Assembly (NCBI GenBank): GCA_016865015.1
Contig: CP018226.1
Location: 3,813,001 to 3,877,000, forward strand
Direction of reading: 5' to 3'
Length of the DNA: 64,000 nt
Source of the DNA: Rhizobiales bacterium IMCC20636
GTDB lineage: Bacteria > Pseudomonadota > Alphaproteobacteria > Rhizobiales > GCA-2746425
The position numbers and the translations under genes were made by a program. Each line of letters starts with the position of its first letter. Position 1 is the first letter of the stretch. This document shows positions 1 to 64,000 of this stretch, piece by piece. Under the pieces are notes generated by a model. That model saw nothing but the letters and a program-made list of their open reading frames with translations, was not told where the DNA came from and did no database searches.

Positions 1-1163
1 AGATCGACCTTGATGTTGATTTGTGACAGCATTGACGCAACGGCCTGGGCAATCTTGTCATCGTTCACATAACGATTGTTTGGCGCCATCATGGTGATGG
101 AGAACCCATCAGCATAACCGGCTTCACTCATCAGCGCTTTCGCCTGTTCCACATCAAAGCGTGGCTTCAGGTCCGGGTTGTGACCCAGATATCCGGCAGG
201 GCTTGCCTGTGCGCCAACGGTGCCAAATCCACGCATGATGCGCTCAACGATTCCGGCATTGTTGACTGCAAAGTCGATTGCCTTGCGAACACGAGCATCC
301 TTGAAGGCTTCAACACGATCCTGATTCATCTGGAATGTGATGATCCGGGTACCGGGCATGGTGATGAGGTTTGTGCCAGCATTGTCTTCAACACGTTTGA
401 GATCGGTTGGCGGTACTGGTGCGATGAAGTCTACATCGCCAGCCAGAAGCGCCGCAACACGTGTCGGGTCTTCCTTAATCGGAGTGAGAACAATCTTGTC
501 GACGTTGCCTTCCGATGCTGTATCCCAGTAACCGGTAAAACGATCAAAAACGAGCTTCACGCCCTGTTCACGTTCGGAAACAATGAATGGACCCGTACCG
601 GAGACATTTCGCGATGCAAAGCTGTCGCCATGTTTGACCAGTTCAGCCTTGTCTTTGCCGTCTGCTGTCATGCCCGTATAGAATTTACTGTCCATCGGGA
701 AGATGTAGGTCGCAGTGTGCAACACAAGCGGATAAGGCTCCGAGGTGACCAGATCAATCGTCAGATCATCAACAATCTTCACATCCGTGAACAGGCTGAA
801 AATACCTTTGAAATCAGGGCTTTCTTTCAGACGATCAAAAGTCCATTTGACATCGGCAGCGGTCATGTCATTGCCGGAATGGAACTTGACACCGCTGCGC
901 AGTTTGAAGCGGGTGGTGGTTGCATCGATCTGCTCCCAGCTTTCAGCCAGACGCGGCTCAAACTGCAAATCCTGAGTCCAGCGAACCAGTGGATCAAACA
1001 CCATGTGAGACAGTTGCAGCGTGCCACCGGACAATTGCTCATGTGGATCCAATGATACAGGGTCGGCGTCATAGGCCACATTGACTGTGGTCTGAGCCTG
1101 AACAGCAGGAGCGAATGCGAGCGACATCACGCAAATCGCAACTGTGCGAATAAATTTATTCAT
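1..1163 (-). CDS. Dipeptide-type ABC transporter substrate-binding protein (SBP family 5), partial
   Basis: This is the N-terminal 387 codons or so of a periplasmic binding protein; the gene continues past the left edge. The ATG at 1163-1161 is preceded by a strong AAGGAGG ribosome site, and the protein opens with a short basic segment and a hydrophobic signal peptide ending near AQA-Q. The mature part shows family 5 features: an early DPxSLDPH segment, then WEQID...LRSGVKFHSG and DMTAADVKWTFDRL, as in DppA and OppA homologues. Family members bind peptides, nickel, opines or glycosides, so the ligand is not predictable. The partner permeases would lie to the left, outside the window. The next gene on the right belongs to another system and a terminator-like hairpin lies between them. 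Confidence 0.9.
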   Translation of the reverse strand, partial: MNKFIRTVAICVMSLAFAPAVQAQTTVNVAYDADPVSLDPHEQLSGGTLQLSHMVFDPLVRWTQDLQFEPRLAESWEQIDATTTRFKLRSGVKFHSGNDMTAADVKWTFDRLKESPDFKGIFSLFTDVKIVDDLTIDLVTSEPYPLVLHTATYIFPMDSKFYTGMTADGKDKAELVKHGDSFASRNVSGTGPFIVSEREQGVKLVFDRFTGYWDTASEGNVDKIVLTPIKEDPTRVAALLAGDVDFIAPVPPTDLKRVEDNAGTNLITMPGTRIITFQMNQDRVEAFKDARVRKAIDFAVNNAGIVERIMRGFGTVGAQASPAGYLGHNPDLKPRFDVEQAKALMSEAGYADGFSITMMAPNNRYVNDDKIAQAVASMLSQINIKVD

Positions 1164-1377
1164 TTCTACCTCCTTGTTGGAGGTCAAGTTTTGACCCCCA
1201 GATTTAGTCAGCGTCAATTAACGCATCGATTGATGATACGAGCCAATGCTAAATTCAAATCGCCCATGCAAAACATGAATAGCGCACCTTGAGCCATGCG
1301 GGAATGGCTGAACCGAAGGGTTTGCGCACCCTCGAATGGTGCCCATCCGGCGCGCCAAACCCACCTGAGAACGCATA

Positions 1378-1406
1378 AAGGCCCGAACCTGTCCGGCCCG
1401 GGCCTT
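1378..1406 (-). terminator. Terminator-like hairpin after the inositol ABC operon
   Basis: An 8-bp perfect inverted repeat (AAGGCCCG at 1378-1385 and CGGGCCTT at 1399-1406) with a 13-base loop lies 23 bases past the stop codon of the ABC ATPase gene. On the minus strand the stem ends in a short TTTAT run. It is placed to end transcription of the transporter operon before the neighbouring binding-protein gene. Confidence 0.6.
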
Positions 1407-1428
1407 CGTGTTGTAGTGCGTATGTTTT

Positions 1429-2208
1429 CTATACGGTACCGCCGAGAGAACCTTCCAAAGTGGCCAGTTCCTGTCCGCCTGCCATCAGGTCCTGAAGCTC
1501 TTCAGGCGTGATTTCACCTTTCAGGGCCGTTCCCAATGTCTTGCCACGGTTCAGCACGGTGAACCGGTCACCCACAGCCATGGCATGGCGCACATTATGG
1601 GTGATGAAGACGACCGCAATGCCGCTCTTGCGCACCTTGTCGATGGTCGCCAGCACGTTGGAAGTCTGGCGCACGCCAAGAGCTGAGGTCGGCTCATCGA
1701 GAATCAGAACCTTGGCCCCGAAATGCACGGCTCTGGCAATCGCCACTGTCTGGCGTTCCCCGCCGGACAATGTGCCCACGGCCTGGTCAGGACCACGCAG
1801 ACTGATGCCCATCTTCTTCATTTCAGCCATGGTGACTTCATTGGCATAGTCATGATCGAAGACAGACACGCCAAACTTTTTCTTCGTCGGTTCATTGCCC
1901 ATGAAGAAGTTGCGACTGACCGACATCAGGGGGATCATGGCCAGATCTTGATAGACGGTTGCAATGCCTGCGGAGATCGCATCCCGAGGGTCTTCGAAGG
2001 ACAAGGGTTTGCCTTCAAAATAGATCTCGCCACTGGTAGGCTTGTGAACACCGGACATGGTTTTGATGAAGGTAGATTTGCCGGCACCATTATCACCCAG
2101 AAGGCAATGGCACTCGCCAGGGTTTACTTCAACTGTCACACCAGCCAACGCGATAACGCTGCCAAAATGCTTTTCAATGTTGCTCATTCGAATGATTGGA
2201 TCAGCCAT
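1429..2208 (-). CDS. Sugar ABC transporter ATP-binding protein, FrcA type, probably for inositol
   Basis: A 259-residue cytoplasmic ATPase with one nucleotide-binding domain. Walker A (GDNGAGKST) is at about 38-46, the Q-loop (VYQD) near 85, the signature LSGGE at 147-151 and Walker B (LILDEP) at 168-173. Most carbohydrate ABC ATPases of the RbsA/MglA class have two fused domains near 500 residues; a single domain of about 260 is typical of the FrcA subgroup. The gene follows the permease with one base between them and is last in the order binding protein, permease, ATPase. The shared operator upstream of the operon links it to the inositol genes. Family assignment is firm; substrate is inferred. 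Confidence 0.9.
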
Positions 2209-2209
2209 C

Positions 2210-3322
2210 TCAACGCTCTCCTGTAATCATGCGACGGATGTAGGTGTTGAGGATCACAGCCATCAAAAGAATGACACCGAGGAAAACCCGGAAGAGTGAA
2301 CTTTCAACGCCTGCGAAAAACAGCCCCTGCTGCACCACGCCAAATATCAGTGCACCAAGGGCTGCGCCGATGACCGAGCCATAACCTCCAGTGAGCAGCG
2401 CGCCGCCAATGACCACCGCAATAATGGCTTCGAACTCTTTCAGCAAACCACGATCGGCACCGGCTGAGCCGAACTCCATGACCTGACAGGTTGCAAATAC
2501 GGTGGCGCAGAAGGCTGTGAACATGAACATCAGGATTTTCACCCGGTTGACAGGCACACCGACATAGCGAGCTGCCTGAGCATCGCCGCCAGCGGCAAAA
2601 ATCCAGTTACCGAAGCGCGTGCGTGTCAGGAGAAAATGTCCGAAGGCGACCAGAGCCAGAGCCCAGATGATGAGCATCGGAATGCCGTCAACAACGGGTT
2701 CTCCGGCACGATTGCCACGCTCAAAGACCGCGATCAGACCGGCTTCGCCCATCCACTGGAATATGGGTCCGCCGATTTTGCCGCCAAAGATTGGTGCAAG
2801 CCAATCCCCCTCGGCCACATCGCGAATGCCACCAATGATGGTTTTGCGTTCAACAGTCTGAGGCAGAAAGATAGTGAAGCCGCGCAGGATGAACAGAAAG
2901 GCCAGCGTGACAATAAAGCTGGGCAAGCCGGTCCGCACCACGATGTAGCCGTTCAGCGCTCCGATGGCGACGCAAAGCACAAAGGTCACCAGAATGGCCA
3001 TCCAGACCGGCCACCCCAGAGTGACACTGAATATTGCGATCATCATGCCGGCAAAGCCAATCATGGAGCCAACGCTGAGATCGAATTCCCCGGCGATCAT
3101 CAGCAAACAGGCACCAACAGCGATGATCATGAATTGTGCGGATACGATTGACCAGTTCAACACACCCTGGCTGTTGAACATTCCACTATCGTGAGCGAAT
3201 AGGATAAAGAACGTGAAAACGGCAATTGCACCAACAATGCCGCCCAGTTCGGGCCGGATAAGCGATTTTCGGAAACCTGAGATTTCCTTGATACGCTCGT
3301 CGCCTTGCGCAGCGTCTGACAT
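2210..3322 (-). CDS. Sugar ABC transporter permease, FrcC/RbsC type, probably for inositol
   Basis: A 370-residue polytopic inner-membrane permease of the branched-chain/ribose superfamily. About nine hydrophobic segments are visible, with the family motif [10 protein letters not shown] near residue 78-87 and [14 protein letters not shown] near the C terminus. It is about 40 residues longer than RbsC, with an extra loop ([16 protein letters not shown]) between central helices, as in FrcC-type permeases. It forms the channel for the ATPase immediately downstream and the binding protein upstream. The 120-base gap to the binding-protein gene carries a strong hairpin, which may lower permease expression relative to the binding protein. 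Confidence 0.9.
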
Positions 3323-3399
3323 TTTTATGCCCCTAAAATGGATGCAGGGCCAAAGCCTTCAAGCCCGACCCGCATTGCAATCATCTGATCGGATAAAGT

Positions 3400-3429
3400 T
3401 GCGGCGCTCCAAAATCCGGGAGCGCCGCA
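3400..3429 (-). promoter_or_regulatory. Intercistronic hairpin between binding-protein and permease genes
   Basis: An 11-bp perfect stem (TGCGGCGCTCC at 3400-3410, GGAGCGCCGCA at 3419-3429) with an 8-base loop begins 14 bases after the binding-protein stop codon. There is no U tract. Such hairpins between the binding-protein and membrane-component genes often stabilise the upstream message or partly attenuate read-through. That role here is inferred from position. Confidence 0.6.
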
Positions 3430-3442
3430 GAGAGAAGGATTT

Positions 3443-4396
3443 CTAGCGGTATTCGCCAGCGAATTCTTCAACTTTTGACAAAGCGTCTTTGGTGACGAAG
3501 CCAGGACCGGAGTTGATGTTGTTGCCCGGCAACACACCATAGCGGTCATAATTGGCAAGGATCACAACCGGCAAATAGGCCTGCAGGAATGGCTGCTGGT
3601 CAATGCCCCACTGGATGATGCCCTCTTTGATGCCTTTTACGATCTCGGTTCCCAGATCAAATGTCCCGAAATAGATATCACCGGCCAGACCCATTTCCTG
3701 CAGGGCAAGAATGGTTGGATCAGCAGATGTCGGTCCAAGTGTCAGAACAGCATCTGTATCGGGGTTGGCTGTCAGATAGGCCATCACACGATTCTTGATT
3801 TCTGACGGATCCTGACCGCTGTCGATCATCTGGCTGCCCAGATCAACGCCCAGACCATCGGCAAAGCCGCGGCAACGCTCTGCCACAACAGTGTTGGAAA
3901 TCACGTGGTTGACGCAAACGAATGAGCTGATGCCATCGCCCTTGGCGCGGATACCGGCAGCCAGACCAGCATCATATTCAGGCTGGCCGACAAACATCAA
4001 AGCACCAACTTCGCGTGCCTGCTCGGGTGTGCCGGAGTTCATGATGATGACATTGATGCCCTGATCAACAGCATTTCTGATTGGACCACTCAGCACGTCA
4101 AAATCAGCCAGTGTTGTGATGATGCCATTGGGGCCAGAGGCGGCAGCCTGCTCGATGATGCGGGCCATATCGGCCAAATCGCCAGTTGGTGGATTGCGGT
4201 ATTCAACGTCCACATCCATCTGCTCACCGGCCAATGCAATGCCGTTTTTGATGGTGTTCCACCAGCTGTCAGAATCAGGTGCATGGCTGACAAGAATGTA
4301 TTTTTCGCCTTCGGCCTGCACGCTGGTCGCAAATCCTGTCACTGCAACAGCAGCACCAAGAACAGCACCCATAAGGTGTTTCGTAAATAATTTCAT
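3443..4396 (-). CDS. Sugar ABC transporter substrate-binding protein, probably inositol-binding
   Basis: A 317-residue periplasmic binding protein of the ribose/galactose (peripla_BP_4) group. The ATG at 4396-4394 has GGGAGGA upstream and starts MKLFTKHLMGAVLGAAVAV, a clear signal peptide cleaved after about residue 28 (SVQA). An upstream in-frame codon at 4486 would lie inside the operator region and was rejected. The mature protein has the typical alternating domains (NGIITTLADFDVL, NVIIMNSGT, DAVLTLGPTSADPTILAL). It is the first gene of the ABC operon and is divergent from a LacI regulator. Inositol is inferred because the same operator palindrome occurs between iolG and iolD. Confidence 0.9.
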   Translation of the reverse strand: MKLFTKHLMGAVLGAAVAVTGFATSVQAEGEKYILVSHAPDSDSWWNTIKNGIALAGEQMDVDVEYRNPPTGDLADMARIIEQAAASGPNGIITTLADFDVLSGPIRNAVDQGINVIIMNSGTPEQAREVGALMFVGQPEYDAGLAAGIRAKGDGISSFVCVNHVISNTVVAERCRGFADGLGVDLGSQMIDSGQDPSEIKNRVMAYLTANPDTDAVLTLGPTSADPTILALQEMGLAGDIYFGTFDLGTEIVKGIKEGIIQWGIDQQPFLQAYLPVVILANYDRYGVLPGNNINSGPGFVTKDALSKVEEFAGEYR

Positions 4397-4424
4397 TTTG
4401 GTTCCTCCCAAAAAATCAAACATG

Positions 4425-4439
4425 TCTAACCGGGTTAGA
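4425..4439. promoter_or_regulatory. Odd palindrome TCTAACCGGGTTAGA in the leader of the inositol transporter
   Basis: A perfect 7+1+7 inverted repeat lies about 30 bases upstream of the binding-protein start codon. Its left arm TCTAACCG also occurs at 25514-25521 in front of the second LacI gene, whose own likely operators are TAACCG-based. It may be a site for another LacI protein. No functional claim can be made from one copy. Confidence 0.4.
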
Positions 4440-4479
4440 TAAGCATCTCCCGCCGCCAAATAATCACGGAACCCCGATC

Positions 4480-4497
4480 TTTGCAACCGGTTGCAAA
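4480..4497. promoter_or_regulatory. LacI-type operator, transporter/regulator intergenic region
   Basis: An 18-bp perfect palindrome, TTTGCAACCGGTTGCAAA, with the central CG typical of LacI-family operators. It lies between the divergent binding-protein and LacI genes. The same core, extended to 20 bp, lies between iolG and iolD at 7705-7724. Two perfect copies in the two divergent control regions of this locus strongly suggest the LacI protein encoded at 4589 represses both. Confidence 0.85.
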
Positions 4498-4588
4498 AAG
4501 ATTTGTTTGGACTTTCCTGCTAAGCACTGAAAACATTGACTCTATGAGAGTGCAACCGCAACCGACACAATGAAAGATTCAGCGCGAC

Positions 4589-5590
4589 ATGGTGGTAACC
4601 CTGAAAGATGTGGCAGAGCGTGCCGGAGTTTCCCGCTCTGCCGTCTCGCGGACCTATACCGATGGGGCCAGCGTCTCTGACAAGACGCGCAAGAAGGTGG
4701 AAAAGGCGTCACGCGAACTGGGCTACAGTCCAAGCCTGATTGCCCGCAGCCTGGCAACGAACCGCACCAAGTTGATCGGTTTGGTGGCCAACAACTTCCA
4801 AAATCCGATCTTTCTGGAAGTGTTCGATCTTTATACACGGGCGTTGCAGGAACGTGGTCTGCGCCCTCTTCTGGTCAATCTCACCAATGAAACCAATCCG
4901 GAAAATTCGGTCCAGATGCTGCGGCAATATAATGTGGATGGTGTGATTGTCGCCACATCTACGTTGCAGCCACGCTTTTCCCACGCCTTCAAGAACGCCA
5001 ACATGCCGGTCGTTCATGCCTTTGGCCGGTTTGAACAGGGGTCACCAGTTCATGTCGTTGGCATCGACAATGTCGGGTGCGGCCGCATGGCAGCAGATAC
5101 GCTGATACGCCATGGCTACAAGAAGATTGCATTTCTCGGCGGGCCACAAATGGCGACATCCACACAGGACAGAGCAAGTGGTTTCCTCACCCAGTTGAAA
5201 GCCTCAGATGTTGATGTTGCCGATGTCGTCTATGCGACGGCCTATAATTATGATGCAGGCAAGGAAGCCATGCTGGAATTGCTCGGCAATCGACAGGTTG
5301 ATGCCATTTTCTGCGGGGATGATCTGATCTGTATGGGTGCGATGGATGCGGCCCGCAGCAATGGTCTGTCCATCCCTGATGACATTGGCTTTCTGGGTTT
5401 CAATGATATGAACATGTCAGCCTGGTCAGCCTATAATCTGTCAACCATTCGACAGCCGACGCCCGATATCATTCTGAGTTCGATCGAGCTGATCGTGTCT
5501 CTGGTCAGTGACCCGACACGCGCGATGGAGACACGGATTTTTCCGTGCTCCGTTGTTGAACGCGGAACGTTGAAGCCCCTCAAACCCTAG
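4589..5590 (+). CDS. LacI-family transcriptional regulator of the inositol locus
   Basis: A 333-residue repressor with an N-terminal LacI helix-turn-helix (TLKDVAERAGVSRSAVSRTY at about 4-23), a hinge around residues 50-60 (SLIARSLATNRT) and a periplasmic-binding-protein-like effector domain (IGLVANNFQNPIF onward, GFNDMNMSAW near the C terminus). It is divergent from the ABC operon and nearly abuts iolE at its 3' end. Members bind palindromes with a central CpG, which matches the two TTGCAACCGGTTGCAA sites here. The inducer is probably inositol or a catabolite. The start codon has only a weak ribosome site. Rhizobial inositol loci are often controlled by RpiR-type IolR, so LacI control here is notable. 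Confidence 0.9.
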   Translation: MVVTLKDVAERAGVSRSAVSRTYTDGASVSDKTRKKVEKASRELGYSPSLIARSLATNRTKLIGLVANNFQNPIFLEVFDLYTRALQERGLRPLLVNLTNETNPENSVQMLRQYNVDGVIVATSTLQPRFSHAFKNANMPVVHAFGRFEQGSPVHVVGIDNVGCGRMAADTLIRHGYKKIAFLGGPQMATSTQDRASGFLTQLKASDVDVADVVYATAYNYDAGKEAMLELLGNRQVDAIFCGDDLICMGAMDAARSNGLSIPDDIGFLGFNDMNMSAWSAYNLSTIRQPTPDIILSSIELIVSLVSDPTRAMETRIFPCSVVERGTLKPLKP

Positions 5591-5604
5591 CGGGTTGCGT
5601 CGGC

Positions 5605-6498
5605 TTATTTGAAGCCGATGGATTCCAGATAGGTGCGGTTGGCGGCAGCATCCTTGACCGGAGACGTGTCGCCTTCCGGATCACAATCCTGCTCGACCGT
5701 GCACCAGCCTTCGTAACCACTGTCCAGCAGCAATTGCCGCACGGCTGGAAAGTCAGTTTCTCCATCGCCCAGATTGCAGAATATGCCCTGACCACAGGCG
5801 TCATAAAAATTGACCCTGTTTGCGACGACATTGGCCTTCACCTTCGGATCTATATCCTTGAAATGGACATAGGTGATGCGGTCCATATGGCGTTTCATGA
5901 AAGCCACGGGGTCAAAACCGGCATAGTGACTGTGGCCGGTGTCGAGGCAGATTTTCAGCAGATCAGACTCGATATCAGTCAGAAGTCGTTCGACCTCCGG
6001 CTCGAAATCCATGAACCCACCAGCATGCGGGTGAATGCTGACATCAAGGCCATATTCCTGCGTGCCCATTTTGCAGATGGTCTCGAAACGGGAGACATAA
6101 TCAGCCCATTCCGCTTGATCCATCTGCTCGGCCTCATCAGGCCGACCGGCAGTTGGTGCCCGGCGCGGCGAAATGGAATCAATCAGAACCAGATGTTTTG
6201 CGCCATGAGCGACCAGTGATTTGCAGGTGCGCACTGCGCCATCCATCACATCATCCCATTTGTCCCGGTCATGAAATGCGCGGAACACCACGCCACCGAT
6301 CAAAGTCAGGTCCCGCTGGGCAAGCGCGTCGGCCAATTGCGACGGATCTTCAGGCAAAAAGCCAACCGGGCCCAGTTCAATTCCCTTGTACCCGGCAGAT
6401 TTGCAATCATCCAAAACAGATTGCCAGGCCGGATTGCGTGGATCATCTGCGAATTCAACACCCCATGAACATGGTGCATTACCAATTTGAATAGTCAC
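5605..6498 (-). CDS. iolE: Inosose dehydratase-like TIM-barrel protein
   Basis: A 297-residue sugar phosphate isomerase/epimerase-like TIM barrel. The opening IGNAPCSWGVEF is characteristic of IolE/MocC-like proteins. Conserved metal-site segments are visible: GVVFRAFHD, VSIHPHAGGFMD, CLDTGHSHYAG, YVHFKDIDP and CTVEQDCD. IolE dehydrates 2-keto-myo-inositol after inositol dehydrogenase. The gene lies 59 bases downstream of iolG on the same strand and begins with GTG at 6498-6496. Other members of this family isomerise ketoinositols, so an inosose isomerase is the main alternative. Confidence 0.85.
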   Translation of the reverse strand: MTIQIGNAPCSWGVEFADDPRNPAWQSVLDDCKSAGYKGIELGPVGFLPEDPSQLADALAQRDLTLIGGVVFRAFHDRDKWDDVMDGAVRTCKSLVAHGAKHLVLIDSISPRRAPTAGRPDEAEQMDQAEWADYVSRFETICKMGTQEYGLDVSIHPHAGGFMDFEPEVERLLTDIESDLLKICLDTGHSHYAGFDPVAFMKRHMDRITYVHFKDIDPKVKANVVANRVNFYDACGQGIFCNLGDGETDFPAVRQLLLDSGYEGWCTVEQDCDPEGDTSPVKDAAANRTYLESIGFK

Positions 6499-6557
6499 TG
6501 CTGTCTCTTTCTCTAAATAGAATTTTTCTGAGGATCAGGGGTGCTCCCCGTCCGGTG

Positions 6558-7679
6558 TTAAAAATCGCTGATGGAGACCCAGCTGCGATTGTCGGAGGAA
6601 GCCCAGGCTGCCTCGATGATCTGATTGACCAGCATTCCATCACGGAAACTCGGCCAGATGCTGGTGCCGCTTTCAATCGCCTTCAGGAAGTCATGCGCCT
6701 CGATGATGATTTGGTCCTGATAGCCTGTACCATGTCCCGGCCCCTGACAGAACGGAAGATAATCCGGGTGCTCCGGGCCTGTGAGTATCTTTGTGAAACC
6801 AGAGCGGTCTTTCGCTGCATCGCCCTTGTAGAGCCACAATGCGTTCTGATCTTCCTGATCGAAACGGATAGCGCCTTTTGTCCCATATATATCATAGGCA
6901 TAGCCCATTTTCCGCCCGGTCGCGACGCGGCTGAAATAGAGCATGCCCATTGCGCCATTTTCAAACCGGCACATGAATTGACCATGATCATCATTTGTGA
7001 CCGTTTCCCGGCCCTTGCCATCAGCGCCGGGGCGGAATTTGTGAACCGTTTGAATATCAGCACACAGACTGGTCATCGGTCCGGCCAGCGCCAGCGCGCC
7101 ATTGACCATATGCGGCGCCAGATCGCCCATGGTGCCGTTTGAGCGGCCCTGTGTGCGCCAGGTTCCGGGCATGTCTGCATCCCAGAAAAAATCTTCTGTG
7201 TGTTCGCCGCGAAAATGGGTGATCTCGCCAATTTCGCCAGCCGTGATGATATCACGCGCCAATTGGGAAGCCGGGGTACGGATATAGTTGAAGCCAACCA
7301 TGTTTGGCAGTCCGCTCTGCTCTGCGGCCTCGACCATGATGCGGCTGTCAGCCAGACTGGCCCCGAGCGGCTTTTCGCAGAAAACCGGTTTGCCCAGATC
7401 AAATGCTGCAAGCGCGATTTCGCGATGGGTTTCCTGTGGCGAGGCTATCACAATGGCCTCGATGGCCGGGTCATTGACCAGCTCGCGCCAATCCGCCGTG
7501 GCGCGGTTGAAACCGAACGCCGCTGCTTTTTGCTCGGCGCCCGCCTGCGATGTCGTGCAGATCATTTCACAAACCGGCCTCAACCGTGTTTCAAACACGG
7601 AACCCACAGCCTGCATGGCGACAGAATGGGCCTTGCCCATATAGCCACCGCCAACGATACCAATTCCGATGTTTTTCAT
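6558..7679 (-). CDS. iolG: Gfo/Idh/MocA family oxidoreductase, probable inositol dehydrogenase
   Basis: A 373-residue NAD(P)-dependent dehydrogenase. The Rossmann motif GIGIVGGGYMGKAHS opens the protein and the catalytic-site segment EKPLGASLADS is at about 105-115. The C-terminal alpha/beta domain carries the substrate-site His/Asp region (GDLAPHMVNGAL). It would oxidise myo-inositol or an isomer to the 2-keto form, feeding IolE encoded just downstream. An alternative ATG lies four codons earlier at 7691. The LacI operator at 7705-7724 is immediately upstream. The family also oxidises scyllo-inositol, rhizopine and other sugars, so exact substrate is inferred. Confidence 0.85.
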   Translation of the reverse strand: MKNIGIGIVGGGYMGKAHSVAMQAVGSVFETRLRPVCEMICTTSQAGAEQKAAAFGFNRATADWRELVNDPAIEAIVIASPQETHREIALAAFDLGKPVFCEKPLGASLADSRIMVEAAEQSGLPNMVGFNYIRTPASQLARDIITAGEIGEITHFRGEHTEDFFWDADMPGTWRTQGRSNGTMGDLAPHMVNGALALAGPMTSLCADIQTVHKFRPGADGKGRETVTNDDHGQFMCRFENGAMGMLYFSRVATGRKMGYAYDIYGTKGAIRFDQEDQNALWLYKGDAAKDRSGFTKILTGPEHPDYLPFCQGPGHGTGYQDQIIIEAHDFLKAIESGTSIWPSFRDGMLVNQIIEAAWASSDNRSWVSISDF

Positions 7680-7704
7680 GACACAGACCATTTTCGTGGA
7701 TTAA

Positions 7705-7724
7705 TTTTGCAACCGGTTGCAAAA
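7705..7724. promoter_or_regulatory. LacI-type operator between iolG and iolD
   Basis: A perfect 20-bp palindrome TTTTGCAACCGGTTGCAAAA with central CG. It lies 25 bases upstream of the iolG start and about 157 bases upstream of iolD, in the only intergenic region between these divergent transcription units. It contains the whole 18-bp site found at 4480-4497, which indicates shared LacI control. Confidence 0.85.
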
Positions 7725-7881
7725 AACCTAAACTCTAATTAGGATCGCCCGTCAAGAACCGAATTGCAGTTTGCGCCCAAATGCGCTTTGCATCAATTTC
7801 CAACCATTCGGGTGTGAGCTCGACCGGGAGATTGAATTCAGACGCAAAAGTGCGGCACGAAAAATTTATAGGGGAAAACGG

Positions 7882-9768
7882 ATGTCGGGGTCCATGAAAA
7901 CTATCAGACTGACGATGGCGCAAGCCATCATTCGATACCTGGCCAATCAATATATTGAGATTGATGGTGAACGGGTCCGCCTGTGCGCTGGTGGCTTCGG
8001 TATTTTTGGCCACGGCAACGTCACATGCCTTGGTGAGGCCCTGTATCAGCACCGCGAAGAACTGCCGCTTTATCGCGGTCAGAACGAGCAATCCATGGCG
8101 ATGGCCGCTGTGGCCTATGCCAAGCAGAAACTGCGCAAGCGTTTCATGTTTGCCACCAGTTCTGCAGGGCCTGGCACCACCAACATTCTGACAGCTGCCG
8201 GCATTGCCCATACCAACAGGCTGCCCTTACTGCTGCTGTGTGGCGATACATTTACCACCCGCCTGCCCGACCCGGTTCTGCAGCAGGTGGAGCATTTCAA
8301 CGATCCCTCGATCTCGGTCAATGATGCGTTCAAATGCGTGTCGCGTTACTGGGACCGGATCACCCATCCGGCGCAGATCATCCAGTCCCTGCCCGCTGCG
8401 ATCAATACGCTGATTGATCCGGAAGATTGCGGACCGGCCTTTCTCGGCCTGCCACAGGATGTGCAGGGTTGGGCTTATGATTACCCAGAAGCCTTCTTTG
8501 CGGAAAAGACCCACCGGATGCGTCGCCTGACGCCGGATGAGCGCGAAATCTCTGATGCCGTCGACATTTTGAAAGCTGCCAAGCGCCCGCTGATCATCGC
8601 AGGCGGTGGTGTCCAGTATTCCGGCGCGGAAGCTGAACTGGCCGCCTTTGCAGAAAGCCATGACATTCCGGTGGTCGAGACCATTGCCGGACGCGCCAAT
8701 CTTCTGTTTGAACACAGGCTCAATTGCGGCCCAATTGGGGTCACAGGGTCCAATTCAGCCAATACTTTGGCGGAACAGGCTGATGTGGTGTTTGCCGTGG
8801 GAACGCGATTGCAGGATTTCACCACCGGTTCGTGGACGGTGTTCGCCCATGACGCAAGAATTGTGTCGCTCAATGTGGGCCGACACGATGCCAGCAAGCA
8901 TCTGTCAACGCCGATTGTGGGAGACGCCCGCAAGGGCCTGACCATACTGTCTGACGTGATGGGTGACTATCGCACCGAAAAGAGCTGGAGTGCCTTGGCC
9001 ACCAGCGAACGCGCGGCGTGGAATGCCTATGTGGATGACAATATCAATCCGACTGACAAGGCCGGAAACAACCGACCTGCGTCCTACGCCCAGGTCATTG
9101 GCAAGGTGAACGAACTTTGCGACACGGATGATCGGGTGGTGGTTGCCGCTGGCGGCCTGCCTGCGGAAGTGACCGCAAATTGGCGGACAAAGAGCATCGG
9201 CTCGGTGGATGTAGAGTTCGGGTTTTCCTGCATGGGCTACGAGATTGCCGGTGGCTGGGGCGCGCGCATTGCACAGTCTGAAAAGCAGAAGGATCAGGAC
9301 ACAATCGTGTTTACCGGTGACGGGTCCTATCTGATGCTCAATTCAGACATCTATTCGTCCGTGTTGACTGGTATGAAAATGATTATTCTGGTGTGTGACA
9401 ATGGCGGCTTTGCCGTCATCAACAAATTGCAGAAAAACACTGGCAATCAATCATTCAACAATCTGATTTCAGACTGTAATCTGGCGGTCGAACCCTTTGC
9501 AGTGGATTTTGAGGCGCATGCCAAATCCATGGGTGCGGCTGGCGAAACCGTGCATTCCATTGCCGAACTTGGCGAGGCCTTTGTCCGGGCTAAAGCCTCC
9601 AGCAAAACCTATGTCATCTGTATTCAGGTCGATGCCCATGATGGCTGGACGCAGGAAGGTCATGCCTGGTGGGAGGTCGGTACGCCTTCTGTATCGCAAG
9701 ATCCGTCTGTGACCAAAGCCCATGAAGATTGGGAATCGGATCGTGGTCGGCAAAGAAAAGGCGTGTAA
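7882..9768 (+). CDS. iolD: 3D-(3,5/4)-trihydroxycyclohexane-1,2-dione hydrolase, ThDP-dependent
   Basis: A 628-residue thiamine-diphosphate enzyme that opens the ring of the diketo intermediate in inositol catabolism. The N-terminal PYR domain carries ERxLYRGQNEQSMAM-like residues (LYRGQNEQSMAMAA), followed by FATSSAGPGTTN, a central domain (PLIIAGGGVQYSGA), and the C-terminal PP domain with the ThDP motif GDGSYLMLN...CDNGG. Length matches IolD. The ATG at 7882 has AGGGGA eight bases upstream; an ATG at 7894 is possible. It is first in a plus-strand operon and its stop codon overlaps the iolC start (TAATG). Confidence 0.93.
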   Translation: MSGSMKTIRLTMAQAIIRYLANQYIEIDGERVRLCAGGFGIFGHGNVTCLGEALYQHREELPLYRGQNEQSMAMAAVAYAKQKLRKRFMFATSSAGPGTTNILTAAGIAHTNRLPLLLLCGDTFTTRLPDPVLQQVEHFNDPSISVNDAFKCVSRYWDRITHPAQIIQSLPAAINTLIDPEDCGPAFLGLPQDVQGWAYDYPEAFFAEKTHRMRRLTPDEREISDAVDILKAAKRPLIIAGGGVQYSGAEAELAAFAESHDIPVVETIAGRANLLFEHRLNCGPIGVTGSNSANTLAEQADVVFAVGTRLQDFTTGSWTVFAHDARIVSLNVGRHDASKHLSTPIVGDARKGLTILSDVMGDYRTEKSWSALATSERAAWNAYVDDNINPTDKAGNNRPASYAQVIGKVNELCDTDDRVVVAAGGLPAEVTANWRTKSIGSVDVEFGFSCMGYEIAGGWGARIAQSEKQKDQDTIVFTGDGSYLMLNSDIYSSVLTGMKMIILVCDNGGFAVINKLQKNTGNQSFNNLISDCNLAVEPFAVDFEAHAKSMGAAGETVHSIAELGEAFVRAKASSKTYVICIQVDAHDGWTQEGHAWWEVGTPSVSQDPSVTKAHEDWESDRGRQRKGV

Positions 9769-10754
9769 TGGGTTTGCTGGATCAAATCAGACAGAACAAA
9801 TTTGTCATCATCGGCCGGGCTGGCATCGATTTTTATGCTGATCCGCCAGGAACCAGAACGGAAGAAGCCACTCAATTCTTCTCTTGTCTGGGTGGCTCAT
9901 CAGCCAATATTGGCGTGGCCATTGTCAAGCTTGGTGGACAAGCCGCGCTGGTGACCTGTGTGTCGGATGATGCGCTGGGCCGTCTGGCACTGAACCAACT
10001 GGCGCAATATGGCATTGATGCCACCCATGTGCGCTCTGTTGGCGGAGAAGTCCGCACGTCTCTGGCGGTGGTGGAAACCCGGATTGAGGATCATCAATCG
10101 GTGATCTACCGCAACAATGCGGCAGATTTTCAGATGAATGATGCTGATATTGACCAGGTTGATATGGGCCAATATGGCGCATTGATCACCACCGGCACCG
10201 TTCTGGCAGCCCAGCCGTCACGCAATGCAACGCTGGCAGCTTTCCGCAAGGCGAAGGCTGCAGGCATACCCATCATCTTTGATATCGACTACCGACCCTA
10301 TTCCTGGAATTCCGGCGCGGAAGCTGCAAGCGTCTACTTCGAGGCCGCGCAATATTGCGATATCATTATCGGCAATGATGATGAGTTTGGCGTCATGGCG
10401 GGCAGCAAGGCTGACGGTTTCCCGCTTGCCCAAAAACTGGCCCAGGAGCCAGGCCGGATCATCGTCTATAAAAAGGGCGAGTTTGGATCCACCACATTTT
10501 ACGATGGACGTTCGTTCGACACCGGCATCTTCCGAGTGGAAGCCTTGAAACCAACCGGCGCCGGGGATTCCTTTCTCGGCGCATTCATTGCTTCATTGGC
10601 TGCGGGACAGTCGGTTGAAGACAGCGTGGCACGCGGGTCTGCTGCTGCGGCCATCGTTGTCTCGCGGGTGGGGTGCGCCCCCGCCATGCCGACCCCGGAC
10701 GAGTTGAACAGCTTCATCGAAACCCATTCCGGGCTCAGCCCGGTTCACGCCTGA
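9768..10754 (+). CDS. iolC: 5-dehydro-2-deoxygluconokinase (PfkB family)
   Basis: A 328-residue cytoplasmic PfkB sugar kinase that phosphorylates 5-dehydro-2-deoxy-gluconate. The start GRAGIDFYADPPGTRTEEA is typical of IolC, GGSSANIGVAIVKLG is the first PfkB signature, and KPTGAGDSFLGAF near residue 265 carries the catalytic Asp and anion hole. The ATG overlaps the iolD stop by one base, so a longer in-frame start inside iolD was rejected. iolB follows after 17 bases. Confidence 0.93.
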   Translation: MGLLDQIRQNKFVIIGRAGIDFYADPPGTRTEEATQFFSCLGGSSANIGVAIVKLGGQAALVTCVSDDALGRLALNQLAQYGIDATHVRSVGGEVRTSLAVVETRIEDHQSVIYRNNAADFQMNDADIDQVDMGQYGALITTGTVLAAQPSRNATLAAFRKAKAAGIPIIFDIDYRPYSWNSGAEAASVYFEAAQYCDIIIGNDDEFGVMAGSKADGFPLAQKLAQEPGRIIVYKKGEFGSTTFYDGRSFDTGIFRVEALKPTGAGDSFLGAFIASLAAGQSVEDSVARGSAAAAIVVSRVGCAPAMPTPDELNSFIETHSGLSPVHA

Positions 10755-10771
10755 TCACAAGGACCTCCACG

Positions 10772-11614
10772 ATGCATATTCCACCGTTTGACAATCAGAA
10801 CAAACCCATCGTGGATATTGACGATCCGCATGTACCGCTCAACTATTTCAACATTGTCAAACTGACCAAGGGTCAGGCTTTCAGCTATACGGTGCCGGGC
10901 TATGAAACCTGCATTGTGCCAGCCACCGGCAGCGTGACTGTCGAGATTGAAGGCGAGAGTTACAAGGCCATCGGAAACCGGACGATTGACGTCTGGGATG
11001 GAGAGCCGGAAGGTGTGTATGTGCCCACCGGAGCACAAGCCACATTTGAATGCCTGACAGATACGGCGGAAGTCTTCATCGCCGGGGCACGCTATGACAA
11101 GGTGCTTGATCCCTTTGCCGTGCGCGCAGACGAGATTGATAAGGTTCAATACGGCTCTGACGAGACCAAGACACACCGCAAGATCAAACACATCCTTGGC
11201 ACCAAATATCACGACAAGGTTGGTCGTCTTCTGGTGTCGGAACTGTTTACGGTCGGTCAGGGCGGCTGGTCGGGTTTCCCGCCTCACAAGCATGACACCG
11301 ATCGACTGCCGCTTGAGACCCGCCATGATGAGACTTACAATTTCAGGTTCCGCCCCAATCATGGCTTTGGCATGCAATTGGTGCAGCGTGAAGATGGCAA
11401 GGTTGGCGATGCCTATCATCTGGTTGACGGGTCTACGATCACACTGGAAAAAGGCTATCATCCCTGTGTGACCGGACCGGGCTATGAGATGTATTACTTT
11501 ACAATTCTGGGTGGTCTGTCGCAGCGCTCACTGGTCCAGTATTTCCAGCCAGACCATGCCTATCAGATTGAAACCATCCCAGGCATCAAGGACATGATCG
11601 CGAAATTCAAATGA
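10772..11614 (+). CDS. iolB: 5-deoxy-glucuronate isomerase
   Basis: A 280-residue bicupin enzyme that isomerises 5-deoxy-glucuronate to 5-dehydro-2-deoxygluconate, the substrate of IolC. The second cupin shows the metal-binding segment FPPHKHD...ETRHDETYNFRF (His, His, Glu pattern) and the downstream GYEMYYFTILGG. The ATG at 10772 follows an AAGGACC site. Its final four bases (ATGA) overlap the start of the downstream aldolase, so the two are translationally coupled. Confidence 0.92.
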   Translation: MHIPPFDNQNKPIVDIDDPHVPLNYFNIVKLTKGQAFSYTVPGYETCIVPATGSVTVEIEGESYKAIGNRTIDVWDGEPEGVYVPTGAQATFECLTDTAEVFIAGARYDKVLDPFAVRADEIDKVQYGSDETKTHRKIKHILGTKYHDKVGRLLVSELFTVGQGGWSGFPPHKHDTDRLPLETRHDETYNFRFRPNHGFGMQLVQREDGKVGDAYHLVDGSTITLEKGYHPCVTGPGYEMYYFTILGGLSQRSLVQYFQPDHAYQIETIPGIKDMIAKFK

Positions 11615-12462
11615 CAATCGCGACGCTGACGGATGTGCTGCAACCGGCCATGAAGGACGGCTATGCGGTTGGTGGCCTGGTGGTGTTGGGCTGGGAAGAC
11701 GCGCGAGCCTATGTGGAAGCTGCGGAGGACACCGGATTGCCGGTGATCCTTCAGGCGGGCCCCGGCTGTCGCGCTCATACACCGCTTCCGATCCTTGGCA
11801 AGATGTTCCGCTATCTTGCAGAACAGGCCAGTGTACCGGTGGTCTGTCATCTGGACCATGGCTATCATCCCGATGAATGCTTTGATGCCATCGAGCATGG
11901 CTTTACATCGGTGATGTTTGACGGGTCAAAACTGCCCTTGTCAGAGAATATCGACAAGACTGCTGCGATTGCCGAAAAGGCCCATGCTGCAGGCGTTTCC
12001 CTTGAGGGAGAGGTTGGCTATGTCGGCTATGCTGACGGGCCAGCATCTGCCGGAACAACACCGGAGGAAGCGGCGCGGTTTGATCGCGAAAGCGGTGCGG
12101 ATGCCATGGCGATTTCCATCGGCAATATTCATCTTCAAACCGAAAAGACCGACGGAATCGATTTTGCAGCCTTGCGGGCCATTGAAGCGGTTACGCAATT
12201 GCCGCTTGTCCTGCATGGCGGCAGTGGCATCCCCACCAGCATGCGGCGGAAACTGGCGTCGGAAAGCCGGGTTTCAAAATTCAATATCGGCACCGAATTA
12301 CGCATGGCTTTCGGCTCGGCACTGCGCGCCACCCTTGCCGCCAATCCAGATGTTTTTGATCGGGTCGCGCTTCTCAGCTCCACCATTGCGCCAGTCAGAG
12401 ACGTTGCCAGGCAGGTGCTGAGCGGGATTGGGCCGACAGGCCAGACTGCTCGTAAGTCTTAA
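11611..12462 (+). CDS. iolJ: Class II aldolase, probable 6-phospho-5-dehydro-2-deoxygluconate aldolase
   Basis: A 283-residue class II (zinc) fructose-bisphosphate-aldolase-family protein. The zinc-site segment VVCHLDHGYHPDEC is at about 82-95, then GFTSVMFDGSKLP, EGEVGYVGY, GNIHLQTEK and LVLHGGSGIP with FNIGTELR at the C-terminal phosphate site. Coupling to iolB through a 4-bp ATGA overlap, and its position after iolD-iolC-iolB, argue for the IolJ role, cleaving to DHAP and malonate semialdehyde. The semialdehyde dehydrogenase IolA is not present in the window. Confidence 0.85.
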   Translation: MTIATLTDVLQPAMKDGYAVGGLVVLGWEDARAYVEAAEDTGLPVILQAGPGCRAHTPLPILGKMFRYLAEQASVPVVCHLDHGYHPDECFDAIEHGFTSVMFDGSKLPLSENIDKTAAIAEKAHAAGVSLEGEVGYVGYADGPASAGTTPEEAARFDRESGADAMAISIGNIHLQTEKTDGIDFAALRAIEAVTQLPLVLHGGSGIPTSMRRKLASESRVSKFNIGTELRMAFGSALRATLAANPDVFDRVALLSSTIAPVRDVARQVLSGIGPTGQTARKS

Positions 12463-12477
12463 TCGTTGTGCAGTGAG

Positions 12478-12505
12478 AGACTGGCCCGAATGACCGGGCC
12501 AGTCT
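12478..12505. terminator. Bidirectional terminator between inositol and second sugar ABC operons
   Basis: An 11-bp perfect stem (AGACTGGCCCG at 12478-12488, CGGGCCAGTCT at 12495-12505) with a 6-base loop sits in the 49-base gap between convergent operons. TTGATT follows on the plus strand. The position suits termination from both sides. Confidence 0.8.
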
Positions 12506-12511
12506 TGATTA

Positions 12512-13450
12512 TCAGAATGCAGGTTCTACGGAATTAACGTTTTCCATTGTTACGACGGTCAACGGGATTGGAAGTCGGCTGTCGACTTCTTTGCCATCGA
12601 GAATTTCCGCCATTGTGTTGATCGCAAGTTTCCCGTCTTCAACCGGTGACTGAACAATCGTCGCGTACATTTCGCCGCTGCGGATGGATTCGAAGGCATC
12701 CTTCTGGCCGTTGATGCCGACGATGGGAGGTGTGGGTTCAGAAGGGTTTGCTTCTTTCCACGCGTCAATGAAACCACGCGCCATGGTGTCATCATTGGCA
12801 TAGACACCCATGATTTTGTCACCAAACCGAGTAATCAAATCGCGACTGACAACAAGTGCCTTCTGCTGGTCGAAATCAGCATTGACGGTGTCCAGGACTT
12901 CGATGTCAGAATTGACTTCCTTGAGCCGGTCCACAAAGCCACCGACACGTCCAATTGTGGTGCCATTGCCGGCCTGTCCAGCGATGATCACGACGGAACC
13001 CTTACCGTCCATTGCCGTGCTCAGAGCATCGGCTGCCATTTCACCTTCTTCGTAAACATCGGGGCCGGTGAAGGACTTGATAAACTGGTTGGCCTGCTCA
13101 GCCATTGGCGAGTTGATCAGGATCGATGGAATGTTGGATTGTTGCGCGCGCGCCAAGCCCGGGATGTAGGCCTGTGGATCCAGTGGCCATAAGATGATGC
13201 CATCGACACCGCGAGCAACACAGGTGTTGAGCTGCTCAGTGCCCTTCTGGACATCAAAATCCTGGCTGAGATTCAGAATCTCGATACCAAGTTCATCTGC
13301 ACGTTCCTGCAATGCAACATTGGCTGGCGTGGCGTAGGCATGAGAATCTGCCGCCGTCACATAGCAAACGGTTTTGGCCTGAGCTACGCCTGCGGATGCC
13401 AGAATCGCAGCTGTTGCCGCGACATAAATCATACTCTTCTTGCCAATCAT
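12512..13450 (-). CDS. Sugar ABC transporter substrate-binding protein (second system)
   Basis: A 312-residue periplasmic binding protein of the RbsB-like group. The ATG at 13450 has AGGAGG upstream and begins a signal peptide (IYVAATAAILASAGVAQA, cleavage after about residue 25). Domain hallmarks include GVDGIILWPLDPQAYIPGL and GVYANDDTMARGFIDAW. The gene is last in the order ATPase, permease, permease, binding protein and overlaps the preceding permease stop by 4 bp. The substrate is unknown; the altronate/galactarate dehydratase homologue under the same operator suggests a hexose, uronate or aldonate. Confidence 0.9.
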   Translation of the reverse strand: MIGKKSMIYVAATAAILASAGVAQAKTVCYVTAADSHAYATPANVALQERADELGIEILNLSQDFDVQKGTEQLNTCVARGVDGIILWPLDPQAYIPGLARAQQSNIPSILINSPMAEQANQFIKSFTGPDVYEEGEMAADALSTAMDGKGSVVIIAGQAGNGTTIGRVGGFVDRLKEVNSDIEVLDTVNADFDQQKALVVSRDLITRFGDKIMGVYANDDTMARGFIDAWKEANPSEPTPPIVGINGQKDAFESIRSGEMYATIVQSPVEDGKLAINTMAEILDGKEVDSRLPIPLTVVTMENVNSVEPAF

Positions 13451-14445
13451 GGTTTTCCTCCTGTGGTGATTGGATTTTGCGTTACGAGAAGGGGGATTGC
13501 ACCTGCAGCCCTCCCTCTTGTGTGTACGGTTCGATCAAGAACCACCAGCAGGATCAGGATCAATCCTGAAACGACCTGCTGCAGGTATGCTGGAACCGAT
13601 TGAAACTCCATAGCCATCGTCAGTGCGGCCATGGTCAGTACCCCGCCCAGCGTGCCGAGCGCGGAGCCGCGCCCACCCTCAAGCCGGGTGCCACCGACAA
13701 CCACGGCTGCGATGACAGCTACGGTTAACTCAGACCCAAAAACAGGAGACCCTGTATTGGTCACGAGGCTTTGCAGAACACCTGCGACACCTGCCAGCGA
13801 ACCGGCAAAGATGAAGCCAAAGAATACGACCCGACCAGCGGCCACACCACTTTCTTCTGCAGCTGTCGCGTTCGAGCCGACCGCGAACACGTTTCGGCCC
13901 GCAATGGTGCGTGTCAGCCAGAGATGCAGAAGAATGATGCAGACGATGAAAAGTGCGCTGCGTATGGAAAAGATATCAAGGTAGATCTGTGCCATGGTAA
14001 GTGAGAACATTATGTCTGTTCCAGTCACCGGCTGACTGTTTGTAATCCAGTGCGCCACAGCACGAAAAATCAACATTGTCGCAAGCGTCAAGACCAGTGA
14101 ATTGACCTTCAGACCAACCACCAGCCCGCCATTGATCGCTCCGCAAAGCCCGCCAACGAAAACGCCAACCAACGCGGCGGGCAAAATGCCCAGGCTTGGT
14201 TGCAAGATCGTTGAAACGATACCGGCGAGCGCGAAAATGGCACCACCCGACAAATCAATCTGACCTGCTATCAACAACACCGTCAATCCGGTCGCAATCA
14301 GACCGATCGCAGCGGCCCGATCGAGGCCAAGGCTAAGTGTGGTTTCACTGAGATAACCTGGCACGATCAGCCCGGATACGGTAAGTGTCAGGGCCAGTAT
14401 GATTGCGACGCGGTACTGCAGTACAATGGCAATGGTCTGGCGCAT
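13447..14445 (-). CDS. Sugar ABC transporter permease, RbsC type (second permease)
   Basis: A 332-residue multi-spanning inner-membrane protein. It has the RbsC-family segment IAGQIDLSGGAIFALAG, LKVNSLVLTLATMLIF, and a C-terminal GGTRLEGGRGSALGTLGG coupling region. It overlaps its upstream permease by one base and the downstream binding-protein gene by four. Two distinct permease genes suggest a heterodimeric channel. Confidence 0.9.
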   Translation of the reverse strand: MRQTIAIVLQYRVAIILALTLTVSGLIVPGYLSETTLSLGLDRAAAIGLIATGLTVLLIAGQIDLSGGAIFALAGIVSTILQPSLGILPAALVGVFVGGLCGAINGGLVVGLKVNSLVLTLATMLIFRAVAHWITNSQPVTGTDIMFSLTMAQIYLDIFSIRSALFIVCIILLHLWLTRTIAGRNVFAVGSNATAAEESGVAAGRVVFFGFIFAGSLAGVAGVLQSLVTNTGSPVFGSELTVAVIAAVVVGGTRLEGGRGSALGTLGGVLTMAALTMAMEFQSVPAYLQQVVSGLILILLVVLDRTVHTRGRAAGAIPLLVTQNPITTGGKP

Positions 14446-15443
14446 CAGGCTACTCCCCGCTTGCGCAGAGCTGAATCCATGCCCACCGCGCCTGCAATCA
14501 ATATACCAAGGACAAAGCCCTGGATTGGCGTTCTCACCCCATCAAGCACCATCACATTAGTGAGCAATTGCACGAAAATCAGCCCGGCGATTGCACGCGG
14601 CACTGAGCCAAAACCGCCCATGATGGAGACGCCACCAACGACAACAGCTGTAATTGCGCTGAACTCGTAACCCTGTCCGATCAGTGGCCGGGCACTTTGG
14701 AGCGTGAGACCAAGAAGGCCACCACTGATTCCGGCTGCCACGGCAGTGATCACGAATGCGCCGGCCTTGACCGCTTTTACCGGCACTGCGCTGGCTTCTG
14801 CAGCGCTGTAATTGCCACCGGTTGCGAGCGTCCATCGGCCCCAGAAAGATCGGGCAAGAATGAAGTGGCCGATGACCGCTACCGCGAGGAAAATCAGAAC
14901 CACAACAGGAATGCCAAACAAGCGGCCTTTGACAAATTCCGCAGATTCTGGATTTGCGCCATAGACGATTACGCCACCGACCGCCGCCTGAACGATGCCA
15001 AGGGCAATCGTGCCGATGCCAAGCGTGGCAATAATGGGATTAACGCCCAGATAGCCTACCAGAACTCCGTTGACAGAGCCGATCAGACCAGAAAGTGCGA
15101 CCGCAACAACAAAAGCAGGAACAGGCCCGATAACAGGCTGCAGCCCAAGAGACAAAATAGCGCCACACGCAATCGTGGCTGGCACCGAAAGATCCGCCAG
15201 CCCACCAACCACAAGAACAAAGGTCATGCCTACGACCACAATGCCGATGATTGACATCGACGTGAGAATGTTGAGGAAATTTCCTGTGGTAAAAAATGCG
15301 GGGCTTGAGAACGACCCGTACAAAATCACGGCCAGAATCGCCAGAGACAATCCGGTTTTTGACAGCAGATCAACCAGCCGGCTTCCGCGTGCGAAACGTT
15401 CATTCGAGCTTTCGCTGTCGAGTTCTGAAGCAATCTCGCTCAT
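14445..15443 (-). CDS. Sugar ABC transporter permease, RbsC type (first permease)
   Basis: A 332-residue polytopic permease with the motifs VVGGLADLSVPATIACGAIL, YLGVNPIIATLGIGTI and GGVSIMGGFGSVPRAIAG. It pairs with the permease encoded next. The start overlaps the ATPase stop by four bases (ATGA), making a tightly coupled operon. The N terminus is a soluble, charged stretch of about 30 residues before the first helix. Confidence 0.9.
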   Translation of the reverse strand: MSEIASELDSESSNERFARGSRLVDLLSKTGLSLAILAVILYGSFSSPAFFTTGNFLNILTSMSIIGIVVVGMTFVLVVGGLADLSVPATIACGAILSLGLQPVIGPVPAFVVAVALSGLIGSVNGVLVGYLGVNPIIATLGIGTIALGIVQAAVGGVIVYGANPESAEFVKGRLFGIPVVVLIFLAVAVIGHFILARSFWGRWTLATGGNYSAAEASAVPVKAVKAGAFVITAVAAGISGGLLGLTLQSARPLIGQGYEFSAITAVVVGGVSIMGGFGSVPRAIAGLIFVQLLTNVMVLDGVRTPIQGFVLGILIAGAVGMDSALRKRGVA

Positions 15444-16939
15444 GCTACCTCCTCCCCGGTCGCCAGGGCCATAATTCGTTCTTCGGTCAAATCCTGACGA
15501 TCAATTGGCGGTGAAGCCTGACCGTCGCGCATCACCACAATCCGGTCGCAGACCCCAAGCACTTCCGGCAATTCTGATGAAATCATCACAACCGCCATTC
15601 CGTTGGCCACAAGCTGGCCGATAATGTTATGGATTTCCGCCTTGGCACCCACATCCACGCCGCGCGTCGGCTCGTCCAGAATGAGTACCGACGGCTTGGC
15701 AGCAAGCCATTTGGCTATGACGGCCTTTTGCTGGTTTCCACCCGACAGAAGGTTGACACGCCGTTCCGGATCCGGTGGCGAAATTGAAAACTGTTTTACG
15801 TATTGATCAGCAAGAGTTCTGTCTGCTTTGCCTCTGATCCAACCGAACGTGGTCAGGCTTCTGAGAACCGGAAGGCTGATATTTTCACGGATCGACATTC
15901 CCGGAATTATGCCATCCCCTTTTCGGTCTTCCGGCACATAGGCAATTCCGGCTTTGACAGCCTCGGCCGGCGAATTGATCACGACATCCTTGCCGTTGAG
16001 AGTGAGCGTTCCTTCCACAATACCGGACAGGCCGAAAATTGCCCGTGCGACTTCTGTCCGCCCTGCTCCTACCAAGCCAATCAAGCCCAGAATTTCACCT
16101 GCCCGAACGTCAAAACTGACATCGCGAAAGTTTGCTCCATCGCTGATTGAGTTGACGCGAAGGACCGGCTCTCCAATCTTGGCAGGGCTTTTTGGAAAAA
16201 CATTACTGACCTCGCGACCGACCATCAGCTGAATCATTTCACTCGCTGAAATCCCCGCGATCGGTCGTGTCTCGATCATGCTTCCATCACGAAGCACGGT
16301 CACTTCATCAGCGATCTCAAGCACTTCCTTCAATCGATGGCTGATATAGACTATGGCGATACCAGCATCGCGCATCTTGCGCAAAATTCTGAAAAGCGCG
16401 GCCGTTTCATGTTCGCTCAGGCTTGACGTCGGCTCGTCGAGGACAATGATCCTGGGGTTAGCTGCGTAGGCCTTGGCAATCTCCACCAACTGCTGCTGGC
16501 TAATCGAAAGATTTCCGAGAATTTCCTGTGGATCAATGGCCGTCTCCTGTTCCTGAAGAACGGCGGTGGCCTTCTGCAACATTTCATTCTTGTCGAGAAA
16601 TCCCCACCTGCCCGGCATACGGCCCAGATAGATATTTTCTGCAACTGTCAGGTCCGGTACCAGGTTAAGCTCCTGATGAACCATCCGGATGCCCAAAGCC
16701 TGCGCGTCAGCAGGACGCCGCAACCTTGCTTCGGTGCCGCCAACTTCAATCGTGCCGCTGGTCGGTTGATAAGAACCACTGAGCACTTTCATCAAAGTCG
16801 ATTTGCCCGCGCCATTCTCACCGACTACGGCATGAACGGTGCCAAATTTAACGGCAAAGTTTACATTGGAAAGCGCTTTCACACCCGGGAATGTCTTGGT
16901 GATGCCCTTCATACTCAAGGCAAAATCTGTTGAGCCCAT
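15440..16939 (-). CDS. Sugar ABC transporter ATP-binding protein, two domains (RbsA type)
   Basis: A two-domain ATPase of 499 residues. Domain 1 has Walker A GENGAGKST and LDEPTSSLSEHET as Walker B. Domain 2 has the degenerate Walker A region GLVGAGRTEVARAIFG, LSGGNQQKAVIAKWLA and LDEPTRGVDVGAK, all standard for RbsA/XylG-like proteins. I chose the ATG at 16939 because GGGAGGAG lies upstream and the length matches the family; GTG at 17002 and ATG at 16984 would add 21 or 15 residues. It is first in the operon, and the operator copy at 17004-17022 lies about 65 bases upstream. Confidence 0.9.
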   Translation of the reverse strand: MGSTDFALSMKGITKTFPGVKALSNVNFAVKFGTVHAVVGENGAGKSTLMKVLSGSYQPTSGTIEVGGTEARLRRPADAQALGIRMVHQELNLVPDLTVAENIYLGRMPGRWGFLDKNEMLQKATAVLQEQETAIDPQEILGNLSISQQQLVEIAKAYAANPRIIVLDEPTSSLSEHETAALFRILRKMRDAGIAIVYISHRLKEVLEIADEVTVLRDGSMIETRPIAGISASEMIQLMVGREVSNVFPKSPAKIGEPVLRVNSISDGANFRDVSFDVRAGEILGLIGLVGAGRTEVARAIFGLSGIVEGTLTLNGKDVVINSPAEAVKAGIAYVPEDRKGDGIIPGMSIRENISLPVLRSLTTFGWIRGKADRTLADQYVKQFSISPPDPERRVNLLSGGNQQKAVIAKWLAAKPSVLILDEPTRGVDVGAKAEIHNIIGQLVANGMAVVMISSELPEVLGVCDRIVVMRDGQASPPIDRQDLTEERIMALATGEEVA

Positions 16940-17003
16940 TTCAGGCTTTATCTCCTCCCGCACCAGTGTCAGATCCTTTCCCATCAGGCTTTGAAACAGC
17001 ACG

Positions 17004-17022
17004 TTATATTAATATAATAATG
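17004..17022 (+). promoter_or_regulatory. GntR/FCD operator copy 1
   Basis: TTATATTAATATAATAATG; the first 14 bases form a perfect palindrome. It lies just upstream of the ABC ATPase start, which places it to control the transporter operon. It differs from copy 2 at two positions and from copy 3 at one. Confidence 0.75.
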
Positions 17023-17355
17023 ATTTCAAGTATGATTGGGAACAACAATTCCGGACCATGACGCTTGTCCAAAATTGAATGCGTCGCCTGCAACCCCCCC
17101 CGTATTCATCCCCTTGTTCAGGGCAGGAGGAACGGACATCAGCATGCCGAAGTAAGGACCCTTCCGGTCTAAAAATGCGCTCCATACGGAGAACGCCCAT
17201 TGGTGCCCTGATGGTTGACATGGACCGTCTGCCCGGTTTGATGGCGTGTGCCCATAATCGATGCTTCCCCCGGACTTAGGTGATACCGGTGTGCGACCAT
17301 CCTCAAGCCAGCTTTCGGTTGCAGCGTTAGATATGAAGTGTATATTAATCCGTGT

Positions 17356-17374
17356 TACACTAATATAATAATGC
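17356..17374 (+). promoter_or_regulatory. GntR/FCD operator copy 2
   Basis: TTACACTAATATAATAATG, about 150 bases upstream of the GntR gene. It is preceded by an inverted half-site TATATTA at 17341-17347 that mirrors TAATATA at 17361-17367. The placement suits autoregulation of the GntR gene. Confidence 0.7.
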
Positions 17375-17520
17375 TCACAAGACTCTAGCCCAACGCATTG
17401 CTAGCCGACGCCAGTGGCTGAAAACCTCAGATAACTGCACCGCGGATTGAGCCGTCTGCGTTTGAGATTCTAATATCGCAATGAGCATTTGGAAGCTGAA
17501 TAAGAAAAGTGAGTGGCGCG

Positions 17521-18195
17521 ATGGAACTTGATCCCAGTACCTTGAATCGGGCACTGCCGCTTCGTGATCAGATTTACCAGAAAATCCGGACGATGATTGT
17601 CAGTGGATCCATGCAGCCTGGAGAGACAATCAATGAGATTGCAATTGCTGCTGCCCTGGGCGTATCCCGCACGCCTGTGCGCGAAGCGGTCAAACGCATC
17701 AGCGATGAAGGTCTCGTCAAAGTTTTGGCGCAGACCGGTACTTTTGTTGCACCCATTCGCCGTGACGATCTGGAAGAAGCGTATGTTATACGCCGGGCAT
17801 TGGAGATGGATAGCGCCCGACGCGCTGCCGGCAAGTTGACGCAAGCTGCAGGCGAGGAGCTTGAAGACAATATCGCGGCCCACCGGCTGGCTATCTCCCG
17901 GGGGAAATTTGCGAATGCCATTCACCTCGATGATGTCTTTCACCGCACAATTGCAGAGATCTGTGGTTTTCCGCGAATTTGGCGAGCCGTTGATATTTCA
18001 AAAGCGCAAATGGATCGCGGGCGGTATCTCGCCATTCCCAAACCGGGTTACGGCGAGCAGACCATTCAACAACACCAGGCAATCCTCGACGCGCTCCAGC
18101 GTCATGATGAGGATGGCGCGGCGGAAGCCATGCGCGACCATCTGGAGACTTCGTTCCACAACACCTTGGAAGTGGCAGCCGATCTCATCGATTGA
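17521..18195 (+). CDS. GntR-family regulator with FCD effector domain
   Basis: A 224-residue regulator. The N-terminal winged helix-turn-helix reads INEIAIAAALGVSRTPVREAVKRI, as in FadR-subfamily GntR proteins. The C-terminal all-helical FCD domain holds candidate metal-site residues in LDDVFHRTIAE, QQHQAILDAL and MRDHLETSFHN. FCD regulators commonly sense sugar acids. The three near-identical operators around it (17004, 17356, 18313) fit control of the ABC operon, itself and the dehydratase gene. A GTG at 17509 would add four residues; neither start has a strong ribosome site. Confidence 0.88.
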   Translation: MELDPSTLNRALPLRDQIYQKIRTMIVSGSMQPGETINEIAIAAALGVSRTPVREAVKRISDEGLVKVLAQTGTFVAPIRRDDLEEAYVIRRALEMDSARRAAGKLTQAAGEELEDNIAAHRLAISRGKFANAIHLDDVFHRTIAEICGFPRIWRAVDISKAQMDRGRYLAIPKPGYGEQTIQQHQAILDALQRHDEDGAAEAMRDHLETSFHNTLEVAADLID

Positions 18196-18312
18196 GATCG
18201 GACACAACGAATGACAAGCCATGGTGGAATCTCATCATCATGACTGCCGGGTTCGCTGAAATCTTTTGACAGACACACTCTGTATCCAGAGTGAGCAGCT
18301 TGACGACTTTCG

Positions 18313-18331
18313 CATTATTATATTAGTATAA
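18313..18331 (-). promoter_or_regulatory. GntR/FCD operator copy 3
   Basis: On the minus strand this reads TTATACTAATATAATAATG, matching copy 1 at 18 of 19 bases. It is part of a longer inverted repeat, TTATTATA at 18315-18322 with TATAATAA at 18327-18334. It lies about 60 bases upstream of the dehydratase start, bringing that gene into the same regulon as the ABC transporter. Confidence 0.75.
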
Positions 18332-18391
18332 TAAAAGAAATTTCAGTCGACCATCCATTGTATTTTCATAATTTTTCAGGGTCAGGCATTC

Positions 18392-19903
18392 ATGGCGCGC
18401 TTCATAAAGCTTTCGGACATTGACAACATTCTCCTTGCTATCGATCCGCTGAATGCTGGCGATCTCGCTGGAGACGTGACTGCAAAAGCCCGCATTCCAA
18501 GCGGACATAAAATGGCATTTCGCGACATCGGCGCGGATGAGGCGATCACAAAATACGGTCAGACAATCGGGTTCGCACGTGAGCCAATTGCCGCTGGCGA
18601 CTGGGTGCATGAACACAATGTATATGTGCGCGAGTTCGAGCGGAATTACGAGTTCGGAACTGACGCCAGAAAGACCTCGTTTGTTCCCGAAACAGAACGC
18701 GCGACCTTCATGGGATATCAACGTCCGAACGGCAAGGTTGGCACACGCAACTATATTGCTGTGCTGACATCTGTAAACTGCTCTGCCAGTGCAGCTCGAT
18801 TTATCGCTTCTGAGGTCACTAATTCAGGTGTGTTACAGGATTACCCCAACATTGATGGCGTCATTTCACTGGTTCACGGGTCCGGTTGCGGGATTGATGT
18901 GAAAGGGGCAGCCTACGATGTTCTGAAGCGAACCCAATGGGGGTTTGCCACTAATCCGAATGTCGGTGGTGTGCTGATGGTCGGTCTTGGCTGCGAAGCA
19001 TTCCAGATACCACGTTGGATGAAAACCTATAGCATAGAAGAGAGCACTCTGTTTCGCACATTGACGATTCAGGAAGTAGGCGGCACGCGGAAAACTGTCG
19101 AAGCCGGGGTAAAAGCCATCATAGACATGCTACCAATGGTGAACGCCGCGCATAGAACTCCTCAGCCCGCATCAGAACTGACCCTGGCGCTGCAATGCGG
19201 TGGATCGGATGGATATTCAGGGATTACTGCCAATCCGGCACTTGGCTCGGCTGTTGATCTTCTCGTTACCCAAGGTGGCACGGCGGTTCTTTCTGAAACG
19301 CCGGAGATTTATGGAGCTGAACATCTACTGACATTGAGAGCCGAGACCCGCAGCGTTGGCGAAAAACTCATTGAGCGTATTCGTTGGTGGGAAGACTACA
19401 CCGCCAGGCACGATATGGAGATGAACAATAACCCCTCACCTGGAAACAAGCTGGGTGGCCTGACAACGATACTGGAAAAGTCTCTGGGCGCCGCTGCCAA
19501 AGGTGGCAGCACGAATTTGCGCGCGGTCTTTGAGTATGCCGAGGCCATTACGGAACGTGGCCTCGTCTTCATGGACACACCGGGCTATGATCCGGTCTCT
19601 GCCACCGGACAGGTTGCAGGCGGCGCAAATATACTGTGCTTCACCACAGGACGTGGCTCTGCCTTTGGCTGCAAACCAACACCTTCAATCAAGCTGGCTT
19701 CCAATTCCTATATCTTTGAGAAAATGAATGAAGACATGGATATCAACTGCGGGGATGTCCTTGACGGTGTTGAATTGTCGGAAAAAGCCGAGGAGATTTT
19801 TTCCGAGATTCTTCGCGTTGCATCTGGCGGTGAAACCAAATCTGAAGCAATTGGCTACGGGGACAACGAATTCGTACCCTGGAGCCTTGGCGCCACGATG
19901 TAG
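18392..19903 (+). CDS. UxaA/GarD family hydro-lyase (altronate or galactarate dehydratase-like)
   Basis: A 503-residue sugar-acid dehydratase. An N-terminal SAF-like domain of about 100 residues (LNAGDLAGDVTAKARIPSGH) is followed by the large catalytic region beginning GYQRPNGKVGTRNYIAVLTS near residue 108. Cysteine-containing segments VNCSAS, HGSGCGIDVKG, ALQCGGSDGYSG and TTGRGSAFGCKPTPSIK are conserved in UxaA/GarD proteins, which need iron. Full-length UxaA is about 495 residues. The product would be a 2-keto-3-deoxy sugar acid. Altronate, galactarate or a related aldonate are candidates; the sequence does not decide. Confidence 0.88.
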   Translation: MARFIKLSDIDNILLAIDPLNAGDLAGDVTAKARIPSGHKMAFRDIGADEAITKYGQTIGFAREPIAAGDWVHEHNVYVREFERNYEFGTDARKTSFVPETERATFMGYQRPNGKVGTRNYIAVLTSVNCSASAARFIASEVTNSGVLQDYPNIDGVISLVHGSGCGIDVKGAAYDVLKRTQWGFATNPNVGGVLMVGLGCEAFQIPRWMKTYSIEESTLFRTLTIQEVGGTRKTVEAGVKAIIDMLPMVNAAHRTPQPASELTLALQCGGSDGYSGITANPALGSAVDLLVTQGGTAVLSETPEIYGAEHLLTLRAETRSVGEKLIERIRWWEDYTARHDMEMNNNPSPGNKLGGLTTILEKSLGAAAKGGSTNLRAVFEYAEAITERGLVFMDTPGYDPVSATGQVAGGANILCFTTGRGSAFGCKPTPSIKLASNSYIFEKMNEDMDINCGDVLDGVELSEKAEEIFSEILRVASGGETKSEAIGYGDNEFVPWSLGATM

Positions 19904-20109
19904 TTGATCCATCGCGCTGCCTGATGAGCGTTCGGACCGTTGTCACATGATCCATGTGCCCAAATCACATCCTGTTCAATCGTCAAGAGCCAAACCCACT
20001 TTCACTTTCAAATCTCCACTATGGAGACCCCAAATACCGGCATGTTGAAACCTGTTCGGCTCCTGCATCAACGATCGCACAATTTTCAAACGGAGAAGAA
20101 ATAACAAAA

Positions 20110-20853
20110 ATGAACAAGATCGATCTAAATCAACAGCATGCTGTGGTGACTGGTGGTGCTCAAGGTCTGGGTTTTGCAATGGCGAAGCGTTTCATTGCCT
20201 CTGGTGCCACTGTTACCCTGTGGGATCTGGATGAAGAGCGCCTAACAAGCGCAAAAGCGGAACTGGGACAGGCGGCCACCACCATATCTGTCGATGTTTC
20301 GGACTGGGACGCTGTCAACGCTGCACGGATTGAAACCGAGGGATTTGGCGATATTTCAATCCTGGTCAATTCCGCTGGAATCGCCGGTGCTGCAGCCCCG
20401 CTTGACGTCTACGATATCGAGATGTGGAAAAAGGTCATGGACATTAACGTGAACGGCACCTTTTACGTCAACCGGGCAATCGTACCGGGTATGAAAACGC
20501 GCAATTATGGCCGCATCGTCAATATTGCCTCTGTTGCGGGCAAGGAAGGCAATCCAAATGCTGCAGCCTATTCAGCATCAAAAGCCGCTGTGATTGGCAT
20601 AACCAAATCACTCGGCAAGGAGTTGGCCGAATACGACATAGCGGTAAATTGTATTTCTCCGGCAACCGCGCAAACCCGCATTCTCGAACAACTCACAGCT
20701 GAACACATTGAATATATGCGCTCGCGTATTCCGCGGGGCCGCCTGCTCGAAGTTGACGAGGCTGCTGCCATGGTGGCCTGGCTTGTCTCCAAGGAGAACA
20801 GCTTCACCACGGCTGCAACATTCGATCTGTCAGGTGGCCGAACAACATATTGA
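20110..20853 (+). CDS. Short-chain dehydrogenase/reductase (SDR)
   Basis: A 247-residue classical SDR. The cofactor motif TGGAQGLGFAMAKRF is at about 14-28, the NSAGIAG motif near 85-91, catalytic Ser in VNIASVAGKEGN and YSASKAAVIG (Tyr-x-x-x-Lys) near 155-164. I chose the ATG at 20110 with GGAGAAG upstream; a longer frame to 19954 has no ribosome site. It lies about 200 bases downstream of the dehydratase in the same direction and likely oxidises or reduces the sugar or sugar acid imported by this system. FabG-like activity is possible on sequence alone but less likely here. Confidence 0.85.
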   Translation: MNKIDLNQQHAVVTGGAQGLGFAMAKRFIASGATVTLWDLDEERLTSAKAELGQAATTISVDVSDWDAVNAARIETEGFGDISILVNSAGIAGAAAPLDVYDIEMWKKVMDINVNGTFYVNRAIVPGMKTRNYGRIVNIASVAGKEGNPNAAAYSASKAAVIGITKSLGKELAEYDIAVNCISPATAQTRILEQLTAEHIEYMRSRIPRGRLLEVDEAAAMVAWLVSKENSFTTAATFDLSGGRTTY

Positions 20854-20946
20854 TTGCAAAAGCAGGCCGTGTTCAGAATTCAATGTTTAAGGAAGATTGC
20901 GCATGACCATTGGATGTTCATTGAGCGCTTCGGCCCGACAATTGTC

Positions 20947-20980
20947 CCTGTCAGAAACGCTTGGCAACGTTTCTGACAGG
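20947..20980. terminator. Hairpin between convergent SDR and lactonase-like genes
   Basis: A 13-bp perfect stem (CCTGTCAGAAACG at 20947-20959 and its complement at 20968-20980) with an 8-base loop in the 141-base gap between convergent genes. There is no U run on either side, so termination would rely on the stem alone. Confidence 0.55.
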
Positions 20981-20994
20981 CGTTGAACCTGATC

Positions 20995-21834
20995 TTAATG
21001 CGCCCGTGAAATCTTGAAGCCGTCTACGTCCTTGACCAGTGGCAGGTGCTCCCAGCGGTCCTTGTCATGCATGATGACGAGCCTGGACAGATCGCCTTCA
21101 ATCACATCGTTGATGCGATCAATTGTCTTGAGCTGATCCCAAACGCTGCCAATGGCGTTGTTGAGCGGAACATAAACGCCGTTGTGATTGTGACCGGCGA
21201 TGTTGGTCGAAGAATACACGCAGTCGCCAGAAATGACGATGTCACCGCGCGCGCTTTGCAAAATGATGAATTGCTGGCCAATCGTGTGCCCTGGTCCGAA
21301 ACGCGCATGAACACCGGGCAGCACATTGTCCTTGTCGCCATCCAGCAAATGAACGCGGTGCTCAACTGACGCGTCAAAAATATTCCGCAGATCGTCCGGA
21401 TTGATGATGTCGGTGAGAAACCCGAATTGCGGCGGCAGAGCCATTGCTTCGTGCCAGGAGAGCAGTTCGGATTTTTGAATGACTATCCGGGCATTTGGAA
21501 ATTTGTGCACCGAGCCGGCATGGTCAAAATGAGCATGGCTGAGGAAGATGTCAGTGATGTCTTCCGGCTTTACATCCAGTTCTGCCAGCAGTGTGAGGGG
21601 CGATATCCATTCCGGCACGCCGAAACGTTCACTCATTTCCGCGCCGCTGCCTTCGCGCATGAAACCGGTATCAACCAGAATATTGTGCGTGCCATTGCGG
21701 GCGAAGACAAAAGCAAAGGGCGTGTCCATCAGGCCCTCATCATGGGTGCCATTTACCAGCGCCGCAATCGGCTGGTCTTTGGCGCGGGCATATTCAAGGA
21801 CATAGATTTCCCAGTTGGCTTTGTTTGCAGACAT
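20995..21834 (-). CDS. Metallo-beta-lactamase-fold hydrolase, N-acyl homoserine lactonase-like
   Basis: A 279-residue MBL-fold protein. The dinuclear metal motif HAHFDHAG occurs near residue 105, further metal-site segments are PGHTIGQQ and ISGDCVY, and the overall layout matches the AttM/AiiA lactonase subgroup, about 250-280 residues. There is no signal peptide, so it is cytoplasmic. It is the last gene of the third sugar ABC operon, 16 bases after the permease; an upstream ATG at 21876 overlaps the permease and was rejected. In this context a sugar lactone is a more natural substrate than a signalling lactone, but this is inference. Confidence 0.85.
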   Translation of the reverse strand: MSANKANWEIYVLEYARAKDQPIAALVNGTHDEGLMDTPFAFVFARNGTHNILVDTGFMREGSGAEMSERFGVPEWISPLTLLAELDVKPEDITDIFLSHAHFDHAGSVHKFPNARIVIQKSELLSWHEAMALPPQFGFLTDIINPDDLRNIFDASVEHRVHLLDGDKDNVLPGVHARFGPGHTIGQQFIILQSARGDIVISGDCVYSSTNIAGHNHNGVYVPLNNAIGSVWDQLKTIDRINDVIEGDLSRLVIMHDKDRWEHLPLVKDVDGFKISRAH

Positions 21835-21850
21835 GAAATTACACCCTTTG

Positions 21851-22846
21851 CTAGCTTTTGGAGATGACTCGGCCAAGGCTGGACAATCCGACCGCCACGA
21901 TCAGAATTGCGCCCTGGAAAATATACTGTGAAAATGTAGGGGCTCCGAAAATATTCAGGCCATTGAAGCCAAAAGCGATGATCAGTGCACCAACGAAGGT
22001 TCCAAAGATATGGAACTCACCATCACGCAAGGTCGCTGAGCCGAGGAAAACCGCTGCAAATGCGGTGAGCAGATAGCTGTCAGCAGCACTTGTTGTGCCA
22101 CTGCCCAATCTGGAGGCCAGCAAAATGCCGGTCATGGCAGCGCACATGCCCGAAATCACAAAACCCAGCGTTTTGACCTTGGACACATCAATGCCAGCCA
22201 GACGGGCGGCGGCCGGATTTCCGCCGACTGCCTGAATTTCCTGACCGATGGATGTACGCTCGACCACAGCCCACAGCGTGCCCAGAACAATGATCATGAC
22301 GATGATATTATTGGGAATACCAAACAACCAGCGCCCCAGGGAAAGCTGCAGGAAAGCCTCGGGAACGCCGGAGACAATCGGCACGCCGGATGTATAGGCA
22401 AATGCCAGACCGGTCAGGATTGTGCCCACGCCAAGTGTGGCAATAACCGAGTTCACCTTCATGCGCGTCACGATGAAGCCGTTTACAAAGCCGATCAGTG
22501 CGCCAAGCGCGATGACGATGACAATCGCAACCGGAATGGGCAGCTTGTTTGAAACGATCAACCCTGTGGCCAGCAGGCCATGGAGGCTGGCCGCAAAGCC
22601 GATCGACAAATCCAGTTCACCAACAATCACTGCCATGGTCAGGCCACCGGCGATGATCATCGCAAGCGATGCCTGATTGATGACATTGGTGAAGTTGTTC
22701 ACCGACGGAAACGCCCTGGGAGAGAGGATCGAAAAAGCGATGATCATCACGGCCAGTCCCAAAATGGTGCCATATCGGGCAAAGACGCCAAGTGCCATCC
22801 GGGTCGTGGGAGACAAACGTCGTGACGAAGAGGAGTTCTGACTCAT
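21851..22846 (-). CDS. Sugar ABC transporter permease, RbsC type (third system)
   Basis: A 331-residue polytopic membrane protein. Family motifs are VIVGELDLSIGFAASLHG, MKVNSVIATLGVGTILTG, GGNPAAARLAGIDV and LRDGEFHIFGTFVGALII. The start codon overlaps the ATPase stop (TAATG). It forms the channel with the ATPase and binding protein encoded upstream; only one permease gene is present, suggesting a homodimer. Confidence 0.9.
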   Translation of the reverse strand: MSQNSSSSRRLSPTTRMALGVFARYGTILGLAVMIIAFSILSPRAFPSVNNFTNVINQASLAMIIAGGLTMAVIVGELDLSIGFAASLHGLLATGLIVSNKLPIPVAIVIVIALGALIGFVNGFIVTRMKVNSVIATLGVGTILTGLAFAYTSGVPIVSGVPEAFLQLSLGRWLFGIPNNIIVMIIVLGTLWAVVERTSIGQEIQAVGGNPAAARLAGIDVSKVKTLGFVISGMCAAMTGILLASRLGSGTTSAADSYLLTAFAAVFLGSATLRDGEFHIFGTFVGALIIAFGFNGLNIFGAPTFSQYIFQGAILIVAVGLSSLGRVISKS

Positions 22847-24417
22847 TATGCAGTCCTGCTGTGTTCAATTTCTGTGTAGCTTGCAGCCACAATCGCATTG
22901 CGCGACAGCGCTTTTCCCGAAAGTTCCTTGACGATGCGCCCATCAGCCATGACCAGGACACGATCCGACAGATCGGGCAATTCCTCAGGCTCAGAAGAAA
23001 TAACGATGACCGCCATTCCGTCTTTGGCAAGCTCGCGCACAAGCCGGTGGATTTCCGCCCGCGCGCCCACATCGACGCCACGGGTCGGCTCGTCCAGAAT
23101 CAGGACTTTTGGTTGCCTCAGAAGCCAGCGGCCGATGACAACTTTTTGTTGATTGCCGCCGCTGAGCTGCCCAACGGACATGTCCATGTTTTGGGTTTTG
23201 ATCGCGAGATCCCGTATGATCCTGTCAACACCCACCTTGCGCTTGCCATAATTGATAAATGGCAGGGCTGGACTGTAGATAATGTTTTCAAGATTGGATA
23301 ATTGGGCGTTGAAGGCAACGCTTTTGCTGAGAACGAGACCATCTGCACGCCGTTCCTCCGGCACAAGGCCAAAGCCAGCTTTCACCGCTGCGGTAGGAGA
23401 TTTCGGGGCGTAGGACTCGCCATCGAATGTCATACTTCCGGCATCCGGGCGGTCAGCGCCATAGATCAGATGCGCCAACTCGCTGCGTCCTGCGCCCACC
23501 AGACCTGCGATGCCCAGCACCTCACCCTCATGGAGTTCAAAGGATACCCCGTTGACCATCGGTGCGCGGGCCAGGGCATCAACTTTCAAAACCGTTTTTT
23601 CGCTGGCAAAAGAAGTTGTCTTGGGACCTGCGCTTTCGACAGCTCCACCAACAATGCCTTCAACCAGACGCGCGCGTGTGAGCTTGTCCTTGCTGATTTC
23701 ATCAACCGAATGACCATCACGAAACACTGTCACCCTGTCACACAGGAGCTCGATTTCATCCAGGCGATGCGACACATAAAGAACAGCGACACCGGATTTG
23801 GAAAGTTCCTGAACAATCTGGAACAGCTTTTCAGCTTCGCTGCCTGACAGCGAAGCTGTCGGCTCATCCATCACAATCAGTCGCGCTTTTTGCACCAGCG
23901 CACGGCAAATATTGATCAACCAGTTTTCAGCTGTGGAAAGCCCTTTGACGCTGACGTTCAGCGCAGCAGTGATGCCCACGCGCTCAGCAATCGGGCGGAC
24001 ATTATCTTCGATGGCTGCCCAGTCAATGATGCCAAACCGGCTTTTTTTTGGGATCCCAAGCATGATATTTTCAAGGACTGTCATGCCGGGTATGAAGGCC
24101 AGTTCCTGATGAATAAAGTTCATCCCGAATTCGGCAGCTGCGTGTGGACTTGCCAGAAACTGTTCATTTCCATCGATCTCGATGGACCCCGCATCCGGAT
24201 GCACGAGTCCCGCCAGGATTTTGATGAGAGTGGATTTTCCAGCTCCATTGGCTCCGACCAGACCATGCACTTCGCCGGGGGCAATTTCGATGTCGACGCC
24301 CTGAAGCGCTCTGGCACCACCATATGATTTTTCTATACCAACAGCACGCACCAGTGGGGGCGAATTACTCGCCCCCAACTCAGCCGTTACGATTTGATTT
24401 GCATCGATGCTTTGCAA
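22846..24417 (-). CDS. Sugar ABC transporter ATP-binding protein, two domains (third system)
   Basis: An RbsA-type ATPase with two domains: Walker A GANGAGKSTLIKILAG, signature-like LSTAENWLINICRAL and Walker B MDEPTASLSGSE in domain 1; GLVGAGRSELAHLIYG, LSGGNQQKVVIGRWLL and LDEPTRGVDVGARAE in domain 2. The LSTAEN signature of domain 1 departs from the usual LSxGxxQ. There is no ATG between the binding-protein stop and the first domain; TTG at 24417, two bases after that stop, gives 523 residues and fits coupled translation, but a GTG closer to the domain is possible. Confidence 0.88.
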   Translation of the reverse strand: MQSIDANQIVTAELGASNSPPLVRAVGIEKSYGGARALQGVDIEIAPGEVHGLVGANGAGKSTLIKILAGLVHPDAGSIEIDGNEQFLASPHAAAEFGMNFIHQELAFIPGMTVLENIMLGIPKKSRFGIIDWAAIEDNVRPIAERVGITAALNVSVKGLSTAENWLINICRALVQKARLIVMDEPTASLSGSEAEKLFQIVQELSKSGVAVLYVSHRLDEIELLCDRVTVFRDGHSVDEISKDKLTRARLVEGIVGGAVESAGPKTTSFASEKTVLKVDALARAPMVNGVSFELHEGEVLGIAGLVGAGRSELAHLIYGADRPDAGSMTFDGESYAPKSPTAAVKAGFGLVPEERRADGLVLSKSVAFNAQLSNLENIIYSPALPFINYGKRKVGVDRIIRDLAIKTQNMDMSVGQLSGGNQQKVVIGRWLLRQPKVLILDEPTRGVDVGARAEIHRLVRELAKDGMAVIVISSEPEELPDLSDRVLVMADGRIVKELSGKALSRNAIVAASYTEIEHSRTA

Positions 24418-24418
24418 G

Positions 24419-25363
24419 TTACTGACCAAGGGCGTCAGGATGAGCTTCGATGAAGCTTTCAACCGTATCCTGCGTAACCAGAATAGCCGCAACTTCCTTG
24501 GCAGCGGGTTTCCAGTCTGCACCAGCAGCCACAATTTCCGGCAACAAGCTGATCATGTTGAAGCCTTCGGTATAGCTATCCTGCCACGCCGTGCCGTTCA
24601 TGTGGCCATTGCGAATATTTTCGATTGCCTGTGCATTGCCGTTCACACCATAGACGCCAACATCGGTGCGGCCTTGGGCACGCAAGGAACCGATGGCACC
24701 AATAGCGGGATCATCCCAGCAACCCCAAATCGCCAGATTTTCATCACCAGCGGGATGTGACGCAAGCCAAGCATTGGCGTATTGCGCGCCATCTTCGAAG
24801 TATCCTGGAATGCGCACTTCATTGCGGGTGATTGTGATGCCGGGCATATCTGCCGTCATTTTATCAAGCAGGATCTCGCGATCGCGGCAAACTTCGCCAG
24901 TGCGGTATGTCAGCGCAAGAATGCTGCCCTCGCCTTTCATATCATCCAGCATCAGCTTGATGGCAGGCTCTGCAACAGGTGCGCCAGAACCATTTGTTGC
25001 GGCAACAGTAGAGCCGAGGCCACCACCCCATGTCACAACAGGGACACCCGCATCGCCTGCAGCTGCAAGCCCAGCGCCAATAGAGCTGTATGGAAACACC
25101 ATATCAACAATGGCCGTTGCGCCGCGCTGTACGAAATTCTGAATTCCCGCATTGGCCTGATCGGCGCTTCCGGCCGCATCGATAACGGAAACCTGCCAGC
25201 CAATTTCCTTGGCAGCGGCTTCTGCGCCCTTAATATAGCGGGCATTATTTGCTTCATTTGCTGAAATTGAAACGATGCCCACCAGCTTGGCTTCTTGTGC
25301 GGTGACAGCGCTCGTTGATAGCGTCAGGCTCAGAGCCAACACGCTTAGCTTCAAGGCATTCAT
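24419..25363 (-). CDS. Sugar ABC transporter substrate-binding protein (third system)
   Basis: A 314-residue periplasmic binding protein, signal peptide MNALKLSVLALSLTLSTSAVTA with cleavage after about residue 22. The mature protein follows the RbsB-like fold (GATAIVDMVFPYSS, GVPVVTWGGG, LAIWGCWDDPAIGAIGSL, GVYGVNGNAQAIENIRNG). It is the first gene of the operon binding protein, ATPase, permease, lactonase-like hydrolase, and is divergent from a LacI gene with TAACCG-type operators between. Substrate unknown. Confidence 0.9.
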   Translation of the reverse strand: MNALKLSVLALSLTLSTSAVTAQEAKLVGIVSISANEANNARYIKGAEAAAKEIGWQVSVIDAAGSADQANAGIQNFVQRGATAIVDMVFPYSSIGAGLAAAGDAGVPVVTWGGGLGSTVAATNGSGAPVAEPAIKLMLDDMKGEGSILALTYRTGEVCRDREILLDKMTADMPGITITRNEVRIPGYFEDGAQYANAWLASHPAGDENLAIWGCWDDPAIGAIGSLRAQGRTDVGVYGVNGNAQAIENIRNGHMNGTAWQDSYTEGFNMISLLPEIVAAGADWKPAAKEVAAILVTQDTVESFIEAHPDALGQ

Positions 25364-25395
25364 GATCTTCTCCCTATGGACGGCTGATTGAGTGC

Positions 25396-25432
25396 GATAG
25401 TAGCTATCGCGTTAGCTAACCGTTTTGCTAAC
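25396..25432. promoter_or_regulatory. Operator cluster upstream of the third sugar ABC operon
   Basis: Three overlapping or adjacent elements: GATAGTAGCTATC (25396-25408), the perfect palindrome GTTAGCTAAC (25411-25420) and GCTAACCGTTTTGCTAAC (25415-25432), whose TAACCG core recurs at 25513-25529. They lie 33-69 bases upstream of the binding-protein start and are probably bound by the divergent LacI protein. Confidence 0.6.
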
Positions 25433-25512
25433 ATCGCTCAAGCAATAGCTATATGCAAGTAAAATAATTGCATCATTCGCCGTTTTCGGCCATAACTATC
25501 GGGACTTTCAAA

Positions 25513-25529
25513 ATCTAACCGATTAGCTA
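25513..25529. promoter_or_regulatory. LacI-type operator adjacent to the second LacI gene
   Basis: ATCTAACCGATTAGCTA, an imperfect palindrome around a central CG, 12 bases upstream of the LacI start codon. It shares GCTAA/TAACCG elements with the cluster at 25396-25432. The position suits autorepression. Confidence 0.6.
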
Positions 25530-25540
25530 TAGAGAGCCAA

Positions 25541-26548
25541 ATGGCCAATATCAAAGATGTCGCGAAAGAGGCTGGAGTCTCCACAGCAACTGTTTCTGCA
25601 GTCATAAACGACTCAAGTTTTGTCAGCCCTGCGCTCAGAAATCGCGTGCAGTCAGCCATCGACAAATTGGGGTATGTGCCCTCGCAAGTTGCCCGGAATC
25701 TGAAGCGCGGCAGTTCTCAATTGATTTCTCTGGTTGTCGCGGATTTGGCAAATCCGTTTTACGCACGGATTGTCTGTGCAGCCGAAGCAGCGGCAGCGGC
25801 CTGGGGCTATTGCCTTGTGGTGTTTAACAGCGACGAGAAACCGGAAATTGAAAAACGCAATTTGCAGCGCATACGGGCACTTTCCTGTGATGGCATGATC
25901 ATGGTGCCGGTTGGTTTGCCGACGCAATATACGCGCGCAGCCATGAAAGGCCTGCCGCCAATCGTGATGTTCGGCCGCACCACCGAGCAGGATGTTTATG
26001 ATGCGGTGATTCTGGACAATCTGGAGGCGTCACGCCAGGTCACGAGCTATCTGATCGACATGGGACACAAGAGAATTGGCACCATTACCGGGCCGCTGCA
26101 TCTGAGCACAGCGCAGGATCGCCACGCAGGCATGTTGGAAACCCTGGCAGCGCGCGGCCTGGCCATGGAAGCCAATCATGTACGCAGCGGAGAATTTCGT
26201 GAAGACACCGCATATTCGGTGGCACGGGATATGCTGTCTCAGCCCAACCCGCCAACAGCGCTCTATGTCGCGAATGGCGTTATGGCGCTCGGAGTGATGC
26301 GCGCAGTTTCGGATCTGGGGCTCAGTTGCCCCAAGGATATCTCCATAGCGTCCACCGACACCATTCCCGGGTTTGGCGGCATTCGTCCAAAGCTCACCCG
26401 CGCCGAACACCCGACAACCGATATGACCAATGAAGCGCTGAGGTTGTTGATAGATCGCATCACCCGCGACCCGACAGCGCGCCCACGCGAGGTCGTTTTT
26501 CAGGCCGCACTGGTTCTGGGTGAAAGCTGCGCGCCACCCAGCATCTAA
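25541..26548 (+). CDS. LacI-family transcriptional regulator (third sugar system)
   Basis: A 335-residue LacI-type repressor. The HTH is NIKDVAKEAGVSTATVSAVI at about 3-22, the hinge region follows at 45-60 (PSQVARNLKRGSSQ), and the effector domain begins ISLVVADLANPFY. The C-terminal dimer face includes ISIASTDTIPGFGGIRP and a TRAEHPTTDM motif typical of the family. It is divergent from the ABC/lactonase operon, with candidate operators in the intergenic region. Confidence 0.9.
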   Translation: MANIKDVAKEAGVSTATVSAVINDSSFVSPALRNRVQSAIDKLGYVPSQVARNLKRGSSQLISLVVADLANPFYARIVCAAEAAAAAWGYCLVVFNSDEKPEIEKRNLQRIRALSCDGMIMVPVGLPTQYTRAAMKGLPPIVMFGRTTEQDVYDAVILDNLEASRQVTSYLIDMGHKRIGTITGPLHLSTAQDRHAGMLETLAARGLAMEANHVRSGEFREDTAYSVARDMLSQPNPPTALYVANGVMALGVMRAVSDLGLSCPKDISIASTDTIPGFGGIRPKLTRAEHPTTDMTNEALRLLIDRITRDPTARPREVVFQAALVLGESCAPPSI

Positions 26549-26564
26549 AGCAGGATTCGTCCGA

Positions 26565-26591
26565 GGCTTGCGGGGTTCCCCGTCAAAAGCC
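26565..26591 (+). terminator. Possible terminator after the second LacI gene
   Basis: GGCTT...AAGCC arms enclose CGGGG/CCCCG in the region just past the LacI stop codon. The tight inner loop and absence of a U tract make this a weak call. Confidence 0.35.
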
Positions 26592-26821
26592 AGCTCTGAT
26601 CATGCCCTCCCCGCCCTCCTTGTTCAATGAATGCAGGTCCGATGGCCGCCCTGTGTTGGTTCATCATGGAGTGCGAACCACACTAGCCGAAAGTCGTGTT
26701 GCGCTCCCTTTTGGATTTCTAGAAGCTGTCCCAATCGCGGGAAAAGAATAAAAATTCACAACACGCGAGGGATTTGCGACTGCTCCACGCAGTTGCGGGG
26801 AAACGCTAGAGGATATCTATT

Positions 26822-28156
26822 ATGACTGATTTTAAAGTGAACCGCCGTGGCCTTATGAAGGGCGCGGCTGCAGTAGGCGTGGGCCTGTCTGCTCCACAGT
26901 TTTTCGTTAGTGGTGCAAACGCTTATACAAATGAACCGACAGGTGGATCCGTAACCCTCGGTTTCAATGTACCACAAACACGGGCCTATGCCGATGAAGG
27001 CGCGGATGAGTTGCGCGCATATGAACTGGCGGTCGAGCATCTTAACGGCGGCGGTGATGGCGGAATGCTGAACACATTCTCGTCCAAAGCTTTGACCGGG
27101 AATGGTGTTCTTGGAAAAAAAGTCGAATATGTAACAGGTGATACGCAGACATTGTCTGATGCTGCCCGCGCATCTGCCAAGCGCATGATCGAGAAAGACG
27201 GCGCTGTCATGATTACCGGCGGTTCATCCTCCGGTGTGGCGATTGCGGTGCAGGGACTTTGTCAGGATGCCGGCGTCATTTTCATGGCTGGCCTGACACA
27301 CTCCAATGATACAACAGGCAAAGACAAGCGTGCCAATGGGTTCCGCCACTTCTTCAACACAGAGATGACCGGTGCGGCACTGGCACCAGTGCTTAAAAAC
27401 GCCTTTGGTGAAGATCGTCGCGTCTATCACCTGACCTCGGATTACACTTGGGGCTGGTCACAGGAAGGCTCGATCCAGAAATATACAGAGCCATTCGGCT
27501 GGGAGACAGCAGCTGCTGTTCGCACGCCAGTTGGCGCCGGTGACTTCTCGCAATACATCACACCGGTTCTCAATTCCGGTGCTGATGTTCTGGTGTTGAA
27601 CCACTATGGCAAAGACATGGTGAATTCACTTCCACAGGCCGTTCAATTCGGTCTGCGTGACAAGCAGGTGAATGGCAAGAACTTCGAAATCGTGGTTCCG
27701 CTGTTCTCCCGTCTTATGGCGCAAGGCGCAGGCGATGCGATCAAGGGCATCTTCGGCTCAACGAACTGGAACTGGTCGTTGCAGGATGAAGGATCAAAAG
27801 CCTTCGTGAAATCCTTCGGCCAGAAATACGGCATCCCGCCAAGTCAGGCAGCGCATACCTGCTACTGTCAGACCATCCTGTATGCGGATGCTGCAGAGCG
27901 TGCGGGAACCTTCCGTCCAAGCGAGCTTGGCAAAGCTCTGGAAGACTTCTCCTTTGACGGACTGGGCAATGGACCGACCGATTATCGCGGCAGCGATCAC
28001 CAGTGCTTCAAGGACGTTCTTGTCGTGAAAGGTAAGGAAGAGCCTGCTTCACAGCACGATCTTCTGGAAGTTGTTGAAGTCACACCACGTGCTCAGGTGG
28101 AATATCCAGCTGATCTGCTTGGTGGCGAACTCGGCCCTTACAACGACGGCGCATAA
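26822..28156 (+). CDS. HAAT-family ABC transporter substrate-binding protein, Tat-type signal
   Basis: A 444-residue periplasmic binding protein of the amide/branched-chain amino acid (peripla_BP_6) group. The N terminus NRRGLMKGAAAVGVGLSA is a twin-arginine signal, suggesting folded export. The mature part includes GVLGKKVEYVTGDTQT, GGSSSGVAIAVQG and a long C-terminal domain. It is longer than LivJ (about 370), nearer to UrtA-type proteins. Four transporter genes follow. The ligand is not identifiable; neighbouring carbonic anhydrase and purine catabolic genes leave urea, an amide or a carboxylate open. Confidence 0.87.
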   Translation: MTDFKVNRRGLMKGAAAVGVGLSAPQFFVSGANAYTNEPTGGSVTLGFNVPQTRAYADEGADELRAYELAVEHLNGGGDGGMLNTFSSKALTGNGVLGKKVEYVTGDTQTLSDAARASAKRMIEKDGAVMITGGSSSGVAIAVQGLCQDAGVIFMAGLTHSNDTTGKDKRANGFRHFFNTEMTGAALAPVLKNAFGEDRRVYHLTSDYTWGWSQEGSIQKYTEPFGWETAAAVRTPVGAGDFSQYITPVLNSGADVLVLNHYGKDMVNSLPQAVQFGLRDKQVNGKNFEIVVPLFSRLMAQGAGDAIKGIFGSTNWNWSLQDEGSKAFVKSFGQKYGIPPSQAAHTCYCQTILYADAAERAGTFRPSELGKALEDFSFDGLGNGPTDYRGSDHQCFKDVLVVKGKEEPASQHDLLEVVEVTPRAQVEYPADLLGGELGPYNDGA

Positions 28157-28179
28157 GCGAAAATACGGTCAAATACAAT

Positions 28180-28204
28180 CCGGCCACCCACACTGGGTGG
28201 TCGG
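28180..28204 (+). promoter_or_regulatory. Intercistronic hairpin between HAAT binding protein and permease
   Basis: CCGGCCACCCA (28180-28190) pairs with TGGGTGGTCGG (28194-28204), an 11-bp stem with one G-U pair and a 3-base loop. As at 3400-3429, it separates a binding-protein gene from its permease and may set the expression ratio. Confidence 0.6.
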
Positions 28205-28227
28205 ACAAGATTCTAGGATCCAGAACG

Positions 28228-29256
28228 ATGGACGTATTTCTCCCACAAATTCTGAACGGGCTGGACAAGGGCGCAGCTTACGCACTTATCGCGCTCGGTC
28301 TGACATTGATTTTTGGCACGCTGGGCGTGGTCAATTTTGCGCATGGCGCGCTTTTCATGCTTGGCGCTTTCTGCGCTGTGACCATGAAGGCGCTGCTGGG
28401 ACTTGAAAAAGTTACCCTGGACCCGACGCAAACGACTGCCTGGGGCACCCCGCTTGAAATCAGAGTTCCCTATATTGAAACATGGCTTGGTGATTTTGGA
28501 CTGTTGCTGCTGGAATATTCTGTTCCGGTCTCGCTGATCCTTGCGATTCCAGTGATGCTGATCATCGGCGTCACCATGGAGCGCGGCCTTATCCGGCATT
28601 TTTACCATCGCACCCATGCCGAACAGATTCTGGTCACCTTCGGTCTGGCGATCGTTCTGCAGGAAATTGTGAAGAGTTTTTTCGGTGCAAACCCGATACC
28701 GCAGCCGGCTCCTGATATTGTATCCGGTTCCGCCGATATCGGAATGTTGCTGGGTCTTGATCCGGGAACAATCGTGTATCCCATGTGGCGGATGGTCTAT
28801 CTGACATTCTCCGGCGTCGTCATTGCCTCCGTGTTTGCGTTCCTGCAATTTACAACATTTGGCATGGTTGTGCGTGCCGGTATGGCAGACCGTGAAACGG
28901 TCGGCCTGCTCGGCATTGATATTGATAAAAAATTCACAATCGTCTTCGGCCTTGCAGCCGTTGTGGCTGGCATCGCGGGCGTCATGTACACCCCTATTCT
29001 CAGCCCCGATTATCATATGGGCATGGACTTTCTGGTGCTCAGCTTTGTTGTTGTCGTTGTCGGTGGCATGGGCAGTCTGGGTGGTGCGGTGGCTGCAGGT
29101 TTCCTGCTGGGAATTCTGCAAAGCTTCGCTTCCATGAATGAGGTGAAGACCATTCTGCCAGGCATTGATCAGATCATCATCTATCTCGTGGCAATTATCA
29201 TCTTGCTTGTTCGGCCGCGCGGGCTGATGGGGCGCAAAGGCGTGATGGAGAGCTAG
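28228..29256 (+). CDS. HAAT ABC transporter permease, LivH type
   Basis: A 342-residue inner-membrane permease. The start FLPQILNGLDKGAAYALIALGLTLIFGTLGVVNFAHG is the standard LivH/UrtB opening (read in pieces: NGLDKGAAYALIALG, VNFAHGALFMLGA). The coupling region GGMGSLGGAVAAGFLLGIL lies near the C terminus. A loop at about residues 55-75 is longer than in LivH. Start ATG at 28228. It pairs with the LivM-type subunit that follows three bases after its stop. Confidence 0.9.
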   Translation: MDVFLPQILNGLDKGAAYALIALGLTLIFGTLGVVNFAHGALFMLGAFCAVTMKALLGLEKVTLDPTQTTAWGTPLEIRVPYIETWLGDFGLLLLEYSVPVSLILAIPVMLIIGVTMERGLIRHFYHRTHAEQILVTFGLAIVLQEIVKSFFGANPIPQPAPDIVSGSADIGMLLGLDPGTIVYPMWRMVYLTFSGVVIASVFAFLQFTTFGMVVRAGMADRETVGLLGIDIDKKFTIVFGLAAVVAGIAGVMYTPILSPDYHMGMDFLVLSFVVVVVGGMGSLGGAVAAGFLLGILQSFASMNEVKTILPGIDQIIIYLVAIIILLVRPRGLMGRKGVMES

Positions 29257-29259
29257 ATC

Positions 29260-30417
29260 ATGATTAGTATTTTAAAAAAACGCAGTGATATCATTCTGCT
29301 TCTCGTCTTCGCAGCCGTTGTTGCATCCGGACCTGTCCTGTTCCAACCGATTGGCGCAGGCTATCCCGACCTTCTTCAGAAGTTTGCAATTTTCGGTATC
29401 TTTGCCATTGGCTTCAACATTCTGTTCGGACTGACCGGATATCTGTCCTTTGGACATGCGGCCTTTCTGGGTGTCGGCTCCTATACAGCTGTCTGGACCT
29501 TCAAACTGCTCAGCATGAACCCAATTCCAGCACTCATTCTGGCCGTTATCGCCGGTGGATTGTTTTCGCTGCTTATTGGCTGGGTATCGATGCGCCGCTC
29601 GGGGATTTACTTTTCCATCCTGACGCTGGCGTTTGCCCAGATGAGTTACAATCTGGCCTATTCGGTTCTGACTCCAATCACCAATGGTGAGACGGGGCTG
29701 CAACTGGCTCAATCAGATCCACGCGTTCTGGACGTTGCGTTTGGCCGTGACTATGGCGCGGTGCTGCCAACGCCTGATCTGTTTGGTATCAATCTGAGCG
29801 GGTATCCGGGGTACTATTTCTGTGGTGCGCTGCTGATCGTCTGCTTCTACATTTCGATCCGCATCTTTCGCTCGCCGTTTGGCATGATGCTGCGCGCAGT
29901 CAAATCCAATCAGAACCGGATGAATTATACCGGCCTCAACACCCGCCCCTATGCGCTGGCCGCATTTGTGATTTCCGGCATGTTTGCCGGTTTGGCCGGT
30001 GGCCTGTTGGCGGTGACTGATCCGTTGGCCGGTGCAGAACGCATGCAATGGACTGCCTCCGGCGAGATCGTCCTGATGACTATTTTGGGCGGCAGTGGAA
30101 CATTGCTGGGACCTGTCATTGGCGCTGGCGTCATCAAATATTTCGAGAATATCTTCTCGGCCTTCAATGAGAATATTCTGCTGAATATGTTCAGCTTCTT
30201 TCCGGAACCACTGCAACATGCTGCGGCTTGGGTTGCAGGTTTGTTTGTCGGTGAAGGCTGGCATCTGACGCTGGGGGCGCTCTTCATGATCATCGTCATC
30301 TTCCTGCCCGGCGGGTTGATGGAAGGGGCGCATAAGATAATCAATTTGTTCAGGCGAAAGACGGACAGCGACGGACCGCAAAAGTCCGCCGATTCCGCGC
30401 CCGCTCCAGCAGAATAG
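29260..30417 (+). CDS. HAAT ABC transporter permease, LivM type
   Basis: A 385-residue permease with the LivM hallmarks [20 protein letters not shown] near residue 50, [14 protein letters not shown], and [20 protein letters not shown]. The C terminus is a charged tail after [10 protein letters not shown]. Together with the LivH-type protein it forms the channel. The LivG-type ATPase gene starts 10 bases downstream. Confidence 0.9.
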
Positions 30418-30427
30418 GAATGAACAA

Positions 30428-31183
30428 ATGAGTATTCTTTCAGTTCAGAATGTAAATAAACGTTTCGGCGGCCTGAAGGCCCTGGACAACGTCAATCTGG
30501 AGGTCGAGGAAGGCACGGTTCACGCGATTATCGGGCCCAATGGTGCCGGAAAATCCACCTTGCTGAATTGTTTCATCGGCAAGTTGGAGCCTGACACCGG
30601 ATCAGTCACCTTTGCCAACAAGTCCCTGCTGGGCATCAAGCCATACGAGATCAACCAGCTTGGCGTCAGCCGGGTTTTCCAGACACCGGAGATTTTTGCC
30701 GATCTCAGCCTGGTGGACAACGTCATGATCCCGGCTTTCGCCAAGCGTGACGGTGCCTTCAAGGTCAATTGGTGGAATACGGTTGGCGATGAAAAGGATA
30801 TTCGGGCCAAGGCCATGGACATGCTTCAGGATCTGGGTCTGGCAGACAAATCGAGCGAAATCGCCGGCCAATTATCCCGCGGCGATAAACGTCGGCTGGA
30901 ACTGGCGATGTGTCTGGTACAGGATCCGCAACTCCTGCTGCTGGATGAACCCACTGCCGGCATGGCACGGGCGGATACCAACAACACCATTGATCTCCTC
31001 AAGACAATCTCGAAACGCAACATAACAATGGTTGTGATCGAGCACGACATGCATGTGGTTTTCTCGCTGGCGGACAAGATATCCGTGCTGGCGCAAGGCA
31101 CTGTCATCGCAGAAGACGTGCCGCAGAATATCAAGGGAAATGCAAAAGTTCAGGAAGCTTATCTGGGAGGTGCGCACCTATGA
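30428..31183 (+). CDS. HAAT ABC transporter ATP-binding protein, LivG type
   Basis: A 251-residue ATPase. Walker A GPNGAGKST is near 37-45, the signature LSRGDKRRLELAM departs from the usual LSxGxQ with an Arg-Gly-Asp-Lys, and Walker B reads LLLLDEPTAGMARADTNN. The C-terminal extension VPQNIKGNAKVQEAYLGG is typical of LivG/UrtD. The LivF-type gene starts inside its stop codon region (4-bp ATGA overlap). Confidence 0.9.
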   Translation: MSILSVQNVNKRFGGLKALDNVNLEVEEGTVHAIIGPNGAGKSTLLNCFIGKLEPDTGSVTFANKSLLGIKPYEINQLGVSRVFQTPEIFADLSLVDNVMIPAFAKRDGAFKVNWWNTVGDEKDIRAKAMDMLQDLGLADKSSEIAGQLSRGDKRRLELAMCLVQDPQLLLLDEPTAGMARADTNNTIDLLKTISKRNITMVVIEHDMHVVFSLADKISVLAQGTVIAEDVPQNIKGNAKVQEAYLGGAHL

Positions 31184-31950
31184 GCGTAACTACTGAAACT
31201 GTCGCTGCACCCGGTGTGCCACCCAGCAAGGCGTTAGGTGGTCAACCAGCCTATTTCTCCGCATGGAACCTGCACGCCTATTATGGCGAAAGCTATATTG
31301 TTCAAGGCGTCAGTTTTGACGTTCGCGAAGGTGAAATTGTGGCTTTGCTTGGCCGTAACGGCGCTGGCAAGACATCGACCCTGCGTGCCATTGCAAGGGT
31401 TGATAATCCCAGCCTTCGTCAAGGTGAAATCTGGCTCGACCATAAGCCGCTGCACGAAATGAAAGCCTATCAGGCAGCGCAAAATGGCATCGGCCTGGTG
31501 CCGGAAGACCGGCGCATCATTCAGGGCCTGACGGTTGAAGAAAACCTGAAGCTGGCACAGATCGCACCACCACATGGCTGGTCACTGGACCGTATTTATG
31601 AACTCTTTCCCAGACTGGCAGAACGCCGCAGTCAGGAAGGCACGACCATGTCCGGCGGAGAGCAGCAAATGCTGGCGCTTGCCCGAATTCTGGCCCGTGA
31701 TGTCAAATTGCTGCTGCTGGATGAGCCTTACGAAGGCTTGGCACCGGTCATCGTGCAGGAAATTGAGCGGACGCTTGAAGAGATCAAGTCACACGGCATG
31801 ACAACCATCATCGTTGAACAGAATGCGATTGCGGCCCTGCATCTTGCGGACCGGGCGATCATTCTGGATATGGGTCAAATCGTGTTTGATGGCACCGCTC
31901 AGGAAGTTCTGGATAATGCGGAACTGCGTCAGGAATATCTGGCGATCTGA
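31180..31950 (+). CDS. HAAT ABC transporter ATP-binding protein, LivF type
   Basis: A 256-residue ATPase with Walker A GRNGAGKTSTLRAIA near residue 60, the signature MSGGEQQMLALARIL, Walker B LLLLDEPYEGLAPVIVQ and the His-switch region. It carries about 25 extra N-terminal residues relative to LivF before the ABC domain. Last gene of the five-gene transporter; a 160-base gap without recognised features precedes the carbonic anhydrase gene. Confidence 0.9.
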   Translation: MSVTTETVAAPGVPPSKALGGQPAYFSAWNLHAYYGESYIVQGVSFDVREGEIVALLGRNGAGKTSTLRAIARVDNPSLRQGEIWLDHKPLHEMKAYQAAQNGIGLVPEDRRIIQGLTVEENLKLAQIAPPHGWSLDRIYELFPRLAERRSQEGTTMSGGEQQMLALARILARDVKLLLLDEPYEGLAPVIVQEIERTLEEIKSHGMTTIIVEQNAIAALHLADRAIILDMGQIVFDGTAQEVLDNAELRQEYLAI

Positions 31951-32111
31951 TCGCTGCGGACACAGCAATGTGCCCGGTTTCCACACGTCGGCCAAAAACG
32001 AGACCGGATTGCCGAGAAGACTGTTTGTCTTTCCTGCTATTGATGGTCATATTGAACGGGTCTGGCCTGAGGTGCCGGGCAGCCAAGATGAACCATTATG
32101 GGGCCTGCCAG

Positions 32112-32708
32112 ATGCTTGATGACCTTCTTGACCATAATCTTCGCTGGGCCACCGCGCGATCGAAAGAAGATCCAGAGTATTTCAGCCGCCTTTCTTCGCT
32201 TCAACGCCCCGACTTTCTGTGGATCGGATGTTCAGACAGCCGCGTGCCCGCAAATGTGATTACAGGGCTGGAACCCGGGGAAGTCTTCGTTCACCGTAAT
32301 GTGGCAAATCTGGTGCATCGCGGTGATATGAACCTTCTCTCTGTTCTGGAATATGCGGTTGAAAGCCTCGATGTGAAACGCATCATCATATGTGGCCATT
32401 ATGGCTGTGGAGGCGTGCGCGCGGCCATTGACGGGCAAAGGCATGGCTTGATCGATCATTGGCTGCAGCCTGTTCGGGATGTCGCAACCAAGGCGCATGA
32501 CGAATTGTCTGCCATCACCGATGAAGAAGACCGTTTCAACCGATTGTGCGAATTATCAATCGAGACACAGGTGGAAACCCTGTCGCGCACGCCGACCATG
32601 CAATCAGCGTGGCGAGAGGGCAAGGACATTGAAATCCATGGCTGGGTTTACGGTCTGAACAATGGACTGCTGCGCGATCTGGATTGCACCTGCGGATTGC
32701 ACCCGTAG
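32112..32708 (+). CDS. can: Beta-class carbonic anhydrase
   Basis: A 198-residue cytoplasmic zinc enzyme that interconverts carbon dioxide and bicarbonate. Zinc ligands and catalytic dyad are visible: Cys40-x-Asp42-x-Arg44 in CSDSRVPA, and His96/Cys99 in HYGCGG. The segments VHRNVANLV, MQSAWREGKDIEIHGWVYGL and LLRDLD align with E. coli Can, though the C-terminal tail is about 20 residues shorter. ATG at 32088 would add eight residues. It follows the HAAT transporter and is convergent with puuD. In purine catabolism CO2 is released at the OHCU decarboxylase step, a possible but unproven connection. Confidence 0.92.
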   Translation: MLDDLLDHNLRWATARSKEDPEYFSRLSSLQRPDFLWIGCSDSRVPANVITGLEPGEVFVHRNVANLVHRGDMNLLSVLEYAVESLDVKRIIICGHYGCGGVRAAIDGQRHGLIDHWLQPVRDVATKAHDELSAITDEEDRFNRLCELSIETQVETLSRTPTMQSAWREGKDIEIHGWVYGLNNGLLRDLDCTCGLHP

Positions 32709-32749
32709 GGCGCGCACCTTTACACATCCTTTTCAATTGACAGAAAGTG

Positions 32750-33991
32750 TCAGGACCCCGCTTCTGCAGCGCGGAACCAGTTGATGATGACACGGCGCTC
32801 GTCATCTTCCATCCAGCTGACATTGGCCGGCGGCATGGCATGGGTGACCCCAGCTTGCAGAAAAATCGATCTGGCGTGTTGTGCCACCTGTTGTCGTGTT
32901 TCAAGGCGCACGCCCTTTGGTGGCCACAGGATACCCTCCCATACCGGTTCATTTGAATGGCACATGGAGCAGCGGGTTGAAACAATATCGCTGACCTCGT
33001 CAAAGGAGGCGGCATTGGCGTATTTCTGCTGGGTCGGTGTCATGATTGCCTCAGCAGCATCTTCTACTTGATCCGCCTTGTAGAGCGGTGCCAGAGACAG
33101 CAGCATGATCAGTGAAAAAATCACGGCGGTTGCGAGCCATGTCCAGGTCGGATTGCCCGTGCGGGCGTGGCGGCAGTTAAAATAATGACGGATGGTGACG
33201 CCCATCAGAAACACCAGACTGGCAATGATCCAGTTATATTCTGTCGCAAAGGCCAGCGGATAATGGTTCGACAGCATGAAGAAGATCACTGGCAGGGTCA
33301 GGTAGTTGTTATGGGTTGAGCGCTGCTTGGCGATGATGCCGTATTTCGGGTCCGGGCTGCGTCCGGCCTTCAGATCAGCCACCACGATTTTCTGATTGGG
33401 AATGATAATGAAAATCACATTGGCTGACATGATGGTTGCCGTGAACACACCCAGATGGAGCAAGGCTGCCCGACCGGAGAACACTTGCGTGAACCCCCAG
33501 GACATGGCCACCAGAACACCGAACAGAAACACCATCAGGAATGTGCTGTTCTGCCCCAACGGGCTTTTGCAGAGCTGATCATAAGCCAGCCAGCCAAACA
33601 CGATGGAGGCCAGAGAGATGGCAATGGCAGCCAGGATCGAAATATCAGCAACGGCCGGGTCTATCAGATACAGATCCGCGCCCAGATAATAGACCAGACA
33701 TAACAGGGCAAAACCGGACACCCACGTCATGTAGCTTTCCCATTTGAACCAGGTCAGATGTTCCGGCATCTCGGCAGGCGCAACCAGATATTTGCGCAAA
33801 TGATAAAAGCCACCACCATGGACCTGCCACTCTTCCCCCTTGACGCCTTCTGGCATGTTGGGCGCTTCGCGCAATCCAAGGTCCAGCGCGATGAAATAGA
33901 ATGAAGAGCCAATCCAGGCGATGGCCGTGATGACATGCAGCCATCGAACAGCGAATTGCAGCCATTCGGTAAAAATTGCCAGATCGTACAT
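32750..33991 (-). CDS. puuD: Membrane-bound urate oxidase with cytochrome c domain
   Basis: A 413-residue inner-membrane protein that oxidises urate to 5-hydroxyisourate and passes electrons to the respiratory chain. The N-terminal part has eight or so transmembrane segments with the DUF989/urate hydroxylase features (RWLHVITAIAWIGSSFYF, EEWQVHGGGFYHLRKYLVAP, NNYLTLPVIFFMLSNHYP). A periplasmic C-terminal cytochrome c domain follows, with the heme motif CSMCH near 343-347 and Met ligand candidate in AMPPANVSWM. It is divergent from a LysR gene, and the other urate-pathway genes lie beyond it. Confidence 0.92.
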   Translation of the reverse strand: MYDLAIFTEWLQFAVRWLHVITAIAWIGSSFYFIALDLGLREAPNMPEGVKGEEWQVHGGGFYHLRKYLVAPAEMPEHLTWFKWESYMTWVSGFALLCLVYYLGADLYLIDPAVADISILAAIAISLASIVFGWLAYDQLCKSPLGQNSTFLMVFLFGVLVAMSWGFTQVFSGRAALLHLGVFTATIMSANVIFIIIPNQKIVVADLKAGRSPDPKYGIIAKQRSTHNNYLTLPVIFFMLSNHYPLAFATEYNWIIASLVFLMGVTIRHYFNCRHARTGNPTWTWLATAVIFSLIMLLSLAPLYKADQVEDAAEAIMTPTQQKYANAASFDEVSDIVSTRCSMCHSNEPVWEGILWPPKGVRLETRQQVAQHARSIFLQAGVTHAMPPANVSWMEDDERRVIINWFRAAEAGS

Positions 33992-34044
33992 ACCATGTCT
34001 CCTGTCGGCCGCGCTATGATGACACTATGAGTTGTTCTTATTGT

Positions 34045-34061
34045 TTTGAATAGCATTCAAA
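34045..34061. promoter_or_regulatory. Candidate LysR operator between puuD and lysR
   Basis: A 7-bp inverted repeat, TTTGAAT-agc-ATTCAAA, containing a T-N11-A core as used by LysR-type regulators. It lies in the 116-base region between the divergent puuD and LysR genes, the expected place for a site controlling both. Confidence 0.55.
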
Positions 34062-34107
34062 TACGCAAAGACTTTCAAATTTTTCCAAAAGATCGTAGTT
34101 TCAGCCC

Positions 34108-35025
34108 ATGAGTTATGTTGTCAATGTACGCATGTTTGTGCGGGTTTTTGAACTGAGAAATATGTCTGCGGCGGCGCGGGACCTGCGTGTCTCGGCAGCG
34201 GTTGCGTCCAGTCGGATTGCCGAACTGGAAAAACATCTCGGTGTGCGGCTGTTCAATCGGACCACGCGCCGCCTGCAACCCACCGAGCATGGCAAGGTGT
34301 TTTACAGTGGCGCAACCAAAATCCTGGAAACCATCGAGGATGCGGAAGCCGCCGTGGTGGAAATCACCCGAAATCCGCGCGGTTCCATTTTTGTTGCAGC
34401 CCCATTTGGCGTTGGTCGCCAGTTCATTGCCCCGCATGTGCCCCCCTTCAAGGACCAATACCCCGAAATTGATGTGCGTCTGCGTTTGTCAGACCGGAAG
34501 GTCAGCATTGCCGAGGAAGGACTGGATGTGGCCTTTGTTCTGGGCCATCTGAAAGATTCAAACCTCAAGGCGCGGATGATTGCCGAATGCGAGCGGGTGC
34601 TGTGTGCTTCACCGGGCTACATCAAGGCGCGCGGACATCCGACCCATGGCAGTGAACTGGCCAACCGGCAACATGATTGCCTGCAATTGCGTTTTCCGGG
34701 GGCTCCGGAATTCCGCTGGCTGCTGCAGGGCGAAGATGGCCCCGCGGGCTTTGATGTGTCTGGCCCATTTGAATCTGATGATGGAGATGTGCTGACCCAA
34801 TGGGCGCTGGAAGGGCGGGGCATTGTCAACAAGCCGGTGTTTGAAGTTGTCGAACATCTGAAATCCGGCGCGCTGGTGGTTGTTGCAGAAGCCACACCAC
34901 CAGTGCCAGTGCAACTGGCCTGCCTGTATCCACACAGGACTTTTCAGGACCCCAAGATCCGCCTGTTCATTGACTTCATGATTGCGAAATGTCGTATGGA
35001 ACTGGATCAGCGCAAATTGGTATAA
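34108..35025 (+). CDS. LysR-family regulator of the purine genes
   Basis: A 305-residue LysR-type regulator. The N-terminal HTH (MSAAARDLRVSAAVASSRIAELEKHLGVRLFNRTTRRLQPTEHG region, residues about 15-55) is followed by a substrate-binding domain (GSIFVAAPFGVGRQFIAPHVPPF, GLDVAFVLGHL). It sits between divergent puuD and the allantoinase operon, and probably responds to a purine intermediate. The HTH has an AAVASSRIAELE recognition region typical of the CrgA/DsdC-like branch. Confidence 0.9.
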   Translation: MSYVVNVRMFVRVFELRNMSAAARDLRVSAAVASSRIAELEKHLGVRLFNRTTRRLQPTEHGKVFYSGATKILETIEDAEAAVVEITRNPRGSIFVAAPFGVGRQFIAPHVPPFKDQYPEIDVRLRLSDRKVSIAEEGLDVAFVLGHLKDSNLKARMIAECERVLCASPGYIKARGHPTHGSELANRQHDCLQLRFPGAPEFRWLLQGEDGPAGFDVSGPFESDDGDVLTQWALEGRGIVNKPVFEVVEHLKSGALVVVAEATPPVPVQLACLYPHRTFQDPKIRLFIDFMIAKCRMELDQRKLV

Positions 35026-35158
35026 GGTGTTGTGTTGTTGGACTGTGCCTGAATCTGCGGCTGACTTGACCGGTTCATCGCGAAACTCTTGTTTGATTTA
35101 TTTGAAAATCCACCTCATTGTTTTGCCATAGGGTAAAATATTGAATTGGGGGTTTAAT

Positions 35159-36577
35159 GTGAGTCGCTATCCACGTGATATGCAAGGCTATGGTGCCACG
35201 ACACCGGACCCGAAATGGCCCGGCGGTGCAAACATTGCTGTGCAATTCGTCATCAATTACGAAGAAGGTGGAGAAAACAATATTCTCCACGGCGACGCGG
35301 CATCCGAGGCTTTCCTGTCGGAGATTGTCGGCGCTGCAGCTTGGCCCGGACAGCGCCACTGGAACATGGAAAGCATCTATGAATATGGTGCGCGCGCCGG
35401 ATTCTGGCGGCTGCACCGGCTGTTTACCGAATTGGATATTCCGGTCACCGTTTATGGTGTGGCAACTGCCCTTGCCCGATCTCCTGCGCAGGTCGCAGCC
35501 ATGCAGATGGCAGATTGGGAAATTGCCAGTCACGGCTTGAAATGGATTGAATACAAGGATTACAAGCCTGAAGACGAACGTGCAGACCTGATGCAAGCCA
35601 TCCGTTTGCACAAGGACATCACGGGCGACCGACCGCAAGGTCTGTATGTTGGCCGTTGTTCGATGAATACGATTGATCTGGGGACAGAGGAAGGTGGCTT
35701 TGACTACCTCTCTGACAGCTATGCGGATGATCTGCCCTATTGGCATCAGACGGAGAAGCGCGATCAACTGATCATTCCCTATACGCTTGATGCCAACGAC
35801 ATGCGCTTCGCAACGCCTCAGGGTTTCAATTCCGGAGATCAATTCTTTGCCTATCTGAAAGACAGCTTTGATGCGCTCTACGCAGAAGGCGAGGCCGGTC
35901 AGGCGAAAATGATGAATATCGGACTGCATTGTCGGCTGATTGGCAGGCCTGGCCGTGTGATGGCACTTCGGCGCTTCATGGAATATGCCAAATCGCACGA
36001 CAAGGTCTGGTTTGCCCGGCGCATTGATATTGCCCGGCACTGGCAGAAAACCCACCCTGCTCCCAAGAGAACACCCTCCCCTTCCCGGATGGAGAAAAAC
36101 GTCTTTGTCGAGAGTTTTGGCAGCATTTATGAACATTCGCCGTGGATCGCCGAGCGGACTTTCGAGGATGAACTGGGACCGGCGCATGATACGGCGCTTG
36201 GCCTGTCCAATGCATTGGCACGCAAATTCCGCTCCGCCAGTGACGATGAGCGGTTGGCGGTTCTCAAAGCGCATCCGGATCTTGCCGGCAAGCTGGCTTC
36301 GGCAAAACGGCTGACAGCTGAATCCACATCCGAGCAGGCCTCTGCCGGACTGGATGCCTTGACCGATGCTGAGCGCGACGCTTTTCAAAAGCTCAATGCC
36401 GACTATACGGACAAATTCGGCTTTCCATTCATCATTGCGGTCAAGGGACTGAACAAGGACGCAATCCTTGCCGCCTTCAAAACGCGCATTGATCATGATC
36501 GCGCAACAGAATTTTCCCAAGCATGCCGACAGGTTGAGCGCATTGCGCTGTTGCGCCTGACCGATATGCTGCCGTGA
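35159..36577 (+). CDS. puuE: Bifunctional allantoinase (PuuE type) / OHCU decarboxylase
   Basis: A 472-residue fusion. Residues 1 to about 300 are a polysaccharide-deacetylase-fold allantoinase (YPRDMQGYG, NYEEGGENNILHGD, ASHGLKWIEYK, DDLPYW), hydrolysing allantoin to allantoate. Residues about 310-472 are a 2-oxo-4-hydroxy-4-carboxy-5-ureidoimidazoline decarboxylase, with the catalytic region LKAHPDLAGKLA and the end motif YTDKFGFPFIIAVKG. It thus carries two non-consecutive uses of the urate-to-allantoate route. I chose GTG at 35159, which gives the family start SRYPRD and has GGGGG just upstream; TTG at 35141 is an alternative. Confidence 0.92.
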   Translation: MSRYPRDMQGYGATTPDPKWPGGANIAVQFVINYEEGGENNILHGDAASEAFLSEIVGAAAWPGQRHWNMESIYEYGARAGFWRLHRLFTELDIPVTVYGVATALARSPAQVAAMQMADWEIASHGLKWIEYKDYKPEDERADLMQAIRLHKDITGDRPQGLYVGRCSMNTIDLGTEEGGFDYLSDSYADDLPYWHQTEKRDQLIIPYTLDANDMRFATPQGFNSGDQFFAYLKDSFDALYAEGEAGQAKMMNIGLHCRLIGRPGRVMALRRFMEYAKSHDKVWFARRIDIARHWQKTHPAPKRTPSPSRMEKNVFVESFGSIYEHSPWIAERTFEDELGPAHDTALGLSNALARKFRSASDDERLAVLKAHPDLAGKLASAKRLTAESTSEQASAGLDALTDAERDAFQKLNADYTDKFGFPFIIAVKGLNKDAILAAFKTRIDHDRATEFSQACRQVERIALLRLTDMLP

Positions 36578-36589
36578 AAACAGATTGGA

Positions 36590-37450
36590 TTGACCTTGGC
36601 TGACCCCACCTATTACGCCCCGCATGGCGGCCTGCCAGAGCAGACCCAGTTGCTGACGGATCGGGCTGTGTTTACCGATGCCTATGCGGTCATCCCAAAA
36701 GGTGTCCAGCAGGATATCGTGACCAGCTTCCTGCCATTTTGGGACAAGACCCGGCTTTGGGTGCTGTCGCGACCTCTGTCTGGATTTGCCGAAACCTTTT
36801 CCCAATATATCATGGAAGTCCAACCGGGCGGCGGAAGCCAGAAGCCTGAACTGGACCCGGATGCCGAGGGTGTGGTGTTTGTGGTTGAAGGTACGCTGAC
36901 ACTGACCATCGAGGGAAAAGTCCACGAAATGGCGCCGGGCGGTTATGCTTTTCTGGCTCCTGGTGCAGGCTGGACAGTGCTGAATTCCGGCAATGACGCG
37001 GTTCGGTTCCACTGGGTTCGCAAGGCCTATGAGGCCGTTGACGGCATCGATCTGCCTCCGTCATTCGTGACCCGAGAGCAGGATGTTGCACCCAATCCGA
37101 TGGCCAAAACCGATGGCAAATGGGCGACCACCCGTTTTGTCGAGCCTGATGATATCCGCCATGACATGCATGTGAATATCGTCACCCTTGAGCCGGGCGC
37201 TGTTATCCCCTTTGCCGAAACCCATGTCATGGAACACGGGCTTTATGTGCTGCAAGGCAAGGCGGTCTACCGGCTCAATCAGGACTGGGTGGAAGTCGAG
37301 GCTGGCGATTACATGTGGCTGCGCGCCTTTTGCCCGCAAGCCTGTTATGCGGGCGGACCTGATCCATTTCGCTATCTGCTTTACAAGGACGTCAACCGGC
37401 ACATGAAGCTGAGCGTCGGTGGATCTGGAACCGGAAAACATCCGGGATGA
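36590..37450 (+). CDS. allE: (S)-ureidoglycine aminohydrolase
   Basis: A 286-residue bicupin enzyme that releases ammonia from (S)-ureidoglycine to give ureidoglycolate. The first cupin has VQPGGGSQKPELDPDAEGVVFVVEG, the second NIVTLEPGAVIPFAETHVMEHGLYVL, with the His/Glu manganese ligands in the family arrangement. No ATG is available; TTG at 36590, 12 bases after the allantoinase stop, is the likely start and another TTG lies two codons on. The stop overlaps the next gene by four bases. Confidence 0.9.
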   Translation: MTLADPTYYAPHGGLPEQTQLLTDRAVFTDAYAVIPKGVQQDIVTSFLPFWDKTRLWVLSRPLSGFAETFSQYIMEVQPGGGSQKPELDPDAEGVVFVVEGTLTLTIEGKVHEMAPGGYAFLAPGAGWTVLNSGNDAVRFHWVRKAYEAVDGIDLPPSFVTREQDVAPNPMAKTDGKWATTRFVEPDDIRHDMHVNIVTLEPGAVIPFAETHVMEHGLYVLQGKAVYRLNQDWVEVEAGDYMWLRAFCPQACYAGGPDPFRYLLYKDVNRHMKLSVGGSGTGKHPG

Positions 37451-37941
37451 CCCAAACGCTCCGAACACAGCCACTGAGCCATGATGCCTTTGCTCCGTTT
37501 GGCGATGTTCTGGAGATTGGTGACACGCCTGACATGATCATCAATCAGGGGCTTTGCGGCCGCTTTCATGATCTTGCAAAGATCGATCTTATCGGAGATG
37601 GCGCGCGAACAGGCATCAGCCTGTTTAATGCTCAAGCACGCAGCCTGCCTTACACGCTTGAGATGATGGAACGTCATCCCCTGGGCAGTCAGGCCTTCAT
37701 TCCCATGACGGCTCATCCGTTTCTGACCATTGTGGCACCTGATGTAAACGGGAAACCTGGCACGCCACTTGCATTCCAAACCAAGCACGGACAGGGTGTG
37801 AACTACCACCGCAATATATGGCACGGCGTGCTGACGCCGTTGGCCGAACCGGGTTTATTTGCCGTGATCGATCGCATCGGCGACGGCAACAATCTGGAAG
37901 AGCACTGGTTTGAAACGCCTTATCTGATCATAGGCGCCTGA
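37447..37941 (+). CDS. allA: Ureidoglycolate lyase
   Basis: A 164-residue cytoplasmic enzyme that splits ureidoglycolate into glyoxylate and urea. The features match AllA: AFAPFGDVLEIGDTPDMIINQG, SLPYTLEMMERHPLGSQAFIPM, GVNYHRNIWHGVLTPL and a C-terminal VIDRIGDGNNLEEHWF. Length is normal (about 160). It is coupled to allE through an ATGA overlap and followed by the purine permease. No urease genes are in the window, so urea disposal lies elsewhere. Confidence 0.93.
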   Translation: MTQTLRTQPLSHDAFAPFGDVLEIGDTPDMIINQGLCGRFHDLAKIDLIGDGARTGISLFNAQARSLPYTLEMMERHPLGSQAFIPMTAHPFLTIVAPDVNGKPGTPLAFQTKHGQGVNYHRNIWHGVLTPLAEPGLFAVIDRIGDGNNLEEHWFETPYLIIGA

Positions 37942-37991
37942 CCAGTAAACCTGGCCCATATGGGTCTCAATGCTTGTCATAGGAGGCAAAC

Positions 37992-39389
37992 ATGGCAGCA
38001 GATACATCTATCGGGACAGCGGAACAACTCCGCGACCCCAATTATACGCCCCCGCTTCACAAAGCGATTCCACTGGGCATCCAGCATGTTCTGGCGATGT
38101 TTGTTTCAAACGTGACACCAGCCATTATCATCGCCGGGGCTGCGGGATTTGGCTTTGGGTCCAACTCTCCGGATTTCCCTGAGTTGATCTATCTGATTCA
38201 GATGTCGATGTTCTTTGCAGGCATCGCCACACTATTGCAGACAATCGGTTTGGGGCCGATTGGTGCGAAGCTGCCCATCGTGCAGGGAACCAGTTTTGCC
38301 TTTGTGCCGATCATGATTCCGCTGGTGGCCGGCAAGGGCGTTGAAGCCCTTCCCGTCCTGTTTGGCGGTGTGATCGTCGGGGGTGTTTTCCATGCCCTGA
38401 TCGGTATCTTCATCGGCCGCATCCGCTTTGCATTGCCACCACTTGTGACCGGACTGATTGTCACCATGATCGGTCTGGCACTGGTCAAAGTGGGCATTCA
38501 ATATGCAGCTGGCGGTGTTCCCGCCATCGGCACGCCGGATTATGGCAGCCTGTTGAACTGGTCGGTTGCTGTGGTGGTCATTCTGGTCACATTGGGGCTT
38601 AAGTTCTTTGCCAAAGGCATGCTGTCGGTTTCAGCCGTGCTTCTGGGCCTGCTTGCCGGCTACATTGTTGCCTATGCATTAGGCATGGTGAGCTTTGCAA
38701 ATGTCGGTCGTGCAGCCGATTTCGCAATTCCTGAGCCGCTTCGCTATGGTGTGGAATTCAGCGTAGCTGCAATCGTCGGCTTTTGTCTGATGGCCTTTGT
38801 GTCAGCGGTCGAGACTGTCGGTGATGTTTCCGGAATTACCAAAGGCGGTGCTGGCCGGGAAGCAACTGACAAGGAAATCACCGGTGCCACCTATGCCGAT
38901 GGTTTGGGATCAGCTGTCGCTGGTGTCTTCGGCGGTCTTCCCAATACTTCGTTCAGCCAGAATGTCGGGTTGATTGCCATGACCGGTGTCATGAGTCGTC
39001 ATGTGGTAACAATCGGGGCCTTGTTCCTGATCGCAGCCGGTCTGGTGCCAAAAGTAGGTGCGGTTATTTCCACCATCCCGATCGAAGTTCTGGGTGGCGG
39101 CGTGATCGTGATGTTCGGAATGGTCGTGGCGGCGGGTGTCTCCATGCTGTCAGATGTGAACTGGAACCGTCGTAACATGGTGATCTTTGCGGTTGCCCTG
39201 TCGATTGGTCTTGGGTTGCAACTGGAACCGGGCGCTCTGCAACATTTGCCAGATACACTCAGACTTCTGGCAACAACGGGCCTTTTGCCTGCAGCGCTGA
39301 TTGCCATCGTTCTGAACCTGGTACTGCCGGAAGAATTGTCCGATGAGCAAACCGACGAGATTTCAGGCGGACATGCCGGTCACGATTAA
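37992..39389 (+). CDS. NCS2-family purine permease, probably urate or xanthine
   Basis: A 465-residue inner-membrane nucleobase:cation symporter with about 14 hydrophobic segments. The NCS2 signature regions are visible: IPLGIQHVLAMFVSNVTPAII near the start, GASFAF-like GTSFAFVPIMIPLV in TM3, the TM8 substrate segment (MAFVSAVETVGDVSGI) and GGLPNTSFSQNVGLIAMTGV in TM10. The last two mark the UacT/XanQ branch. AGGAGG lies before the ATG. Being in the urate operon, urate is the favoured substrate. Confidence 0.9.
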   Translation: MAADTSIGTAEQLRDPNYTPPLHKAIPLGIQHVLAMFVSNVTPAIIIAGAAGFGFGSNSPDFPELIYLIQMSMFFAGIATLLQTIGLGPIGAKLPIVQGTSFAFVPIMIPLVAGKGVEALPVLFGGVIVGGVFHALIGIFIGRIRFALPPLVTGLIVTMIGLALVKVGIQYAAGGVPAIGTPDYGSLLNWSVAVVVILVTLGLKFFAKGMLSVSAVLLGLLAGYIVAYALGMVSFANVGRAADFAIPEPLRYGVEFSVAAIVGFCLMAFVSAVETVGDVSGITKGGAGREATDKEITGATYADGLGSAVAGVFGGLPNTSFSQNVGLIAMTGVMSRHVVTIGALFLIAAGLVPKVGAVISTIPIEVLGGGVIVMFGMVVAAGVSMLSDVNWNRRNMVIFAVALSIGLGLQLEPGALQHLPDTLRLLATTGLLPAALIAIVLNLVLPEELSDEQTDEISGGHAGHD

Positions 39390-39417
39390 ACGTGCCGAAC
39401 CCATGTATTGAAATCAA

Positions 39418-39447
39418 GGAAAGGCCCCGCTTCGGCGGGGCCTTTCC
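39418..39447. terminator. Strong terminator between purine permease and guaD
   Basis: A 13-bp perfect stem (GGAAAGGCCCCGC at 39418-39430, complement at 39435-39447) closed by a TTCG tetraloop. The A-rich left and T-rich right flanks of the stem give a T run in both directions, so it probably ends both converging operons. Confidence 0.9.
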
Positions 39448-39474
39448 GTTATGTACTGCCGGCAAAAACCGGAA

Positions 39475-40836
39475 TTATCTGTCCTGTTGATGTACTGCCC
39501 GGCCCGCGACCCAGGTTGTGGCGATGTTTGCGCGGGTTGCGCCGTTGATGATCTTCTGGAGAACATCATCCTGACTGTCCATTGTCTCATCGATGAAGAT
39601 CGGGGCAGCCTGTGTATCAGCATCGACCAGAATGGCATCCAGCTTGTAACCTTTGGCAAAGCGGCCAACCGGAATGTCCAGCACATCTGCGCCGCCTGCT
39701 GTTGCCAGATGAAACGCCTCGCGGAAGCTGATACGGCTGTCAGTGGTGCCGCGCTCATCGCTGGTCTGGCCGGGGTCTACGCCCTCTTCCAGATAGCGCG
39801 ATGCAGAAATGGCGTGGCGACAGGAATCCAGCATGGAGGCGCTGGGACCGCCCGAAATATCTGTCCCCAGACCGACGCGCACGGATTTTTCCAAGGCCCG
39901 ACGCAGGGGAAAGACAGCGTTTGAGAAATAGATATTGGAAAGCGGACAATGGGCCACACCGGAGCCGCGAGCATTGATCAAATCCATATCCGCATCGCCG
40001 AGGAAATTACCGTGGGCGAGAACCGTGTGGCGGCCAAGCAGGCCGAAATTATCCAATGCTTCGGTGTCGGTCTTGCCTGTGCGTTCCAGCACATAGGCAT
40101 GCTCCCAATCGCTTTCAGAGCAATGGGTCTGCACATGGCAGCCATAATCTGCGGCCATCTGGCCCAGACCTGACAGAACCGCATCTGTACAGCTTGGAAT
40201 GAAGCGGGGCGTGATGACCGGGCGGATCAATTCGGCGTCATTGCCCGGCATGGATAGAACATAATCGACAAAGGCGCGCGTGCCATCCAGAGCAGCAGAT
40301 GCATCTACGTCGCGGTAGAAATCCGGACATTGATCTTCATTGTCCATGGCAACTTTACCGATGAAGGCGCGCTGCCCTAAATTCAAGCAGATGTCTGCCA
40401 GTGTTCGGGTTGCATCCTGATGGATGGTGGCGAAATAGACAGCGCTGGTGGTGCCGTGGGCCAGCAGCGACGATACCAGATCCTTGTAGACCCGTTCAGC
40501 AAAAAGCCGGTCCTCATAGCGCGCTTCCAGCGGAAATGTGTTTTTCTGCAGCCAAACTTCCAATGGCACATCAAGCGCCTTGCCAAGTTGCGGCCATTGT
40601 GGCGCGTGGAGGTGCAAATCGACAAAGCCCGGCAGAAGATATTGCCGTCGGGTCGTCTTGACCAGATGATCGGTCGCCAATGCAGTTTCATAATAAGGAT
40701 CACCGGGTTTCAAGACAGAGCTGATCGTGCCCTCATGGTCAATTGTAATCAGCGCATTTTCGATGATCTCCACCGAGCCAAGCTCAGGCGCGTGCATCAA
40801 ATTTGTTTGCAGGGTCTTGCCCTTCAGATCATCCAT
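39475..40836 (-). CDS. guaD: Guanine deaminase
   Basis: A 453-residue amidohydrolase-superfamily enzyme converting guanine to xanthine and ammonia. The first metal motif is PGFVDLHLHAPQW (His75, His77), then the conserved HCSESDWEHAY, VLAHGNFLGDADM and CPLSNIYFSNAVFPLRRAL, and the last metal Asp in GLGTDISGGPS. The full length matches bacterial GuaD. It is the last gene of the minus-strand operon containing the BMP transporter and the oxygenase module, 63 bases after the binding-protein gene, and is convergent with the purine permease. Confidence 0.93.
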   Translation of the reverse strand: MDDLKGKTLQTNLMHAPELGSVEIIENALITIDHEGTISSVLKPGDPYYETALATDHLVKTTRRQYLLPGFVDLHLHAPQWPQLGKALDVPLEVWLQKNTFPLEARYEDRLFAERVYKDLVSSLLAHGTTSAVYFATIHQDATRTLADICLNLGQRAFIGKVAMDNEDQCPDFYRDVDASAALDGTRAFVDYVLSMPGNDAELIRPVITPRFIPSCTDAVLSGLGQMAADYGCHVQTHCSESDWEHAYVLERTGKTDTEALDNFGLLGRHTVLAHGNFLGDADMDLINARGSGVAHCPLSNIYFSNAVFPLRRALEKSVRVGLGTDISGGPSASMLDSCRHAISASRYLEEGVDPGQTSDERGTTDSRISFREAFHLATAGGADVLDIPVGRFAKGYKLDAILVDADTQAAPIFIDETMDSQDDVLQKIINGATRANIATTWVAGRAVHQQDR

Positions 40837-40858
40837 TTAAATCATGCCCTTATCAGGA

Positions 40859-40887
40859 GACACCGCGCACGCAACATGCGCGGTGTC
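40859..40887 (-). promoter_or_regulatory. Hairpin between BMP binding-protein gene and guaD
   Basis: An 11-bp perfect stem (GACACCGCGCA and its complement) with a 7-base loop in the 63-base gap. It lacks a U tract. It may be an attenuator or mRNA-stability element that favours the binding protein over guaD. Confidence 0.55.
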
Positions 40888-40899
40888 GGTTTAGTTGCT

Positions 40900-41988
40900 T
40901 CAGTTCGGCAGTTTGGTCTCAACGCCAGCAACCAGCCAGTCAATGCCAAGCAATGCGCCATCTTCAATGGTTTCACCAGCTGCGATTTTTTCGCTGCCAT
41001 CCTGACCCGTTATCGGGCCATCATAAGGATGAAAGGACCCTGCCGCTATGTCGTCCATAACTGACTGAATATCGCCTTTCTGCTCTGCTGTCAGGTCGTC
41101 ATTCAAGGACGAGAGGCCCACAGCGCCATCAGCCATACCGCCCCAATAGGACGTGCCTTCAAATGTGCCATCAAGATCAGCTTTGACCTGCTTTATGAAA
41201 TGCGGACCCCAATCAATGGTCATGGACGCCAACAGTTTTGTCGGGGCGTATTTCTTCATGTCGGATGAGGTGTTGACCACATAGACACCTTCCGCCTCGG
41301 CAACGGAGACGACCGATGGTGTGTCCTGATAGAGTGAAAAGATCACATCCGCAGACTGGGCGATCAGGGATTTTGCCGATTCCTGAGCTTTGGATGGATT
41401 GAACCATGAATTCAGCCAGACAACTTTCACAGTCGTGTCGGGATTGGTTTTCTGCGCGCCCAGCGTGAAAGCGTTGATAATGCCGACGACTTCCGGAATG
41501 GCGTAGGCAGCCACAACACCCAGCGTGTTGGATTTGCTGGCATAGCCTGCAGCCATACCGGCCGCATAAGCACTTTCATAATTTCGGGTCAGAAATGTGC
41601 CAAAATTCTTGGCTGTCTTGTAGCCACTGGCATGGATGAAATTGATGTCAGGCTTTTGTGCGGCCAGCTTCAAACCATCATTCATGTAACCAAAGGAGCC
41701 GATCATGATCATACCGGCACCGGTTGAGGCCATCTGGTTCATGATGCGTGCTGCATCCGGACCTTCAGGCACATTTTCAACCACGACAGTTTCAACCTGA
41801 TCGCCGAACATGGCTTCAATCTTCTTGCGGCCTTCATCCAATTGATAAGCCCAACCGACATCGCCAACCGGTGACGGATAAATAAATCCAATTTTCAATT
41901 TGTCTGCGGCGCTGGCAGCACTCGCAATCATGGCAGTTGCCACGGCGGCGACTGCCAGATTTTTCATGGTTTTTGTCAATAGTTTCAT
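40900..41988 (-). CDS. BMP-family ABC transporter substrate-binding protein, purine-related
   Basis: A 362-residue binding protein of the Bmp/PnrA family. The ATG at 41988 has GGAGA upstream and opens MKLLTKTMKNLAVAAVAT, a signal peptide ending near ASA-A (residue 28). Family motifs: IGFIYPSPVGDVGWAYQLDEG, MIMIGSFGYMND, FGTFLTRNYESAYAAGMAAG. Bmp proteins bind nucleosides or free purine bases. Its two permeases and ATPase are encoded immediately upstream and guanine deaminase downstream, so a purine base such as guanine or a methylated derivative is the likely ligand. Confidence 0.9.
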   Translation of the reverse strand: MKLLTKTMKNLAVAAVATAMIASAASAADKLKIGFIYPSPVGDVGWAYQLDEGRKKIEAMFGDQVETVVVENVPEGPDAARIMNQMASTGAGMIMIGSFGYMNDGLKLAAQKPDINFIHASGYKTAKNFGTFLTRNYESAYAAGMAAGYASKSNTLGVVAAYAIPEVVGIINAFTLGAQKTNPDTTVKVVWLNSWFNPSKAQESAKSLIAQSADVIFSLYQDTPSVVSVAEAEGVYVVNTSSDMKKYAPTKLLASMTIDWGPHFIKQVKADLDGTFEGTSYWGGMADGAVGLSSLNDDLTAEQKGDIQSVMDDIAAGSFHPYDGPITGQDGSEKIAAGETIEDGALLGIDWLVAGVETKLPN

Positions 41989-42035
41989 GCCTGTCTCCTG
42001 TTTCAAGTATCTATGTTTTACTTTTGAAGAATTGC

Positions 42036-42959
42036 TCACCCTTTTGGCCTGTAGGTCTGGCCAAGGCTCATTGGGCTATTGAGTTGTATCAGTGCCGGAT
42101 TTCTGGAAATCACCACCAGAACAATGATGGTGACGATGTAAGGTGATGCGGACAGCAATTGCGATGGAACGTTCAACCCAAGCCCCTGGATGGATAATTC
42201 CAACAGCGAAATTGCACCGAAGAGATAAGCCCCAAGCGTGACGCGCGGCACGATCCAGGTTCCGAACACCACAAGAGCAACCACAATCCATCCGCGTCCG
42301 GCCACCATGCCATCAGCCCATAAGGGCGTGTAGGCGGTGGACAGATATGCGCCGCCAATGCCGGCCATTGCTCCACCAAACAGGATGCAGGCCGTTCGGA
42401 TCAGGGCAACCGGATAGCCCAGGGAATGGGCCGATTGGGGCGATTCACCAACAGCTCGAATGATGAGGCCCAGCTTGGTGCGTTGCAGGACAAACCAGAC
42501 GACAAAAGCCGCAGCGATGGCCAGATAGACCATGACATCATGGGAGAACAAGGCCGGTCCAATTATGGGAAGCTCACCAAGAGACCCGAATGGCAGTTTC
42601 GGCATGGGAGCAACCGTGGTGCCTTCATAATTCTTGCCAATACCAGCGGAAACACCAAGCCCCAGAATTCCAATAGCCAGTCCGGCAGCCACCTGATTGG
42701 CCATAAAGAAGATACTGAGAATTGCAAAAACTCCAGACAACAGGAGCGCGGCCAAACCGCCAATCAGCAATCCCAGAGCATGAGACCCGGTGAGCGCGAC
42801 CGTTACAAAACCAGCGGCAGCACCAACGGCCATCATGCCTTCAACACCCAGATTGAGCATTCCGGATTTCTCGGCCACCAATTCTCCCATGGCAGCCAGC
42901 AGAAGGGGAACCGTTGCGGCCAGAGTGCCGGCCAGAATGAAGATGATGGTTGCGGTCAT
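42036..42959 (-). CDS. BMP-type ABC transporter permease 2
   Basis: A 307-residue permease of the BPD_transp_2 family, as found with BMP binding proteins (NupQ/YufQ-like). The motif LVAEKSGMLNLGVEGMMAVGAAAGF near residue 27 and GRGWIVVALVVFGTWIVPRVTLGAYLFG near the C terminus are diagnostic. It overlaps the preceding permease by four bases and lies 47 bases upstream of the binding-protein start. Confidence 0.9.
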   Translation of the reverse strand: MTATIIFILAGTLAATVPLLLAAMGELVAEKSGMLNLGVEGMMAVGAAAGFVTVALTGSHALGLLIGGLAALLLSGVFAILSIFFMANQVAAGLAIGILGLGVSAGIGKNYEGTTVAPMPKLPFGSLGELPIIGPALFSHDVMVYLAIAAAFVVWFVLQRTKLGLIIRAVGESPQSAHSLGYPVALIRTACILFGGAMAGIGGAYLSTAYTPLWADGMVAGRGWIVVALVVFGTWIVPRVTLGAYLFGAISLLELSIQGLGLNVPSQLLSASPYIVTIIVLVVISRNPALIQLNSPMSLGQTYRPKG

Positions 42960-44050
42960 TCTGCTGCTCCCACCGCAAAGGCCGGATCAGATTTGCGCAG
43001 TCGCAAACGATGAGTCAGCAACAGCGAACTTGCCAGATAGAAGGTCAGCAACAGGCCCTGAAAAATATCCGTGACCGCACTTGGCAGACCAACAGAGAGG
43101 CGGGCGAAATCTCCGCCGACATGAATCAGCGCCATCAGCAGACTGGAAAACACAATACCAATCGGGTGAAGGCCACCAAGAAAGGCGACGATGATGGCGG
43201 TAAATCCGTATCCCGGCGAGATTGTTCGCTGCAGCATGCCAAGGGGACCAGCCACCTCGCCAACACCAGCAACACCGGCTGCCGCACCGCCAACCAGAAG
43301 CGCCAGCCAGATGGCGCGCTTTTCACCGAAGCCGGCATAGCGCGCCGCTTGGGGCGCCATGCCACCAACGACCAGCTTGTAGCCCATCAGACTGCGCTGC
43401 ATGAACACCCAGGCAACCACTGACACCACCAACGCAATGATGAGGGACGCATTGACCCGGGTGTTTTCAATCAGAATTGGAAAGGTGGCCGCCGCGGAAA
43501 ATGTGATCGACTGTGGAAAGTTGAAACCTTGCGGGTCACGCAGCGGACCGGTCACCAGATAATAGAGGATCTGCAGAGCAATGCTGGATAGCATGAAGGT
43601 GACCAGAATTTCATTGGCATTGTAGCGCGTGCGCAACCAAGCCGCGATGCCCGCCCATCCCATGCCGCCCAAAGCGCCTGCCAAAACCATGGCTGGCAAC
43701 AACAGGGACGAGGTTGAGCCGTCAAAATAGATGGCAACGACGGAGGCGAGAATGGCCCCGATGATCAACTGACCTTCAGCACCAATATTCCAGACGCGGG
43801 CGCGAAAGCCGATGGCAAGGCCCTGCGCAATCAACAACAGCGGGCCGAGCTTCAAGAGAATTTCGCCAATGCCATAACTGCTCAGAAGCGGCTCGATGAA
43901 AATTGCATGAAATCCGGCAATCGGAGATTTGTCATAGATGAGAAACAGGCCAGAGCCTGCGATGATCGTGAGACCGACTGCCAGCATGGACACCAGAAAT
44001 GGCGCAAACGCAGACCGCTCGGTGCGGGGTTCCAGATAGATCTTACGCAT
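42956..44050 (-). CDS. BMP-type ABC transporter permease 1
   Basis: A 364-residue permease (NupP/YufP-like). It has the segments GFRARVWNIGAEGQLIIGAILAS, AWLRTRYNANEILVTFMLSSIA and ISPGYGFTAIIVAFLGGLHPIGIVFSSLLMA. The ATG at 44050 overlaps the ATPase stop by eight bases; a longer reading frame to 44098 was rejected for lack of a ribosome site. It forms a heterodimer with the permease encoded next. Confidence 0.9.
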   Translation of the reverse strand: MRKIYLEPRTERSAFAPFLVSMLAVGLTIIAGSGLFLIYDKSPIAGFHAIFIEPLLSSYGIGEILLKLGPLLLIAQGLAIGFRARVWNIGAEGQLIIGAILASVVAIYFDGSTSSLLLPAMVLAGALGGMGWAGIAAWLRTRYNANEILVTFMLSSIALQILYYLVTGPLRDPQGFNFPQSITFSAAATFPILIENTRVNASLIIALVVSVVAWVFMQRSLMGYKLVVGGMAPQAARYAGFGEKRAIWLALLVGGAAAGVAGVGEVAGPLGMLQRTISPGYGFTAIIVAFLGGLHPIGIVFSSLLMALIHVGGDFARLSVGLPSAVTDIFQGLLLTFYLASSLLLTHRLRLRKSDPAFAVGAAE

Positions 44051-45584
44051 GTTCGACCACGCTTGGAGTGGCTGGCGTTTCAAGACGCTGAAAATCACCG
44101 GTCATGGCCAGACCAATGTCTTCGACATTGGTCATTCGGGTTTTGACTGATGGCGACAGGCGCCCGCGAAACATGACATGCAGACGGTCGCTGATTTCAA
44201 ACAGTTCTTCCAGCTCCTCGGACACAACCAGAATAGCAACGCCTTCGTCACGCAAATCAATCAGCTTCTGGCGAATGGCTGCCGCAGCGCCCACATCCAC
44301 ACCCCAGGTTGGCTGCGAGACAATCAGGACTTCAGGCCGCAGAGCAATCTCACGGCCAACAATGAATTTCTGCAGATTGCCGCCGGACAGGCTTTGCGCA
44401 GCTGAATTGGGCCCGCCGCACCGCACATCGAAGGCCTCAATCGTCTCGGACGAAAACCGCTTCATACCAGCGAGATCCAGAAAGCCGAATTTGGCCAGTC
44501 CCGATCCAAAGCCGGTGAGCAGACTGTTTTCACTGAGATCATGCTCGGGCACAGCCCCACGGCCCAACCGTTCTTCGGGCACAAAATGCAGGCCAAGCGC
44601 ACGACGGTCTGTTGGTCCGCTCGACCCCAATTCGGTGCCGTTCAGGCAAATGCAGGCAGCTTGCGCGTCCGGCAGAATTGTCTCGCCTGACAACAGACCC
44701 ACCAGGGAGTTCTGGCCGTTTCCTGACACGCCTGCAATGCCCAGAATTTCCCCCGCATGCAGGTTGAGGGAGACATTTTCGAGGGGCGTTGCGAACAGAT
44801 CCTCCGGCGCATAATTCAGCTTTGAGACGGTCAGACGAACCTTGCCCTGTTCCGGGCTGCCACGATTTTCCGCATGTGGCAGATCGCGGCCGATCATCAT
44901 GCGGGCCAAAGACTTGCTGGTTTCCTCACGCGGCACCGTTGTTCCGGTCACCTTGCCATGGCGCAGCACAGTGGCCACGTCGCAGAGTTCGCGGATTTCA
45001 TCGAGCTTGTGGGAAATGAACAGAATCCCGATGCCTTCGCTGGCCAGTTTCTTCAGGGTCCGGAAGAGATCACTCACGCCCTGTGGTGGCAGAACGGAGG
45101 TTGGCTCATCCATGATGATAAGCTTGGGTTCCTGCAACATGCAGCGCAGAATTTCAACGCGCTGACGCTCTCCGACAGACAGGGATTGTACCCGCATATC
45201 CGGCTCGACATTCAGGCCGAACCGCTTGCTCGCCGCTGTAATGCGCGGCGTGATGCTTTTCACCGATCCCTTCATGGCCAGCGCAATGTTTTCAGCCACG
45301 GTGAGTGTGTCGAACAGGGAAAAATGCTGGAACACCATGCCGATACCCAGCGCCCGTGCATGGGCCGGGTTCCTGATCCGGGTTTCCGTACCCAACCATT
45401 CCAAGGTGCCTGCATCCGGCGCCGTTACGCCGTAGATGATCTTCATCAATGTTGACTTGCCTGCGCCATTTTCGCCCAGAACCGCATGAATTTCGCCGGG
45501 CATGACAGTCAGGTCGATTGCATCATTAGCGACCACTGCCGGGTAGATCTTGGAAATGCCTGTGAGCTTCAGCAGCGCGGTCAT
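44043..45584 (-). CDS. BMP-type ABC transporter ATP-binding protein, two domains
   Basis: A 513-residue two-domain ATPase. Domain 1 has Walker A GENGAGKSTLMKIIYG, signature LSVGERQRVEIL and Walker B MDEPTSVLPPQG, the PPQ form being typical of nucleoside-type BMP transporters. Domain 2 has GVSGNGQNSLVGLLSG in place of a canonical Walker A, LSGGNLQKFIVGREI and SQPTWGVDVGAAAAI. The TWGVD in place of TRGVD is shared by this subfamily. The start overlaps the GST gene stop by four bases. Confidence 0.9.
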   Translation of the reverse strand: MTALLKLTGISKIYPAVVANDAIDLTVMPGEIHAVLGENGAGKSTLMKIIYGVTAPDAGTLEWLGTETRIRNPAHARALGIGMVFQHFSLFDTLTVAENIALAMKGSVKSITPRITAASKRFGLNVEPDMRVQSLSVGERQRVEILRCMLQEPKLIIMDEPTSVLPPQGVSDLFRTLKKLASEGIGILFISHKLDEIRELCDVATVLRHGKVTGTTVPREETSKSLARMMIGRDLPHAENRGSPEQGKVRLTVSKLNYAPEDLFATPLENVSLNLHAGEILGIAGVSGNGQNSLVGLLSGETILPDAQAACICLNGTELGSSGPTDRRALGLHFVPEERLGRGAVPEHDLSENSLLTGFGSGLAKFGFLDLAGMKRFSSETIEAFDVRCGGPNSAAQSLSGGNLQKFIVGREIALRPEVLIVSQPTWGVDVGAAAAIRQKLIDLRDEGVAILVVSEELEELFEISDRLHVMFRGRLSPSVKTRMTNVEDIGLAMTGDFQRLETPATPSVVEHA

Positions 45585-46237
45585 GCATCCGCCTCGTCGC
45601 GCATATCATGCAGGCGGTGAATGCCGGGCATTTCAATGAAACCGGGCAAGCGCCGGATGGCTACCAGCCATTTGCGGATCGCCGGATAATCATCATGGTC
45701 GATGCCGCCATCCGGCGACAGAGCCGTATAGGGAAAACAGGCAATGTCGGCGATGGTCGGATTGGACCCGGTCAGGAAATTGTCTCCACGAAACCCCTGC
45801 TCGGTGAGATGGGCTTCCAGTTCGCGCAGAACCATGTGTGCGTTGGTGCGGGCTTTCTCGATGTTCAATGGGCGGCCCAGCATGTCGTGCAGCCTGGCTG
45901 CGCCAGCCGTATCTGTCAGACGCCCGGCAAAAGCGAGCCATTGCAGAATACGGCCTGTCACGCCTGGATCACGGGTTGGAAACCATGTATCCGTGGGATC
46001 AAATTTTTGCGCGAGATAGGCGAGAATGGCCTGACTGTCACACAAGGTCAGATCACCATCGACGAGAACCGGCAGGGTTCCCGCCGGATTGATTGCCAGA
46101 AAATCAGGTTTCTTGTGCTCACCGCCCGGATGAAAATCAATCGCAACGGGCTGGTAGTCGACACCCAACAGCGCCATCAGAAGCCGTGCCTTGTAGGCAC
46201 TGCCGGACAGAATATAATCGTAAAGCTGCAACCCCAT
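45581..46237 (-). CDS. Glutathione S-transferase-like protein, possible NdmE-type partner
   Basis: A 218-residue GST-fold protein. The N-terminal thioredoxin-like domain has LYDYILSGSAYKARLLMALL, the cis-Pro segment PAGTLPVLVDGDLTLCDSQAILAYLA, and the helical C-terminal domain begins near residue 90 with the conserved NPTIADIACFPY (N-capping) motif. Its start codon overlaps the stop of the oxygenase gene (TGATG) and its stop overlaps the ABC ATPase start. NdmE, a GST-like protein, is required for N7-demethylation by NdmC/NdmD in caffeine-degrading Pseudomonas; a similar structural role here is inference. A conventional glutathione-dependent role is the alternative. Confidence 0.88.
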   Translation of the reverse strand: MGLQLYDYILSGSAYKARLLMALLGVDYQPVAIDFHPGGEHKKPDFLAINPAGTLPVLVDGDLTLCDSQAILAYLAQKFDPTDTWFPTRDPGVTGRILQWLAFAGRLTDTAGAARLHDMLGRPLNIEKARTNAHMVLRELEAHLTEQGFRGDNFLTGSNPTIADIACFPYTALSPDGGIDHDDYPAIRKWLVAIRRLPGFIEMPGIHRLHDMRDEADA

Positions 46238-47088
46238 CAGCGTGCCACCAATTGCGCGCCATAGGTCATGCCCTTGCGTTTCAGCCAACGGCGATATGCC
46301 ACTGATGTTGTGTCGGCGCGGGTGGGGATTTCCATTTTGGGATCGAGCGGCAACAGACGCGGGATCTGGTTTTCCAATATGGAGCGATCCTGCAGAAAGA
46401 TCATTTGCTGAAACTGCACGAGATCGGTCTGGTTGCTGTCTTCATCATAAAGCGCCATCCAGGCATAGGCATCACACAATTCCTCAGAAATGGGCCGCAC
46501 AAACAATCCGATTACATCCCATGCACCCGGACGAGGTGGACTGGTTTTGTAGAGGATCGATACACAGGGTGCCGGCACCCGATACATGTAGTCGGTCATC
46601 TGTCCTTCCTCGGCGGATTTGGCCGCCTGGGGCTGGAAGAACCGCACCTTGGTGGCCCAGACCTCATCAACCGTATCGCGGATTTCAACCTTGTAAGGCT
46701 CAACCTCGGTGTGCGGCTCGGCACCCAGAATATCGGTGTGGACGAAGGGGAAATGCGCAATGTCGAGAAAGTTCTCCACCACCCGCAATGGCGAGGCTTT
46801 TACCCGTACCGGCCCGCAATCCACCATGCGCCGGCCCTCTTCAGCGGCTTCCGGAATGTCGAACAACGCGTGTTCGGGTCGGCCTATGGAGGACCAGACA
46901 TGGCCGTAGCGAAGGGTGAGCGGACACTCGCTTCCGTCTGCTGCGGTCACCTTGATCTGGTCATCGGCTGCGCGCAGGATCGTCAGTGTCTCTCCCATCA
47001 GGACAACTGTTTCAGGCTGTCCCTCAATGAGCAGATTTTCAATTGCAACCGGATACCAATCATTGCGCGCGACATCAGAGATCGTCAT
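46237..47088 (-). CDS. Rieske-oxygenase catalytic subunit lacking the [2Fe-2S] ligands
   Basis: A 283-residue protein of the NdmA/VanA-like Rieske oxygenase class. The catalytic domain is intact: N106-F-L-D109-I-A-H112-F-P-F-V-H117 supplies the bridging Asp and two His iron ligands, and D234 in LQDRSILENQ is the candidate third ligand; the C terminus ADTTSVAYRRWL is also typical. The N-terminal part still reads like a Rieske fold (RNDWYPVA, LMGETLTILRA) but the CxH...CxxH cluster ligands are gone. The cluster is supplied, presumably, by the neighbouring Rieske protein, whose stop overlaps this start by four bases. Substrate inferred to be a methylated purine. Confidence 0.87.
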   Translation of the reverse strand: MTISDVARNDWYPVAIENLLIEGQPETVVLMGETLTILRAADDQIKVTAADGSECPLTLRYGHVWSSIGRPEHALFDIPEAAEEGRRMVDCGPVRVKASPLRVVENFLDIAHFPFVHTDILGAEPHTEVEPYKVEIRDTVDEVWATKVRFFQPQAAKSAEEGQMTDYMYRVPAPCVSILYKTSPPRPGAWDVIGLFVRPISEELCDAYAWMALYDEDSNQTDLVQFQQMIFLQDRSILENQIPRLLPLDPKMEIPTRADTTSVAYRRWLKRKGMTYGAQLVAR

Positions 47089-47858
47089 GGCCGCATCTCC
47101 CCTGCGCTGGCATCCCATGAATTGACCATTGTGCCCATATTTTCAGCAGACCATCGAAAGCGCTCTGCCCAGCGCGACAGGGAAATTCGCAAATCGACCG
47201 GCAAATCCGGGTTTGTCTGAATATGCAGCATTGTTTTTCCGGGCGTGACTTTCTGGAAATGTATCATCAATTGCAGACTGGCCGCTTCAGTTGTCGATTC
47301 AAGCACAAGACTGGTCTGGTTTTCCGCAATGATCGACGCTTCTGCAGGCGCAGTTTCACCTGCGCCGGAAAGCGGAATGCAAGTTTCTGCCAACAGCTTT
47401 CGCAAGTCCGCTTCATCCCTGTTGACTGACAGGCTACGCAGGCCCTGCCCGCCAAATGTTGGCAGATCAGGTGGATTGTCGGCGTTTTGCGATATCCAAA
47501 TGACGCCATCATACTCCCGGCAAAGATAGGTGTTGGCACCAATGGATGCGGGCGGCGTCATGTCCGGATGCGCAGGAATATGACGGCAGGCGCCATCTTC
47601 ACCATATTGCCAGCCATGATAGATGCAGGACAGACGCTCGCCTCTGACAAAGCCGAAGGACAGGCGCATGCCGCGATGGGGGCAGCGATTGTCAAAGGCG
47701 CTGACCTGGCCGGACCGGGAGCGCCAGACAACCAGATCCAGCGGCTGCGTCGCGTCGATCTGCGCGCGCATGACACCGGCAACCGGCAGGTCGGCCGACA
47801 GCACGACCGGAACCCAACCGTCAGACCCTTGATCGTTTTCCGTAAGCCCGGCGTTCAT
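47085..47858 (-). CDS. Rieske [2Fe-2S] protein, partner of the catalytic subunit
   Basis: A 257-residue protein whose N-terminal half is a Rieske domain with all four ligands: Cys59-x-His61 (CPHRGM) and Cys78-x2-His81 (CIYHGWQYG), followed by CRHIPAHPD as in aromatic-ring-hydroxylating oxygenases. The C-terminal 120 residues (SLQLMIHFQKVTPGKTMLHI) resemble the beta-sheet of an oxygenase catalytic domain but have no DxxHxxxxH iron site. No flavin or NAD domain is present, so a separate reductase is needed. The ATG at 47858 is used; TTG at 47879 is possible. It is first in the coupled oxygenase-GST-transporter genes. Confidence 0.88.
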   Translation of the reverse strand: MNAGLTENDQGSDGWVPVVLSADLPVAGVMRAQIDATQPLDLVVWRSRSGQVSAFDNRCPHRGMRLSFGFVRGERLSCIYHGWQYGEDGACRHIPAHPDMTPPASIGANTYLCREYDGVIWISQNADNPPDLPTFGGQGLRSLSVNRDEADLRKLLAETCIPLSGAGETAPAEASIIAENQTSLVLESTTEAASLQLMIHFQKVTPGKTMLHIQTNPDLPVDLRISLSRWAERFRWSAENMGTMVNSWDASAGEMRP

Positions 47859-47920
47859 CAGTTTAAGCAACCCATACAATGCCCCGGCGAGAATCCAGGC
47901 TTCAAATCAATGACGGAAAA

Positions 47921-47935
47921 CATGCAATTTGCATG
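47921..47935. promoter_or_regulatory. Palindrome CATGCAATTTGCATG upstream of the Rieske gene
   Basis: A perfect 7+1+7 inverted repeat in the 126-base gap between the acylphosphatase-like gene and the Rieske gene, 63 bases upstream of the latter's start. It is a candidate operator for the oxygenase operon; the binding protein is unknown, with the nearby RpiR regulator the obvious candidate. Confidence 0.45.
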
Positions 47936-47984
47936 CCACCAAACACCACTTCAGGGTATAACAGACAACTATGTTGCCGCTGAA

Positions 47985-48305
47985 TCAATCCGCCTGTGTC
48001 AGGATTTTGAACCCGTTTGGCATAGGACCATCAGAATCGTGTGGACAACGTACAACCGTTTCAACCCATACGGTTATGGGTCCGAGACTACACCCAAGTT
48101 CCATGGCATCGAGCAGCTCTTCCGGACCACTGGCCAGAGCCTCTATGAACCCACCAGCCGCATTTTTACGGACCCAGCCATTGAGCCCAAGACGGTTTGC
48201 GCGATGGCATATCCAGTCAAGGAAATCAGGATCGCTGACATCGCCTGAAAATCTGAACAGTTCGGTTTGTCGGTTCATCATGAGAGGCTGAGTATCTCTG
48301 ATCAT
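47985..48305 (-). CDS. Acylphosphatase-like small protein
   Basis: A protein of 106 residues (or 98 from the ATG at 48281). The segment RANRLGLNGWVRKNAAGGFIEALASGP matches the core of acylphosphatases, including the conserved Gly-Trp-Val-Arg and the Asn that follows. The usual N-terminal substrate loop (GRVQGVGFR) is replaced by SGDVSDPDFLDW, so the catalytic Arg is missing and activity is doubtful. The ATG at 48305 overlaps the RpiR stop, suggesting co-translation with the regulator. Confidence 0.65.
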   Translation of the reverse strand: MIRDTQPLMMNRQTELFRFSGDVSDPDFLDWICHRANRLGLNGWVRKNAAGGFIEALASGPEELLDAMELGCSLGPITVWVETVVRCPHDSDGPMPNGFKILTQAD

Positions 48306-49207
48306 TTGAATTTGCGAAACAGGCGGGTGCTGTCAAACAGGGTTTCCAGATCCTGCATGCGCTGTTCTGTTGTATCCCATAATGTTTTCTGAATGTCAGC
48401 GATCATGGTTTCAATCAGAACCAGCAACGCTGCATTGGAATCCCATGCCGAGGGCACCTCAATGCGGCTGGTAAAGGTCAGATTTGCATGTTGCGCGATG
48501 GGCGAGCGCCACTGGTCGGTCAACAGGATGATGCTGACACCCCGCTCTTTCGCGGTTTCCGCAAGCTTGAGCAGATCATTCTGATAACGACGGACATCGA
48601 GCATGACGAGCACATCCTGCGGCTTCATGTCCATGGCATAATGCGGCCATGCGGCATCGCTGGAGGGTATCAGTGTTGTGCCGGAGCGGATCATCTGCAG
48701 ATGCAGGAACAGATATTCTGCCAGCGTATGCGTGATGCGGCCACCGGCAATGAACACTGCGCTGTCGCGATTGGCCAGCATCCGGCAGGCACTGTCAAAG
48801 GCATCGGGATCGATCTGGGAAAAGGTCTGCCGCAAATTCTGCAGGATTGCGTCAGCAAAGCGATTGAGGATGTGAGTGTCGGGAACCTCAGCGGACCAGC
48901 GCTCATGCTTTTCCAGCGGATTTGAAATCTTGGCTTCCAACTCGTCGCGCAAGGCTGCCTGAAAGGCTGGAAAGCCGGAAAAACCAAGCTTTTGAATCAT
49001 GCGGGCAACTGTCGGTGTGGAGACAGCTGCATTCTCAGCAACCTTGGTGATGCTGGAGAGGCCTGATACCGGCCAGTTTTCCATCAGTTGAACCGCCAAT
49101 TGGCGTTCGGCCCGTGTCAGATCATCAAATCCGCTTTGCAAACGCTCATAGACCGTGGTGACATGATTTTCAGGATCGGGGACTTTCACGTCGAATTCTC
49201 CAAGCAT
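48302..49207 (-). CDS. MurR/RpiR-family transcriptional regulator
   Basis: A 301-residue regulator. The N-terminal HTH_6 domain (LTRAERQLAVQLMENWPVSGLSSITKVAENAAVSTPTVARMIQKLGFSGF region, about 28-78) is followed by a SIS domain (about 125-260; DSAVFIAGGRITHTLAEYLFLHL, PQDVLVMLDVRRYQNDLLKLAE). SIS domains usually bind phosphosugars. It is upstream of, and in the same direction as, the oxygenase operon and divergent from the formylglutamate amidohydrolase/TRAP genes, so it may control either or both. Confidence 0.9.
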   Translation of the reverse strand: MLGEFDVKVPDPENHVTTVYERLQSGFDDLTRAERQLAVQLMENWPVSGLSSITKVAENAAVSTPTVARMIQKLGFSGFPAFQAALRDELEAKISNPLEKHERWSAEVPDTHILNRFADAILQNLRQTFSQIDPDAFDSACRMLANRDSAVFIAGGRITHTLAEYLFLHLQMIRSGTTLIPSSDAAWPHYAMDMKPQDVLVMLDVRRYQNDLLKLAETAKERGVSIILLTDQWRSPIAQHANLTFTSRIEVPSAWDSNAALLVLIETMIADIQKTLWDTTEQRMQDLETLFDSTRLFRKFK

Positions 49208-49273
49208 GGCCGGATGCTGTTTCTGACCCAGTCAATGGCCTGTTCAAAACTTGCATCCAATTTAGAAAAGATA

Positions 49274-49300
49274 TTGACAGTTTAATCCAGTCTGTACAAT
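49274..49300 (+). promoter_or_regulatory. Possible sigma-70 promoter for the TRAP/gamma-glutamyl operon
   Basis: TTGACA at 49274-49279 and TACAAT at 49295-49300, with a 15-base spacer that is two short of ideal, upstream of the plus-strand gene starting at 49346. Both hexamers are near consensus; the short spacing lowers confidence. Confidence 0.4.
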
Positions 49301-49345
49301 CCTCTTCAAAATGGCCGTCTTTGAAACCGTGCAACAGGAATTGCC

Positions 49346-50155
49346 TTGCAGTCCACACACACCCTCTTCGATGCAGCAGATGGTCCGGCATTTCAAACCA
49401 TCAACGCCAACGGTGCAAGCGACATTGTGCTGGTGTGCGAACATGCCAGCAACATTATTCCATCCGCTCTGGATGGGTTGGGCCTGACAGAAGCTGCCTT
49501 GCAAAGCCATGCGGCCTGGGACCCGGGGGCCGAAGCCGTTGCGCTGTTGCTGTCGCAATCTCTCGATGCGGTACTGATCTCTGCCGGGTTTTCCCGTCTG
49601 GTTTATGATCTCAACCGTCCGCCCGAGCACCCGGACGCGATGCGTGCAGTTAGCGAGATTTACGAGGTTCCGGGCAATGCAAACCTGTCCCCGCAGGACA
49701 GAAGTGCCCGCACCGACGGTCTCTACAAGCCGTTTCATGACGAAATCGACAGGGTTCTGGATCGCTATCAGGCAGAAAATCGCACGCCGGTGCTTGTCAC
49801 AATTCATACATTCACGCCGGTCTATCTTGGCCAGAAACGTGCAGTGGAGATTGGCGTCCTGCATGATACGACCGATACCCGGCTCGCCGATCAGATTTTG
49901 GACGCGGCACAAACCATCACCGATTTTGTCACCCTTCGGAATGAGCCATACGGGCCGGAAGATGGCGTGGCCCATTCACTTCAAATGCATGCGTTGCCAC
50001 GCGGCATCTTGAATGTGATGCTTGAAATCCGAAACGATCTGGTCACAACTGCAGAACAGCAGATCAAGGTGGCGCAGATTATCGAAAGCCTATTGCTTTG
50101 CGCGATAGCGAAAGCGCCGACCCAAAATCCGGCCTCAGCAGGAGCACAAGCGTAG
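49346..50155 (+). CDS. N-formylglutamate amidohydrolase family protein
   Basis: A 269-residue zinc-dependent amidohydrolase-like protein of the FGase family. Conserved features: IVLVCEHASNIIP, HAAWDPGAEAVALLLSQSL, SRLVYDLNRPPEHPDAM, VTIHTFTPVY and a C-terminal LEIRNDLV. FGases release glutamate from N-formylglutamate. It starts at TTG 49346 with AGGAA upstream; no ATG is suitable. It precedes a TRAP transporter and, further on, a gamma-glutamylating synthetase, so hydrolysis of a gamma-glutamyl conjugate is an attractive but unproven function. Confidence 0.87.
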   Translation: MQSTHTLFDAADGPAFQTINANGASDIVLVCEHASNIIPSALDGLGLTEAALQSHAAWDPGAEAVALLLSQSLDAVLISAGFSRLVYDLNRPPEHPDAMRAVSEIYEVPGNANLSPQDRSARTDGLYKPFHDEIDRVLDRYQAENRTPVLVTIHTFTPVYLGQKRAVEIGVLHDTTDTRLADQILDAAQTITDFVTLRNEPYGPEDGVAHSLQMHALPRGILNVMLEIRNDLVTTAEQQIKVAQIIESLLLCAIAKAPTQNPASAGAQA

Positions 50156-50158
50156 CCC

Positions 50159-50665
50159 ATGCCGCAATCGATCAAACTCCTTGTCCGATACATTGATGCG
50201 TTCAACTATCGCATTGGCCGGTTTGCGATGTATCTGCTGTTTGTCATGATGGGCATCTTGCTGTGGTCCTCATTTTCAAAGACGTTTCTGCTGCCTTCTT
50301 TGTGGACGCTGGAAATGGCGCAGTTCACGCTGACTGCCTATTACATTCTGGGCGGCGCCTATTCGATGCAGATGGGCGAGCATGTGCGCATGGATCTGTT
50401 TTACGGATCATGGTCGGAGCGCACCAAGGCGTGGGTCGATGCCTTCACCATCTGCTTCCTGATCTTTTATCTGGGGATCCTGCTGTATGGCGGTTACGAG
50501 AGCACCAGTTATGCGTTGCAATATGGCGAGCGCAGCCCGACCGCCTGGCGGCCCTATATGTCACCGATCAAGATCATCATGTGCTTCGGTATTCTTCTGA
50601 TGCTGCTTCAGGCCATTTCGAGCTTCTTCAAGGACGTCGCAAAACTGCGCGGCGAGGAGATCTAG
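50159..50665 (+). CDS. TRAP transporter small permease (DctQ type)
   Basis: A 168-residue inner-membrane protein with four hydrophobic segments (IGRFAMYLLFVMMGILLW, LEMAQFTLTAYYILGGAYS, AFTICFLIFYLGILLYGG, IIMCFGILLMLLQAI). The WTLEMAQF and GEHVRMDLFYG positions are typical of DctQ. It starts three bases after the amidohydrolase stop and abuts the large permease gene. Confidence 0.88.
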   Translation: MPQSIKLLVRYIDAFNYRIGRFAMYLLFVMMGILLWSSFSKTFLLPSLWTLEMAQFTLTAYYILGGAYSMQMGEHVRMDLFYGSWSERTKAWVDAFTICFLIFYLGILLYGGYESTSYALQYGERSPTAWRPYMSPIKIIMCFGILLMLLQAISSFFKDVAKLRGEEI

Positions 50666-51988
50666 ATGTCCTATGAAGTAATCGCCATGATCATGTTTGC
50701 CTGCATGATGCTGATGATGATGACGGGGCAGCGCATCTTTGCGGCCATCGGCTTTGTGGCCGTTATCGTGGCGCTGCCCTTGTGGGGCACCGGCGGGTTC
50801 AACATTGCGTTTTCAGCCTCCATGAAGCTTATGAAATGGTATCCGCTGCTGACACTGCCGCTGTTTATCTTCATGGGCTATGTGCTGTCGGAATCCCGCC
50901 TGGCGGATGATCTGTACAAGATGTTTCATGTCTGGATGGGACCGCTGAATGGCGGTCTGGCGATTGGCACCATTTTGCTGATGGTGCTGATTTCCGCAAT
51001 GAACGGCCTGTCAGTGGCCGGAATGGCCATCGGGGCAACGATTGCCCTGCCGGAGTTGCTGAAGCGGGGTTACGACAAGCAGATGGTGACGGGGGTCATC
51101 CAGGCAGGCTCCTCGCTTGGCATTCTGGTGCCGCCCTCGGTCGTGCTTGTGCTCTATGCCATGATTGCGCGGCAACCGGTTGGGCAATTGTGGCTGGCGG
51201 GCGTGTTCCCCGGCCTGATGATGGCCACACTGTTCATTTTGTATGTCGTGATCCGCTGCAAGTTTCAGCCACATCTGGGGCCTGCGCTCACCGATGATGA
51301 ACGCAATGTGCCGATGTCGGAAAAGCTGCGTCTGTTGCGCGCGGGCGCACTGCCCTTCATCATTTTTGCCGCCATGATGGTGCCGTTTCTGAATGGCTGG
51401 ACCAGCCTTGTAGAAAGCTCTGCCATTGGCGCGCTGACGGCAGTGATTGCCGCTGTGCTGAAGGGGCGTTTCACACGCGAAGTGTTTGAAAATTCGACCC
51501 GGAAGACCCTGGCGATTTCCTGCATGTTCATGTGGATCATTCTGGCAGCGCTGTGCTTTGGTGCCGTATTTGACGGGCTGGGCGCGGTGAAGGCGATTGA
51601 AGGCTTCTTTGTCGGACGGCTGGGTCTCAGCCCCTGGGAAATCCTGATCCTGATGCAATTGTCCTATCTGATCCTGGGCACGTTTCTGGATGATACGGCG
51701 ATGCTGGTGATTGTCGCGCCGCTCTATGTGCCCTTGGTAAAGATGCTTGGATTTGATCTGATCTGGTATGGAATTCTGTACACCATCACCTGTCAAATCG
51801 CTTACATGACACCGCCTTTCGGCTACAATCTGTTCCTGATGCGTGCGATGGCGCCGAAGGAGGTGACTCTGAAAGACATCTATATTTCCATCATTCCGTT
51901 TGTATTTGTTATGCTGATTGGTCTGGCCCTCGTGACCGCCTTTCCGCAGATCGCCCTTTGGCTTCCCGAATATGTGTATGGCAAATAG
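50666..51988 (+). CDS. TRAP transporter large permease (DctM type)
   Basis: A 440-residue membrane protein with about 12 hydrophobic segments. DctM features include PLLTLPLFIFMGYVLSESRLADDLY, MNGLSVAGMAIGATIALPELLKRGYDK, QAGSSLGILVPPSVVLVLYAMI and GTFLDDTAMLVIVAPLYVPLV. It forms the ion-driven channel together with DctQ. The binding-protein gene follows 64 bases later, an order (Q, M, P) found in many alphaproteobacteria. Confidence 0.9.
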   Translation: MSYEVIAMIMFACMMLMMMTGQRIFAAIGFVAVIVALPLWGTGGFNIAFSASMKLMKWYPLLTLPLFIFMGYVLSESRLADDLYKMFHVWMGPLNGGLAIGTILLMVLISAMNGLSVAGMAIGATIALPELLKRGYDKQMVTGVIQAGSSLGILVPPSVVLVLYAMIARQPVGQLWLAGVFPGLMMATLFILYVVIRCKFQPHLGPALTDDERNVPMSEKLRLLRAGALPFIIFAAMMVPFLNGWTSLVESSAIGALTAVIAAVLKGRFTREVFENSTRKTLAISCMFMWIILAALCFGAVFDGLGAVKAIEGFFVGRLGLSPWEILILMQLSYLILGTFLDDTAMLVIVAPLYVPLVKMLGFDLIWYGILYTITCQIAYMTPPFGYNLFLMRAMAPKEVTLKDIYISIIPFVFVMLIGLALVTAFPQIALWLPEYVYGK

Positions 51989-52052
51989 CCGACACATCGG
52001 TAGGCGAAACCTGACCCGGTATGATCCGCGGTCGTAAACTGAGGAGAATGAG

Positions 52053-53108
52053 ATGACAAAGAATACCAACAGGCGAGATTTTCTGAAGAAAGCCGGTGTG
52101 GTTGGTGTGGGCGCTGGTGCTGCTACTCTTGCAGCTCCTGCTGTTCATGGTCAGTCACCCATCAAATGGCGCTTGCAGACCTATGCCGGCGCAGCGCTGG
52201 GCGAGCACGTGATCAAGCCCGCGATTGATGATTTCAACAAGGCTGCCAATGGCGAGATGGAAATCGAGCTATATTATGCAGATCAGCTGGTGCCAACCGG
52301 TGAGCTGTTCCGTGCGGTTCAGAACGGTACGATTGATGCCGTTCAATCTGATGATGATTCCATGGCCTCGCCAACGGAAGTTACCGTGTTTGGCGGCTAC
52401 TTCCCGTTTGCGTCACGCTATTCTCTGGATGTGCCGGTCCTGTTCAACCAATGGGGCCTGGGCGATATCTGGGAAGCTGAATATGACAAGGTCGGCGTGA
52501 AATGGCTGTCTGCCGGATCCTGGGATCCATGCCACTTTGCTACAAAAGACCCGATCAACTCGCTGGAAGATCTGAAGGGCAAACGCGTCTTTACATTCCC
52601 GACAGCTGGTCGCTTCCTGACCCGCTTTGGTGTTGTGCCTGTCACACTGCCCTGGGAAGATATTGAAGTTGCGGTTCAGACCGGTGAGCTGGACGGCATT
52701 GCCTGGTCCGGCATTACCGAAGATTACACGGTTGGCTGGGCTGACGTGACCGACTACTTCCTGACCAACAATATTTCCGGCGCCTGGTGTGGCTCGTTCT
52801 TTGCCAATATGGACCGCTGGAACGAGTTGCCGGAGCATCTGAAAACCCTGTTCAAACTGGCGATGGATTCCTCACATTATTATCGTCAGCATTGGTACTG
52901 GGGCGGAGAAGCGAAACTGCGTGTCGATGGCACGAAGATGAAGCTGACCAGCATTCCCGATGCGGAATGGGCAACTGTTGAAGCTGAAGCACGCGTTTTC
53001 TGGGATGAGATTGCCCAGGAGAGCGAGTTGAAAGCCAAGATCGTTCAGATCCTGAAAGACTACAATGCTGCCATGGACAAGGCCGGACGGCCTTACCGCT
53101 ACAGCTAA
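52053..53108 (+). CDS. TRAP transporter substrate-binding protein (DctP type), Tat signal
   Basis: A 351-residue binding protein. The N terminus NRRDFLKKAGVVGVGAGAATLA is a twin-arginine signal. The mature part contains the family's conserved Arg region (LKGKRVFTFPTAGRFLTRFG) and helix QTGELDGIAWSGITED. Several contacts (WDPCHFATK, GAWCGSFFANMDRWNELP) resemble the TakP-like group for keto acids, but ligand prediction is unsafe. A terminator follows, before the synthetase gene. Confidence 0.9.
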   Translation: MTKNTNRRDFLKKAGVVGVGAGAATLAAPAVHGQSPIKWRLQTYAGAALGEHVIKPAIDDFNKAANGEMEIELYYADQLVPTGELFRAVQNGTIDAVQSDDDSMASPTEVTVFGGYFPFASRYSLDVPVLFNQWGLGDIWEAEYDKVGVKWLSAGSWDPCHFATKDPINSLEDLKGKRVFTFPTAGRFLTRFGVVPVTLPWEDIEVAVQTGELDGIAWSGITEDYTVGWADVTDYFLTNNISGAWCGSFFANMDRWNELPEHLKTLFKLAMDSSHYYRQHWYWGGEAKLRVDGTKMKLTSIPDAEWATVEAEARVFWDEIAQESELKAKIVQILKDYNAAMDKAGRPYRYS

Positions 53109-53120
53109 CACCGAATAGAT

Positions 53121-53153
53121 GCGGCCCCGCCTGCCTTCAGTGAGCGGGGCCGC
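53121..53153 (+). terminator. Terminator after the TRAP binding-protein gene
   Basis: GCGGCCCCGC (53121-53130) pairs with GCGGGGCCGC (53144-53153); 10-bp GC stem, 13-base loop, followed by TTT. It may be partial, letting reduced transcription continue into the synthetase gene that starts at 53189. Confidence 0.75.
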
Positions 53154-53188
53154 TTTCCTGTAATGACCTTTTTGAATGGACCATTTTC

Positions 53189-54556
53189 ATGTCTGGGAAT
53201 TTGACTTTTGATGCGCTCAAGAAGGCCTTTGCGGCTGGAGAGATTGATACAGTTCTGGCTGTTCAGGTGGACATGCAGGGACGGTTGATGGGCAAACGGT
53301 TCCACGCTTCCAATTTTATTGAGAGCGCCCATACTGAAACCCATTCCTGCAATTATCTGATTGCCACCGATTTCGAAATGGAAGCGGTTGAGGGCTATAA
53401 ATCCACCTCCTGGGCATCCGGCTATGGCGACTATGTGATGCGCCCCGACATGTCGACGCTGCGCCACATTCCCTGGCTTGAAGGCACCGCCATGGTGATG
53501 TGTGATGTAGAAGATCATCACAGCCACAAGGACGTGCCACATGGCCCGCGCGCCGTTCTGAAAAAGCAGTTGGCGCGCCTGGAAGCCATGGGCATGAAGG
53601 CGATGATGGCCTCTGAACTGGAGTTTTTCCTGTTCCATGAAAGCTATCACGAAGCCCATCAGAGCGGCTATCGCGGTATCAACCTGATCGGGCCGTATAA
53701 TGAAGATTACCACATCTTCCAGACCACCAAGGAAGAGGATGTGATGCGGGCGATCCGCAACGGGCTCTATGGTGCCGGTATACCGGTTGAATGTTCCAAG
53801 GGGGAAGCCTCCGCCGGTCAGGAAGAAATCAATGTCAAATATGCCGACGCGCTGATTGCGGCGGATAATCATGTGATTGTCAAAAATGGCTGCAAGGAAA
53901 TTGCCTGGTCGAAAGGCAAGGCGCTGACCTTCATGGCAAAGTGGGACAATGACTCTGCCGGCTCATCGTCACATGTGCATCAATCGCTGTGGAGCACAGA
54001 CGGCAAGCCGCTGTTTCTCGATGAAAGCGCCGAACATGGCATGTCAAAGCTGATGCGGCATTATGTGGCCGGTCTGTTGGCCCATGCCAGTGCCACGACC
54101 TATTTCCTGGCCCCCAACATCAACTCCTACAAGCGCTTCGTGGCCGGAACCTTTGCGCCCACCAAGGCGATCTGGAGCCCGGACAACAGGACAGCGGGCT
54201 ATCGCCTGTGTGCAGAAAAAACCAAGGGCATTCGCATCGAGTGCCGGGTTGGCGGGTCGGATCTCAATCCGCATCTGGCATTTGCGGCCCAACTGGCTGC
54301 CGGGCTGGATGGAATCGAGAAGGAAATGGAACTGGAACCGGCTTTTGTCGGCGATGCCTATGGCGGCGACGGCGTGCGGGAAATTCCCAAAACCCTGCGC
54401 GCAGCAGCCGAGGCGCTGGACAGTTCAGAAATGTTGCGCGGCGCTATGGGCGATGATGTGGTTGATCACTATGTACACGCCGCGCGCTGGGAACAGGACG
54501 TTTTTGACACTCGCGTGACCGACTGGGAAGTCTCTCGCGGATTTGAACGCTCTTAG
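53189..54556 (+). CDS. Glutamine synthetase-like gamma-glutamyl-amine ligase (PuuA/GlnA3-4 type)
   Basis: A 455-residue protein of the glutamine synthetase superfamily. The beta-grasp N-terminal part carries VLAVQVDMQGRLMGKRF; the catalytic domain has ASELEFFLFHES (metal Glu pair), GEASAGQEEINVKYADALIAADNH, GSSSHVHQSLWS, NSYKRFVAGTFAPTKAIWSPDNRTAG (ammonia/ATP loop) and RIECRVGGSDLNPHLA. These catabolic synthetases join glutamate to an amine, giving a gamma-glutamyl amide. Aldehyde and alcohol dehydrogenase genes follow, which suits stepwise oxidation of a conjugated amino alcohol or polyamine. True nitrogen-assimilating GS function is unlikely. Confidence 0.9.
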   Translation: MSGNLTFDALKKAFAAGEIDTVLAVQVDMQGRLMGKRFHASNFIESAHTETHSCNYLIATDFEMEAVEGYKSTSWASGYGDYVMRPDMSTLRHIPWLEGTAMVMCDVEDHHSHKDVPHGPRAVLKKQLARLEAMGMKAMMASELEFFLFHESYHEAHQSGYRGINLIGPYNEDYHIFQTTKEEDVMRAIRNGLYGAGIPVECSKGEASAGQEEINVKYADALIAADNHVIVKNGCKEIAWSKGKALTFMAKWDNDSAGSSSHVHQSLWSTDGKPLFLDESAEHGMSKLMRHYVAGLLAHASATTYFLAPNINSYKRFVAGTFAPTKAIWSPDNRTAGYRLCAEKTKGIRIECRVGGSDLNPHLAFAAQLAAGLDGIEKEMELEPAFVGDAYGGDGVREIPKTLRAAAEALDSSEMLRGAMGDDVVDHYVHAARWEQDVFDTRVTDWEVSRGFERS

Positions 54557-54578
54557 AGCATTTTTAGGAATAGATTTG

Positions 54579-55961
54579 ATGACAACGCTCACCTGCACAT
54601 CCCCGATCGATGGCAGTGTTTTCGCAACGCGTGAGACACACAGTTTTGCCGAGGTGCAAACCATGCTGGCTTCTGCCAGGACGGCCCAGAAAGACTGGGC
54701 CAATCGCAGCATCAATGAGCGCAGCGCGCTTGTGCTGAAAGCCATTGATGTGCTGGCTGCCATGAATGATGACGTCACCATCGAGATTGCCCACATGATG
54801 GGCCGTCCGGTGCGCTATGGCGGCGAAATTGGCGGCGTGCGCGACCGCGCCGGTTACATGGCGACCATTGCCGAAGATGCTCTGGCACCGACCATCATCG
54901 AGGACAGTGATGCGTTTCACCGCTTTATTGCGCGCGAGCCGGTGGGCGTCGTGTTTGTGGTTGCGCCCTGGAACTATCCCTATCTGACAGCGGTCAATTC
55001 CATTGCCCCTGCCCTGATTGCCGGCAATGCGGTGATGCTGAAACATGCAACACAGACAATTCTGGCCGGTGAGCGCTTTGCAACGGCCTTGCAGGAAGCG
55101 GGTCTGCCGGAGGGGCTGTTCACCAATCTGTTTCTCAGCCATGGCGATACCAGCGCATTGATTGCGGCGAAAAGCTTTGACTTCATCAATTTCACCGGCT
55201 CGGTGAATGGTGGCCGCGAAATGGAAAAAGCCGCTGCTGGCACCTTTACCGGCATGGGGCTGGAGCTTGGTGGCAAGGACCCGGGCTATGTGCGGGCAGA
55301 TGCTGATCTGGATGCCGCCGTTGACACCTTGATGGATGGTGCGATGTTCAATTCGGGCCAGTGCTGCTGCGGCATCGAGCGCATCTATGTGCATGAGAGC
55401 CTGTTTGATGCCTTTGTCGAAAAGGCCAAGGCGCTGGTGGAGAGCTACAAGCTGGGCAATCCGCTGGATGCGGACACCACGCTTGGCCCGATGGCGCATC
55501 TGCGCTTTGCCAATGAAGTGCGTGCGCAGATCAGCGAAGCTGTTGCGGCGGGTGCCAAAGCCCTGATCGACCCGGCCCTGTTTCCGCAGGACACCGGTGA
55601 TACCGCCTATCTTGCACCGCAGATTCTGGTGAATGTCGACCATTCCATGCGCGTCATGCGCGATGAAAGCTTTGGGCCTGTTGTCGGCATCATGAAAGTC
55701 AGCTCCGACGCCGAAGCCATCGAGCTGATGAATGATTCCGTGTTCGGTCTGACCGCCTCGATCTGGACAGCAGATGCGGCAGTTGCGCAGGAGATTGGCC
55801 GCGCCATCGATACCGGCACGATTTTCATGAATCGCTGTGATTATCTCGACCCGGCGCTGTGCTGGACCGGCTGCAAGGAAACCGGACGCGGCGCATCCCT
55901 CTCCGCGCTTGGCTATCAGAGCGTTACCAGACCCAAATCCTACCACTTGAAGAAGGCCTGA
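54579..55961 (+). CDS. Aldehyde dehydrogenase family protein
   Basis: A 460-residue NAD(P)-dependent aldehyde dehydrogenase. Visible residues include the oxyanion Asn in VVAPWNYPYLTAVN, the general-base Glu in GLELGGKDPGYV, the catalytic Cys in FNSGQCCCGIERIY and the late ESFGPVVGIMK motif. I chose the ATG at 54579 with AGGAA upstream. It lies 22 bases after the synthetase gene. Similar to succinate-semialdehyde/GabD-like or PuuC-type enzymes; the expected substrate is a gamma-glutamyl aminoaldehyde. Confidence 0.9.
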   Translation: MTTLTCTSPIDGSVFATRETHSFAEVQTMLASARTAQKDWANRSINERSALVLKAIDVLAAMNDDVTIEIAHMMGRPVRYGGEIGGVRDRAGYMATIAEDALAPTIIEDSDAFHRFIAREPVGVVFVVAPWNYPYLTAVNSIAPALIAGNAVMLKHATQTILAGERFATALQEAGLPEGLFTNLFLSHGDTSALIAAKSFDFINFTGSVNGGREMEKAAAGTFTGMGLELGGKDPGYVRADADLDAAVDTLMDGAMFNSGQCCCGIERIYVHESLFDAFVEKAKALVESYKLGNPLDADTTLGPMAHLRFANEVRAQISEAVAAGAKALIDPALFPQDTGDTAYLAPQILVNVDHSMRVMRDESFGPVVGIMKVSSDAEAIELMNDSVFGLTASIWTADAAVAQEIGRAIDTGTIFMNRCDYLDPALCWTGCKETGRGASLSALGYQSVTRPKSYHLKKA

Positions 55962-55966
55962 CCATC

Positions 55967-57112
55967 ATGGTTCCAACTGCAAACTGGAGCTACCCGACCG
56001 CCATTCGTTTTGGTGCCGGGCGCATTTCCGAACTCGCTGACGCCTGTGCGGCCACGGGCATCAAGAAGCCCCTTCTGGTGACGGACAAGGGACTGGCCAG
56101 CCTGCCGATCACGTCTGCCACGCTGGACATTCTGGAGCAGGCGGGCCTTGGCCGTGGCCTTTTCAGCGAGGTTGATCCAAACCCGAATGAGCAGAACCTG
56201 GCCGATGGCGTAAAAGCCTTCAAGGCTGGCGGCCATGATGGTGTGATTGCCTTTGGCGGCGGCTCCGGCCTCGACCTTGGCAAGCTGATTGCGCTGATGG
56301 CCGACCAGACCCTATCGGTCTGGGATCTGGAAGATGTCGGCGACTGGTGGAAACGCGCCGATGGCGATGCGATTCATCCGATCATTGCGGTGCCGACCAC
56401 GGCTGGTACCGGCTCGGAGGTTGGCCGCGCGGGCGTTCTGACCAATTCAGACACCCATGTGAAGAAGATCATCTTTCACCCCAAAATACTGCCGTCCATC
56501 GTCATCTGCGATCCGGAACTGACGGTCGGCATGCCGAAAATGATCACTGCCGGCACCGGCATGGATGCTTTTGCCCATTGTCTGGAAGCCTATTGCTCGC
56601 CGCATTACCACCCCATGTCACAGGGCATTGCGCTGGAAGGCATGAAGCTGGTGAAGGACAATCTGCTGCGCGCCTATAGGGACGGCACCGATCTGGAAGC
56701 ACGCGCCCACATGATGAGCGCCGGGGCCATGGGCGCCACCGCGTTTCAAAAGGGTCTTGGCGCAATCCATGCCCTGTCGCACCCGATTGGCGCGATCTTT
56801 CACACCCATCACGGCACCACCAATGCGGTGGTCATGCAGCCGGTGCTGAATTTCAACCGCCCCGCCATTGAAGAGCGCCTCGGCCACGCCGCCGCTTATC
56901 TCGGCATCGGCACCAGTTTTGACAGTTTTTACGCCTATGTCGGAGAGCTGAACGCAGCGCTGGCCATCCCGGCCAACCTGACTGCGCTGGGTGTGGAAAA
57001 CCCCGATCTGGACCATCTGACAGCAGAAGCGCTGAAAGACCCGAGCGTGGGCGGCAATCCGGTTGCAATGACTGCGGAAAATACGCGGGCATTGTTTGAG
57101 GCGTGTTTTTGA
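55967..57112 (+). CDS. Iron-containing alcohol dehydrogenase
   Basis: A 381-residue group III (iron-dependent) alcohol dehydrogenase. Features: the NAD-binding FGGGSGLDLGK near residue 98, TAGTGSEVGRAGVLTNSD, MDAFAHCLEAYCSPHYHPMS (metal Asp and His), HALSHPIGAIFHTHHGTTNAVVMQP (further metal His). The ATG at 55967 is five bases past the aldehyde dehydrogenase stop; a longer frame inside that gene was rejected. With the aldehyde dehydrogenase it would take an alcohol to the carboxylate. It ends 25 bases before the convergent ABC operon. Confidence 0.9.
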   Translation: MVPTANWSYPTAIRFGAGRISELADACAATGIKKPLLVTDKGLASLPITSATLDILEQAGLGRGLFSEVDPNPNEQNLADGVKAFKAGGHDGVIAFGGGSGLDLGKLIALMADQTLSVWDLEDVGDWWKRADGDAIHPIIAVPTTAGTGSEVGRAGVLTNSDTHVKKIIFHPKILPSIVICDPELTVGMPKMITAGTGMDAFAHCLEAYCSPHYHPMSQGIALEGMKLVKDNLLRAYRDGTDLEARAHMMSAGAMGATAFQKGLGAIHALSHPIGAIFHTHHGTTNAVVMQPVLNFNRPAIEERLGHAAAYLGIGTSFDSFYAYVGELNAALAIPANLTALGVENPDLDHLTAEALKDPSVGGNPVAMTAENTRALFEACF

Positions 57113-57137
57113 GGGCCTAATCTCCGCCAAAACCCAT

Positions 57138-58838
57138 TTAGACCGGCATCCCCGGCGTCAGTGACAACAACTCGCGGGAGTAATCCGCTTGCGGGTTGGT
57201 GAAGAAATCTTCCGAGGTGCCGGTTTCGACGATTTTGCCGGATTTGAGCACTGTGACGTCATCCGACATCTGGCGCACGACGGCCAGGTTGTGGCTGATG
57301 AAGAGGATGGTCAAGCCGAAGCGGGCCTGCAGATCCTTGAGAAGGTTCAGCACCTGCGCCTGGATCGAGACATCGAGCGCGGAGGTTGGCTCGTCGCAGA
57401 TCAGCACGCTTGGCCGCGCCAGAAGCGAGCGGGCAACGGCGATGCGCTGGCGTTGGCCGCCGGAGAACTGGTGCGGGAACCGGTCGATGGCATCTGCCGA
57501 GAGGCCGACAAGGTCGAGAATGGCGGCCGCCAGATCACGGCGTTTGCCAGCATCGGCTTCCAGCCCGTAATGCCACAGCGGTTCGGCGAGAATGTCGCCG
57601 ATCCTGTGGCGGCCATTGAGGCTTGAATAGGGGTCCTGGAACACCATCTGGATCAGCCGGCGTGACGGGTCCTTGCGGCCGCGTGTGCGCGCCGGTGGCA
57701 AGTCGGCATCTCCGAGAGACAAATGTCCGGCGCTGGGCTGCACAAGGCCTGTCAGCACCTTTGCGATGGTCGATTTGCCGGAGCCGCTTTCCCCGACCAG
57801 CCCCATCACCGAACCGGGACGCACGGACATCGATACATCATCAAGTGCGATGAAGGCATCGGGCCTGGAAAACAGGCTGGTGCGGTTGCCGGAAAAGCGC
57901 ACGGTGACACCGGACATGCCCAGCCCCTCGCCAACGCTCCGGGTGCCGGCGGTGAGCCATTGTTCGGCATCAGCGGCAGAGCGGCTGGCGGGCGCTGCCA
58001 AACCGGGCGCATCACTAACTTTTATGTCACTATCTGGCACAAGAAAGCGCTCCAGCTTTCGGTCCAGCGGCGGAACGGCGGCCATCAGGGATTTGGTATA
58101 GGCATGTTCCGGCGTGCGCAGCACCTTTTGGGTGGGGCCGGTTTCCATCAACCGGCCACCGCGCAGAACGGTGACATTATCGGTGATCTGGCCAATCACA
58201 CCGATATCATGGGTGATCAGCAGGAAGCCGATGTCGCGTGTCTTGGCCAGCCTGCGGATCAGATCCAGAACCTGGCTTTGCACCGCCACGTCCAGCGCTG
58301 TGGTCGGCTCATCGGCGATGATCAGCTCCGGATTGGTGCACAGGGCCAGGGCAATGACGACCCGTTGGCGCATGCCGCCGGAAAACTGATGCGGATAGGC
58401 CTTTATGCGCGCAGCGGCGTTTTCGATGCCGATTTCCTCCAGCAGCGCGACAGAGCGGTCCCGCGCCTCAGCGGTGCTGACATCCTCATGGGCCTGAATG
58501 GTTTCGATCAGCTGGTCGGCAATCGTCATCAGCGGGTTGAGGCTGGTCTGCGGGTCCTGAAAGATCATCGAGATCCGCTTGCCGCGCAGATGATGCGCCT
58601 CTTCCGGGCTGAGGCTGCGCAAATCGGTCTCGCCCAGTGTCATCTTGCCGTCTGCGACAAAGCCGGGCGGTTGCAGCAGGCCGATGATGGCCGCGCCAAT
58701 GGTGGACTTGCCCGCGCCGCTTTCGCCCACCAGCCCATGGATTTCACCTGCTGCGACAGACAGGCTGACAGCGTCAATGGCGGTGAAATCGCCAAAACGG
58801 CCGGGGAACTTGACGGTGAGGTTTTCAATCTTCAGCAT
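57138..58838 (-). CDS. Dipeptide-type ABC transporter ATP-binding protein, DppD-DppF fusion
   Basis: A 566-residue ATPase with two complete domains. Domain 1: Walker A GESGAGKSTIGAAIIG, signature FSGGMRQRVVIALAL, Walker B IIADEPTTALDVAVQ. Domain 2 from about residue 310: GESGSGKSTIAKVLTG, FSGGQRQRIAVARSL, LICDEPTSALDVSIQ. Each domain is followed by an oligopeptide-transporter tail. GsiA-like fusions of this kind serve peptide, glutathione or opine transporters. The start overlaps the permease stop by one base. It ends the minus-strand operon 57138-62318. Confidence 0.92.
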   Translation of the reverse strand: MLKIENLTVKFPGRFGDFTAIDAVSLSVAAGEIHGLVGESGAGKSTIGAAIIGLLQPPGFVADGKMTLGETDLRSLSPEEAHHLRGKRISMIFQDPQTSLNPLMTIADQLIETIQAHEDVSTAEARDRSVALLEEIGIENAAARIKAYPHQFSGGMRQRVVIALALCTNPELIIADEPTTALDVAVQSQVLDLIRRLAKTRDIGFLLITHDIGVIGQITDNVTVLRGGRLMETGPTQKVLRTPEHAYTKSLMAAVPPLDRKLERFLVPDSDIKVSDAPGLAAPASRSAADAEQWLTAGTRSVGEGLGMSGVTVRFSGNRTSLFSRPDAFIALDDVSMSVRPGSVMGLVGESGSGKSTIAKVLTGLVQPSAGHLSLGDADLPPARTRGRKDPSRRLIQMVFQDPYSSLNGRHRIGDILAEPLWHYGLEADAGKRRDLAAAILDLVGLSADAIDRFPHQFSGGQRQRIAVARSLLARPSVLICDEPTSALDVSIQAQVLNLLKDLQARFGLTILFISHNLAVVRQMSDDVTVLKSGKIVETGTSEDFFTNPQADYSRELLSLTPGMPV

Positions 58839-59740
58839 CAGCGCAGCCTCGGATTGAAGACATCGCGCAGAAAATCACCCAGCACATTGATGGAGACCAC
58901 CAGCGCCACAAGAAACAGGGTCGGCACCCAGAGAATCCACCACTCGCCGGACAGCAAAAACTGCATACCGATGCGGATCAGGGTGCCCAGCGACGGGCTG
59001 TCCGCCGGCAGGCCAATGCCAAGGAATGACAGGGTCGCCTCAAGCAGAATGGCCGATGCCAGATCGACGGTCATGATGACGAGCAGCGGCCCCATGATGT
59101 TGGGCAGGATGTGCCGCAGCATGACGCGCAGCGGATGCTGGCCCATGATCATGGCGGCCTGCACATAATCCTTGTTGCGCTCGACAAACACACTGGCCCG
59201 CGCTGTGCGGGCGAAATTCACCCACAGCGACAGGGCTATGGCCAAGGTCAGCACCGCAACGCGCAAATCCTGGTGGATGGCGGGCGGCAGAACTCCGCGC
59301 GAAATGCCGTCGATCAGCAAAGCGGTGAGAATGGCCGGCAAGGCCAGTTGAATGTCGGCGATGCGCATGACGATGGCATCAAAGCGCCCGCCGAAATAGC
59401 CGGCGGCCAGACCCAGGCCAACGCCCAGCACCGAGGCAACGGCCATCGCCATCAGGCCGATGGTCAGCGACAATCGTGCGCCAAAAAGGATGGCAGAGAC
59501 CATGTCGCGGCCCTGATCATCGGTCCCGAGCAGAAAACGCGGGTCGCCGCCTTCCCAGAGCGGCGGCAGAAGGCCGTCCATCAGCGAAAAGGATGACAGA
59601 TCATAGGGGTCTGTGCTGGCCAGAAAAGGCGCAAAGGCCGCGCCGCCCAGCACAAGGATGGCGACAATTGCGGCCAGCATGGCCGCCGGGCTGCGGAAGA
59701 ACAGATAGACCGGCTCGGATTTGATCAGACGGGCCAGCAT
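58838..59740 (-). CDS. Dipeptide-type ABC transporter permease (DppC type)
   Basis: A 300-residue inner-membrane permease with an N-terminal helix (AAMLAAIVAILVLGGAAFAPF), the periplasmic segment FLLGTDDQGRDMVSAILFGARLSL, and the cytoplasmic coupling motif (EAMIMGQHPLRVMLRHILPN region). ATG at 59740 overlaps the start region of the next gene. A longer frame upstream overlaps the partner permease and was rejected. Confidence 0.9.
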   Translation of the reverse strand: MLARLIKSEPVYLFFRSPAAMLAAIVAILVLGGAAFAPFLASTDPYDLSSFSLMDGLLPPLWEGGDPRFLLGTDDQGRDMVSAILFGARLSLTIGLMAMAVASVLGVGLGLAAGYFGGRFDAIVMRIADIQLALPAILTALLIDGISRGVLPPAIHQDLRVAVLTLAIALSLWVNFARTARASVFVERNKDYVQAAMIMGQHPLRVMLRHILPNIMGPLLVIMTVDLASAILLEATLSFLGIGLPADSPSLGTLIRIGMQFLLSGEWWILWVPTLFLVALVVSINVLGDFLRDVFNPRLR

Positions 59741-60714
59741 CACCCATCCCCCCTGACCCGCAGGCGCGGGTCGATGGCGACATAGAGCAGATCCACGATC
59801 ATGTTGACCAGAACGAAAAAGAAGGCGATCACCACCAGATAGACGCCCATCACGGGGATATCGACAAAGCGGATGGATTCCAGAAACAGCAGCCCCATTC
59901 CGGGCCATTGAAACACGCTTTCGGTGACAATGGAAAACGCAATCACGCCGCCAAATTGCAGCCCGATAATGGTGATGACCGGCACCATGGTGTTGGCCAG
60001 CGCATGGCGGAAATAGAGCGAGCGATAGGGAATGCCCCGCGCCGTGGCAAAGCGGATATAATCGGAGCGCAGGACTTCCATCATTTCGGCGCGCACCAGC
60101 CGCATGGTCAGCGTCAGCTGATAGACGCCCAGGGTCACAGCGGGCAGGATCAGCGCGCGCCAGCCGTCAAAGGTGAACAGCGACGAGGTCCAGCCGCCGA
60201 TCTGCACGGTGCCGCCGCGCCCGAAGGTTGGCAGCCAGCCAAGCTGAACCCCGAACAGGAAAATCAGCATGATGCCGATGACAAAGGTTGGAATCGAGAC
60301 GCCAACAAGGGTGGTCAGCAAGATCGCCTGGGTGACGAAACCGCGCGGACGCAGCGCCGTATAGACCCCGGTTGGAATCCCCACCAGCAGCGAGATCAGC
60401 AAGGCCACCGTGCCCAGCTCCAAAGTGGCGGGAATGCGCGCGGCAATCATGTCGGCCACGGGCTGGCGGGTGCGGTAGGAATAGCCGAAATCACCGTGCA
60501 GCATATTGTTTGTGAAGCGACCGAACTGGACGATGAAAGCATCGTTCAGCCCCAGCTCTTCACGCAGGCGCGCGCTGTCTTCAGCGGAGGTTTCAACGCC
60601 CGTCATCTGGCTGACCGGATCGCCGACAAAGCGGAACAGCGAAAACGCCAGAAAGGCGACGGCGATCATCACAAAGACCGACTGGATCAGCCGTTTGAGA
60701 ATAAAGAACGCCAT
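59740..60714 (-). CDS. Dipeptide-type ABC transporter permease (DppB type)
   Basis: A 324-residue permease beginning FILKRLIQSVFVMIAVAFLAFSLFRFVGDP, then LREELGLNDAFIVQFGRFTNNMLHGDFGYSYRTRQPV (both classical DppB features) and the coupling segment TARGIPYRSLYFRHALAN. About six transmembrane helices. It lies 23 bases downstream of the binding-protein gene. Confidence 0.92.
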   Translation of the reverse strand: MAFFILKRLIQSVFVMIAVAFLAFSLFRFVGDPVSQMTGVETSAEDSARLREELGLNDAFIVQFGRFTNNMLHGDFGYSYRTRQPVADMIAARIPATLELGTVALLISLLVGIPTGVYTALRPRGFVTQAILLTTLVGVSIPTFVIGIMLIFLFGVQLGWLPTFGRGGTVQIGGWTSSLFTFDGWRALILPAVTLGVYQLTLTMRLVRAEMMEVLRSDYIRFATARGIPYRSLYFRHALANTMVPVITIIGLQFGGVIAFSIVTESVFQWPGMGLLFLESIRFVDIPVMGVYLVVIAFFFVLVNMIVDLLYVAIDPRLRVRGDG

Positions 60715-60737
60715 CGCCGGGTTTTACCTGCCGTCGG

Positions 60738-62318
60738 TCAGTTGACCGTGACCCAGCGCAGCATGAAGAAATTATCCGCCCGCTGTGTCAGCTCGATATT
60801 GTCCTTTGCCGCCCAGATCAGTGGCTGGGTATAAAGCGGAATATAGGCCACTTCTTCCTGGGTGATGCCGACCAGTTCATCGATCAGGGCCTGACGGGCC
60901 GCCGGGTCGATTTCCTGCTGTATCAGCGGCAGAAGCTCATCGACACGCGCATTGGAATAATTGCCAAAGTTCCACGAACCCAGCTTCTTTTCGTCGTCCT
61001 GGCTGTGCAGCAGGAAGCGGATCGGATGCTCGGCATCGAAGGTGCCGGGCGACCAGCCCAGCAGATACATGTCGAAATCATCGGCGCGCAACTGGGTCCA
61101 GTAATCGCGCACCGGCCCTGTGGTCAAGGCGGCCTTCAGCCCGACGGCTGCAAACATCGATGCGGTGGCGCGGCACAGCGCCTCATCATTGATATAGCGA
61201 TCATTGGTGCATTTCAGGCCAAAGGAAAATCCGTCCGGATAGCCCGCCTCGGCCAGCAGCGCCTTTGCGCGTTCCGGATCATATCCGGGCCGCTCGGCAT
61301 GGACTTTTGAAAAGCCCGAAATGCCTTCCGGCACCAGTTGCGATGCAGGCTCGATCTTGCCGCGCATGATGACGCGATCAATCGCCGCAATATCAATGGC
61401 ATGGGCCGCCGCCAGGCGCACTTTTGGATCTTGGAACGGGTTTGTGTCGGTGATGTCACTGGAATAGAGCAGCTTGTCATGCTCATGGCCAAAGCCGAAC
61501 ATGATGACGCGGGTCTCCTCGCCTTCCAGAACCTTGAAGCCGGCGCGGCTTTCCACCTGCGCCACATCCTGCAGGGGGATTGGCTGGATGAAATCGATCT
61601 CGCCGGACAGCAGCGCGGCAAGGCCGGTGGCAGAATTGCCAATCGGTGTAAAAATCGCCTCGGTCACATTGTGATCCGCTGCATCCCACCAGTCGGCATG
61701 GGGCACCAGACGGGTTTCCACGCCAGGATCGCGACTGGCCAGTGTGAAGGGGCCGGTTCCATTGACATTCATCGTCGCAAAATTCTCGGCATCCCGCGCC
61801 GGAAGCGCGGCGTCATTGCTTTGCGCCCAATCCTTGTCGAGGATCATGAAATTGGCGATGCTGTCCGGGAACAGCGGGTTTGGCGCGTTGGTGACAAACT
61901 CAATCGTGTAATCATCGACCACACGCATTTCTGTCACCGGTGAAAACCACGAGCGGACATCCGCAGCTTCATCAGAGGCGCGCTGATAGGAGAACATCAC
62001 ATCCTCGGCGTTGAAGGCGGCCCCGTCCTGAAAACTCACGCCCTCACGCAGATGAAAGCGCCAGCCATTTTCACCCTCCAGCGGCTCCCAGGAGGTTGCA
62101 AGCGATGGCTCGATTTCCATGGTCTCGCCGCGGCGCACAAGGCCCTCATAGATATTGTTGAGGAAGGACAGCACAGGAGTGGCGTTGACAGCATGCGGGT
62201 CCATGGTCTGCGGATCGGTGGTCGAGGCCCAGCGGAAGGTCTCGCCATAAGCCCCCTGGGCCCCCAGCATGAGCACACCGGCAAGAGCGCTGGTCTTCAT
62301 TAACTTCGCAAAAGTCAT
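60738..62318 (-). CDS. Dipeptide-type ABC transporter substrate-binding protein (SBP family 5)
   Basis: A 526-residue periplasmic binding protein. The ATG at 62318 has GGGGAAA upstream and gives MTFAKLMKTSALAGVLMLGA, a signal peptide ending near AYG-E (residue 26). Family 5 features include FRWASTTDPQTMDPHA, ATSWEPLEGENGWRFHLREGVSFQDG, NAEDVMFSYQRA and the C-terminal YIPLYTQPLIWAAKDN. First gene of the operon binding protein, two permeases, fused ATPase. It is not similar enough in visible segments to the family 5 protein at 1-1163 to suggest recent duplication. Confidence 0.92.
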   Translation of the reverse strand: MTFAKLMKTSALAGVLMLGAQGAYGETFRWASTTDPQTMDPHAVNATPVLSFLNNIYEGLVRRGETMEIEPSLATSWEPLEGENGWRFHLREGVSFQDGAAFNAEDVMFSYQRASDEAADVRSWFSPVTEMRVVDDYTIEFVTNAPNPLFPDSIANFMILDKDWAQSNDAALPARDAENFATMNVNGTGPFTLASRDPGVETRLVPHADWWDAADHNVTEAIFTPIGNSATGLAALLSGEIDFIQPIPLQDVAQVESRAGFKVLEGEETRVIMFGFGHEHDKLLYSSDITDTNPFQDPKVRLAAAHAIDIAAIDRVIMRGKIEPASQLVPEGISGFSKVHAERPGYDPERAKALLAEAGYPDGFSFGLKCTNDRYINDEALCRATASMFAAVGLKAALTTGPVRDYWTQLRADDFDMYLLGWSPGTFDAEHPIRFLLHSQDDEKKLGSWNFGNYSNARVDELLPLIQQEIDPAARQALIDELVGITQEEVAYIPLYTQPLIWAAKDNIELTQRADNFFMLRWVTVN

Positions 62319-62986
62319 GTTGATTTCCCCGTCATTTGTTTTTTTGACACTGCGTTCTGACATTAGGTCAGAGCAAAATGGACTTCGCAGGTCAAGAAAA
62401 CAATTTTGGGGTGTATGGGAAAAAGGTCAAGCGGGGGTGGTGATTGGGCGGGGTGGGTGTGGGGTGTTGGCGACGGTGTTTTTGGCCGGTGTATCTGGTG
62501 CTTGGCTTGGAAATCCCAGCTAGGATCACCTGACCGCTGGAACCGAGACAGGGGCAAGCGCTAGCGGCAACCTGATTACAATTACAATGCAGAAGATGCG
62601 AGAGTTGGTTGTTGTGTGTTTTACCGCGTTGGACCAAATGCAAAATTTTGTCGGCGCTGCGGAACATGAAGAAAAATAGACCAAGACATCTACCGCATCA
62701 GGCCGCGTATCTGCTGCAACGCTTTGACCAGAAACCACTTCCTTTAACAACATTCCTGTTGATGAATACACAGAGCTAGATGCAATAGGTTATCCGCTGT
62801 TCTATCGTCTGACTAATTATCTGATTGGTTAAGTGAAACACTAAGAACAATCCATGGTGTCCGAAATTGTTTGTTGGCAAGGCGTACTCGATGTGATCCT
62901 AATGAAATTTTATGTAGCGACATCTGGAAATTCTTTCGTGCCGCGGCACTATAAATTTACTGTGAATTGATAGGTGGGGAAGAAAC
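62319..62986. other. Gene-poor stretch between the peptide ABC operon and the KAP gene
   Basis: In these 668 bases I see no convincing gene. The left part (to about 62520) is very G-rich on the plus strand and holds a G-quadruplex motif. From about 62540 the sequence becomes clearly more AT-rich, and stays so into the KAP gene. Short open frames here, such as 62526-62771 on the minus strand, have no recognisable motif. No tRNA or integrase that could mark an insertion point is visible. Confidence 0.6.
62446..62464 (+). other. G-quadruplex motif
   Basis: GGGCGGGGTGGGTGTGGGG: four runs of three or more G separated by loops of one, one and three bases, a combination that folds very stably in vitro for known sequences. 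It lies about 130 bases upstream of the binding-protein start; the G-rich strand is the template strand for that gene. Confidence 0.8.
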
Positions 62987-64000
62987 ATGAGTAAGGGTGC
63001 GAAGCCAGACGACAGCCAGATTATGCCGAGTATTCTGGATAAAGAAGTTTCCGAGTTATCAAACGATGCATTCGGCCATCATAATTTTTCAAATGCACTC
63101 AAGAGCTTGATCGAAGGCAAACATCGGCCACCATTCAGCATTGGTTTACTTGGGTCTTGGGGAACTGGGAAAAGCACGATCAAGGAGCTTTATCTCGACT
63201 CTTTAGCTTCAGACTCCAGAGGTGCAAACGGGAAAAAGCGTAGGAACCGCTTTCGTCCAATCACTTTCAACGCTTGGCGATATGGAGCTGACGAAGACAT
63301 CAAACGCGCTCTGCTCCGCCACGTATTTATACAGTTGGGGGGTGACGATTTGGAACTTCGTCAGAAACTCTATCAGCAGGTTACAGACACCCAAAAGACT
63401 AGGCGAGGAATGGTAGAATGGCTCAAAGAAGCTGTACTTCAGAATTCAACCTCGATGGCATTATTCCTAGTGGCTTATGCGGTCATTATAGGAAGCATTA
63501 TTTATGCCTCAAATTCGCTCGGTCTTTCGGACCAATTTGGTTTGACGATGCTCCTTTCTGTTGGGTCCGCAGTTGCGGTTTTCCTTAGCAAGTATGTTGT
63601 TGATATTCGGCTGAAGTCACCCACCCTTTTCAATAATCAGACGGTTATATCATTCCCTATGACTAGCGCAGAGGAATATGAACGGCTGCTGATTGATCAA
63701 ATCAGAAAATTCAGAGCTGGACGCGAAGGACGCTCGTGCGAGCGGCTCATCGTATTCGTGGATGATTTGGACCGACTGTCAGCCGCAGAAATGGTTTCTG
63801 GATTGGATGCGGTTCGGACTTTCTTAGAACTTCCGCTTGGAGAAGAAACGGAGAACTTCGGAGTGATCTTCGTAATCTCTTGCGACGAAGACCGCGTAGC
63901 TGATGCACTGTCCCGTGGGCGCGGAAGAATTAACCCGGATCTGCCGGGATCAGTGTTTACTCGCTCGGATGCACGGCGCTATCTCGACCGGTTGTTTCAG
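62987..64000 (+). CDS. KAP-family P-loop NTPase, partial
   Basis: The first 338 codons of a KAP NTPase; the gene runs past the right edge. Walker A is GSWGTGKST at residues 56-64 and the aspartate-rich Walker B is LIVFVDDLDRL at 254-263, followed by a sensor-like VIFVISCDEDRV. FNAWRYG near 94-100 is characteristic. Two hydrophobic segments at about 155-175 and 185-203, inserted between the Walker motifs, would place it in the membrane, as known for KAP proteins. The ATG at 62987 has GGGGAAG upstream. Codon use and base composition are more AT-rich than the rest of the window. KAP proteins are often carried by mobile and defence-associated regions; function here is unknown. Confidence 0.88.
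   Translation, partial: MSKGAKPDDSQIMPSILDKEVSELSNDAFGHHNFSNALKSLIEGKHRPPFSIGLLGSWGTGKSTIKELYLDSLASDSRGANGKKRRNRFRPITFNAWRYGADEDIKRALLRHVFIQLGGDDLELRQKLYQQVTDTQKTRRGMVEWLKEAVLQNSTSMALFLVAYAVIIGSIIYASNSLGLSDQFGLTMLLSVGSAVAVFLSKYVVDIRLKSPTLFNNQTVISFPMTSAEEYERLLIDQIRKFRAGREGRSCERLIVFVDDLDRLSAAEMVSGLDAVRTFLELPLGEETENFGVIFVISCDEDRVADALSRGRGRINPDLPGSVFTRSDARRYLDRLFQ

Follow-up and report, generated by a model that had tools for sequence, protein, structure and literature searches.

A locus in the window (the whole 64,000-nucleotide stretch analysed here) is very probably an ethanolamine (Eto) γ-glutamylation operon, encoding ethanolamine import and conversion to glycine. The TRAP transporter EtoVWX would import ethanolamine, and a glutamine synthetase (GS)-like ligase would use ATP to attach it to the γ-carboxyl of glutamate, yielding γ-glutamylethanolamide. 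A predicted iron alcohol dehydrogenase (GETADH) would then oxidize the alcohol of this conjugate to the aldehyde, which a predicted aldehyde dehydrogenase (GAADDH) would convert to γ-glutamylglycine; a predicted metal amidohydrolase of the FGase family would finally split this into glycine and glutamate, the latter being reused. The cycle of import, γ-glutamyl conjugation, two oxidations and glutamate-releasing hydrolysis, as proposed in an earlier note on this DNA, is well supported.

By this reading, the organism joins the bacteria that can probably do without the Eut ammonia-lyase when using ethanolamine, which is a major head group of phospholipids. EutB (PF06751) had no match in the window's genome, although the E. 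coli control was detected, and the Eut ethanolamine ammonia-lyase route was rejected because the genome lacks EutB.

Organization of the locus

The locus comprises the following features:

48302–49207, minus strand: RpiR-family regulator (HTH_6 and SIS by Pfam), divergent from the operon and matching RpiR MED193_10021 in position
49208–49345, strand-neutral: divergent intergenic control region between the RpiR and FGase genes
49346–50155, plus strand: FGase-family amidohydrolase, putative γ-glutamylglycine amidohydrolase (GGAH); PF05013, 135.5 bits; TTG start
50159–50665, plus strand: TRAP small permease DctQ (EtoV); PF04290
50666–51988, plus strand: TRAP large permease DctM (EtoW); PF06808
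52053–53108, plus strand: TRAP solute-binding protein DctP (EtoX), probably ethanolamine-binding by orthology; PF03480; TAT signal
53189–54556, plus strand: GS-like ligase, putative ethanolamine γ-glutamylase (ETAGA); PF00120
54579–55961, plus strand: predicted aldehyde dehydrogenase (GAADDH); PF00171, 386 bits
55967–57112, plus strand: predicted iron-containing alcohol dehydrogenase (GETADH); PF00465 and PF25137

The seven operon genes lie on the plus strand with intergenic gaps of 0–80 bases, and all seven products pass their Pfam cut-offs, confirming the previously described order of amidohydrolase, TRAP genes, GS-like, aldehyde dehydrogenase and iron alcohol dehydrogenase genes and their coordinates. 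The range given earlier (49346–57112) omits the divergent RpiR gene. Start context makes ATG 54579 the more likely start of GAADDH over the ORF-opening TTG 54543, and ATG 55967 that of GETADH over the ORF-opening GTG 55859.

Control of the operon presumably falls to the RpiR protein. Within the divergent region, a 19-mer (49270–49288) recurs unchanged in three of the four further genomes found for this genus; its exact matches cover four of 147 loci, namely the window's own (L001) and L002–L004, and it is absent from L005. The L005 sequence reads N in places, and for this reason the locus was omitted from the structure alignment and the tree. A scan of 49208–49345 for sigma-70 promoters and terminators gave no match.

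Binding protein and substrate

The substrate assignment centers on EtoX, an orthologue of Chromohalobacter salexigens Csal_0678 (4uab/4xf5; E 5.3e-175, ~78% identity), which binds ethanolamine (PMC4646407). Alignment against 4pet placed Phe180 at the position of the TRAP carboxylate Arg, which the window protein thus lacks, and Phe is invariant at this position in all 20 aligned EtoX proteins. Modeling of EtoX gave a poor structure (pLDDT 57), whose fold matches were used for entry titles and identity only, not as fold evidence. Csal_0678 orthology, together with the agreement of the full gene set with a published operon, makes ethanolamine the likely substrate. The earlier suggestion of a possible amino alcohol is thereby narrowed to ethanolamine, while putrescine, also named there as a precedent, is disfavored.

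Conservation of gene order

EtoX loci were sampled as the 80 nearest of 591, a set skewed to close kin, and 56 of these had at least 4.5 kb on either side of DctP. The exact order RpiR (minus strand), FGase, DctQ, DctM, DctP, GS, ALDH, FeADH is kept in 28 of the 56 well-flanked loci, and the gene order is therefore not due to chance. Gaps between neighboring matches in these 28 loci reach at most 562 bases, and in one of them, L081, the GS belongs to another subfamily (31% identity). Since a nearby GS is missing from 14 and a nearby FGase from 17 of the 56 loci, the linkage is not universal.

Linkage was also seen from the FGase side: each of the 19 best FGase relatives besides the window's own has at least one operon partner within ~1.5 kb, and FGase directly adjoins GS, with no intervening TRAP genes, at L004, L009, L093, L094, L112, L114, L117 and L120. 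Twelve genomes were chosen, 11 with GS and/or FGase missing at the EtoX locus and one (L025) with ALDH and FeADH missing; each of the 12 encodes a GS that falls into one of two types. These two GS subfamilies, which fill the ligase slot, share ~30–34% identity. Because the route has already been described in marine bacteria, the operon, though well conserved, is an unremarkable example of a known system.

The hydrolase slot

In several related clusters without FGase, class-I amidotransferases take its place, which supports the predicted hydrolase role of FGase. For both amidotransferase types, only ~27% identical to each other, the best solved relative is γ-glutamyl peptidase 1 (E 1.9e-25 and 1.2e-12), the second value lying barely ahead of GMP synthase (6.2e-11). 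Neither type was seen beside FGase in the clusters examined. Among these clusters, three of the four possible ligase–hydrolase pairings occur, the missing one being the window GS type with an amidotransferase. The hydrolase slot is probably swappable between unrelated folds (metal FGase and cysteine class-I amidotransferases), as is the ligase slot between the two GS subfamilies.

Four MAGs with EtoX–GS–ALDH–FeADH clusters (G073–G076), possibly incomplete, yielded no FGase at E ≤ 0.001 and no identified hydrolase. Amidotransferase matches elsewhere in these MAGs were weak (E 1.7e-20 to 4.7e-5) and likely include one or more unrelated families; the best in each genome (L138, L143, L144 and L147) had no operon gene within ~1.5 kb. 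For clusters with neither FGase nor amidotransferase, a hydrolase was sought in eight neighboring proteins (L038, L092, L095, L056, L084) and not found.

The window FGase matches the structure 2odf (Atu2144, E 1.8e-78), on which its model (pLDDT 95) superposes at 0.8 Å. Beyond 2odf and 2q7s, the model gave weak matches, such as those to aspartoacylase and carboxypeptidase A (E ~1e-3); these suggest no more than a metallo-amidohydrolase fold. Operon linkage and hydrolase replacement support the prediction that the window FGase hydrolyzes γ-glutamylglycine. An FGase-family γ-glutamyl hydrolase had been expected to be new, yet this role is already proposed for C. salexigens and Streptomyces (PMC6529630; PMC9397018, Table 2), and in Phaeobacter the equivalently placed gene bears the name γ-glutamylglycine amidohydrolase (PMC10132767). 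A literature search joining FGase, glutamine synthetase, TRAP and ethanolamine returned nothing.

Alternative readings

An ordinary N-formylglutamate deformylase (HutG) that just happens to neighbor the operon is a very improbable identity for the amidohydrolase. PF05013 is the FGase family, and seven residues (H33, R84, D88, N90, R91, H154 and E227) are conserved between the window protein and two aligned HutG-like proteins, as this reading would have it. Against it, the window FGase scores 23.6 bits with the HutG equivalog TIGR02017 (cut-off 278.75), whereas a separate true HutG elsewhere in the genome scores 372 bits. In the tree, the window FGase is distant from the two HutG-like rows, which sit on very long branches, and FGase is linked to GS in many genomes. 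The low score, the presence of another, true HutG and the linkage to operon genes led to rejection of a HutG role.

We give hardly any credence to a Puu-type putrescine pathway, with which a GS-like ligase and an aldehyde dehydrogenase would be shared. The ligase, which matches the structures 5dm3 (E 9.1e-186) and 11zs (E 3.2e-181), reaches only 216.3 bits against the 650-bit cut-off for γ-glutamylputrescine synthetase (PuuA, NF045547), and a Puu role was rejected on this score. The operon also encodes an iron alcohol dehydrogenase, and amidotransferase or FAD amine-oxidase Pfam families are matched by none of the eight proteins. The ligase also falls below the cut-offs for ammonia-using GlnA (TIGR00653; 268.6 bits, cut-off 429.15) and for type III, and it lacks the DGSS stretch of the genome's GlnA-like protein L104, which we take to be the ammonium site. 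There is a slim chance that these enzymes act chiefly on a different small amino alcohol, for example 2-amino-1-propanol (alaninol), which would pass through γ-glutamylalanine to alanine. The chemistry would be identical, and Csal_0678 has a further crystal entry, 4xf5, whose ligand is presumably 2-amino-1-propanol; alaninol, however, is rare in nature. The published EtoX binds ethanolamine, and operon proteins increase on phosphorylethanolamine (PMC10132767), both arguing against alaninol as the main substrate, though it may serve as a side substrate. Nothing directly contradicts ethanolamine γ-glutamylation.

Four known systems lie close to the locus. The E. coli Puu system for putrescine shares the logic of γ-glutamylation, oxidation and hydrolysis, but its oxidase and hydrolase differ from those of the window operon, whose ligase lies under the curated cut-off for the Puu ligase family. 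The GlnA4 pathway of Streptomyces coelicolor (SCO1611–1615) has the same proposed chemistry, with a GS-like ligase, an aldehyde dehydrogenase and a γ-glutamylglycine hydrolase, according to PMC6529630 and PMC9397018; it differs in that a figure legend of the former names a glutamine amidotransferase, a short-chain dehydrogenase and a putative ethanolamine transporter that is not termed TRAP. The C. salexigens system, source of the ~78% identical binding protein, has a pathway of the same families as the window operon (PF00120, PF00465, PF00171 and PF05013; PMC9397018, Table 2). Whether its enzymes are demonstrated or predicted is a point on which PMC10132767 and PMC6529630 disagree. The window operon agrees in all eight gene kinds, their order and the RpiR gene at the head with the published EtoVWX/GGAH/ETAGA/GAADDH/GETADH ethanolamine operon of the marine bacterium Phaeobacter sp. 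MED193 (MED193_10021–10056; PMC10132767), a different organism; the likeness is one of gene kinds and order. There, EtoX binds ethanolamine with a Kd of 7.9 µM, and GGAH, EtoX, ETAGA, GAADDH and GETADH increase on phosphorylethanolamine, EtoX rising also without phosphorus (PMC10132767).

Gene cluster and transporter

The gene set assigned in the earlier note (amidohydrolase, TRAP transporter, GS-like synthetase, aldehyde dehydrogenase, Fe-ADH) is borne out by Pfam domains found in that order:

49346-57112, plus strand: FGase, DctQ, DctM, DctP, Gln-synt_C, Aldedh and Fe-ADH, in this order
48302-49207, minus strand: RpiR regulator (HTH_6 and SIS)

Neighboring plus-strand operon genes are separated by 0-80 bases, with ATG 54579 and ATG 55967 as the likelier starts of the aldehyde dehydrogenase and Fe-ADH. 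Between RpiR and FGase, a 19-base stretch (49270-49288), a candidate operator or promoter, lies within a longer, nearly identical block; three of the four other same-genus genomes carry the 19 bases unchanged. A small acylphosphatase gene (PF00708; 47985-48305, minus strand) shares four bases with the end of the RpiR gene, with which it is probably co-transcribed. A Rieske oxygenase (46237-47879, minus strand) is spread over two ORFs that overlap, one with the Rieske part (47085-47879) and the other with the VanA_C part (46237-47118); they are possibly one split gene, and a glutathione S-transferase (45581-46288) follows.

In a search of solved chains, the window's solute-binding protein (EtoX, the DctP component) matched Csal_0678 of Chromohalobacter salexigens (4uab, 4xf5; ~78% identity) at E 5.3e-175, the next match standing at 1.3e-15. 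Csal_0678 is described as binding ethanolamine and as being without the usual TRAP carboxylate Arg (PMC4646407). At that position, assigned from the motif in an alignment to 4pet, the window protein carries Phe180, and Phe is invariant there across 20 of 20 aligned EtoX proteins.

Synthetase and amidohydrolase

The synthetase most closely matched solved chains 5dm3 (E 9.1e-186) and 11zs (E 3.2e-181), with all others at 1.2e-57 or weaker. Its scores stay under the NCBIfam thresholds set for GlnA, for type III GS and for gamma-glutamylputrescine synthetase. For the amidohydrolase, the sole solved-chain match at E <= 1 was Atu2144 (2odf, E 1.8e-78), on which its predicted structure (pLDDT 95) superposes at 0.8 Å. 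The amidohydrolase is not the N-formylglutamate deformylase HutG, for which the cut-off is 278.75 bits: its score is 23.6. PF05013 proteins number four in the genome; a separate HutG (2006442-2007098) scores 372.3 bits in the HutG profile and is adjoined by an ORF read from its sequence as a putative HutH. The window protein clusters with same-genus FGases in a 77-member FGase tree, where Atu2144 falls inside the large operon-type group, a deep fork that is not well supported; the two HutG-like rows form very long branches. Residues H33, R84, D88, N90, R91, H154 and E227 of the window FGase, common to both HutG-like proteins, would form the metal and catalytic site.

Conservation and replacement of operon components

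The nearest 80 of 591 EtoX relatives were kept, and the sample is therefore biased to close kin. In 56 of these 80 loci, DctP has 4.5 kb or more of sequence on either side; 28 of the 56 share the exact window gene order. GS is present in 42 of the 56, accompanied by FGase (33), a class-I amidotransferase (3) or neither (6); the 14 GS-less loci contain FGase (6) or neither (8). FGase lies directly beside GS, with no intervening TRAP genes, in L004, L009, L093, L094, L112, L114, L117 and L120. The ethanolamine ammonia-lyase marker EutB was not found in the window's genome.

Thalassospira (L066, L073) and Grimontia (L077) loci are missing FGase and carry a class-I amidotransferase beside Fe-ADH. 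The best solved relative of the Grimontia type is, by a large lead, gamma-glutamyl peptidase 1 (9k7i, E 1.9e-25; next, GMP synthase, 2e-12), which also ranks first for the Thalassospira type, though its lead over GMP synthase there is slight (1.2e-12 vs 6.2e-11). Both types match Pfam GATase, with only ~27% identity to each other. Two amidotransferase queries across L002-L125 at E <= 1e-6, a threshold that could miss a more diverged amidotransferase, matched only L066, L073, L077 and L118, none with FGase; no locus was found to hold both.

In other bacteria, a second GS type, 30-34% identical to the window's synthetase, has ALDH and Fe-ADH of the same kinds as its neighbors (L066:11312-12679, L077:225-1724, L126-L131). 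It also occurs with FGase (L081, L114, L117, L120). We searched for GS in 12 genomes whose EtoX locus was without GS (11) or without ALDH and Fe-ADH (L025). The window's type was found in G063, G064, G066, G067 (L025's own locus) and G070 at 61-76% identity, and the second type in the other seven (G061, G062, G065, where a contig end cuts the copy, G068, G069, G071 and G072), 65-75% identical to that of L066; all 12 therefore have one of the two, and G064 has both.

Where both GS and FGase were absent from the EtoX locus, five genomes were examined further, the similar loci L075, L085 and L099 being left out. Four of the five (Nitrincola, Motiliproteus and two Hahella) hold a separate cluster of second-type GS, ALDH and Fe-ADH with an amidotransferase. 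In the Pseudorhodobacter cluster (G070; window's GS type, ALDH, Fe-ADH), no hydrolase was found within the 12 kb fetched. The gamma-glutamyl peptidase relative that stands in for FGase gives good indirect support to a role of FGase as gamma-glutamylglycine hydrolase. Counting against the completeness of this replacement picture, four MAGs (G073-G076; L038, L082, L092, L095) with complete EtoX-GS-ALDH-FeADH clusters yielded no FGase at E <= 0.001, and no gamma-glutamylglycine hydrolase was identified in them.

Comparison with the known ethanolamine operon

The window and the ethanolamine operon of Phaeobacter sp. MED193 share eight gene kinds in the same order, the likeness being one of gene kinds and order: MED193_10021-10056 runs RpiR, GGAH, EtoV, EtoW, EtoX, ETAGA, GAADDH, GETADH (PMC10132767). 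The same source reports an ethanolamine Kd of 7.9 uM for MED193 EtoX and no binding of phosphorylethanolamine, glycerol phosphates or phosphocholine; phosphorylethanolamine raises the levels of five operon proteins, and EtoX also rises in culture without phosphorus. It credits the genes with a demonstrated function in C. salexigens and A. tumefaciens, at variance with PMC6529630, which terms the C. salexigens pathway predicted in silico. An FGase-family gamma-glutamyl hydrolase, which the earlier note had considered new, has already been proposed, as PF05013 beside PF00120, PF00465 and PF00171 among the C. salexigens entries in Table 2 of PMC9397018 and as GGAH in the MED193 operon. Since that table lists the families and PMC10132767 names the operon, the finding is not new: the window's operon is an already known system in a further organism.
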